A stretch of DNA of 64,000 nucleotides from Cliona cf. orientalis (Eukaryota > Porifera > Demospongiae > Clionaida > Clionaidae), in the NCBI GenBank assembly GCA_963930775.1, contig OZ005696.1:4278001-4342000 (forward strand), read 5' to 3'. Every line of letters starts with the position of its first letter. The stretch's first letter is position 1. The translations under genes and the position numbers were made by a program. The notes below the pieces were generated by a model that worked only from the letters and a program-made list of their open reading frames with translations, ran no database searches and was not told the DNA's origin. This document shows positions 1 to 64,000 of this stretch, in pieces.

Positions 1-950
1 CGCTTTCTGTTCGTGTAACTCGACAGAGTTCAAACGCTGTACTTGGCCCTGTAAAGACTCGTAAGCTATCGTTTCATTTGTACATGTATGTCATTACATA
101 CAGGCTGTTTACCTTGGCAAAAATTGATGCAGAAAATTGCAATACTTACCCGCGCTTGCAGACAGTGGCAGGTTTGCTTTTCATTTTTGTGGGGCAGGCA
201 TCAGGAGAGTTACTTACCTGTGCCTTGACTGTGCAAAGAAGGTGGACAAAAACTGGAATATAACTGTCTCATTTATTATTCATGTGAACTTTGACCATGC
301 GTGGGCGGAACACTATCCCGTAACCTTAAAAGTAGCAAAAATCCTGCCCGCCATTAGATGGGATCAACCTACCATTGTAAGTAAAATTAGCAGGATACTT
401 GGTAACCATTTTTACCCCGCGCGCATGCACAAGGAGTAAAGCAATCGGTTTGTATGTCTGTCGTTATTGGGCACGAAAATTGCTGGATTTCACATTCTAG
501 GCATTTGTGCGCACTGTAAGCATAACCAATCGGTAGATATCCTGGTTTCTACGCGTGCTTCGAATTGCTAAAAATGGCTTACTAGTGCTAGCATTTTCTG
601 TTCAGCATGTCTGTGGCTTATCGACCACACCCACTCCATTGGCATGTGCTGCGCATGCTCAAGCTCAGTCTTGGAAGAGATCGTCAAGTCACAAAACAGC
701 TCTGCAAGCAATACAGTGGCTACAGAGTGCGCGGGGTATGTACTCGACAGAGCCCTAGTAGAGCTAGCTACCGTAGTGTCCTGGATAAGAAGCACCCATG
801 GGTGTTTAAACATAACTCGTGATTTTGGCTCTTATGGACGCTTACCTGGGATATAATTTCCATACGTCTGTATAGAAGCTGTTACATTGACCCCTTGAAA
901 TGTACTATAATATTATATTATTAGAAATCAAGCTTGATGGCTACGTGTAC
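1..950. other. No gene recognised; repeat fragments
   Basis: Several overlapping short frames, none resembling a protein. 405-600 is a diverged family B fragment. The missing first carrier exon was looked for here and in 1-5683 without success. Confidence 0.5.
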
Positions 951-959
951 ATGTAATGG

Positions 960-1450
960 TCTCCATGCTTTATAAGAGACCCTTAGGCCCTTAGTACCAC
1001 CCTCACTTTGCTCAGGATGCTACAACCTCAGAGGGACCTTGACTCGGTCTCTAAGTAATAGTTATTGCCCGGATTTATGGTAGTAAACCGACCCGAGCCC
1101 AAGAACAAGGGTGATTTACATTACCATAAATCCCTACTACTGCTGAGCCCTGAGGTCTTAATCAAGTAGAAAGTGACTAAACAGTGTAACGACTTTCGAT
1201 CCTAGCAATAGTGCCAATAAGCTCGACATAATATAAACTGCTGCCTGGCAACAATTCTAGCCATAGGCAATAGTTTAAGAGTTTATACGGAAAGTTTACA
1301 AGCTTTTCACAAATTTAGATCCTAATTGTAACAAATACTGTGATCTGATTGGTCAGGAGCAGGTACTATATCTATTGCCCTATAAACTTGTAAAATTGTT
1401 GCCTATGGTTAGGATTATTGCTATAGACAGCAGTCTATATGTCAAGCTTA
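960..1450. repeat. Family H repeat, copy 1
   Basis: Contains the family signature: gaggtcttaatcaagtagaa, gatcctagcaatagtgcc, aactgctgcctggcaacaat and gatctgattggtcaggagca. Better copies lie at 8190-8535 and 12965-13560, fragments at 2120-2300 and 22495-22560. Confidence 0.6.
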
Positions 1451-1499
1451 TGGGAAGAAGACTAAAGAAAAGATGCACACAGTGAAATAGATAGTAGCC

Positions 1500-2010
1500 T
1501 AGTCCCAATCTTAACGTCATGGTTATACTATATACAACAAAAAATATTTTTCAGACGGTCATTTTTCTTATATAGTCCGTGTCATTACATGAGGGCATGG
1601 ATACGCGTCTTGGATGCACCCAGTTGCTATGAACGAGCCGCACTACAAGGCTCAGGATTGGTCAGAACTGTAGGGCCGTGTGCACAAAGAAGAGTGGCCT
1701 TAATGCCTCGGGCCATAGCTACAGCTAGAGACGCATTGTCGATCGAATGATCAGCGCGAAAGCGCCGCGTGTTTCGAAAGGCCTGCTAAGCAGGCGCTGG
1801 TGCTAGCCACCGAGCCTCGAGCGAAGCGAGGGGCGAGGTCTGTTCATTCCTGTCAGCAGTCCGGTAGCAACGTTCGAGCAGAGCGAGAACGTTGCCATAG
1901 CACACTTGCTTGCTTTACCAAGGGGTGTGGCCTCTGCAACCGCTTCCATCTGCGCATGCGCACGGTGCTAATGGACCCAGGCAGTGTGCATGAACTATGT
2001 CTCAATGTTT
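1500..2010 (+). repeat. CTCGAGCGAAGCGAGG family (C), copy 1
   Basis: Shares, in reverse, aaaaatatttttcagacg, tatatagtccgt, gcctcgagcgaagcgag and atctgcgcatgcgcac with 14770-15195. It contains short perfect palindromes around CGAAGCG/CGAGC that look like hairpins. No gene. Confidence 0.65.
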
Positions 2011-2329
2011 TGTGAGCATGTACTGTTAATAGATGATCATGCATGCTAGCCACATTATCCCATGATTGTGACATTAAACATACTTGTTATAGTTGATATA
2101 TAATAATAGTTACACTGTTTACTTCTACATGATTTAGAACACTGAAGGGCTCTGTAATATTATGTAGAATCCCAAGCAAAATGAGGATTCTACGGAGCCC
2201 TGAACCCTTGGCTGCCCAGTAAACAACCTATTTAGAAAACCTCTATAAATGGAATAATAGACCTTGAACTGACCAATCAGATTTCAAGTATATTCTAAGA
2301 CAGAACCAAGGGTGGACACTATCACTTGG

Positions 2330-3035
2330 CTCTAATTATTATCCAAAATAATTAATATGACCGTTTTGTGCTAAATAAAGTTGAGCTAACAGCTTGTTCA
2401 AGTGTAAATAGAGCAGATCTAACAATGGAGGAAGTGCTAGCTATTACCTTACTTGCCTAAACCTCTGGCAGATGTTCAACTACAGTGCAGGTATTCCATT
2501 ATCAATTATCGTCAGCTCTAGTGTCTCAGACTGCGATAGTAAAACATCAGTTTCCATATTCCTTTTCTGCTCAGACATGTCTCAAGATATGTCTGCGATA
2601 AACATGGAAGCCTCTTAACAGCTGTATTGAAGCTGAACTCAAAGATATCTCGTCAAGCTCATGCCATGTTGATATAAACATGCTGCGTGGCCATTCAGTT
2701 AGAGCAGGTGAGAACATGTAGTTGAAATATAGCATGTTCAATGAATTAGGATGGAACTTAAAATACTTTACCTTACCATTCGGACTGTTAGAATACCATA
2801 TTTCTTTTAAAAATTTGGCATGCAAATAAGCTTTGCCAAATTTTTAGAGGTTAATATTCAACATTGCATCCACATGCACATTCTATTCCCGTTTATAGCG
2901 TATACATGTAGGTGTGACAACCTTTGTCGAAAATTTTAGGGACTATTTTCAATCATTCGGTAAAGGATGCCGAATAATTAGAAGGGCCATATATTTAAAG
3001 AAGTACTGTAATTAGAGCGAGTGCGGTATTCACAA
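2330..3035. repeat. Family A repeat, copy 1
   Basis: Ends in ctgtaattagagcgagtgcgg. Shares cttgttcaagtgtaaatag, gtctcaagatatgtc and the gtggccattcagtt motif with 9352-9805. The recurring mark of the family is attagagcgagtacggt. Confidence 0.6.
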
Positions 3036-3060
3036 ACCTTTCAAAGCCATTGCTCTTGAA

Positions 3061-3276
3061 TACCTTAAGGACACTTGTTTGCAGGTACTAAATTTAGCAA
3101 AATTAGCGATTTGCCCATTTTTCGCTAAATATTGTACCCGCGAATATTAAATTTTTTAACGTTTTCTAATAAATAGAATGCTAATTTTGAAAAATCGCTA
3201 AAATGAGTACCCACTAAACGCACTATTTCCGAAATCCGCTAAATTTGTACCTGCAAATAATCGTAGCCCTAAGGTA
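3061..3276. mobile_element. Family I repeat, copy 1
   Basis: A 216-base unit bounded by taccttaagg and cctaaggta. AT-rich body with recurring cgctaaat/agtaccc motifs. The reverse-orientation copy is at 19537-19731. Confidence 0.75.
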
Positions 3277-3689
3277 GTAACAACCTAGGATCATCTTATA
3301 GTGACACGTACATTATTGTTGTGGTAGCTTATACTGCAATTACAGTATAATATCTGTGTTTTTGTGCACCTACAGTATCAGTTACAATATACAGTATGTG
3401 TACATAATATATTGTATGAATCTGCCAGGATCATATCTTGGCACATATTCCTGCACTTCACTACTTGTTTCAACTATTGAAAGCTGGTAAGATTCCTATA
3501 ACACCTTGCATGTTTTGATGTAGTATGTAACAGATTGGGACAACAGACAGACACAAGCTGACTAGGACTTGTAGACTACCCGATATAAAGCACAGGCTGT
3601 GCCTTTGATATAACCAGCTGAAAATACTGTATACTGTAAAGCATACAAAACTAAAGCTCTGTACACGCACATGGCACAATCTTAAGATT

Positions 3690-4310
3690 TACTTTGTGTG
3701 CATGGCTATGATTTTGTGAACTTCAGAAAAATAGTGGAAATGCTGCTTGGTTGAATGTAGCTATACCGCCGGTCCTGGTAACAAAAAGCACTTCTCTCTA
3801 CGCCAGATCTTAGTCTACTAGGAGATATATTATATGAACTGATACTACAAATATTTTGTTGCAATAATTGAGCTATATTACATTAATTATGATTTGGTTC
3901 CGTAGGGCTTTAGATTTTTAGCTAGTGCAGTCAGCGGATCTGGATAGTAGATATCACGAGCATTAATTAGAACGTTTCAACAATTTTTGCCGGTCATATA
4001 CTTGGCCACTTACACATATAGTTGTGCGCATGATCAGAAAGCACAATGGGCATGCATTATGCATTAAGTAGGCACTATCGATAGGCACGGTTACAGTGGC
4101 TAACAAAAAGCACATTTACGACACTTGTGGACTGTGTCCCTCTGTTTGACGCACACTGAATCCAGTTTTTCACCAAATTGAGTTATTGCTTACGAGTTGC
4201 TTAGATGCCTACATCTCGAGATGTGGCAATTTTTGTACTAATGATGATGACAACAATAACGACAATGACACGACCAATTCTTTTACCCCTTGTACATGTG
4301 CGCTGGATAA
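3690..4310 (-). repeat. CGCATGCGCAAGGGGTA family (B), full-length copy, reverse
   Basis: About 620 bases that are the reverse complement of 31125-31770. Shared landmarks include tttgtgaacttcagaaaa, ctagtctactaggagatat-like sequence, acatctcgagatgtggc and accccttgtacatgtgcgc. Partial copies lie at about 405-600, 28378-28700 and 42632-42700. Confidence 0.7.
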
Positions 4311-5125
4311 TTAATAGGCAGGTAGTTAGTGTAAAACACACAGGTGGTATGGAATGGAGTATGTAGCGCTCAACCAACTGGAGCTCTAGAGCCCCAAACC
4401 CTCGGCACATTGCATGGCATTTCCTGCATAAGCAGGCAGCAAAGTAGAATATTAGGCATAAGCACACACATGCTTCTCAGGCTTGTGCAAGAAATCCTCA
4501 CGAAAGTGGTGAACTGCAAGGTAGACAACAAAAGAAGTACACGTGTCCTCACCATACAGGTCACTGCCTGGGCCTTTCAAAAGAAAAACAGCGTATATAG
4601 CTTGCTAGCTAGTGCAGTGCACGGTATGGCAGTGCTACTGTACATGACTTTACGTATAGATAGAAAGCTGTGTGTTAAAAATTAAGAACCTTAGCCAGAG
4701 CAATGATACCAAAACTGGCGATCAAAGTTTTTTCAGTGAAATCCACACAAATTTTGTGCTTGAAACACTATAAAGAACTGTACAACACCGCAACTTGGAC
4801 TCACAAACAAGGTATGTAGTAGCTAGCGTGGTAGCAGACACACACACACAACAACAACTACTGTAACCCTCGCGCATGTACCGAGAGTTAAATATGTGAC
4901 CATACAAATCTATGCCACAAGTGCATTATACTCCATGCTTCCTTGCTTGGAGTTAATGACAGGGTAAGTGCCCAAGGGAGCCATAGTACATAATACATGT
5001 ATGTACCTATTGGTGTCACTTTCATTATGACATTGTTGTGATACTGATATACAGTATGTGCAAGTTCACTTTACATGGTATGTTGTTTTGATCATGTGAT
5101 CAGTTCATCAGTGTAATACTGTATG
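4311..5125. other. No gene recognised
   Basis: AT-rich intergenic or intronic sequence with short CA repeats near 4840-4850 and several TACATGTA palindromes. The 113-codon + frame at 4344-4685 has no recognisable protein features. Confidence 0.4.
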
Positions 5126-5129
5126 TATG

Positions 5130-5430
5130 TATGTTCCTAAGCACTGTGGCCATTTGACATGGCAATGGCTCCATCGTGACTATGGTAGGCTAGCTGCTTC
5201 AAAAGACAGCAGAGCAGAATTATTTCTGAATGGTTACCCTTACATATGGAGGCATGATTTAATGCAAGGAGCAACATTCAGGAGTCAATGTTGTCCACAG
5301 GTGCTTACCAAAAGGTGGTGGTTCTATTCTAAACATCTCTTGGGAGAGGCTGCAAGACTATTAACAATTTCTCTACCTAGCTCATTGACTGAATCACATG
5401 ATCATCCAGGATGTGCATGTGTATCCGATC
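5130..5430 (+). repeat. Second copy of the gypsy-flank segment
   Basis: The stretch around 5280-5365 (gagtcaatgttgtccacagg ... ttctattctaaacatctctt) is clearly related to 7135-7205 in the carrier intron. It is therefore a repeat shared with the 3' side of the degenerate gypsy fragment, not a gene, although it is open for 102 codons on the + strand. Confidence 0.5.
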
Positions 5431-5683
5431 TGTAGTCTATCAACCTTTTCACCAGACAACCTTACCCATGCAAGTGGGTAAAGTGGGTAGAGTAGGTAAA
5501 CATTGTTTGGTGAAAAAGCATGACCAGGAGTGAGCGAGCAAAGCGAGCTCACTCCTTATAATTTTACAAATGCTTTGTGTGCATCCATTTCCTTGCTCTA
5601 AGGAAAAAGAATATCCTGTTCTTCTGATGGATCATGAATCTTATTCATAACATTCCAAGACAGGCATGTTATACACAATACAG

Positions 5684-5745
5684 GTGTGGCTCAGTGTTCT
5701 TCACTCAGCCTCTGGATCTCGTCAAGAATCGTATGCAACTTAGTG
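5684..5745 (+). CDS. Alternative helix-1 exon A of the carrier gene
   Basis: This 62-base segment begins after a tacag acceptor and ends before gtaagc. It reads CGSVFFTQPLDLVKNRMQLS plus a split glycine codon. It has the same length, the same entry phase (one base completing a codon) and the same exit phase as the exon at 6488-6549, so either can be joined to 6625 without changing the frame; including both would insert a second helix 1. Many third codon positions differ between the two while the matrix-gate motif PLDLVKNRMQLS is unchanged. That suggests an old tandem duplication kept under selection. Mutually exclusive splicing is the inference; use as the only exon, or decay, cannot be ruled out from sequence alone. 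Confidence 0.8.
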
Positions 5746-8700
5746 GTAAGCACAATGATTGCAGCATCATTGAGCTGCTGCTACCAAGTCAATATACATA
5801 GTATTGTGTATTATTTATTATTGTATAAATTATTGTAAGTTGGATCAAGTTGGACTTTTCTTATGATTGTTGCAGCACATGCGACAAGATGATCCAACCT
5901 ACTACTAGCCGTCATGTATAATGTACCGTATAGCAGGAAACTTTCGAGGGAGAAAACTTTCACAAATTTTGTGATTTTTCAGCCATCCACGAGAGTTTTC
6001 TCCACGAAATTCTGGGCATGCCACACCCATTATATGACCAGTTTTAGCATTCCGCGAAAGTTTTCTCCGCGAAATGCTCCTTTCCTACCGATTCGCGAAA
6101 GTTTTCTCCCTCAAAAATTTCCCGCTATACGGTATCTGTGTTGACTTGAAATTTATAGTGCCTTTTTGCATTGTACATTTCTCCATTACATGTGATAGAC
6201 TTTATCCAGTATGTTGCACTCCATTGGATGTGGCATCCATACTAACTATCCCATGGACTGCAAATCATCGTGATATTTTAATCGCTATGCGTATCTCTAA
6301 GCAATTACTTAAGTTTTATAAGTTTTCTACAAAATATATGCAAAGCAGGGTTTTAAATCTGTCGTTCCCGTTCATAATAGTACCCTATAGCTACCAAGTA
6401 AACAAAAAAACATTAAGCTTTATGGTTTCCTTTCCAGTAAATTTGGGTGCATTCATTAGCTGAGTTGTCATATATCATGTGATACAGAATGGGTGCCACA
6501 GTCTTTGTGCAACCACTGGATTTAGTCAAAAACCGTATGCAATTGAGTGGTAAGCAAAAGTACTATCTGACTGTAGTTACCTCAACTATTATAATAATGT
6601 TATAGTCATGTTGTTCACATTTAGGGGAAGGAGGAGCGGTGCGTCAACATAAAACCAGTTTGCATGCTATTGGTAGGGTGATCAGGGAAGAAGGTTTTCT
6701 TGGGCTCTATAATGGGTATGTTTAAGTTGTAAATTCTAAGAATATCATATTATTCTGAATATATGTGTAATAGTTTATCTGCAGGACTTCTTCGACAAGC
6801 CACTTACAGTACTACACGCCTTGGTGTGTACCAGTCATTATTTGACAAATTTTCTGGGTAAGATACATCCAACTGTAAAACTTATGATAATACTCGTTAT
6901 ACTAAGATTATATTTGTTTGTGTATCCGTACGAGTGAGAGGTAACCGAAAGCCATTCACCCCGAACTAAAAATTTTCTTGGCATTGCTGGACTTTGGATG
7001 ACAGCCCACTGATACAATTGCATGGCTATGGCCCAGCCACAACTAAAGTGAGCTGCTACAGAAGATACCAGGATACAATTAGATTGAAGTGTACAGTTAT
7101 ATATGGTGGTCTAGTGAACATAAAAGAGCAATTCCTCTGGAGTCAATGTTCTCCACAGGTGCTTTCCAGAGGGAGGTGATTCTATTCCAAACATCTTCTC
7201 TTGGGTGCCGTTGCAAACGAAGTTGCAGGACTACCAATGATTTTCTGGTTGATAGTCACAGGATTTTCATGTGCTCTATGGTGCTCGAGCAAGTTAGTAA
7301 GGTCATCAAAGAATACTCACCTGCTATAAAAGTACAGGCAGCGAGCAAGTCCATGTCCACTGTGTGTTTTGACAAGGTAGCGTCTATGTGGCCCCACAGC
7401 GACGTTGGTGCCACAAATGTCCCATAGCTTAGATCACAGGTGTTGGATTGCTACTAGGCTGCCAGTGTGGAGATCTTTTTATGGGGTGTGTACATTTATT
7501 GTAGACACGCTCAGTTTCTTTTTGAGAAGATTTCTGATGCCTTCTGCCATTCCTGTGCAAAGGAGCACCTGTGAGCTGGGAAATAATCCTGCACTGGGTG
7601 TCCAAACAAGTTTTGTGCTGGAGAAAGGCCATCTTTTTGGGATGGAGACAACTCAAATCCAGCAAAAGTTATCGCAGTTTTGCAGAATCTGAGCTTATCA
7701 CTGTTTCTTCATAGTGGCGTAGAAATTGTCAGACATGCTTAATGTGCTCTGTTTGTCTTGATGACGACATTATCGACGATCTTGTAGAAGCTCTGCATGC
7801 CAGCAATGGCCTCATCCATACATGAGTTGTAGTGCTCACTTATTAAGGATATACCATATGGGGTACGCAAGTACTTGAAACATCCAAATGGTGTTATGAC
7901 TGTTGTAAGATTCTGGTTCGCTTCGTCAAGTGGGCACTGATGGTATCCTTTTAGTGTATCCAATACTGTGAAGTACTTGGTCTAAGCTTGTGCGATATCT
8001 GCGACAGCTTCAGCTGGTGTGGTGAAGGGGTATATCTCATGCCGGACAAACTTGTTTAATTTGGATAGGTCTGTGCACATAATAACACCTCACGTTGTCC
8101 CTTTCAAATACAGGGGATATAAACTTTCAGGTGAGAACGAAGTCAGTTTACTCACCAGCTAAGGAACCATAGCCTGGAGTGATTCTTTCTTTAGATCCTA
8201 CTTGTAACAAATACTATTACAGTGATCTGATTGGTTAAATTGTAGTATCTGTCCTTCATAAAATACCTTGTAAGCCCCATAAAAAACTTTGTAAGCTCCA
8301 TAAAAAGCCTGGTATAGTTTGTTTGCCTATGGCTAGTTTGTTGCTAGACAATTATTTATAGGGCATTGTTGCTAGGACCTAAAGTAGTTAGACACTGTTT
8401 AGTCACTTTCTACATGATTTAGAAGACCTCAGGGCTCAGTAGAACCCTCACTTCGCTCAGGATTCTACACATAGCCCTTCTACATGTCTTCTAAATCACA
8501 TAGAAACCTCCTAAACAGTGTCTAACTATTATTTAGATAGTCGTCAGGTAGGATGCCTAGCATTTGTGCCACTGATCACAAGGTAATTATTCCTGAGTCT
8601 GATTCATAAATGTGGATGTCTTCTGAGGAGCATCTACCATTGAGCTTGAATGTGTGGTTGGGGATCATTTCTGTCGGGTATAGTAGGGAGCTGTTAACAG

Positions 8701-11700
8701 CTTTTGGAGTGACTGTGAGGTTGTCCATATGTTCGTTCCTAAGGGCGTGAATGAGGTATAGCCTGGTAGTGCAGATGTCCACTCCAGAGCCGGGCAATAC
8801 TTATTGGAGTGTAGCCTTTTCATCAGAGGTACTAACTTTTATTGCGATGGTGGGTTGCGGTCTTGATAGAACTGGATCGAGGTTACTTGAATAAAGTGGA
8901 ATTTGGAGGTGCTTACATGTGGTGGGTTCTATGCTCCTTGAGTGTGGCCTTTGAACTTTGCTGAAGTGGCCTATTTTCCACATTTATGGCGTGCTCGCTA
9001 ATTATTATGCTGGGCAATTCTTGTGGCCTCCATCATGTGTTTTGTCCCCACAGCCAATGCACGTGTTTACCTCAGACATAGCCTGGACGGAATATGCATC
9101 ATGTGTGTGCTTAATTTCTGCACAAGATTTGTTTGCTGCCTCCAACCCTCGATACACCTCGACAATTGGTGATAGTTTGATCCACCATGAGGTCTTTTGT
9201 TTGGAGTAGTTCTTGGATTGTGTCGCCAGTCATCAAGGAGGCCTTTGATTATCTGATCTCTGAAGGCTTTTGCACGCTGTCATTATTGTTGAAATTGCAT
9301 GTCTTAGCAAGTTTACTGAGTGACATGAGGTAACTGTACTTGCCCTATTCATAGACTGATCTATGCTCTAATTATCCAAACGGCCAAAAGTAATATTATT
9401 ATTTGTTGTAAATAGAAAGTAAAGAAATTCAGCCAATGGCTTGTTCAAGTGTGAATAGAACCAAAAAATTGTAGAAAGCACTATATTTTAACAATGAAAT
9501 ATTGGTGGTCTACAGTATACGTTTATTGTGTTGTCACTCTGCTCTCTGAGTGATCGCAAAATGATTGTACGTCAGTGTGAGTTCGTGTTACCATTCCACT
9601 CTTATATACTGTCCAAGATGATGGTAGCCACACTGATGAATTGGAAGAAATGTCTTGAGCTCCTTTCATGTATAAATGTCATGCCGTGTGGCCGTTCAAT
9701 TAATTAGAATGGGTGAGGAAACTTGAAATTCAATACATTAGATGAACTTAAACCTGCTGTTCAGGCTATTTGAATGTTCGAATAATTAGAGCGAGTATGG
9801 TAGTCATCGAACAATTCCCCACTTTGTTATTTCGTTGTCAAAGGTATCTTCGCTCTATGATTTCATTGATGCAGCCATTGACATGTGTTTTTAAGGCTAC
9901 GATGATTTGGGCCTGATCCTTTTCTGTGTGGTTGTGAGACCCAGGTTTTCTCAGTTTGGATAAGTCGATAGTACGGAATGTGTAGGTTGCCATCATTAGG
10001 TTTGAGTATTCTAATTAAAGAGTGGTTGGTAAGAGTACGGACAGCGAGGAAACAGGATGGCAGCAATGATACTAACATATTGAATAGTACACTTCACTGA
10101 TAGAACATATTAGAATAAACAAAACTTACTCAGGCTAAAACGAGCGTGATTCCAGTCCAGTTTACGTGATATAAAACTAAGCTGCTATGGCTCACCTTAG
10201 CATGCTTTAGCAGAGAATTTGTTCGAAGTAGAGTTGCTCGCTTCTTTAAAAAACAATCGAAATGGGTGTGGGTTTACCCCTGACTTCTAAAATTTCGTGC
10301 ACAAGAGTAATAACAGAATACCTTTCAAGAAATTATGTATCTTGCCACTGCTTTCTCAGTGCTTTTCTTTCACTTCCTACTGTGAGGATTACCTCAAGGT
10401 CTTGGTCGCTTGTATCTTGTATCAAAGAAGCTTGTAAGAACTCTCTCTCAATGCACTATATCCCTCGTGCTAACTCTGTATTATTTTTTGCATAATATTA
10501 GCAATTTATAATAATTATTAGTACAGAGTTATCTCACTCAACGGTATTGGGGAATCTATACTATTACTGTAGAATCCTGCGATTATGCTCCCCCCTAGTG
10601 CATAAGCCCCCCTGCATTTTTAGGTCAAGTTCCTGCATAGGTAATTTTGTCTCGCATAATATTATAAGCCCCCCCCCCCCCATCTGACTATAAAATTAAT
10701 GTAATAATATACATACCATAAGCCAAGCAAAAACAGTGACCACAACTAACAAACTAGCTATTTGTGACATATTATGCCTTACTTTGTCGTTTCTCTCGAG
10801 TTTTGCTCACCAAACAGCCACAGAAAGATGCGGAAATCTCGCACCCACGTGGCATTCGACGGACAGTAATGGTCATCACACGGAAATGTTAGGATCCCAT
10901 GTATAAGCCCCCTCCCCGCTTTTGCATGCACAAGGGGGGGGGGGGGGCGGCATAATCGCGGGATTCTATGGCATATAATCTGTTACTTGCTCTCTAATAT
11001 TGCTGTGAATGACACTTGTATGATAATTGTATTACTCAGAAATGATGGTAAGCCGCCAGGAATCTTCACCAAGATTGGAATAGGTAAGTGCACTATAGTA
11101 GACGCCAATGTTCAAGCACATGCACCTACTGCAAAATCAGGAAGAAACTACATGTATGCGCTTAAATCTTAATGTGCTTAAATATCAGTACAAAATTGAC
11201 CACATCCACATATGGATGATTAGGGGTCATCAGTACACTATATGCACATGGAGTCACAAAATTTGAGAAGGCTCGCTACAAGCAGTGACTAGAAAGAACA
11301 TGACGTGCACACATGTACTGCAGCAGACAAGCCACAGATTGCAATACATGTACATAGATAGGAGTAGATTACATAGGAGCTACAGTACAAACATAGAAAG
11401 TAGGTTGACATGGACAAATTGCAATCAAGGCTGCCATAGGCCATGCACTATCACATCTTGTACTTGAAATGGGTTTTATGTAAACACAGACGGCAGCTGT
11501 ACAACTGTATAGTGCAGCTGGTACTGTGGTGGCCTGGGTGGGACACACCCACTCTATTCACTTACATGACCTCAGATTCATTTACTTGCGTACTAGAGAC
11601 ATGCATGGCCTGTTTGGGGCGAGCCTGAGCTGAGAAAGGTTTGCTTGCCTAGCTGTAGCTGAGACCCGAAAAGCCACAGCATAGATTGTGAAGACCATGT

Positions 11701-14700
11701 ACACAGATCCAAGCATACGTCATAGTTGCCGTGACCTCAGTGCCCGTTAGCACCTTCCGCGCAGTGTCTATTCTATGCCAACAGTTAATAGCTACCGTAA
11801 TCTGGCATTGAAGTATGCGCTTGAATGCTTATAAACCCTCACTTAGTTTCATTACATCTGACCCCTTCGTGCGCATGTATATAGCAGTTGTATGGGCTAC
11901 TTGTGTGTCCTAATTCTGGTTCATAGACTTTCCTGAACTAAAATATGCATTCAAATTGCAGCATCTGGCTGAAAAGTTTCACTGGTGAAAAATTTCGTGG
12001 AATTGCATACTAACCTTTTAGAAGAAATTTTCATGTTTTCGTGGTTTTAATTTTGTGCCTTCTCCATGTCAAGACCACACTCACATTGATTGATTATGTA
12101 GTATATACAGGTGCATGTATGACATCACCCATTTAAAATTTTGCTATCAGCTAACTACATAGGTGGGTGGATAAAGTGCTTACTATAATAGTAATTCTTT
12201 CACTACTGTAGTCATAAGCCTTCTATTTTTATCAGGCATGATAGCTGGTGCGACTGGAGCATTTATTGGTACACCTGCTGAGGTGTCATTGATTCGGATG
12301 ACCTCTGATGGAAGGTTATTGTCATGGAATATAATATTTAAAATGTGCATAGTCATCACACTACAGGCTTCCTGTAGCTGAACAGAGGGGTTACAAGAGC
12401 GTCTTTGATGCCTTATTTAGGATAACAAAAGAGGAGGGACTGTTTACTTTGTGGAGGGTAACTCTAATGATTGTGAATAAGCACATTGTACATGTATGTG
12501 TGACTCTTCCTCCAGGGATGTGGTCCAACAGTTTTAAGAGCAATGGTAGTTAATGCTGCACAGCTGGGTACTTACTCTCAGGCAAAGCAGTTCCTCTTGG
12601 CAACTGGTAATCTTTTCTGATAGTTTGTTGTATTGAATCTCTATAACATTTTTTCTCTGAGTGCAGATTATTTTAGCGATAACATAAAGTGCCACTTCTC
12701 TGCGAGTATGATTAGTGGATTAGTCACAACTTTAGTATCTATGCCTGTTGACATCGCAAAAACTAGGTTAGGACCAACCAAATAAATTTTTGTGATAAGA
12801 TAATTGCTTATCTTTAACAGGATTCAGACTATGAAGACAGTGAATGGCGTTCCAGAGTATTCTGGATCTGTCGTAAGTAAAAGTTTAATTACCAGGAAGG
12901 ATCTTCCAACTGTTAATTGTTGATAACCTGCGTAGTGGCAAGGATGCCGAAAAATAACAAGCTAACATAACAAGTTGGTTTCTACGTGATTTAGAAGACC
13001 TCCTAAACAGTGTCTAATAACTTAGATCCTAGCATCAATGCCCATAGGCTTGACATATAAACTGCTGCCTAGCAACAACCCTACCCATAGGCAACAATTT
13101 TTTACAGGTTTATATGAGCTTTTTACAAGTTTATATGGGAAATAGCTTACCTGCTCCTGACCAGTCAGATAACAGTATTTGTTACGACTAGGATCTAACT
13201 AAAAGTTAGATACTGTTTAGGAGGTTTCTACACATGTACGTGATTTAGAAGACTGAAGGGCTCTATGTAGAACCCCGAGTGAAGTGAGGGTTCTACTGAG
13301 CCCTGAGGTCTTCTAAATCACGTAGAAACCAACTAAATAATGTCTAACAACTTTAGATCCTAGCAATAATGCCCATAGGCTTGATATATAAACTGCTGCC
13401 TAGCAACAATCCAAACCATAGGCAACAATAGTCAGGTATATATGAAAAATTTACAATTTTATATGTGCTTTTTACAGGTTTATATGAGAAATAGATACCT
13501 GTTCCTGACCAATCAGATAACAGTATTTGTTAACTAGGATCTAACTTAGATATAGTAATATGTCCCTTGACAAGTGCCAATGCTTGAGGTTCAATAAAGA
13601 AAACTTATTACAGTGTGGATACATGTACACATACATGTATAGTAAATTATGGCTATACGTTTATGAATGATTAGATATAGGTACCATCATGAGCATATGA
13701 GCCGCCGGCAAAGGAGCGTCCAACTACCGTAGGGTTGGCTATAACGTGTTAGGCGAAGTACTCAAGACTGCTCCTCCTTATTTGGAATGTGCAGCTGGGC
13801 AGTGCTTAGCAGATTACTTTTGTACAAACCACACTACTAGCTAATTGACTTAAGCTGTTTACTATAGGCATTAGGCATAAGGCATTTAAACCACTTTGGA
13901 AGCCAGCTTAGTTTAAGCTGGCTTAGTATAAACACTCCCTAAACAGCTTCATAAGTCGCCTTCTAAACTGGTTTGTCTGGGAGGTGGTTTGAAACCAGTT
14001 TCAAGCAGGTTTGGGATATGTTGCTATACAAACTGCATGTCCATGTATAAACGCTCCAAGCTGGCTTAAGACCGTACATGTAAACTCGATTAAAAGCCCC
14101 ATTTATACTAGACATTTAAACCACTTTGGAAGCCGGCCAGCTTACTGGCTTGGTGTAAACGTGCTAAACCACTTTACAAGTCGCTTTCTAAACCGGTTAT
14201 CTGGGAGGTGGTTTGAAACCTGATATGTTGCTATACAAACTAACTGTACCACATGTGAATGCTCTTAAGACCATGATATCAATCAAAATTACTCTCTGGA
14301 ACCTTATTGACACTTCTTTTAGTCTGTTACGTACCGGTACAAACATCGATCGTAGCAGCTACGTAGCTAACAACTGGACTAGCAGCTAGCAATTATTAGC
14401 TACTTCTTGGATACATGAGGTCAAAGGTGCGATCACATGATCATTTTGACCTTTGACCTAAAAAGTGAGCTGAAAGTCAAAAAAAGGATGCTGGCAGGTC
14501 TGAGAAACCAGTAATTTTATTACTGTGGCCTAAGGCACTTGTGTAAGCTGGAAGACCCTACGTGTAAATGCAACTAAAGCACAATTTTAGTCTAATGCAG
14601 CTTGTATGTGTAAAGAAGGCTCTAGATATCATAGAGTCAGTAGACTCTATAAGTAGGGATGGCACGGATACTCCATATATGTAATACAATACAAGTATGT

Positions 14701-17441
14701 TTGATGTCACAATCATGGGATAATGCTACTAACAGCATGCTATTGTACAATCGAGTGCCAGTTAGACTGTTAGTATAGTGCGCATGCGCAGATGAAGACC
14801 ACACCCCTCACTGCAGGCCAAGAGTAGCTGCTCAAACTCACCGTGTAATGGCGACGTTCTCACTCCGCTCGAACGTCGAATCTACCACCAGACCATAACA
14901 AAGAGCAGACATCGCCTCTCGCTTCGCTCGAGGCTCGGTGGCCTACCGAGCAGGCCTATCGAAACACACGGCGCTTGCGCCGCTCGCTTGAGCTCGAGAA
15001 TGCATCTCTATGGCCCCTCATGCCCCTAGGCCCTGGCAACCTTATTTGTGCACACGGCACAACAATTCTGACCAATCGTGAGTCTTCTGAACTTGTAGGA
15101 GAGCGCATCTTTTATGCCCTCCAGGTTAGGATACGGACTATATAAGAAAATTGATCGTCTGAAAAATATTTTTCGTTGTATATAGTATAACAAATATCAT
15201 CAAAACAGGTAATTTTGTGAGATTTCTATTAAATTTTAAATATATAGCTCATGTGGACCATATAGAGCCTCATTCAGCTAGGGTCAGGGGCGGATCCAGA
15301 GCCTCCAATAAGCGGGGTGCTAATTTAAATATTTGCGCGTGAAGCATGCGTGAAAATTTTGGCCACGCCCCTTTTTACGAAACCACACCCACTTAATTGC
15401 CGTGAAGCGAGGCTACAACCAGAAAACGTGGAAAAATCCGTGTAACTCGAATTTTTGTCTCTACAGACAGGTTTGTCAGTCAGATTTTATAGCTAAATGT
15501 ATGTCAGATCGAGGTTTTTTGGCTAGAAGGGGGGTGCTAGAGCTAGGTATGTCTATAGAAGCCTGTATGTTGTCTTGGCTGGAGGGGGGGGTGCTTAAGC
15601 ACCCAAAGCACCCCCCTGGATCCGCCCCTGAGGGTGACACCGAGTATGTGCATACCTTGCGCCAGGAGTACATTACTAGGAGTATGCAACCCACATAGTA
15701 GTAGTAGTACAATCATCTCTTTCCAGATTTGACATCACAGAATATCATTAATATGCAACCACTAAAACTATGAAGCCATGAAGGTTGTGTCTGCACCGTC
15801 CTATCAGTAACTAGGTGTAGCTGCATCTATACAGAATGGACTTTTCCATTTTGTAAGTAAGTACCCCCTATTTAGGAGCAAACTGTGAAATGACCCCCCA
15901 GGAACTAATAAACTCGTTTTGCCCCTCAAGAATAATTAATTTGGACAGTTGAACCCCCTAGGATCAATTAAATTTATCTGAAATACCCTCTGGAAATTAA
16001 TAAGTGGTTGCTTGACCCCTCCGGAATCTGCTTTTTGATAGAAAATACCCCATAAGATTAATTAAAAGAGGCCCATAAGAACCAATTAAATTGTACTAGC
16101 AAAAAAAGCCCCCTCAGGATGTAATTATCACTCCTCAATGGGGGGGGGGGGGGGGTGTATGTCTATTAAATGGAAGAGCCCAATGTAACTCAGTGGTTGC
16201 AACTTGAGTACCTTCTAATGATATTTAGGCCCACGTACAAGGGTGGTTGTGATGTCACATCTGGAAAAGAGATGTTTGTACTACTACAGTCGAGCCTCTG
16301 ATAATGGACCCTCCAAGAAGCGGACAAGTGCCGTGGTTACCAATTGAATTTAGCATAGATATAGTACATTAGCAACCTCCAAGAAGTGGACACTTCTCGA
16401 TTCCGTACAGCAGACAAGATCCAAGCTCCCAACGCGACTTTTCAATGCAAAACTACCTCTAAATAGCGGACATCCAGAAACCACGCCCTTTAATTATCAA
16501 TGCCACACCCACCTTTGTCGCAATCTAGGCAGTCGCGATATTATGCTGCATGCGCGATAATAATATTAGCCTTGAATCCAGATAATGATTTTGGAATAGC
16601 CAGTATATACTTCAGGAACAAAAAATTCAGCCTGTGCTATATATATTGATACTGAAAACAGAACATACCACCCACTTGATTATCATCTCTATTGCTCTTA
16701 TTATGCATTTCAGTGCATTTACTAACTTGTTAAGGATAATACAATCAAAATGGGTTGAAAAATCATGAACCTCCGAGATAGGGACAACCTCCGAGCAAAG
16801 GACAAGAGGCCCGTTCCCAAAGGGTCCCTTGTTCGGAGGCTCGACTGTATTGTGTGCGTTGCACACTCCTGCAGGTAATGTACTCCTGCTTGCGCTAAGT
16901 CTATTACTTATGAGCAGTTTCCAATAGTATCAGTCTATTGTTACAAAGCATGCAGACAGCCATGCAGTCATTATTAAATTTGGATTTCAAATGAACACTT
17001 GACCATAATTATCCCCAGTAGCTGCTGGTGCATGTGGTAAAAGGTCGCATGCATCAGCTACTTTACAGTGATGCATGCTATATTATAGTGCAAGGTATAG
17101 CATTATTATCCACAATAATTATTATGTAAGCCAAGAAAACACATAAAGTTCAACCAGCAGTACTATTATACTTCCAAGGTCTTCCCTCCATCAAGAGACA
17201 GAGACAATGATTATTATTATAGCTATGTCATCTTGATGTTTGTAGCACATTATGATTGATTTATTATTATCTGCAGGATGTTTGGAAGAAATTAATTCAA
17301 CGAGAAGGGTTTTTCAGCTTATGGAAGGGATTCACCCCATATTATGCCCGTCTTGGCCCACATACTGTACTCACTTTTATTTTCTTGGAACAGTTACGCA
17401 AATTATACTATAATCATATGCACTATGGTGTTGCAGAGTAA
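5684..17441 (+). CDS. SLC25A11: Mitochondrial 2-oxoglutarate/malate carrier (SLC25A11 type), 5' end missing
   Basis: Inner mitochondrial membrane carrier that exchanges 2-oxoglutarate for malate (malate-aspartate shuttle). Exons, all with AG/GT borders and matching phases: 5684-5745 or 6488-6549 (alternatives), 6625-6715, 6774-6857, 11040-11083, 12236-12314, 12367-12457, 12516-12606, 12667-12766, 12821-12872 and 17277-17441 (TAA). All three carrier signature motifs are visible: QPLDLVKNR in helix 1, GTPAEVSLIR in helix 3 and MPVDIAKTR in helix 5, each followed downstream by an EEG/REG-type loop and helix. Stretches such as NAAQLGTYSQAKQF and GFTPYYARLGPHTVLTF are close to the animal oxoglutarate carrier rather than to dicarboxylate or uncoupling carriers. 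The first exon(s), which should carry the start codon and the KFLFGG-type lead-in to helix 1, were not found and may lie upstream of the window. Introns of 4.2 and 4.4 kb are full of repeats. A possible ATTAAA poly(A) signal lies about 30 bases after the stop. Confidence 0.93.
5926..6132. mobile_element. MITE, CCGTATAGCGGGAAA family, small copy 1
   Basis: A 207-base element with inverted ends of about 25 bases (ccgtatagcaggaaactttc and its complement) flanked by TA. It lies between the two alternative carrier exons. Its interior repeats the motif cgcgaaagttttctcc, so parts of the element are themselves inverted or tandem. Confidence 0.8.
6488..6549 (+). CDS. Alternative helix-1 exon B of the carrier gene (canonical form)
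   Basis: This exon reads MGATVFVQPLDLVKNRMQL and matches the helix-1 segment of animal oxoglutarate carriers almost residue for residue, so it is probably the canonical version. It starts after acag, ends before gtaagc, and joins the exon at 6625 through a split glycine codon. It lies 742 bases downstream of its duplicate at 5684-5745, with a miniature transposon (5926-6132) between them. Confidence 0.88.
7180..9330 (-). mobile_element. Degenerate Ty3/gypsy retrotransposon fragments
   Basis: Read on the - strand from about 9060 down there are remains of a zinc-knuckle region (CGDKTHDGGHKNCP, then KIGHFSKV). A protease-like stretch lies at 8797-8576 (GSGVDICTTRLYL). RT follows at about 8080-7740: DTLKGYHQCPLDE, TPFGCFKYLRTPYGI, MDEAIAGMQ and VDNVV near the usual catalytic site. 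Below 7700 come remains resembling the tail of a gypsy integrase (VAVGPHRRYLVKTHSG). The RNase H and most of the integrase are deleted, and stops and frameshifts are frequent. A family H repeat (8190-8535) interrupts the protease-RT junction. All of it lies in the carrier intron 6858-11039. Confidence 0.75.
8190..8535. repeat. Family H repeat, copy with a long hairpin
   Basis: The part from about 8395 to 8530 is a near-perfect palindrome: tagacactgtttagtcac / cctaaacagtgtcta and gatttagaagacctcagg / tgtcttctaaatcac around a gaaccctcacttcgctcagg centre. It breaks the gypsy fragment. Confidence 0.7.
9352..9810. repeat. Family A repeat, copy 2
   Basis: Left end gatctatgctctaattatcc and right end gaataattagagcgagtatg are inverted. 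The interior cttgttcaagtgtgaatag and gtggccgttcaattaattag recur in the other copies. Confidence 0.65.
9811..10569. other. Carrier intron, no gene recognised
   Basis: Between family A and family D repeats. Frames of 71-77 codons on either strand show no domain and are probably chance. Confidence 0.4.
10570..10969. mobile_element. MITE, AGAATCCCGNGATTA family (D), copy 1
   Basis: Inverted ends tagaatcctgcgattatgc and gcataatcgcgggattcta, with poly-C/poly-G next to them (10667-10680 and 10934-10948). The interior cacccacgtggcattcgacg is shared with the copies at 45185 and 49378. Lies in the carrier intron. Confidence 0.8.
11084..12235. other. Carrier intron without clear repeats
   Basis: A 1.15-kb intron between two confident carrier exons. 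I see no mobile element with clear ends here. Confidence 0.6.
12965..13560. repeat. Family H repeat, head-to-tail pair
   Basis: Two body copies (about 13010-13190 and 13340-13550), each with gatcctagca, aactgctgcctagcaacaa and tgaccaatcagataacagta, are separated by the hairpin part (13200-13335). It follows the carrier exon at 12872. Confidence 0.7.
13865..14270. repeat. Tandem duplication, about 235 bases apart
   Basis: The unit with catttaaaccactttggaag, gtcgccttctaaactgg and gggaggtggtttgaaacc, ending gatatgttgctatacaaact, occurs at about 13880-14035 and again at 14112-14245. Each unit also contains an inverted pair around agctggcttag. In the carrier intron. Confidence 0.7.
14770..15195 (-). 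repeat. CTCGAGCGAAGCGAGG family (C), copy 2 (reverse)
   Basis: Reverse-orientation relative of 1500-2010, including gtgcgcatgcgcagatg, cgcttcgctcgaggctcgg and gaaaaatatttttcgttgta. In the last carrier intron. Confidence 0.65.
15285..15630. mobile_element. hAT-like MITE, CAGGGGCGGATCCAG ends, 5-bp duplication
   Basis: The terminal inverted repeat caggggcggatccag is perfect, with agggt duplicated on both sides (15280-15284, 15631-15635); 346 bases. It is in the carrier intron. The CAGGGG ends and 5-base duplication suit the hAT5-type group. Confidence 0.85.
15840..16160. repeat. Degenerate short tandem repeats
   Basis: Irregular repeats of 35-55 bases combining a C-run (ccccct) with aggaattaataa or agattaattaaa, ending in a G-run at 16140-16156. 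Not coding. Confidence 0.5.
16287..16847. mobile_element. pogo/Tigger-like MITE, CAGTCGAGCCTC ends
   Basis: Ends cagtcgagcctctgataatg and the complement of cagtcgagcctccgaacaag, flanked by TA (16285-16286, 16848-16849); 561 bases. Several ctccaagaagtgg/cggac motifs are repeated inside. In the last carrier intron. Confidence 0.8.
16860..17276 (+). other. End of the last carrier intron
   Basis: AT-rich intron sequence leading to the ctgcag acceptor at 17276. I see no gene or clear repeat. Confidence 0.5.
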
Positions 17442-17569
17442 TAATATTACATCTTTTATATTTTGATGAAATTAAAACTTAATTTTAATCACTCATCTTC
17501 AATATGAGACATAGTGAGGAGTCAATCATTATGCAAACAATAATATTATACACATCCTTACTACTCTAG

Positions 17570-30936
<13,367 letters not shown>

Positions 30937-30969
30937 TTCTTCACTGGACTAAAACAGCAACTGCTGGGG

Positions 30970-31115
30970 TCCCTTTTTTCGAAGTATGGTCCAAGTGAAA
31001 AAGGATCGGGGATACTGTACTAGTATGGATCTAGGAACAAAATTTGAATTTTGAAATCACGTGTTTCAGAACGGAGGCGCGGCGGCGCGGAGCGCGCAAC
31101 GCTCGCGTGATACAT
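30970..31115 (-). promoter_or_regulatory. Probable promoter side of the polo-like kinase gene
   Basis: Immediately upstream of the kinase ATG the sequence turns from AT-rich to locally very GC- and CpG-rich (about 31070-31112, cgcggcggcgcggagcgcgc). That is typical of an unmethylated animal promoter. No TATA box was identified. A member of the CGCATGCGC repeat family begins directly beyond it at about 31125, so the usable promoter may be short. Confidence 0.3.
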
Positions 31116-31124
31116 TTTTTTATG

Positions 31125-31775
31125 ATAATTACCTCGCGCGCATGCGCAAGGGGTAAAGTAATCGGTCGTGTCGTTGTCGTTGGCGTTGTGAGCACAAAAA
31201 TCGCCATATCTCGAGATGTAGACGTCTAAGCGACTCGTACGTACAACGAATCAATCGAATTCGGCGAATAACTGGCTTCAGTGTGCGTCAAATCCATGGA
31301 TACGGTCCATGGACGTCACAAATAGTGCTTTTTTGTTAGCTAACGTAGCCACGCCTATCGACAGTGCCTACTCAATGCATAATGCATGCCCATCGCATTG
31401 TCTGCTAACTATTGTGACTGGTAAAGATCGTCGAAATTAATAATGTTCTTGAAGTCTATACTCCATCCGAATCCGCTCACGGAGCTGAAATCTGCAGCCC
31501 TATGGAACCAAACATAATGTAAGACGGCCATAGTATTACAACAGACTACTGGACGTAGCTATCAGTTCATATCTCCTAGTAGTCTAGATCTAGTGCAGAG
31601 AGAGTACTTTTGTCACCGGGACCTCCAGTAGCTATGACATTGTACAATCATAGATTATATATTCTATGGTACAAGCAGCATTTCCACTAATTTTCTGAAG
31701 TTCACAAAATTATAGCCATGCACACAAAGCAATTTTATAGATTGCGCAATGTGCGCGAGGGGTATGTGCTCTACA
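31125..31775 (+). repeat. CGCATGCGCAAGGGGTA family (B), full-length copy
   Basis: Begins cgcgcgcatgcgcaaggggt and ends near gcgcgaggggtatgtgct. It lies just upstream of the kinase promoter region. The family has at least five copies or fragments in the window. No coding capacity seen. Confidence 0.7.
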
Positions 31776-32974
31776 GAGCTCTGGTTATTATGGAAATCGA
31801 TAGGGCCGGCCTAGGCCATAGGGCAAGGGCTAGCTAGGGATACGGGTGGGCCCAGGGTCTGAGGATCTAGGACTAGACTAGACTATAGACGACTTAAGGC
31901 GTGAACGTTTATCTCATTAAAAGATGTGAATCGCACTATATCACACGTATGCATACGCCCACTGGTGGTCAAAAATACACTATGGGTATGGGGGGAAATG
32001 CTCTAGAACACTTATAAAAATTTAATAGCAAGGACTCTTGCCATTCATCTATCGCCACAATTATGGATACTTTAGTGGCCGATCTTACTGCATTCAGGCT
32101 CTAGGGTGCTGCTCGATTTTTATCGTGTCGTAGCAACTGAAAATATTTCTATTCCCATATACGACTAATACATTTGAGGCAGCAGCAAAGGTGCGAGTCG
32201 CGCCTGGTCACACCTCCTGGTGGTCATCTAATCGGATAAACGTTCACGCCTTAAGTCGTCTATTCCGACTATATAGTCCATAATTATTACAGTATACTGG
32301 AAATATTGGCGGGGAATTAAATATACGGTTTCGCGGTCTATAGTCTACGTAGCTACATCACATGCACAGCCGCCAAATTAAAATTTTCTACTCGCATTAT
32401 TATATGCATGGCGATCCCGTACCGAACCGCCATCCGCTAATACCGGTATTCTTGCAATAGCGATTTTGGGCTCAACCGCCAATTAAATTTAATTCCCACC
32501 AATATTTCGGCTATTACAGTAATAATAATTACGGAGTGATTGACGACCTTTACCAGAAAAACGCACGTTTTTCAATGCGTTATAATTATTATAATAAAAT
32601 TATCGCAGATAATTATTATCCACAAAAACATGTCTACTGTGTCAATGTTAGCACGAGCGTATGGGGCTATATTAGTGTCATACATAATTATGGAGGGTGT
32701 AGTCATTTTGTGGGAGGGGTATCCAAATATTATTTTGGGATGGTTATTTAGAAGTAGAAATTTCTTCTTGCTGGGGTGTATAATTATTATGTCCTTGGGG
32801 CTATAGTAATTTAAATGGGGGGGGGGGGGGTAGAGTACACTGTACTTTTTTGTGGGGTAGCTATCTTCAGTAGGCTGGGGTATACTTTTCATACTGGTAT
32901 AATATTATCCGTGAAGGACTAGTACTGTTGTTCTGCATGGGAGGGGTGTTCATTTCATTTTGGGGGGGTGTCTA
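31776..32974. other. Intergenic, inverted motif pair, no gene
   Basis: The motif cgacttaaggcgtgaacg (31890) and its complement cgttcacgccttaagtcg (32240), with gtttatc / gataaac beyond, mark an inverted-repeat element of roughly 31885-32262. A G-run lies at 32817-32830. Confidence 0.5.
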
Positions 32975-33461
32975 GCTTTTATTGTTGGAGGGGTGGGCCA
33001 TTTCTTGGGGTTATATTATAGTCTTTACTTGTGGTGTAAGTGCCAGCCACGCCCCCACATGCACAGAGCTAGAATGCATAGGTACTGGTCACATGATCAG
33101 TTACCGTCCTGAGACAAGGTCAAAGGTGAACGATACTGTGCTTTAAATGCAAAACATTCTTTTATAGCTGTGTATTTGATGGTTGCATGTGAAGGTCTTA
33201 TCAAAGATAGCTTTTAAATGTTCACATCTTGGATCGTGGAAGATTTGAGAGCCATCTGATCAATACTGTGGCACCAGTTGCTATCGGATTTGCTGGGAAA
33301 ATTGGGACGTACTGCTAGGTAACATGATGATTTTAAGGGATTCTGGACTAGTTGGATATGTCATAGTTTTGGATAACGAGATGACTCTCAGACTTAAAAG
33401 CAAATCAGACCAGCAATGATCTGATACCGTATAGCGGGAAATTTTCGTTGGTGCTAATCTT

Positions 33462-33965
33462 CGTATGATTGACCAAAACACCCTTAGAATAAATTTTCGT
33501 ATTTTTTTTTATTTCGTATGCTTGCTGCGGGAGATTGCGCGCATGCGCAGCCGGTAGTATGTGCGATATGCGGTAACGCTAGCATCACTGGCTTCCTTGA
33601 TCGTAGTGGGACTAATGGATGCTGATAGCGGTCCACTGGGACCAGAAAGGTCACTCCATTTCGACGCCTTGGCAAAGAACCGATAAAGAGGTACCGTTCA
33701 GTAAGCTAGGCTTGCCTGCCGCTAGCGACGGCGTGTGGCATATAGGTCAAAGGTCACGTGCGAAAGGAAAAAAATTTCACACGTTCAAATGTTCGCAGTT
33801 TTTATTTTCGTATAAGTATGGTGGCCGAGAGCGTCAGTTTTTCGTGTACGGTCCCGGCTCCTGAATACGAATGCGGTTCCGGGTCCGAAATAAGAACACG
33901 GATCCGGTTCCGGCTCCTGACTAGGGATTCAGGTCCGGTTCCGGCTCCCAAATACAAGTGCGGGT

Positions 33966-33998
<33 letters not shown>

Positions 33999-35485
33999 AA
34001 ATAAGAACACGGATACGGTCCCGAAATAGTTTTCGGTCCTGTTTCAGTCCAGGACAGCATAGCATCTGTGCTATAGCTAAGGCAACTCCAATAATTACGA
34101 TTCTTTCTTTCCTCTTTCACCAAAAACCCTGCGTGGGGCATGCGGGTGGGTAGTTCATTGCCATTATCACTTTATGCGCTAACGACGCATGCCAAAGCTA
34201 CTGTTAGACAATGAGATAAAGCGGGTATACTAACACACTATAATCTAGAAATTGTGGAAAGGACGCGGGTGTAAATAACTAATGATTAGTCTAATCAGGA
34301 GTAGCCTAAATCGTACCTGAACTGAACGCTATGAGCATGCGTGTTGAGCCACACCCTTCAATCCCTTGGATTGGGGGGTGTGGCGCGCAATCGTGCTACC
34401 AGTATATACGTCCAAGTGCGATCCCTCTACCATAGCTGATAATTTATGATATGAGAGCACAATACTGTCAGAAAAGAACAGTAGAAGTTAGTGAGATAAG
34501 CTCATGCAGGCTCCCTTCATTGCTTCAAGCAGTATTTTACAATAGACCCATTGCACGTGACGTCATCATTGAGTTTTATTGCAGTATACGGAAAATTAAC
34601 GCCCACGCTTGGAGGACAACGCGGATTTTGTCTATGGAAAAATGTACAGAGGTCGTGTTTGCAGCTAGTTTGTCGACAAACGAAGGCTCCGCTCACTTGC
34701 GCCTTACAGTATGTTGAATAGTACCGGGTGTGCTATGACATATTTCTGTAATAGCTGGAACTCTGCTGGAGGGATGGCATAAACGGTGAGAAACACTGCT
34801 GATTAGTACAATCCTCCATAACGGTTGTCCTCCAATGCGGCTTTTGCGCGCGCCGCCGAGTAACGTAACCGGACTTATACGGATTCGTGCAACGGGTCTA
34901 TAGCGACTATTTGGCCCTTGCACGACAGGTGAAATAATATAGTCACTGACTCGCTAACGGCACATTTTCGGAAACGTGACTGTACCAATATAGCGTTGAT
35001 AACCTAACTGTAGTGCTGATTTGCAATTGTAGATGCTATGCTGTCTGGGATGGGCCATCAATGAAACAAGGACGATGTCTGTGCGTACTCCTTAGAGAGC
35101 AGAATCCGTGTTACCATTTCGGAACCGTAAACCTATTTAGGGAACGGATCCGTGTTCTGATTTCGGAGCCGGAACCGGAACCGGAACCGGAACCGTTGTC
35201 TTATTTCGGAGCCGGGAACGGATCCGTATTCTGATTTCGGAGCCGGAGCCGGAACCGGAACCGGAACCGTTGTCTTATTTCGGAGCCGGGAACGGATCCG
35301 TGTTCTGATTTCGGTGCCGGAACCAGAACCGCTGTCATATTTCGGAGCCGGAACCGGACCCGCAGTCTCATTTCGGAGCCGGAATCGGACCCGAATTTCT
35401 ATTCAGGAGGCGGACCCGTACACGAAAAAATGACACTCTCGGCCACCACATATAAGGGATGGAGCATACGAAATATACGAAAATT
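33462..35485. mobile_element. Foldback-like element with inverted minisatellite ends
   Basis: This segment interrupts the left arm between gctaatcttcg and gggatcgactaag, which are adjacent in the intact right arm. Its inverted ends (about 33800-34045 and 35090-35455) start with gtggccgagag and ttttcgtgtacgg. Both are composed of tandem GGTTCC/GGCTCC hexamers separated by gaaataagaacacggatc, in opposite orientation on the two sides. Drosophila foldback elements have inverted ends of tandem repeats like this. The centre holds a separate TA-flanked MITE (34545-34898) and no recognisable protein. Confidence 0.7.
34545..34898. mobile_element. MITE, GACCCATTGCA family, copy 2
   Basis: Ends gacccattgcacgtgacgtc and cgtgcaacgggtc with TA on both sides. 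The interior ggaggacaacg ... gtacagagg is shared with the copy at 23038-23374. It lies within the centre of the foldback-like element. Confidence 0.75.
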
Positions 35486-35796
35486 AGGGGATCGACTAAG
35501 TTCACCCTGTTTGAAACGGTTACGTCATTGGTCCCACCCACTTCACGCAGCGCAGCGCATCGTTGGCCCGCTGCTAATACTTGCATGCACTCTGAACTTA
35601 ACTATATACCCATAACACCAAAATTAATTTTGCCATCAACAAAGAAGTCAGAGCTAGAGCTAGGGAAGGTTGTGTCTGTCTGTTTGTGTCATGGCCTGAA
35701 GAAGAGGTAGTAGTACAGCAGGGATGCTCACGCCTGGAGGAGCTTGGATTGTTCCCATGTAGCAGACCTACTGCAAAGGTACGTGCACTCATCTTT

Positions 35797-36170
35797 GGGC
35801 TATTCCAGATAATGAGGATACACCCCTATGGAGGAAGGTTGATTAGTATTGTAGGATCAAGATTTAAGGTGAAGAAGTACTGAGGGCATTTTTATGGATT
35901 TTAATGAGGTATTGTAGGCACCATTGTAGATAGTAAGGAAGTATTGAGGGGGCATGGCAGTGAATAATTGGTATAATTTGATGGAGTAGCTGGTCAGGGA
36001 ATTACTATTAGTTTTGTAGGGTGAAATCGAGATTATTGATTAGTTTTATAGGGTAAAATGAGCAAATTGATTAGTTTTGATTATTATTTTTGCACTTTAA
36101 TTGGTATTTAGGGTAATGAACATAAATCTCGTCTTCCATAGGGGTGTACGCCTATTATCTGGAATAGCCC
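35797..36170. mobile_element. MITE with GGGCTATTCCAGATAAT ends
   Basis: Inverted ends of about 40 bases: gggctattccagataatgag at the left and the complement of gggctattccagataatagg at the right, continuing with cacccctatgga on both. TTT flanks each end. The interior is rich in attagttttgtagggt-type repeats. It breaks the inner left arm of the large inverted repeat. Confidence 0.75.
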
Positions 36171-36280
36171 TTTATTATTAAAATTAATGGTGAAGGTGCA
36201 GATTCTACAGTAGCAGCTTGCTGTCTTAATGCCTAATTGAACATAAATCAACGGTGATAGGGTGTCTTTAATACTTGAAG

Positions 36281-37499
36281 ATTTAAGTACACAATTTCCC
36301 AATTGATGCAGGTGCCACAGTCTTGTTGCTCAGTAGGTACAGCCTTGGCAATCGCCACACTCACTCCTCTTTCTGGTCCCAGCTGTACTATGGAAAACAT
36401 ACCCACGCTATGAAAAACGTAAGTACACAGGTTACATGTACATGTACCACTCCAATCCCCTCTCATATAATATAGGCCTTCACATAATATTATCTACTTA
36501 ACAGTAGCAGTATAATATTTGATTGGCTTAGTACCATTCCCGACCACTTTAGGTACTCTGTAATTGGATAATAACTGTACGTATGTACTTGTGTATGTGT
36601 ACGTGTGTGTGTGCATACATTGTTGTACATGTATGTAGCAATTGGCTATTCAGAATGTTTGTCCTTAGTTCCCAATGTTTTAGTTTAACACACCTTCCAT
36701 AAGCAAATATTGAATTTTGTATTGTATTGAGGGAATATTTCCTCTTTGTACAGGACATATTTGGCGAAGAGTGAACATCAAAGTGACTATTTTCGATTCA
36801 TACTGTGTTTTTACATTATTTTAATTTGTGTGTCTGTACTGATAATATTATTCTCTTTTCCACCGACAATGTATTTCCAGACCTAGCCTTGTGAATTGAC
36901 CTGGGTACAAGGCTATTCCAGACCTGGATTTTGATGGTCTACCGTACATGTGTACCATAGCTAGTCACGTTGCCTTTGCATGTGATGAGAGCAACCCATC
37001 AAGGTACCAGTATCCCATCGATATCCTTTATTGCAGGTATATACCATTCCTTTGAAATCCCTTGACACAGTGACATATGTAAGGCCAGACCAATTAAATA
37101 AGTTGTTGCATGGATTTGCTTGCTCCAATTTTGGGCAAACAGAAGGAAAAAATTTTTAATCAAGTTGGGTGGAGCTTATGTACAATAGAGTGGTTTTTGT
37201 GTTCTATCTTGATTCCCTGGTCCTAGATAGTCACATTAGTCTGTCTTAATTAGATTGTGGTGTATAACCACACCCCAATTGATTGCTTTTTTCTTTTTCT
37301 TTTTTGGTCGCTCGGTCCAATTTTACCTCACAATATCCAAGCAACAAAAAATTAAATTGGTTTGGCCTTACTACCAGTCAAACCAATCAGTATAATAAAC
37401 TTAGTGTTTCTATAATATAGCTTCAAAGTTCCATAGTTTCGTACAGTGAAGATGTGTACTGTGTACACAAGGGAGAGCTGGATGTCGATACGCAATTGC
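36281..37499. other. Centre of the large inverted repeat, no transposase seen
   Basis: About 1.2 kb with no frame above 72 codons and no recognised domain, so the large element appears non-autonomous. Confidence 0.5.
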
Positions 37500-38669
37500 G
37501 GATTTGTGGACTACAAAGCTAATTAAGTTATTAGTAACTTTCACCATTGATTTATGATCCATTGACTAAGAGAGCAAGCTGCTACTGTAACTTTCACCAT
37601 TGATTTATGATCAATAATTATTGACTAAGAGAGTAAGCTGCTACTGTAGAATCTGCACCTCTACAAGTATCTTCACTATTGATTTTAATAAAGATGACTC
37701 AGCTCTTGAGCCTGGGTACGAGGCTAATGAGTGCGTGTACCTTTGCAGTAGGTCTGCTACATGGGAACAATCCAAGCTCCTCCAGGCGTGAGCATCCCTG
37801 CTGTACTACTCTACTACCTCTTCTTCAGGCCATGACACAAACAGACAGACACAACCTTCCCTAGCTCTAGCTCTGACTTCTTTGTTGATGGCAAAATTAA
37901 TTTTGGTGTTATGGGTATATAGTTAAGTTCAGAGTGCATGCAAGTATTAGCGGCGGGCCAACGATGCGCTGCACCGCGTGAAGTGGGTGGGACCAATGAC
38001 GTAACCGTTTCAAACAGGGTGAACTTAGTCGATCCCGAAAATTACCACCATACGAAAATTTCCCGCTATACGGTATATTACATCATGTCATGTATCTTCA
38101 GCAATGTGCTTCTGGCATTCTGATCATGCATGCAATGACGCCTCTCATTATGGACCTTTGGTGATGCTATTAAATCACTTTTATAGAATTTTACATCATG
38201 GACCATCAGATGGCTCTCAAATCTTCAATGATCCAGAATGAGTATATTTACCAGTTATCCAAAATTCATATAGACCTTCACAACTGTGAATATTGGATGG
38301 ATCGATAGCCTTAAAAGGTTTTTCAGGGACTATACAATGTCATTATCTTTCAGAAAGATAATGTATAGTCCCTGCTTAAATAAAGCACTGTATCATTGAC
38401 CTTTGACCTTGTTTATGGCTGCAACTGATCACGTGACCTTTATTCTCCGTATACCATGTGGGGGCATGGCTGGCACTATACCACACACCATGCCAATAAA
38501 AGACTATATCCCCAAGAAGTGGCCCACCCCTCCAATAATAAGATTACCCCCATATGTATAGCATATTGTTTTGGGAGGGGTATCCATTCTATTTGGGGGT
38601 ATTCTTTTCTTCTGGGAGGTGTAGATCTATCCATTTTCTTTTTGAGGGGGGGGGTGAAGATGGGATCTA

Positions 38670-39545
38670 TGGCGAGTTAGGCAGATCCCCGCTTATCATC
38701 AAAAGGAAGGTTCTAATGGTGAAGTACTGGCTGAGAGTTGCTGACAGTTGGGACGTACCACCCTTGGTCAAAGAGGCCTATACTCTGGCAAAAAACCACT
38801 CTCTACAATGGACTTCATATGTTAAACAGATCCTCGATGAAAGTGGATACTCGTATGTCTGGTCCCACCCATCTTCAGTCAACCCACATGCATTCGCTAA
38901 CGAACTCAAACAAAGACTTGAAGATCAGTACATCCAAGCATGGTCCAGTGAGCTTCAAGCTAACACAGGGAAGCTTAGAACATACAAGCTCATTAAACAT
39001 AATTTCAAAATGGAAAAGTACCTCAATCTTCCTCCCCATTTACGAGTTCCAACTGCAAGACTAAGAACAAGCGCCCATTCCCTTAGAATCGAAACTGGAA
39101 GATACAACCTCCCGACCCCAATTCCAGCTGAAGAGCGCTTTTGCTGGTTCTGTTCCAACCAACTAGTTGAAGATGAGCTACATTTCCTATTCGACTGCGA
39201 CCTCTATAAATCGATGCCGGAGAAAGATAAACTTATAGAGCACTGTTCAAGTGTAAACCATTCCTTCGCCTTTCTATCCAATTTAGAGAAATTAAAGTTC
39301 ATCTCGTTTGCCGAGCAACCCAAAACCATATTTTTATTTTGCAAGTTTGTTGCCGCAGCCCTGGAAACACGAAAGTCTACTATTCATATTATTGATTAGC
39401 TATTATCACCTATAAACAATATTATTATATCACTTTGATCAATTATTACTATTTGTGCACTCTAGTACAGCTATTTTTCAGACTTATGGGCCTCCTGGCC
39501 TCCATTGTCTATAAAAATAATAATAATAATAATAATAATAAAATA
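38670..39545 (+). mobile_element. 3' end of a LINE with (TAA)n tail
   Basis: The open frame down to 39399 encodes the C-terminal end of a LINE polyprotein. It includes MVKYWLRVADSWD and the cysteine/histidine cluster CWFCSNQLVEDELHFLFDC, a pattern common after the RT domain in CR1/L2-group elements of marine animals. A 3' untranslated part (ggcctcctggcctccattg) and an (AAT)n tail at about 39516-39541 follow. The 5' truncation is typical of LINE insertion. The 240-odd codons are uninterrupted, which suggests a fairly young copy. It abuts the right arm of the large inverted repeat at 38.5 kb. Confidence 0.8.
39518..39541. repeat. (AAT)n tail of LINE
   Basis: Trinucleotide run forming the 3' tail of the LINE ending here; consistent with target-primed reverse transcription. 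Confidence 0.85.
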
Positions 39546-40149
39546 ACTATTGAAGCTGTGTACGAGCGTGCGTATCGATCTCTGTAGACGCCGCCCTCGA
39601 AATCTAGCCGCCCTCGAATTGTCGCCGCATCCTTGAAATAAAATCTCGCCGCGGCGAGATTTCGAGGAAATACGGTATATTGCTCTCCGGACTACATGGG
39701 TCTACTCTACTGTGCAATGATTTGCTTATATCATGTGGCTATGGATGCAATCCACCGAGTACATATACTACCCAGTATGTGATGTTTTCTGGACAACTGC
39801 TTTTTTCTGCTTAGTGTATTGGCTCACTTGTTGTTAGGTTAGTTTGGGGACATAACTTTTATATGGGCATGCAGAATGGGTCAAAATAATAGGTTTGACC
39901 AGATGGAATTTGATTCATACCTTATGGTACTAGTGTAGGAAGCCAAGCATTTAATACAATGTTTGCCCAAAAAATTTTATGGGCGAGTGTTGACGACCCT
40001 TTACTGCATGAACATATAATAGGTTAGGTGTTGACGACCCTTTACTGAACATTGTATAATATATTATGCTCTCTGGATGCGTGCTTGCTCTCCTATATAA
40101 TTCACCAGTACTATAATATGGTGTTTTCTGGATAATTTTTCTGCTTACA

Positions 40150-40637
40150 CAGGGCCGCCGGAACCGGTCAGGCTGGTCAGGCCAAAACCGGACCACTTTT
40201 TTCAACGCTTAGTTGGGTAATGGTCGTTTATTTTATTTATCGCATGGTAAAGATCGTCAGATAATAAATCGCGCATGCTTAATAGTGCAATCAGCACACC
40301 AACTCATTTTCAAATGAGCTTCCTAAGGTATTTTGGTTCTAGTTCAACAGTCTTTAAAGCTTAATAAAAGTGAAGAGATTGTTTAGATCATGAGGCTGCC
40401 TTCTGCTATCAAAAATTCTCTGTTTCACTGAATCTTAATTGGGATTTGGGCCATACAATGAAGTCTAAATATTGACCAGTGAAAGTGGTCTCAAAAGCCA
40501 TCAGAAGCAATTTCTGATGTTATAAATTACAAAATTTTCCTGGGGGAGCATGCCCCCAGACCCCCCTAGTTTTTGCTCCACATTCTGACTTAAAGCTGGC
40601 CGGACCACAATCATGTAAATTGCTTCCTCCGGGCCTG
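40150..40637. mobile_element. hAT-like MITE, CAGGGCCGCCGGAA ends, 5-bp duplication
   Basis: Ends cagggccgccggaa and ttcctccgggcctg, with ttaca duplicated on both sides (40145-40149, 40638-40642); 488 bases. Its interior contains a ggtcaggctggtcaggcc motif that recurs near 44590-44620. Confidence 0.8.
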
Positions 40638-41477
40638 TTACACCTTCCGCATGATTAATATGTAATGTAAAATAATTACCCATTGGCAATATGCATGGAA
40701 AATATCCAATGTCTGAACTGTTATTTCAAGCTCTGCATACAGCTATCGACGCAACCTACAGTAATATATTTGCTGTTGTTAGGCTTGTATTTGGAATATC
40801 CCATTTTCCTCGTAGGAACTCTTTCAAATTAATTCTAATCTATGATTTACCACATACTTTCTAATATTACAGGCACCACTAAAAAATCAATACAGATTGC
40901 ACAGGTGCCTCCAATTAGAACAGAAATTTGTGAGCAGGTCAAAGGGCACCTAAATTAGGGAGGCGCCTAAGAGCTGCAATTGGTAGTTGTGCATGCTATT
41001 AGTAACTGATACTATTTTCTTTCTCTAGTTTCAATTCTTTTTGGAAGTTTCACTCCGGTCACTTGAGTTGCTACTACAATATAGTACTATAATGTTTAGT
41101 TTGACATCTAAACTGCTATATAGCTCGCTAGATTGATTGATGGTACCAGTACAGTATACTATTATTGCAAAATTGCACATGGCAATTACGTTCCAATTAA
41201 ATAGGCGCCACCTAATAATAATTGTTGCCTTAGTAGGAACCGAAAAAAATTGCACAGGTCTCAAGGAGTGCCTATGTTAGGTAGGTATATGTACTTTGAG
41301 AATAAACCCCACTGTTATACCCGATCAAAATCTTTAGCCTCTTAACCCCATCAAGACTCCATTCTTGTCCCTATGAATTGTACCCTCCACCCCCCTCCCC
41401 CCAAGATCATCCATTTTTATCTATAACATTTTACAATTTTTTTTCTTTTACATATCACTTGTGCTTATCTAAATATC

Positions 41478-41635
41478 CAGGGGCTGATCCAGGGGGCCTT
41501 CACTAGTTCTTTTATGCAATGTAGTATAGGAGACGTCCACCATTATTAACCAGCCACCCCTTGCACCAGTATAGTTTTCTATGGGTAGCCACCCCATCAG
41601 CCACCTTCCATGCAAAACCTCTGGATCAGCACCTG
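41478..41635. mobile_element. hAT-like MITE, CAGGGGCTGATCCAG ends, 5-bp duplication
   Basis: A 158-base element with ends caggggctgatccag and ctggatcagcacctg, target duplication atatc on both sides (41473-41477, 41636-41640). Related in its ends to the copy at 15285. Confidence 0.85.
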
Positions 41636-42023
41636 ATATCTGTGCATTCTATGAATTATTCCTGTGCACTTTTGCAATTGCTCATTACAACTGATAAAGG
41701 ACCATGGATCGAAACGTCCCGTATTACATTGTTGTTCATATTAACTGTGTTTCAAGTAGCTATACAACTCATTATCAGTATATAACGTGATCACCCACAC
41801 CCTCTGGTAGCCTATCTAAACTTCGAGTCATGGTTAAGTGTTGGACACATGGTATGCAAGTATTGAATGCATTACATGATGGACTGTTGATAATCATTGT
41901 CAGTTATAACTATACTAGTATTGGATTAAGTATGCATGTCAGGCTAATACTACATAAACAGTGATTGTTGAAATAATATAATTATATAATGACATTTTTA
42001 GGGACAGTGGTACACAAATCAAT

Positions 42024-45000
42024 CTAATTCATTGCTGCTACTATCATTAAATGACAGTTGTCTGATGCACTGCTAAGGTCTGGAGCAACTTGCACAAGAT
42101 GGGACTGAGAGAAAGGACAAGGAGGGAAAATGTGCAGCACAAATCCATTATTACCCTGGATAAATAAATAAAGTTCCATAACCATTCTTGTACTATGATG
42201 AAGCCACACTTAGAAGGAAAACCAGCTACATTATAGTAAATCACATGAAGTCTCATATATACACACCCTAGGATGTATGAAATTACTCCCTACCTGCATA
42301 GTCAAGTATGGTGAAAATATTAATACCCTAAATGTCAGGTTGATGGCATCATAGTACAAGTCAGCTGTACTGTGGTTTTCTAAGGTGTATGGGTTGTACC
42401 CTTCGTGTGGTATTTCGAGGGTACATGACCATTATATAGGGTTCACACAATACCCATAAACATGATAGGTGAGTAGCAACCAAAAATTCATTAGTCATGC
42501 AGGCCGCGGGAGCAACAGATCGATGACCAATGTGGTATGTGCATGTGTATGCATGTATTTCATTGAAATAATATGGTTGACATTGATCATCTCGATTCAC
42601 TTAATCTATCTTTTAGATACCTAATTAATCCTCGGCGCATGCGCGAGGGGTACGGTAGTCGTTCTGTGTGTGTGTATCTGTTACTGCGCTAGCTGCTACA
42701 TACCTGTTTTATACGTTGAAAACAAGATACCATAAGGCTTTTCGTGGTAGTTTCAATATCTGAATTGTGTGCATTTCGTTGAAAACGCTTCATTCAAAAG
42801 TTCTGGCGACATTTGCTGACCATCATGGCCTTCTTCGCTTCTTGACGAGCTCTCGATCGATGAAAGAGATAGCGATGGCTTCATTTCAAGATTAGTAGTG
42901 TGTAGCTCTAGTGATAGTTCTTGTAACTTAACTGACTCATCACAGATCACAGTAGGCTATCAACTACGCTTCTTGGCTTTACTTTGTACTAAATCTGCTG
43001 ACCTGGCATGCACGTGGTACTATTACCTAATTGCATGCCATCCGTATAACTGCATTCTTGTGGTTACTCTCTACAACTGTTAACTAGAGTACACTACCGT
43101 ATCCGATCTAATTAACGCGCCTCTCTAATAGATGCGCCACCTCGGCCTGAAGTGCAATTTTCACGCTCTATTTAAATGCGCCTACCCACACGTCCCTATA
43201 CTTTTGTGTACAAATTTTGCGTACCACCTGGTCGCGAAGGATAATTTTCACGCTCTAATGGTGCACCACCCAGCACTCGTAATTATTTTTTCATGGCGCG
43301 TTAATTAGATCGGATACGGTAACAGTGTTGCTTGGCAAATTGGAATATGCAGACTAGCCTGGGTTCAAGGCTATACAGACTAGCTATTGCTCTTGCGCCG
43401 AGGGTTTTGCACTATAGTGCTTCATTATTAGTAGTATTCAGAGGGGTAGGAAGCAATATAAAAGTGGGGGGCATATAAAGCGACGCAGAATAGGTTTGTG
43501 CCGAAGGCCCAGCTTTCCTAGGGGGGTCTGGAGGCATGCTCCCCCAGAAAATTTTGAGATTTTAGGTATTACCAGATGCTTTCTGAGGCATTTTTGGGAC
43601 TAAAATTTGAATCAGTTATTTCTGTGTAATTAGGCTCGTTCAGGCAGTAAGAAAATTTACTTCAACAGTGCATGGTATAAAATACACAATGAATTCCTAA
43701 ATTAGTTAATTAGTATAAGAAAGTGGTTCAGACTCAAAAAGTGGAGGGGCTATGCCCCCCCCTCCTAGAAAAGTGGGGGGGGGGGGGGGGGGGGGGCAAT
43801 TGCCCCCCCTGCTCCTACCCCTCTGGTATTTGCATGTAGAAGCACTACAATATTACTTCGTGTTCCCTCCTCTTCTCACTGCCACTGTTTAATTCACTTC
43901 TCGTAACATATATTTAGCACTAGTTGTGTTTGGCTAGCATTGGCATGTTAGTCAATGACCGAAAGTATCGACGGAGACTCATCTTGTCAACGTACAGCTG
44001 TTCGCTTGTTATCAATGTGGCATCGTCACATGATCATGCAATGTTCTGCAAATCAATTCATTGCATAAGCTTATTCCTGTGAATCAATTGATTGCAAGTC
44101 CATCAAAACCTCGCAATTCGCATTTAATAGATTCTTGCAATAAAAACCTGACCTACGGTATGCCAGATGTGTACTGCATGCAGTTTGATACTTATAAATG
44201 CCTGGTCTGCCTTGGTAGAAGTTAGAGACTTTTGTTTAATAGCTATAAGCAACAGGTGTGGCAAAAACAATGTTTGTTGAGTCATTATTACAGTAGTGGA
44301 GAAATAGCCACTAACCAGGAGTGTTGGAATGAATGTTTCACTGTCTTATCATGCATATGAGGAGAGTCAGATAATCAACAGAGACAAAATTGATCTAACG
44401 GACAATCTGGGGCAGTCAGTAGCCAGAGTTCTCCATCAGGTCATCATCAAAGGGAACCCACTCTCCTAGCTTCTCCTTTCTCTTCTTTGAGAGGCCATCA
44501 AGGTTAATATTAGTGGCTATGTGAGCTCTCTCAATGCCTCAACGCATCTGTGCGTGCGCGTGCACTCCACCGGGACACACCCACTTCGGACGAAAATATT
44601 GGTCAGGCCATGGCCTGACTGGCCTGAGCGGTTGCTACGCCCCTGCATGATTAGAAAGCCACAATACAATTCTTAACTACTTGTACCATGACCATGTATC
44701 ATCTTGCTAGCCACATATATATATCCTTCAATACGTGGCTCAGTATAGGCACACGTTTTACCACAAGAATGTAAAACATAAGCCATAATTGTTTTATGCT
44801 TCCAGGAAATCTATGAAGCCCCACCTAACAAATAAAACCACACCCAGATAATAGACTAGATCACATGCTGAAACCAGTGCAGCTCGTTGGCATGTACTGT
44901 AGTGCAACTTTGCTGGTGCTAGCTTGCGCAAGGGCAGTCAATGGTAGCTAGGCTGCTGTTTACAGTATACACTTGAGTGTTGTGCCACTATTGCTTTGAA

Positions 45001-48000
45001 ACAGGCAGCACAGCACCAAGATGGCATGAACTATGATTTTGCTGGTGCTAGCTTGTGCAAGGACAGAGTCAATTGCAGGCCATTGTTTATGGTGCTATAC
45101 TGTATTGTTCCCATTCTCAGTGTCTTGGTGAAAGAAATTTGCAGCTAAAAGAAGCTAGAGACTGAATCTACTTCTGTGAGTACCGTAGAATCCCGTGATT
45201 ACGCCCTCCCTCTCCCTGACTATAAAATGGAGTCCATAAGTCAATAAAAACAGTAGCTACAGCTAGCAAACTAGCTATTTGTGTCATATTATGCCTTACT
45301 TGGTCGTTTTTCTCACACCCACGTGGCATTCAACGGTCGGTAATGGTCATCACACAGAAATGTAAGAATCCCGCGTATAAGCCCCCTCCCCACTTTTGTC
45401 CAATCCTAACATGCATAAAAGGGGGGCGTAATCACGGGATTCTATGATAATTTACTACGTTACGTAGTCTACAAGATCTATGGCTAGGCTGTCTATAAGG
45501 CGCAATATCGTACTTTCTCGTTATTTGGCGCATCTTGCTTATAAGCGCATATTCGTTATTAAGCGCATACCATTTTCCTGACATAAGTACTCGTTGTTAG
45601 GCGCATTTTGTGTATTAACGCATATGTGACCCTTGACCTCGATATCTGCATGCTTTTTAATTAGCCCAAGGTTCCAGCCATTTCAAATCACCCATGGCTA
45701 CTATCAAGCTTAGGCACATCTCGCTATTAGGTGCACTTCACTATTAAGCACAGGTTTTCTTCCTGTGGAGATATAAGCGCATGCGCTTAATAGCGGGGGA
45801 ATACGGTAATGCACAAGGGACCCATTAAGCCCAGAGCTGAGTGCAATAAATAACATACTGCATGAGAAAAAGCAGTACTGTATACATTAACTGGTTATTA
45901 TGTTAAATGAGCTATGTTCATATGCCCAAGTTGGCAATTTTTAGCTCAATGTTTTTTGCCATTTTTGGCAATTTTTAACACTATTCTATGTCAGTTTTTA
46001 CCATATTTGGCAATCCTTGACATCCCAATTTTGCCATTTTGGCAACTTCAAGGGTGTACACTGCAGGCTCTGTACCAATGAATGTCAAAATTGGCAACAT
46101 TTAGTTCAACAATTTCTGACATTATTGGCAATTTTTAACACCTGCAGGGCAATGTTTAGTTCACAATTTCTGCCATTATTGGCAATTTTTTAACACTATT
46201 GGCAATCCTTGACATACCAATATTACCATTTTGGCAACCTAAGGGATAAAATTATATATACACACAGTTTCTATACAAATTATATCCAAAATTGATTATG
46301 TAACTTAGCTTTAGTTCAATGCTTTTTGCCATCATTGGCAATTTTCAACAATAATTGGTACTATATTGCCATTTTCAATAACTCAAGAGATTCACATAGG
46401 CTCTTTATTCCAATGATTGCAAGTTACTTTCCTTCAATAGTGTTTGCCAATGTACTTAATATCATATGCTATCCTTGTGGCAATATGTACATGTGCTTTG
46501 CTAAGTTATGATAATAATACATTATTATGCCAGTAGCTATAGGCACATATACAATAGCAACATTTATAGGTAGTAGACTAAGTATAGAGTTAATGTCCAT
46601 ATCGCTTTGGTTTTGTAATGTTTCTCTTCGATTTTTTGAGTGCCAAAGGTGTCAACTTTAACTTTTTAGCTGGTGGTAGCAATTCTTCATCTTCTGATTC
46701 ATAATAATATGGTGATGGTATCTTCGGCTGTTGGTTGGATGTACTCTGCAACTGCTGAAAAGTGGTCTGGTGGCAAGGTGTACCCTGCTGCTGTCTCAGA
46801 TTAGCCTGGAATAGTGTAGAGCTATTCTGATGGTGAGGTGTACCCTGCAACTGTTGAGAAGTGGTCTGGTGGCGAGGTGTACCCTACTGCTGTCTTGAAG
46901 TAGCCTGTGACAGTGTAGGGCTGTTCTGATGGCGAGGTGTACCCTGCAACTGTTGAGAAGTGGTCTGGTGGCGAGATGTAATCGGCTGCTGCTCTAGAGA
47001 GTGGTCAACCCAGGTTTCCAAATCATTTAGAGAGAAAGAAATGTCAAAGATTGCCAGAATTGGCAACTTTGGACGAGTGTAGTCTTCTCTCTGTAGAGAG
47101 AGAGAGAAATGTCAAAGATTGCCAGAATTGGCATGGTAACTTTGGACAAGTCAGATTGCCAGAATTGGCAATTTTGGACAAGTGTAGTCTTCTCTATACA
47201 GAGATAGATGTCAAAGATTGCCAGAATTGGCAACTTTGGACAAGTGTAGTCTTCTCTGTAGAGAGACGGGTGTCAAAGATTGCCAGAAATGGCAACTTTG
47301 GACAAGTGTAGTCTTCTCTATAGAGAGACGGGTGTCAAAGATTGCCAGAATTGGCAATTTTGGACAAGTGCAGTCTTCTTTCTATAAAGAGAAAGATGTC
47401 AAAGATTGCCAGTATTGGCAAAAATCATTGAACTATAAATTACCAATTTTTGCATATGAACATACCTGGTTAAATAGCTAAACTGTGGATCCAGTTCGAT
47501 AAAATTTAATGATCAAATTGTTCATATCATGCTACTCTCGCTAGAGTGGAGCTATGATCCTATAGTAGAGGAGGTTGGATCATGGCTGCTAATAAATAAT
47601 ATATATATTATATATACGTATACTGCTGCAGTGTGCTGTATGCTATATGCATGCATATAACATCTCTCAACATTTCTCGTCCAAGTTACAGTCTATTCTT
47701 AACTCAGGTACTTCTGACGCACGTGATGCTCTTCTAGATTCCATCAACTCCTCTGTTACACCTGGTGATCTTGACTGTATATCTATTTCTAGTGATTGTG
47801 TTGCTGAGGCATTTAGTCACATCAAGTGTGGCAAGTCTGATGATTCAAACTTAACCTCAGATCATTTCCTCAGTGCTGCTCCAGCTGTTAATTCTTTTTT
47901 AGCATCTTTTTTCACATCTATACTTCGACATGGTTACCTTCCTAAATCACTGCGTAATTGTGTTCTTGTTCCTATTCCCAAAGGGAGGAAGGATCCCTCT

Positions 48001-51000
48001 TGTTCTGGTAACTACAGACCCATTGCTCTTGCTCCTACTATCAGTGAGCTGTTTGAGTGGGCTGTGCTTATCACTTTCTCTTCTCACTTTTCCACCTCTG
48101 AGCTGTAATTTGGTTTTAAGCCAGGCTTTTCGACAATTCTCTGTACCAGAGTCCTCAAGAATGTTGTGTCACACTACATGTTTGAAGATTCTCCTGTTTA
48201 TGCTTGTTCTCTGGATGCTTCTAAAGCTTTTGATCTGGTAAATCATGAGCGTATCTTTACAAAACGTCTACATAGAGGATTTCCTGTGGCCTTAGTGCGC
48301 TTACTCATTTCATGGTACAGAGAACAACGAATGTCTGTGCGCTGGGATACTCATGTCTCGTCCAATTTCCCTACAACCGATGGAGTTAGGCAAGGTGGGG
48401 TACTATCCCCTATTCTCTTTACTTTGTTTATGGATGACCTTCTTGTAGAGTTATCTGAACTTGGCGTTGGTTGTTACGGGGAAGGTCTCTTCGCTGGCGC
48501 CTTTTGTTATGCTGACGGTCTTGTTGTACTTGCTCCTTCCCCAGCTGCCTTGCGTATCATGCTTCGTTGTTGTGAGTCCTTTGCTACCTCTCACTCGTTA
48601 AGTTTTTAATGCCAGTAAAACACAGCTCATTCGCTTCTCACCTCATTCATCAACCACTTGCTCAGCAATTATTTATTTCTGTAACCAGAGGTTGGCTTTT
48701 TCAGACTCAGTCTGTCATCTTGGACACACCCTCAAGTTTAACCTTTGCGATGACGATGATGTGCTGCTTAAGGCCCGTGATTTGGTCAAGAAGGCAAATC
48801 ATCTTTTTATCTCTTTCTCTGGTGTTGGACCAAGTGTCCTCACTCGCCTATTCCACTCCTTCTGTCTATCTCTTTATGGTGCAGCTCTGTGGTCCCTCAA
48901 TTCGAGCTCTTGAGATTTCTTTTAATAAGTTACTGTGTCGAATCTGGAGGCTACCTGCTCGCAGTCACACTACAATTATGCATCATATTGCTAGGCTTCC
49001 CAGCCTTTTTAATGTAATACATAGTCACTCTCTTTCTCTGCTTCATTCTGCTGATCTTGTCCCTCTCGTTTGGTTAAATTTATCTTTCGTCAGTCATCTC
49101 TCTGCTCCTTTACGTTCTGTGGTTTTAACTCACTTTATGGTCAACGCTACCTTAAGTTCTGTGATACGCAATATGCCATGTGTGCAGACATCATCCGCAT
49201 TATTCGACTGAGTGGACAATCAAATGCTGACTTTGAATATATTATTTGAACTATTTCATGTGACTAATATTATTATTATTATTATAATCTTAATTATTGT
49301 TGTTTGTTCTACTACACCTCTATTGGTGTGTCACATAATAATAATAATAATAATAGTTATAGAATGTTTAATATACCATAGAATCCCAGTTACGCCCCTC
49401 CCCGCTTTATGCATGCAAGCATTGGGATAAAGCAGGGAGGGGGCTTATACGTAGGATACTAACATTTCCGTGTGACGACCAATTTCCGACCATTGAATGC
49501 CACGTGGGCGCGCAATCTCTACTTTCTCTAGCTGTTTGGTGGGCAAAACTCGAGAAAATGGGTCTGGACAAACGTGTATAGGGCCTGTGTTGCCAAGCAA
49601 TGTATAACGACATGTCTTTCTGGTGTGCGTGAATAAGCAACATGAATAAATTAACATTCCATTGGGTACCAAGGGTATATTGCGTACGAATGTGCACGTG
49701 CACAATCATTCATTAATGTGCATTCCGTTCATCCCCACGCAGTCATTTGATTTGATCCGTGTATCTGATTGGCGCGCACTGTACATTCACGGGCGATACG
49801 GGCCCTATACACATTTGTCCAGACCCCTTCTCTCTGTGTGCGTATAAGGAGGCTGGGCACGAGACTACTACTGTTCTATGGTCTGTAATATCTGCATTTT
49901 ACAGTCAGAGGAGGGGGGGGGGGCTTATATGCAAGACGAAACTACCTATGCAGGAACTTGAGCTAAAAATGCAGGGGGGTTTATGCACGAGGGGGGGGCG
50001 CAATCACGGGATTCTGTGGTACTATGCAGGCTAAGGGACTATAGTAACTGTACTTGTGGTGGGTTTATCACCGTCATCATGTATACATAGAGTGGAGGAA
50101 CCAGAATTATGAATCTACTACTCCAATGTCTATGACATCATAATATTTTCAACAGTGGCTAACAGTCGTTAGGCCAGCGGTCCAATTATTGCAGATCCAG
50201 GAAGTGCATCCGGTGGCACATTCCAGTGCATGCAATTTTTGCCGTTTTTTTATCTTTTTTCTTACCTGTCCTATCTAGGCCATCTTTCACTTCTAGGACT
50301 CCAAACAAAGACCAGAAGACAGAGGAACTCTTCTACTTTCTGCTCGTTCAAGTCCCATAACCCGAAGACATTCATGAGCTCCGCGGCGACCGCTTTTGTG
50401 CATGCTACTCTCAAGCACTCACAAAAAGTGCCTCGCGCAAAAAGTGGCACGTTTTGGTTCCCTAGGATGGATTCCCATGATTCAAGTACCATTCAATAGC
50501 TCTTGTACTGCTCTACAATATGAGACTGGAATAAAGTTTTCCATCAAGCGTTTCCAAAGTTACACGCCGTTAAAAACAGTATAAAATTTTGTTATTTTAT
50601 CATAGAAACATTGAATAAAATACGTATAAATCAATGACAGAACTTTCTAGGTGGTACAAAGATATTATGCAGCTATCAAAGGCCTTCTTGAAGGTTTGTA
50701 GAAGGTTGTTAAAGCTCCACAACTAATCTCCTATGCCATCATGACACACTGACAGCTATGGTTGACCAGAGTAAGTGCTCCAGCAGCCACAGGGATGGTG
50801 CGAGGACCTAGACCAAGTAGCTAGCACCTCAAAAGATAGCTTCAAAACAAAAGCTATACCTGAGGCCTAGGTAGCACCTTCTCTTTGGCGGTGTAACTCC
50901 ATTGCTCCCCCTCTCACCATCTCGTACTCATCAATAGTTGACCATAACCTAAGAGATTGTGCACATGTACATGTATAATATACAAGGGGTAGGGGTGTGT

Positions 51001-54000
51001 GTAAGAGGTGAGAGAGAGAGAGAGGGACAGGTGGGACCTGGGAAAACTGCTATCTTATTTAACCTCCATGGATGTGAACTTGTGCTTTTCAGCTTCATTG
51101 TCAGCTGATTTACACAAATTATGGCATAGGTATCTCCTCTTTTGCCATTTCAGCTGGTAAGGCTCACCCTCATCCCTGGACTTCATTATTTGCTTGAAGA
51201 TTTGAATATAGAAAGAAACTAACCATTTGAATGAGGATGTCTACTCCCTAGGAACTTGGAGCTTCATATTGAGCACTCCCCTCCTTGGCATTTACTGGAC
51301 AAATCGTCAGACACTCGACAAAACTTCGAGAAGACATGGAGAATACCACGCGGTTGTACTGAAATTTTCCAATTTTTTGATGCCGTGTAGCTCTGGAACC
51401 GCTCGATGGAAAAACTTTGTTCCAGTCTTATATTGTAGAGCAGTACAAGAGCTATTGAATGGTACTTGAATCATGGGAATCCATCCTAGGGAACCAAAAC
51501 GTGCCACTTTTTGCGCGAGGCACTTTTTGTGAGCGCTTGCGAGTATCATGCACAAAAGCGGTCGCCGCGGAGCTCATGAATGTCTCTGGGTTATGGGACT
51601 TGAACGAGCAGAAAGTAGAAGAGTTCCTCTGTCTTCTGGTCTTTGTTTGGAGTCCTAGAAGTGAAAGATGGCCTAGATAGGACAGGTAAGAAAAATAGAT
51701 AAAAACCGGCAAAAATTGCATGCACTGGAATGTGCCACCGGATGCACTTCCAGGATCTGCAACGTTTGTACTATTTTGGACCACTGGCCTAACGACTGCT
51801 AAGGCTTAGTACCAGAGTGGTGATCTAGGGGTACTTCTCTATGGATTCCAGCTGAATTTTTTGCAGATAATTCTGTTGTCTGTGCATAATCAAATTCTTG
51901 TAGTTTTTGGTAAGATATAAATTGGCAGTTAATTCCAGTTCTGTATATAGTTGTGACTGAATACCGTAGTTATTAATAACAACGTATCATCCAATTTAAC
52001 ATAAGAAATTAGCATCTTATGAAATCTCATAATGTGCATACATGGAGCAGTTGACCTTCTGTACCAGAAAAGTGCACATTTTTCAAAATTGAAATTTCCA
52101 TACATTATATTACAGTAGCTACAGTACACTACTTAACCATACTGGAATTTATTGGCAGATTTTTTATCCTTGGTAAGTGATAAATCCCTTGCTTTATACA
52201 AGTAAAGAAAGCAGACACACTAATTACTACTCAAAAGATACTAGTAGTTATTAGGAATTACATGTACTTCAGTGCACAGCTAATCAGTATGCTTTCAACA
52301 CGACTTCTGATATGAATAAACAATGATTCAGTTTGATTGGGATTATATAGACAATCTTTGCCATAATATACTTATTGTAAGCCTACAATAGTGGCTATGC
52401 AAATGTTCTGGTGCATGTGCATTATCATGCATCATTACATGTAAAAAAAACTGGTGTGTACGGCACATTGACAACTGGGCGTGTCTGATACGCCATTTTG
52501 TGAAATAATGCGCATGCTCAAATGTGTTGCCATGGTGAAGTCATGTGACAGCGCCCTTGTCCTCGAGCTCTGCTCGAGCGCTAGCTCAGCTATTTCCTAG
52601 CGCATGCAGCGCTAGTGCTCTGCTGGATCGATCATGGATATGAAAGCCAAGGCTCGAGGAACGGTAATGCACTAGGCATAGGCCAACTACTCGCTAGCGC
52701 ATGCAATGCTAGTGCTCTGCTGGATAGATCACAGATATGAAAGCACAAGGCTCGAGGAGAGGTATAAACGTACAAAATTGATCTGCTGCAGCTAACAGTA
52801 AACCTTTTTAGAACTTGGTTTTCTCCCTAAAAGGAAGAGACTTATCGCTACTTCAGCCATCTAAAGCTGCTTTCTTTGTCAGCCTGATTCATCACATAGA
52901 CATAGGAACACAAGTTATCGAGGGGCGTGGCTACGAATTGCGCGGATATGCGATCTTCGGCACCTCCCATCTTCTACACTGGATCCATGGAATATCATGA
53001 CAGCAAACCATGCATGTAACAAATTATACTGAGAGCAATAAAAAAAGAACAGAAACTAGTATAGAAAAAATTGAATACAATTGAAGGATGAAGTAGGGAT
53101 GGCAGGGTCAAAAAGTACATAAACAAGATTTGTAGGGATAATCACATCCACTATACATCCTTACGCTTGCTTTTCTCGATTATCATGCACCTAACTTGTT
53201 TGTTAAGTGCTCTTGACTTGCATATGGAAGATATTACTGATTTTGCACCCCTCAAAAAGCAAGTGTAGGGATGTATAGTGGATGTGATTATCCCTACAAA
53301 TCTTGTTTATGTACTTTTTGACCCTGCCATCCCTACTTCATCCTTCAATTTTTTTCAATTGTTTTTATACTTGTTTTACTTACAATCAGAGGCACCCCGT
53401 GAGAGTAGTAATTAAATTTAGCGGCAACTTAATTAGAATATCTATAGTAAACATTAATAGTAATCATGTAATCTTCTCAAACAACCACACAACATGCATG
53501 CATGCATAATCTATCACCTGACCTGAGGACCTTGGATACTAATAATTCCTGCAGCTTGTTTCTGAAGGAGGTATGATATTAGACCATTTTTAAGGTTTTC
53601 AGTTTGAATATGAACATCATCCGCACTCTTTCCACATGGTAAAGCTAAGAGTAAACAATGATCTGCCTCATTCTGGATAATAATTAATAGTATAGTGTTA
53701 TTCTACCATGATAATCAAGTAACATTTACCTGAATTCTTTTGTCAACTCCATCCAGTTGAGATTTTTCCAATCTCATTCTTTGTGCAATATGCAAAGTAG
53801 GTGTGAGGTTATCATTACCAGAGGGTAGACTCATTTTAGCAAGCTCAGCATTACCACTTAGAAAGTGCAACTGGACTGCAGTCAAATCATTCTTGAGTGT
53901 GAGGTGCCCTTGCCACATAATAGGATACCTCCTAAATAAATATATTCATACAGTATCTCCCACAATAATTTATGGCAAAAAGGTAGGGTAAACATTAGTT

Positions 54001-57000
54001 AACACAAATAAAGAAAGGGCAAAAGCAAAGAGATGGGTGCAGGATATCAATGTGTGGCTCCAGTGCTTTGCCCTCTATGTTAGTGTAATGTCCACAATGC
54101 CCACGACAAATTCTGGAGCTACTGTAATTCGTGTTCATTTCGTTCGCAAAATTTTTGTTAGAAATATTTGTGCAACAATATTTTCGTCAATTTCAAGCAC
54201 GCGCCACATACTCGCTGTATAAGTTAGTACAGGTAAACTATTATTGCGTAAAAAATTTTCATCACCTTGTGCAAAACGAAACTTTTTTAACAACGAAACC
54301 TTCGCAAATTGTGGCAATGTAAGCATCCTCTAAATCAGTCAGTAATGTTGTTGCAGGCTAGTGTATTGAGTTTTTGGTAACTCTGAACGGACAACAAAAA
54401 TGTGCAATAGACTGTTTAATGGTTATAAATAATGATACAGAGGGAATGTGTTGGGCTAAGGGTAATAAACACTAAGTAGAAAAGTAATAAATACCACCCC
54501 CCCCCCCCCCCCAAATAAGGGTGGAGCACATCAGGAGGGGTCAACTATTGGTTTTGAAATAATATATAATACAGAACATAATTCGTGGAGGACCTGCTGG
54601 AAATTAGACCATATGAGAAAGGTACCAGCACCTCAGATGCCCCCCAATTGATTCTGAGCTCCTCCCCTCTTCAGACACACACATGGTATCTGTGCCCATC
54701 AGAAAGTCTTAAACGCAGGTTAACCAAGGTTAATACTGAGTTGGGCAGGCTGGCGGGGCAAAATGGCCTGATACACCTACAAGGCGGTATAATATGTGAC
54801 CATCCACAAGAAAACCATGCATAATGCGCTGGAAAAAATTTTTGAGTTAAGGCAACCATTACCGACTACAACCACTGAACTATTACTCCAGCAAATTTGA
54901 AATCTTTATCCGGATCGCCCATACTAAAGTTTTGCAAAAATTGCAATGAACATTGCTACGTACGTTGCTCGCAGAAGAAGTCCGTATACTCGCCATTTAT
55001 GGCACATACGTGGCCCCACCCATCATATCAGTGAGCTAGCTGGCTGCCAAAACGCTCAAACGAGAGCAGCAGCCAACATTTCAATGGAAAAGAAGAACAA
55101 TATAAGCGTTCTAAAGATCACTAGTATACACAGAATCGAAAAAAGAAGTGGCTGGAGACTTTTGTGTGCAGCTGCTATGCTTATCTAACTGCAAGGGCTC
55201 CGTATCATGGCCGCCCTATGTAGCTACTTGCCTGACTACTTCCAGCCATAACTCGGTAAGTATAGCGTTCTAGAAGCTACGAAACAGATTCTTGTGTAGA
55301 GGAATGATTCCACTATTGATCTATACCAAAAAGTAAAAATCGATAGTTATCACCATACGCAACTATTTTGGCCTGCATCTCAGATTGATATCGATTATGC
55401 ATGGTTTTCTCGTGGAAAATCACAGATATGCACACATACCCAGTCAATGGAGGAAGGGTCAGTGTTCTTGTGCTAGGCAGAATTACACATGCACGCTGAT
55501 TCCGAAGCTCAGTCTGCATATGGAGTGCTGGTTATGAGAGGAGTTGATCTGGTTGGATCGAAGAGTGTACCTGTCTCGTGATCACGACAGTGCAAGAGGA
55601 ACAGCAATCTCTGGAGGTGAAGATCGAAATGGCTGTCGCAAGAATTGGTTTAAAAAAGCAGGAGACACCAACTTCTGATGGTGATGCAAGAGGTGATAAA
55701 AGGTATAATAAGTAGTGTTAATATTATTGTGGAGCACTCTCTACAAACGATCTTTACCTTATTTCCACGTGGCACATTCGTGCACGGACTCTAGAACATT
55801 CTAGAACATTTTATCCACGTGTTGTTTTGTGTATTTAAGGGCTGTGCATGTTCATTTCTGTCAGTCTATCAATCTATATCTATCGTTTCAGTATTGTGTA
55901 TCTGTTAGTGTGATCTGATATTATTAAACTGTTTGTTGCTACGCAATCTTACTGCGTATAAGTTACTCCGCCAACAGGTTATGGGCCCAGGATGGCAACA
56001 GAATCGAAAAACGTTGCTATTGTCCCTCTAAAAGGAACTAACTACCCAACGTGGAAGGTCCAATGTCGAATGGCTCTAGTACGTGATGGGCTATGGGGAA
56101 TCGTTGCTGGAACAGAGACCATACCTCCCGAAGGAGAAGCCGCTAAACGCACTAAGTTTTTCGCTAACCGAGATCGCGCTCTGGCTACAATTGTACTAGC
56201 GGTTGACCCCGCTCTACTGTACCTAATTGGAGACCCCGAAGATCCCGTCGCAGTATGGAAGAAGCTCCAGAATCAGTTCCAAAAGAAGACCTGGGCGAAT
56301 AAGCTAGCCCTACGTCGCAGACTTCACGCGTTACAGCTGAAGGAAGGAGAGTCTGTCCAGGATCACATTAAGGCCATGACCGAGCTGTTCAACGAAATGG
56401 CTATTGTTGGTGACGCGATAGACGAAGAAGACCGCGTAGTCTATTTGCTAGTGAGTCTGCCTGACTCGTTTAACACACTTGTTACTGCCCTCGAAGTTAA
56501 TGAAGACGTACCAAAAATGGAGGTTGTTACCGAACGGTTGCTACACACTGAGAGGAAGCAGAAGGAGAAAGCAAGTGTTGACTTGAGTGGAGAAAAAGCT
56601 ATGGCACTCAAGTTCAAAGGTCGAGGTCCAAGGTGCCACTATTGCAAGAAGATAGGACACATTCAGAAGAACTGTTAGCTGCGTATCAAGGACGAGAGAA
56701 AGGCAGAACAGGATGGACCTGGGATGAAAGGCAAGAAGCGAGATTCGAAGTCGAAGAGTACGAAACACGATACTGTCGGACTGGTAACGAGTCATGTATT
56801 GGGTGCGAGTGAGCCTACCTCTCACTGGATCGTGGACTCGGGAGCTACTTGCCATGTCTGCAATTCGAAGGAGCTGTTTGAGGATTTTCACCCTCTGCAG
56901 GTACCACAGCAAGTCACAGTAGGCGATGGTCGCAAGCTAGAAGCAGTTGGCACAGGTGTCGTTCCACTGAAGCTGAAACTGCTTGAAGGAGAATTCAAAA

Positions 57001-60000
57001 TTGGAAGATTGAGTGATGTTCTCTATGTGCCCAAGTTAGCTTACAATCTACTCAGTGTACCGAGAATTACGGAGCTAGGGAAAGAGGTCATCTTTGATGA
57101 ACTACAAGGTCACATTCTCGATGATCAAGGAGAGCTTGTTGCTATGGTGTCTAAGACGGGGAGTCTATACTACCTCAACTGTGAACCACTGGCTAACCCA
57201 CAAATCAATGCAGTCAGTGATGTGGCCAACGAAAAACTCTGGCATAGGAGATTTGGTCACCTGAGTGAAAGAAGCCTGCACAAATTAGTCAAAGATGAAT
57301 TGGTGAGTGGTCTCGACTATAATATCTCGAATGAAATCGATTTTTGTGAGTCCTGTGTGAATGGAAAGATTTGTCGAAGTCCTTTCCCACGGGTTGGTCG
57401 AGAAAGAGCTGAAGAACCGCTAGGTCTTGTTCACAGTGACGTATGCGGGAAACTCAACTCACCTTCACTTGGCAGTGACGAGTACTTCGTTACGTTCATC
57501 GACGACAAGACGCACTATGTCTGGATCTACGCACTGAAAAACAAGCATGAAGTGTTTCAGACGTTCAGAGAGTGGAAGTTGTTGGTTGAAAAATCAACTG
57601 GCCACAAGTTGAAGATGTTCCGTACCGACAACGGAGGCGAGTTCACATCTACCGAGTTCGAAAGCTACCTCAAGGAAGAAGGCATCAAGCACGAATACAC
57701 TATTCCTAAAACACCGCAACAAAACGGAGTATCGGAGCGAATGAATCGTACGCTAGTGGAAGCCGTGAGATCGATGCTCGTTGATGCTAAACAACCTCAT
57801 CGTTTCTGGGCTGAAGCTCTGTCGACAGCAGCTTACCTGATCAACAGGAGTCCTACCAAGACTCTAGGTGACAAGACACCATTTGAAGCGTGGTATGGTA
57901 AGAAACCCAGTGTCAAGCACCTGAAAGTATTTGGATGTGCTGCATACTCGCATGTGGCAAAAGACGAAAGAAAGAAACTTGATCCCAAGGCGAAGAAATG
58001 CAGCTTCTTGGGCTATGCTGCTCAGAGGAAAGGCTATCGTCTGTATGACACAGAGAAGTCAAGTATATATCGTCTTTAGTCGTGATGTTATCTTCAACGA
58101 ATCCTCAACAGGAATCGAGATTGAGCAAGAAGAGAAACGCCTCATTCAAATCGAAATGTTTTCTGAACAGGAATCAGAACGAGAAGAGAACTCAGACCAA
58201 GATCGAACACCAGATGAGGATGAAACCGAACCTCAGCCTGAAGAGGAAATCGATCTAGTACCTCGAAGGAAATCTACACGAGAAGTGAGACGTCCCGACT
58301 ACTATGGTGCTCAAGTATATGCTACTGAGCTACAGAATGAGCCAGAAGGTGTTGAAGAAGCTCTATTTTCTGCCGAGAAGGAGAAATGGAAAGCTGCAAT
58401 GCAGAAGGAGATGGATTCAATCTATTCCAACGATGTATGGGACCTTGTCGAGCTACCTACAGATTGCAAACCAGTTGGAAGTAAGTGGGTATTCAAACGG
58501 AAAACCAATGCCGATGGTTCTATCGACCGATACAAGGCTAGGTTGGTCGCTCAAGGTTTTTCGCAATGATGTGGTCGTGACTACGATGAAACCTTCAGTC
58601 CAGTCATCAGATTTGAATCGCTACGTACCCTGATTGCGTTCGCTGTACAGAAAGATCTTCAGTTACATCAGCTGGATATTACTGCTGCATTCTTAAATTG
58701 AGAGTTGGAGGAAGTCGTGTTCATCTGTAAATTGAAACACAGTCTGTATGGATTAAAGCAAAGTCCTAGATGCTGGAACCACACGCTGGATACTCATCTG
58801 AAGAGTATGGGGTTCGTTCAATCCCCTAGTGATCCATGCATCTACACTTCCTCAGAAGGAGAAACGTGTCTCATAGGAGTCTACGTCGACGACATTGTGC
58901 TAGCCGGACAAAGTTTGACGAGAATCGAAGAAGTAAAGAAAGCTCTGTCACGGAGATTCGATGTGAAAGATCTGGATGAGCTTAATTACTTTCTAGGTGT
59001 ACAAGTTTGTCAAAACCACGAGAATGGCGACGTCTGGATAGGTCAACCTACGTTCACTGAGTCAATTCTCAGAAAGTACGGTATGGAGGATGCAAAACCG
59101 GTCAAAACTCCTGTCAACGTCAACTCCAAGCTGTTGAAAGCTACCGAGGACAGTGAACTTGTCGACAAAGGTCTGTACCAGTCAGCTGTTGGCAGTTTAC
59201 TCTATTTGTCCACCAGAACTCGTCCTGACATAGCATTTGCTATCAACAATGCTGCTCGTTTTTGCTCGAATCCTACAACACAGCACTGGACTGCGGTAAA
59301 ACGCATTTTCCGATATCTCAGAGGAACTACCCAGCTTGGTCTGCTCTACTCGAAAGGAGAATCGACTGCTCTAATTGGCTACTCTGACGCGGACTGGGGT
59401 GGTGACTGCAATGACTACAAGTCTACCTCTCGCTATGTGTTTCAGATAGGAGGCACTGCTGTGAGTTGGAGAAGTAAGAAACAATCTTGTATTGCTTTAT
59501 CCACAGCCGAAGCGGAATACATGGCGTTATCGAGCGCTGCACAAGAGGCAGTATGGATGAGAGAGCTCAACTCTGATTTGCAAAATCATTCCTTGGAACC
59601 TACTCTGATATTCGAGGATAACCAATCAGCTATCTGCATGGCTAAAAACCCACAGTTCCATGGCAGGTCGAAGCATATCAACATTAAGTTTCATTTTATT
59701 CGTGAGCAAGTCAGTGCTAACAAGATCGAATTGAAATATTGTCCAACCGAAGACATGCTTGCTGACTTACTAACCAAAGGAATCAGTCCTGAGAAATTCG
59801 CGAGATTAAGAAAGTTGTATGGTATGAACAGTTATGTATCGAGTGAGAAGGAGTGTTAATATTATTGTGGAGCACTCTCTACAAACGATCTTTACCTTAT
59901 TTCCACGTGGCACATTCGTGCACGGACTCTAGAACATTCTAGAACATTTTATCCACGTGTTATTTTGTGTATTTAAGGGCTGTGCATGTTCATTTCTGTC

Positions 60001-60277
60001 AGTCTATCAATCTATATCTATCGTTTCAGTATTGTGTATCTGTTAGTGTGATCTGATATTATTAAACTGTTTGTTGCTACGCAATCTTACTGTGTATAAG
60101 TTACTCCGCCAACAAGTAGTACCTTTCCCTCAGAGGGATGATGAGCTGCCATCAGGAGCTCATTCTGAAGTACGACAGGGGCAGTCCTGTTCGCAGGGGT
60201 ATAGGCATGCATGAGAGGAGGCCGGCCCACATGCAGGTTGGATTTGCGACCTTGTCTGGGTGGGGCAGATAAGGGCA
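42024..60277 (-). CDS. SPEN: SPEN/SHARP-type co-repressor, C-terminal part with SPOC domain
   Basis: SPEN-family proteins repress transcription by recruiting NCoR/SMRT-HDAC complexes through the C-terminal SPOC domain. Exons in transcript order: 60277-60123, 55674-55586, 53931-53730, 53672-53523 and 42155-42024 (TAG); all phases agree. The last three are the SPOC domain: YPIMWQGHLTLKND, VQLHFLSGN, IAQRMRLEKSQLDGV (part of the basic surface that binds phosphorylated co-repressor tails in human SHARP), CLLLALPCGKS, LQKQAAGII, VLHIFPPCPFSQSHL and a terminal LMIVAAMN. They match the end of human SPEN closely. The two upstream exons are proline-rich and low in recognisable similarity; they are assigned by splice sites and phase only. 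The RNA-binding N-terminus is not in the window. The intron before the last exon is 11.4 kb and packed with transposons. The intron 60122-55675 consists mainly of a copia element and would be about 44 bases without it. Confidence 0.88.
43097..43319. mobile_element. MITE with perfect 25-base inverted ends, TA target
   Basis: The ends ccgtatccgatctaattaac followed by gcgcc are perfectly inverted at both sides, with TA at 43095-43096 and 43320-43321. The interior is built of short cacgctcta and gcgcc motifs. Perfect ends suggest recent activity. In the SPEN intron. Confidence 0.88.
43439..43825. mobile_element. hAT-like MITE, CAGAGGGGTAGGA ends, 5-bp duplication
   Basis: Ends cagaggggtagga and tcctacccctctg, target duplication gtatt (43434-43438, 43826-43830); 387 bases. 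It contains a long G-run near 43777-43796, where assembly length is unreliable. In the SPEN intron. Confidence 0.8.
43826..45184. other. SPEN intron, no gene recognised
   Basis: A near-duplicate pair ttgctggtgctagcttg(c/t)g at 44910 and 45040 indicates a 130-base tandem duplication (with gcaagggcagtcaatg / gcaaggacagagtcaatt). Otherwise unremarkable. Confidence 0.4.
44560..44645. repeat. Partial hAT-like end
   Basis: The sequence ggtcaggccatggcctgact followed by gcggttgctacgcccctg looks like the right end of a CAGGGGCGTAGC-type element. I found no convincing matching left end. Confidence 0.35.
45185..45445. mobile_element. MITE family D, copy 2
   Basis: Ends gtagaatcccgtgattacgc and gcgtaatcacgggattcta; the interior cacccacgtggcattcaacg matches copy 1. 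261 bases, in the SPEN intron. Confidence 0.8.
45487..45808. repeat. GCGCCTAATAGCGAG family (E), copy 2
   Basis: Reverse-orientation relative of 24310-24845: motifs ttataagcgcat, tatttggcgcat and tgacccttgacctcgata. Ends aagcgcatgcgcttaatagc followed by gggggaatacggta. In the SPEN intron. Confidence 0.6.
45909..47468. mobile_element. 1.56-kb element with inverted ends made of TTGGCAA tandem repeats
   Basis: Both ends share an inverted repeat of about 48 bases (tatgttcatatg ... ggcaatttttagctcaatg on the left, its imperfect reverse complement on the right), flanked by a matching gttaaat (45902-45908, 47469-47475). Inside the left end are three to four repeats of about 110 bases built on ttggcaatttttaacac and ggcaatccttgacat. 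Inside the right end are about six repeats of roughly 60 bases built on gtcaaagattgccagaattg, in the opposite sense. Between them lies a - strand reading frame (46590-47066). The layout resembles hAT or CACTA elements with subterminal binding repeats, or a foldback element, but I do not recognise the family. Confidence 0.65.
46590..47066 (-). CDS. Unrecognised repeat-rich, NLS-bearing protein inside the element
   Basis: A - strand frame of 159 codons with one in-frame TAG (46884-46886), starting MPILAIFDISFSLNDLETW. The middle consists of about 33-residue tandem units (RHQTTSQQLQGTPRHQNSPT type) rich in glutamine, threonine and proline. The end is acidic then basic: ESEDEELLPPAKKLKLT and KKSKRNITKPKRYGH, which looks like a bipartite nuclear signal. 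The first nine codons (MPILAIFDI) are themselves copies of the terminal 60-base repeat, so each terminal repeat offers the same start peptide. Function unknown. It could be a DNA-binding accessory protein of the element or a chance frame in repeated DNA. Confidence 0.4.
47640..49357 (+). mobile_element. Truncated non-LTR retrotransposon (LINE) with damaged RT
   Basis: The + strand carries reverse transcriptase of a jockey/CR1-like LINE: NYRPIALAPTISELFEW, SLDASKAFDLVNHE, TTDGVRQGGVLSPILFTLF and the active-site region FCYADGLVVLAPS, where the family usually has two aspartates but a glycine is present. The 5' part (endonuclease) is missing. Breaks seen: a TAA at about 48106-48108, a frameshift in a T-run at about 48603-48609, and another frame change near 48912. 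The 3' end has ATT-rich sequence and an (ATA)n tail at 49336-49357. Dead copy, inserted in the large SPEN intron. Confidence 0.85.
49378..50017. mobile_element. MITE family D, copy 3, expanded
   Basis: Ends atagaatcccagttacgccc and gcgcaatcacgggattct. It is longer than the other copies (about 640 bases) and contains two facing blocks (gggcctgtgttgcc and gggccctatacacatttgtc), so it may hold a second insertion or inverted duplication. It directly follows the LINE tail. Confidence 0.7.
50163..51797. mobile_element. 1.6-kb element with about 370-base inverted ends
   Basis: The left end (cagtcgttaggccagcggtc ...) and right end are inverted copies for roughly 370 bases, very similar through ttgcagatcc, ggcacgttttggttcccta and tggattcccatgattcaagt. 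gctaa matches on both sides. Each arm carries the same 73-codon frame (LESWESILGNQNVPLFARG). The centre, about 50550-51400, has no recognisable protein. It lies in the SPEN intron next to a family D element. Confidence 0.8.
52588..52765. repeat. Two tandem copies of a roughly 100-base unit
   Basis: ctagcgcatgcagcgctagt, gctctgctggatcgatca, gatatgaaagc and aaggctcgagga are repeated about 100 bases later with few changes. Just upstream, 52450-52600 shares acgccattttgtgaaataatg and gccatggtgaagtcatgtga with 63105-63215 near the gypsy fragment. Confidence 0.65.
53081..53348. mobile_element. Palindromic MITE, TTGAAGGATGAAGTAGGGATGGC family
   Basis: A 268-base element whose two arms of about 95 bases are almost perfect inverted copies (starting ttgaaggatgaagtagggat, including tgtagggataatcacatcca). 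Transcribed, it would fold into one long hairpin. The flanks contain caattg/caattttt. Lies between the last two SPEN exons. Confidence 0.88.
53932..55585. other. Intron between SPEN exons; AT-rich repeat and C-run
   Basis: 54120-54325 has MITE-like inverted character (attcgtgttcatttcgttcgc / gaaacttttttaacaacgaa). A C-run of about 18 lies at 54496-54513. The + strand frame at 54585-54824 (ESLKRRLTKVNTELGRLAG) looks protein-like but has no clear splice context. Confidence 0.4.
55586..55674 (-). CDS. Probable SPEN exon just before the SPOC exons
   Basis: On the - strand this reads KLVSPAFLNQFLRQPFRSSP and then PEIAVPLAL, ending in a TC that joins the G of the SPOC exon to make serine. The acceptor is catcag and the donor is gtgatc. 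Its frame is exactly what the SPOC exon needs. The + strand is also open here, with a donor-like gtataa at its end, but a matching + strand intron in the empty site would be only about 27 bases. The - strand reading is therefore preferred. Confidence 0.55.
55716..55976 (+). repeat. 5' LTR of the copia element
   Basis: This 261-base LTR begins TGTTAATATT and ends CCGCCAACA. It differs from the 3' LTR only in one G/A and one C/T position. A duplicated ctagaacatt motif and a gtatttaa TATA-like box sit upstream of a plausible transcription start; the tgttattaaac-type segment near the end may serve as a poly(A) region. Confidence 0.95.
55977..55991 (+). other. Primer-binding site, initiator tRNA-Met half-molecule type
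   Basis: Directly after the 5' LTR comes ggttatgggcccagg. The core ggttatgggcccag is complementary to the anticodon arm of initiator tRNA-Met, as used by the Drosophila copia element, where a cleaved half tRNA primes reverse transcription. The match to copia is from memory. The gag ATG follows immediately. Confidence 0.75.
55992..56678 (+). CDS. Copia gag (capsid/nucleocapsid)
   Basis: The 228-codon frame begins with the ATG directly after the primer site. It has the UBN2/copia gag layout: an N-terminal YPTWKVQCRMAL helix, a central VWKKLQNQFQ region, and a C-terminal zinc knuckle CHYCKKIGHIQKNC (CX2CX4HX4C). It ends in TAG just after the knuckle. The following protease frame is in the same phase, so a single stop codon separates gag from pol. 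In copia elements gag and pol are normally one frame, so this stop is either a disabling mutation or a read-through point; I favour mutation. Confidence 0.9.
   Translation: MATESKNVAIVPLKGTNYPTWKVQCRMALVRDGLWGIVAGTETIPPEGEAAKRTKFFANRDRALATIVLAVDPALLYLIGDPEDPVAVWKKLQNQFQKKTWANKLALRRRLHALQLKEGESVQDHIKAMTELFNEMAIVGDAIDEEDRVVYLLVSLPDSFNTLVTALEVNEDVPKMEVVTERLLHTERKQKEKASVDLSGEKAMALKFKGRGPRCHYCKKIGHIQKNC
56679..58079 (+). CDS. Copia pol, first part: protease and integrase
   Basis: This part is open from the gag stop onward; the first ATG is at 56724. The protease shows WIVDSGATCHVC near the start. A GAG-pre-integrase zinc region follows (WHRRFGHLSERSL, then CESC). The integrase core has its acidic residues in LVHSDVCGK, RTDNGGEF and the glutamate of GVSERMNRTLVE. 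The frame breaks near 58050-58079, where the reading continues one base over in the next segment. The break makes the element unable to encode an intact polyprotein. Confidence 0.9.
   Translation: MRIKDERKAEQDGPGMKGKKRDSKSKSTKHDTVGLVTSHVLGASEPTSHWIVDSGATCHVCNSKELFEDFHPLQVPQQVTVGDGRKLEAVGTGVVPLKLKLLEGEFKIGRLSDVLYVPKLAYNLLSVPRITELGKEVIFDELQGHILDDQGELVAMVSKTGSLYYLNCEPLANPQINAVSDVANEKLWHRRFGHLSERSLHKLVKDELVSGLDYNISNEIDFCESCVNGKICRSPFPRVGRERAEEPLGLVHSDVCGKLNSPSLGSDEYFVTFIDDKTHYVWIYALKNKHEVFQTFREWKLLVEKSTGHKLKMFRTDNGGEFTSTEFESYLKEEGIKHEYTIPKTPQQNGVSERMNRTLVEAVRSMLVDAKQPHRFWAEALSTAAYLINRSPTKTLGDKTPFEAWYGKKPSVKHLKVFGCAAYSHVAKDERKKLDPKAKKCSFLGYAAQRKGYRLYDTEKSSIYRL
58040..59859 (+). pseudogene. Copia pol, second part: reverse transcriptase and RNase H (broken)
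   Basis: Here pol continues in a shifted frame. RT landmarks: KWVFKRK, YKARLVAQGFSQ, QLDITAAFLN with the first catalytic aspartate, LYGLKQSPRCW, and YVDDIVLAG. RNase H landmarks: YSDADWGGD, STAEAEYMAL and EDNQSAI. There are two TGA stops (58567-58569 and about 58699-58701). After the second, roughly 20 residues normally present between the first aspartate region and the KLKHSLYG motif seem to be missing. The frame ends six bases inside the 3' LTR. Confidence 0.88.
59854..60114 (+). repeat. 3' LTR of the copia element
   Basis: This is the second 261-base LTR copy, preceded by a purine-rich tract (gagtgagaaggag, 59841-59853) that fits a polypurine primer for plus-strand synthesis. It is followed by the agtag target duplication. 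Confidence 0.95.
60123..60277 (-). CDS. Probable upstream SPEN exon, proline-rich
   Basis: Between a cctaag acceptor and a gtacta donor the - strand is open for 51 codons rich in proline, histidine and alanine (for example VGRPPLMHAYTPANRTAPVV). This fits the disordered middle of SPEN proteins but has no diagnostic motif. It ends in phase 0, matching the next exon at 55674. The retrotransposon target duplication begins only four bases into the intron, so the 5' splice site itself is intact. Confidence 0.5.
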
Positions 60278-60328
60278 CTTAGGTGGTTGGTTATTGGTAG
60301 AGTAATGAGTTTATGCTAAACTCTGCAG

Positions 60329-60472
60329 GTCTTGATGGTGAGAATTCACGCATTGCTAAAGTGACTCTGGCATGCGACGGTACTATCAAGCTCTCAACAG
60401 CAGAGGGCAGTGTAAGCAGTCAAATCGCTGACCTCTTCGGGACATGGCAGTCTAATATGAAAACAACAGCAG
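60329..60472 (+). CDS. Candidate exon, unrecognised
   Basis: Between a ctctgcag acceptor and a gtgagg donor, one frame is open over the whole segment: LDGENSRIAKVTLACDGTIK ... IADLFGTWQSNMKTT. It looks like soluble, non-repetitive protein, but I cannot name it. It could be an upstream exon of the receptor-like gene or of another + strand gene. The (GA)n run at 60496-60514 follows. Confidence 0.35.
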
Positions 60473-60825
60473 GTGAGGATTCATCAGGGCAGCAAGAGAG
60501 AGAGAGAGAGAGAGAGTATCCAGTACCAGCCAAGATTGCAACAAAAATCAGTCGATGAGAATTTATTGAAATGTATCCCAAGGTCTGGACCCAAATAATG
60601 GACGAGTCAGCCTCAAAGCAAGCTCAGGTAGTCGCGCTCTTCTAGTCATGATCCAGGGATGCTTCTCATTACTGGACAGTCAAGAGCCAAGAGAAGAATT
60701 TTTGCTTTTCTAACAGTTTTTCTAACAACTGGAGTGATAAGTGAGAGTCTCTAACACAATTTTGCAACCATTGTTTATTATAGTGACATATTAAGCGCTA
60801 TAACTGAAAGTTTAATATCTTGCAG

Positions 60826-61456
60826 ATTTGGTATTATAATTGCTCTATCTGATAATTGATGGAATTGCACTCCCACCTGGGCCAAGAAACTTGCATTACA
60901 CTGAATCCCAGCTTGCACTACTCTACCTTGTCTTGGTTATACATGTAAGGAATTATGATTTGATAAAGTCGCCTGTTATACGAACCCTTATATTTCCAAT
61001 GCAGTCACTTAAGCCCCGTTTACAGGTACCAAACCAGTTTAAACTGAACCGGATTAAACCGCATTTACGCACGCGCTTGACCCGAGTTAAGATATTCATA
61101 GCCCACTACTATGCACGTAACCCACTTCTAATCCACATCAGTATGTGGACTAATTCTGTTTACAAGTGGATTAGCGCATTTACACATAAGCGAGTTAGTT
61201 TAACGCGGATCCTGACCCGAGTTAAGGCCTACGTGTAAATGTGGCTTTATTGTGCCACTTCAAGGGTTTTTCAATGCCATAGTATATGGCTGGACAAGAG
61301 AAGACTTTATGCATTTGGTTGCCATTGGAAACAGCCATTTTGATGGTTGGGATCTGGACCATTCTCTAAAGGAAGAGAATAGTGACTACAAATCTCTCAA
61401 TTCAAGCGTCACAAAATGTGATGATAGCAATATAACACTTGATGAGCCAAATTGAT
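60826..61456 (+). pseudogene. Seven-helix receptor C-terminal fragment, interrupted by a MITE
   Basis: Piece 1 (about 60840-60946, donor gtaagg) reads LYLIIDGIALPPGPRN and then ESQLALLYLVLVIH, with an in-frame TAA just upstream (60837-60839). Piece 2 starts after the gcag acceptor at 61004: TCACTT, then the MITE, then ATTGTGCCACTT. With the MITE left out these bases read SLIVPLQGFFNAIVYGW, a typical transmembrane helix 7 of the class E/GPR157-like receptors, followed by a 50-residue tail ending in TGA at about 61454. The two pieces join in phase. The MITE adds 238 bases with its duplication, shifting the frame. Earlier helices were not found. Either a decayed gene or a harmful allele. Confidence 0.5.
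61012..61246. mobile_element. MITE with AGCCCCGTTTAC ends, TTA target
   Basis: Ends agccccgttta and taaatgtggct with TTA duplicated (61009-61011, 61247-61249); 235 bases, Harbinger-like target. Interior cgagttaag/cgcatttacgc motifs are repeated. It splits a receptor-type exon five bases before its recognisable coding part resumes. Confidence 0.75.
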
Positions 61457-62486
61457 CTATAGTCATCATAAATGGTGGGGGACCATGCACAGTTGCCATG
61501 GACTGTCGGGGGGATTGCTTTTAGGGGGGACCACTTATAGTATGGCAGAATTCCGAAACAATGAATAGAAAGTCCACATGTGTTGGCTCAGGACAGCAGC
61601 CATACCTGAGCAAGGGAATATATGGAGATGAGTACACGTAAGTGTAATGCGCATAATATCCATATACTAGTCATTTCCAATCCCTCCTCCCCCTTCAAGT
61701 ATCTATGGTCAAACTAAGCTGTCTCTTACATTTATATCTGTTCTAATGGCTAGAAGAAGCGAGGCTAGAACCATACTCTAGTTATTTTTGACTGCCACTA
61801 AGTCATACCAGTTAGTGATAGCACTTGGGATCGGGTAAAACTTCCAGAACTGTTCTTAGTCGCCTCCCTAAACTAGGCAACCTTTGACGTGCTCGTAAAT
61901 TTTTCGGTTATAATTGGAGGTGCCTGCGCTATCTGTAATTATTTTTTAGCGGCGAGGAGAAGTTGACCTCCGCTCCTGTTCTCATGTACCCTTCCTTTGA
62001 AACGCTGTCTATACAGTCCAGATTAATACCAGCATTGAAGGACTTGGCACTGACTTGTCTCAGTCACAAGATGGTCCTACTGCGTCCAGTAGCCTAAACC
62101 GGTGATTCTTTGTCGATTCACTGTACGTGGAGATTTCTGGAGAACTATTCTTTTACACTACACACTGACATTAAGAGAAGTAGACAACACCAAGGAAGAA
62201 TACTTCGAGGCAAACCTTAATTATGTATGGGTAGTAGGCTAAAAATTAGCAAGGATACCTTCGTTTTAATATATAAAGGTAAGAGCTTTCCATATGTATA
62301 TACATGAATGGTGGCTACTGCCAAGTCAGCTTTCAGAGTAGGGGGGTGCCCCTAAAATACCTTGAACATGCAAATGCATACCCACATGCAACAACACAAT
62401 ATAACTGACAAGCAATACAATATGAATATCGCACTATCTCTATTTTCAATAAATATACACTAAAATTGTAATGATTATGAACAGAC
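61457..62486. other. No gene recognised
   Basis: No recognisable domain on either strand. Short cgcctccctaaactaggcaac-type sequence near 61861 resembles the GCGCC repeat near 40930. Confidence 0.4.
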
Positions 62487-62588
62487 CTGAGCAAATCAAG
62501 GAGGTTGTTGAAGGGTTGTAGAACTTCCAGCTGAAGTTGCTCAACAGCAGATTTAGTGTACAAATTGCATGAACTCCTGTGTTCAGAA
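62487..62588 (-). CDS. Candidate exon, unrecognised
   Basis: The - strand has an attacag acceptor and a gtctgt donor around a frame reading NLYTKSAVEQLQLEVLQPFN then NLLDLLR. It is an amphipathic helix of the kind found in BAR-like or coiled-coil proteins. No neighbouring exon was recognised, so this is tentative. Confidence 0.3.
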
Positions 62589-63329
62589 CTGTAATTTGTT
62601 GAAGAGCATACACCCTGGTGGTCAAAAGCTTGCTTATCTACATGTAAAATTATAAGAGGTACAATATCTGCTATTTAGCACTCTTATGAAAACCAACTTT
62701 GTAACTGCTCAGCATCCTTGGCTTCTATTTGATTTTCTTCTGATAAAGAAACTGGAACTAGAGACTTGGGATCTTGTTCAACCAATTTGATTGGTGGATT
62801 ATCACCTTTTCCTAGAAGCATATACAGAAGCTAAGTATGGTCAGCAAAAGAGTAACAAAATCAGAATCAACAGTAAATTATCTATTGAGATGAAGATCAT
62901 TGATCAAAACAACTGTACATGCCAAAACCAGATGTTCAAAAAACAGCCATTAAATTTATCAATCTTTCTGTTTTTTTCTTTCTGATTTCCAGGGCTAACT
63001 CAAGACTGCCTTGACCACTTACCTTACTTTGAGTATAAATCCACTCCATTTTGTAGCATACAGATCCATGGCACACTAGTTGACATTAGCTTGACAGTCA
63101 CACAATGGTGGGCATGTACAGTGCATTAACGATTGGGTCTGATACACCATTTTGTCAAATAATACGCATGCTCCGAATGTGTTGCTATGGTGAAGTCATG
63201 TGACTGTAGTCAGTGACGTGTGCTACCGCAGCTATACTAGTTCTAGCCTCGAGCCACGTGCCAGGTTCTCCCGCACAAGCTATACAGCTATAATAATATT
63301 GACTTCAGTGGGAAACCCGTCTATCTTCA

Positions 63330-64000
63330 GCTGTAGAATTGAAGAATACCTTCAAAGGTTGAAAGAAGTGTTTGATCGGTTGCAAGAAGCGGGCCTGAAG
63401 CTGAAGCCGGGGAAATATCATTTGTTGCAGAGAAGTGTGCGCTATCTAGGGCACATTGTATCTAGTAATGGAAATGAGACAGATCCTGGGCAAACAAAAA
63501 TTATCAAAGCATGGTCTACACCCATAAAACTCCAAAAACTTAGACAGTTTCTGGGCATCACTTCATACTACTGTCATTTCATTAAGGATTTTGCTCACAC
63601 TGCCTGACAGAAGAAGGAAATACCAGGAAGTATTTGAATTGCTCAAAAGAAAGCCTCCAGTATTGGCATTCCCAGATTTTAACCTCACTTTCATTACAGA
63701 CTCATGCCAGCAACAATGGCCTGGGAGCAATATTGTTCCAGCTGTCAGATTCCGAAAAAGTGGTGGCATATGCCAGTTGTACACTGTCAAAAGCAGAAAG
63801 GAAATACTCTGCAACTCAAAGAGAAATGCTGTCTCTTGTGTGGGCTGTTAGACACTTCTGCCCATACCTGTATGGCTGAAAGTTCATTGTTTGCATAGAT
63901 CATAGTGCTTTGCAGTGGCTAAGAAGCTTTTATGAGCCAGAAAGCCAGGTAACTAGATGGCTTGAACAACTGGCTGAGTTCGACTTCGATGTGGAACACA
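63330..64000 (+). mobile_element. Ty3/gypsy pol fragment running off the window
   Basis: The + strand encodes the RT thumb and the start of RNase H: LKEVFDRLQEAGLKLKPGKY, RYLGHIVSSNG, QLRQFLGI-type and [11 protein letters not shown], then in shifting frames [46 protein letters not shown], and IDHSALQWLRSFYEPE close to the edge. At least two frame changes (near 63600 and 63700) show decay. The RT core upstream is missing. The element continues past base 64000. Confidence 0.85.

Follow-up and report, generated by a model that had tools for sequence, protein, structure and literature searches.

Does the oxoglutarate carrier gene of Cliona cf. orientalis choose by splicing between two versions of one exon? 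The question is raised by two segments, called here A and B, that lie in tandem in the stretch of DNA analysed in this work (64 kb long, hereafter the window). We think that A and B are very probably functional mutually exclusive exons of an SLC25A11-type gene, derived from an old tandem duplication, as far as this can be judged from genomic sequence. The second coding exon of the gene would have been duplicated in tandem long ago, and the pre-mRNA would be spliced as 1-A-3 or 1-B-3, which would give two carriers of 324 residues differing at five of them. Messengers with both exons or with neither would meet an early stop and would be expected to be degraded. Both exons would be used, under a regulated choice, and the two carriers may differ in kinetics or substrate preference.

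The gene lies on the + strand, with most of its exons inside the window and exon 1 outside it (Table 1). The human oxoglutarate carrier (OGC) used as tblastn query gave seven collinear matches between 5688 and 17408, with E values of 2.5e-5 or better and identity up to 80%. Exon by exon, the similarity found by tblastn is closer to OGC than to other carriers. The exon borders were set by similarity, frame and splice signals, and the resulting spliced product has 324 amino acids and a single terminal stop with either A or B. It carries three stretches recognized by the Pfam profile Mito_carr in the A form as in the B form, with 216.6 and 216.9 bits, respectively, against a cut-off of 22.3. The ordered OGC matches and the Mito_carr repeats bear out the identity that a previous sequence-only reading of the locus had proposed: by its similarity, this is a mitochondrial 2-oxoglutarate/malate carrier gene of SLC25A11 type, with a predicted transport function. 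An additional tblastn match to OGC at 17586-17624 (E 6.7) was set aside; the opposite strand holds there an 89-residue open stretch (17570-17839, - strand), about 130 bases past the carrier stop codon, which is probably the terminal part of an adjacent gene.

Table 1. Position in the window of the carrier exons and of the elements between exons A and B.
Feature	Position	Strand	Remarks
Exon 1	G000:C8:4277139-4277254, 747-862 bases before window position 1		ATG start; ends ...INFVLGGLAG plus two bases of the last Gly codon
Exon 2A, 62 nt	5684..5745	+	(G)CGSVFFTQPLDLVKNRMQLS(G); part of helix 1, PLDLVKNR; AG/GT borders, open frame
A-B intron, 742 nt	5746..6487	+	GT-AG; carries a dispersed inverted-repeat element
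MITE-like element in the A-B intron	5914..6140 (ends approximate)		44-nt inverted arms 5924-5967/6091-6134, 89% complementary
Exon 2B, 62 nt	6488..6549	+	(G)MGATVFVQPLDLVKNRMQLS(G); part of helix 1, PLDLVKNR
Exon 3	6625..6715	+	tblastn, spliced frame
Exon 4	6774..6857	+	tblastn, spliced frame
Exon 5	11040..11083	+	Weak tblastn match (E 4.6); frame and splice sites fit
Exon 6	12236..12314	+	tblastn, spliced frame
Exon 7	12367..12457	+	tblastn, spliced frame
Exon 8	12516..12606	+	tblastn, spliced frame
Exon 9	12667..12766	+	Spliced frame
Exon 10	12821..12872	+	Spliced frame
Exon 11, incl. stop codon	17277..17441	+	tblastn, spliced frame

Genome searches, in which the best candidates were scored, found a single OGC-like (SLC25A11-type) gene in the assembly, single copy being understood here as one found. 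Among the best candidates scored for the degenerate pattern QPLDLVKNRMQ in the assembly, exact matches occur in A and B alone; a match with one mismatch, considered as an OGC copy, belongs to another carrier (C7:1237k). The nearest relative of the gene, considered as a second OGC, looks like a separate gene of the dicarboxylate carrier (DIC) type (C7:1195k), and a second OGC gene that could have been the donor of exon A was not found in the assembly search. The assembly also holds two other carrier genes that are much alike, G000:C4:9976010-9976699 and G000:C19:3046763-3047452, with a 243-residue open frame each; their equal scores for two of three pieces suggest a recent duplication.

The two 62-base segments, 742 bases apart and with matching phases and splice sites, had been described in the sequence-only reading, and they were found again at the same coordinates. 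Both are preceded by CAG and end with the identical donor GTG/GTAAGC; in both, the Gly codon that exon 1 leaves incomplete is finished, and one base of a further Gly codon remains at the end. Of their 62 bases, 39 are identical, and the identity between the copies is 82% over a 50-nt stretch that spans the donor. Peptide B, which is identical to the human OGC in this segment, was scored over all six frames of the window: A obtains 75, against 26 for the runner-up, and 60 mononucleotide shuffles of the two introns reach at most 30. A chance likeness of A and B is excluded by this distance from the shuffles and from the rest of the window. No third copy of the exon was found in intron 1, in the A-B intron or in the intron between B and exon 3. 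Similar length, conserved splice sites and frame, and homology are the criteria for predicting mutually exclusive exons given in the available part of PMC3228551. The A/B pair fits them, with its similar length, its common splice-site type and phase, and its homology.

The reading frame gives a reason for using one exon at a time. As 62 nt does not make up whole codons, translation of a messenger that holds both exons or neither ends early and gives no carrier. When A and B are joined the frame shifts and the translation runs ...MQLSEWVPQSLCNHWI up to a stop, and when both are left out the frame also shifts and the translation runs ...GLAGGRRSGAST up to a stop. Joint inclusion and joint skipping are thus both non-productive, and a functional mRNA holds only one of the two exons, which agrees with the mutually exclusive splicing that had been deduced from the exon pair. 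Among human mutually exclusive clusters, 377 (60%) have lengths not divisible by three, according to the available part of PMC5740500.

The divergence between the two copies tells whether A has been maintained as coding sequence. In the last 13 codons, 8 of 39 bases differ and none of the 13 residues does, so that the presence in both segments of a helix-1 part with PLDLVKNR and many silent differences, as previously noticed, is confirmed. A simple neutral model of eight random changes, half of them transitions, left this peptide unchanged in 0 of 200,000 trials. Over 20 codons there are 22 base changes, with 15 residues kept and no stop, and the neutral simulation keeps a mean of 7.3 residues; at least 15 residues kept together with no stop was obtained in 0 of 50,000 trials. 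Counting over the 20 codons gives a pS of 0.81 and a pN of 0.24. The first seven codons have a pN of 0.59, and the last 13 codons have a pS of 0.75 and a pN of 0.06, a value that arises because the paths between two pairs of Leu codons cross other residues. A dS between A and B is not computable due to saturation, and synonymous sites so near saturation indicate that the duplication is old. The change of bases without change of residues over 13 codons means that A has been kept as coding sequence; these substitution patterns indicate that protein function has constrained both copies, above all at the PLDLVKNR motif.

These data bear on three other explanations of exon A. A dead duplicate kept by chance is extremely improbable, since eight base changes without replacement in 13 codons, intact borders and the lack of stops are not what such a relic would show. 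It is close to negligible that two haplotypes were placed in tandem by the assembly: the duplication itself is what speaks for such an artefact, and nothing beyond it, whereas a pS of about 0.8 is far above allelic divergence, the whole region matches the assembly full-length once, at its own locus, and outside the exons the two copies have no clear likeness in their flanks (14 of 200 shuffles match the score of the 5' flank, and 94 of 200 that of the 3' flank). A might also have a start of its own and serve as a first exon or belong to a separate transcript, and its frame is indeed open for 19 codons upstream, with Met as the third. However, A retains an acceptor AG and the exact entry phase for exon 1, exon 1 and A together give an intact helix 1, and a start upstream of A would drop the GGLAG part of this helix; we therefore consider this use of A as very improbable. 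Functional mutually exclusive exons remain for us the best explanation of the pair.

What the choice would change in the protein can be read from the five residues that differ, which fall just before PLDLVKNR in helix 1. Counted from the proline of the motif, they are, for A and B, respectively, Cys/Met at -8, Ser/Ala at -6, Val/Thr at -5, Phe/Val at -4 and Thr/Val at -2. The sequence-only reading had opposed GATVFVQ to GSVFFTQ; the difference is real, and the list was incomplete, as it missed the Cys of A versus the Met of B. The residues of A at -8 (Cys) and -2 (Thr) recur in UCP1 and UCP2, and so does that of B at -6 (Ala); at -4, the Val of B is also that of UCP1. Thus, among the five positions, UCP1 shares two with A (Cys, Thr) and two with B (Ala at -6, Val at -4), and UCP2 shares two with A and one with B. 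With the dicarboxylate carrier of this genome, A and B share one residue each, Thr at -2 and Ala at -6, respectively. In terms of these residues, A is a mixture with no clear tilt to UCP or DIC.

Position -5 presumably corresponds to Lys22 of the ADP/ATP carrier and to Asp28 of UCP1, on the cavity side, and we take positions -2 and -6 to lie close to this face. Substrates of mitochondrial carriers are contacted mainly on even-numbered helices, according to the available parts of PMC7611780 and PMC13385207, so that altered kinetics or an altered range is likelier than a new substrate class. That exon A would give the oxoglutarate carrier an altered specificity, with one gene switching by splicing between two exchange activities, seems to us rather unlikely from the residues compared. 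The idea builds on the Cys and Thr that A has in common with UCP1 and UCP2 and on the exchange at the cavity position -5. The same low chance is given to a further part of this reading, namely that the specificity switch would use the same helix as the variation of the phosphate carrier and would have been reached independently.

Regarding what might enforce the choice between A and B, three standard mechanisms were examined (short intron or distant branch point, U2/U12 incompatibility, and RNA pairing), and none of them could be shown. Steric exclusion operates when the distance from the 5' splice site to the branch point is below approximately 50 nt. The next AG upstream of the acceptor is at 20 nt for A and 23 nt for B, and the latter predicts a branch point near B; with an A-B intron of 742 nt that holds a transposon-like insertion, this kind of exclusion is unlikely. 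An incompatibility of U2 and U12 splice sites is also unlikely, as the donors of exons 1, A and B (GTGAGT, GTAAGC and GTAAGC, respectively) are ordinary GT donors and not of the U12 type. The weak polypyrimidine content before the acceptors of A and B (0.47 and 0.53) counts against the pair as functional exons, although similar tracts precede exon 4 (0.47) and exons 5 and 7 (0.53 each).

RNA pairing was evaluated by comparing duplex energies with those of 200 dinucleotide shuffles in six tests. The duplex of the B acceptor with the A-B intron has an energy of -30.8, with 6 of 200 shuffles as low in this one of six tests, and that of the A acceptor with the same intron has -28.6 (31 of 200); for the four remaining duplexes, between 35 and 141 shuffles were as strong. 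In the predicted fold of 5640-6640, bases adjacent to the A acceptor pair with 5796-5809, leaving the AG of A unpaired, and bases adjacent to the B acceptor pair with 6234-6276. There is a long imperfect complementarity between 6234-6276, in the A-B intron, and 6472-6495, at the exon B acceptor. Docking/selector pairing at A and B, modelled in six tests on this one genome, is a lead only, and by default the choice would be regulated by splicing factors.

It is conceivable that A and B are both spliced without being strictly exclusive, so that joint inclusion or double skipping is frequent, perhaps lowering carrier output via unproductive mRNA, and that the frame alone sorts the products. The 742-nt intron, the ordinary GT donors and the AG at 20 and 23 nt before the acceptors, among which no enforcing mechanism was found, are compatible with this, as are joined reads, which PMC5740500, in the available part, reports for 83 (22%) of the human clusters whose lengths are of this kind. 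We consider it quite unlikely, since selection has acted on the protein that A itself encodes, something that a pure poison exon would not require.

The closest known counterpart of the proposed mutually exclusive pair is in SLC25A3, the mitochondrial phosphate carrier, which also has alternative exons. According to the available parts of PMC7611780 and PMC7226361, its exons IIIA and IIIB give two isoforms, one of heart/muscle and one general, that differ in kinetics and expression; SLC25A3 is named among human mutually exclusive exons in that of PMC5740500, and that of PMC9579139 dates its alternative exon to before the earliest vertebrates. A mutation in its exon 3A, Gly72Glu, is placed in the translocation cavity, at position 14, by the available part of PMC7226361. 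SLC25A3 is a different carrier, and the duplication is thus presumably independent. As position 14 belongs to helix 1, both genes would vary this helix; in the gene studied here, however, the position would map to exon 1, so that the swapped segments overlap at most partly. A single helix-1 exon turned up in the 7.5 kb around the phosphate carrier gene of the present assembly.

The alternative exons of SLC25A3 are already known, and what is new here is a candidate mutually exclusive pair in an SLC25A11-type gene. No report of such exons in SLC25A11 or in the oxoglutarate carrier appeared among the literature matches listed, which comprised titles and starts of abstracts, with most subscription journals outside the scope. 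The available part of PMC13385207, on SLC25 exons (2026), contains neither "mutually exclusive" nor "SLC25A11", that of PMC7504413, on fly carriers, does not contain "mutually exclusive", and "SLC25" is absent from the main text of PMC9741552, as far as available. Should RNA confirm the pair, this gene of the malate-aspartate shuttle would be a further mitochondrial carrier in which splicing exchanges part of helix 1. Two isoforms identical but for five residues would then be a natural experiment on the role of helix 1 in kinetics and specificity, and the idea of this helix as a favoured site for the splice-tuning of carriers becomes testable.

Two other systems are useful for comparison. Exons 4a and 4b of OGDH are, according to the available part of PMC7969005, mutually exclusive twins from an ancient duplication in a gene of energy metabolism, whose exclusion depends on distant branch points, because of which the intron stays short and does not take up transposons. 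The present gene is similar in having twin exons that would be mutually exclusive, a role in energy metabolism and an old duplication; unlike OGDH, it has an A-B intron of 742 nt that holds a MITE-like element, and an AG 23 nt before the B acceptor. Docking/selector clusters of Dscam1 type pick one exon from tandem homologues, as is proposed for A and B, but here there are two exons only and the pairing of the acceptors with the A-B intron is weak evidence (31/200 for A and 6/200 for B, in six tests).

The MITE-like element has at least 39 other copies at 91-94% identity (40 candidates scored), and a 1121-base query that included it gave 1706 first-look candidates in the assembly. Judged by divergence, its insertion is probably much younger than the exon duplication. 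Introns 4 and 10 share, by eye, a similar stretch at about 8410-8540 and about 12980-13050 (tagaagacct..., cagtgtctaa...), which is probably a dispersed repeat.
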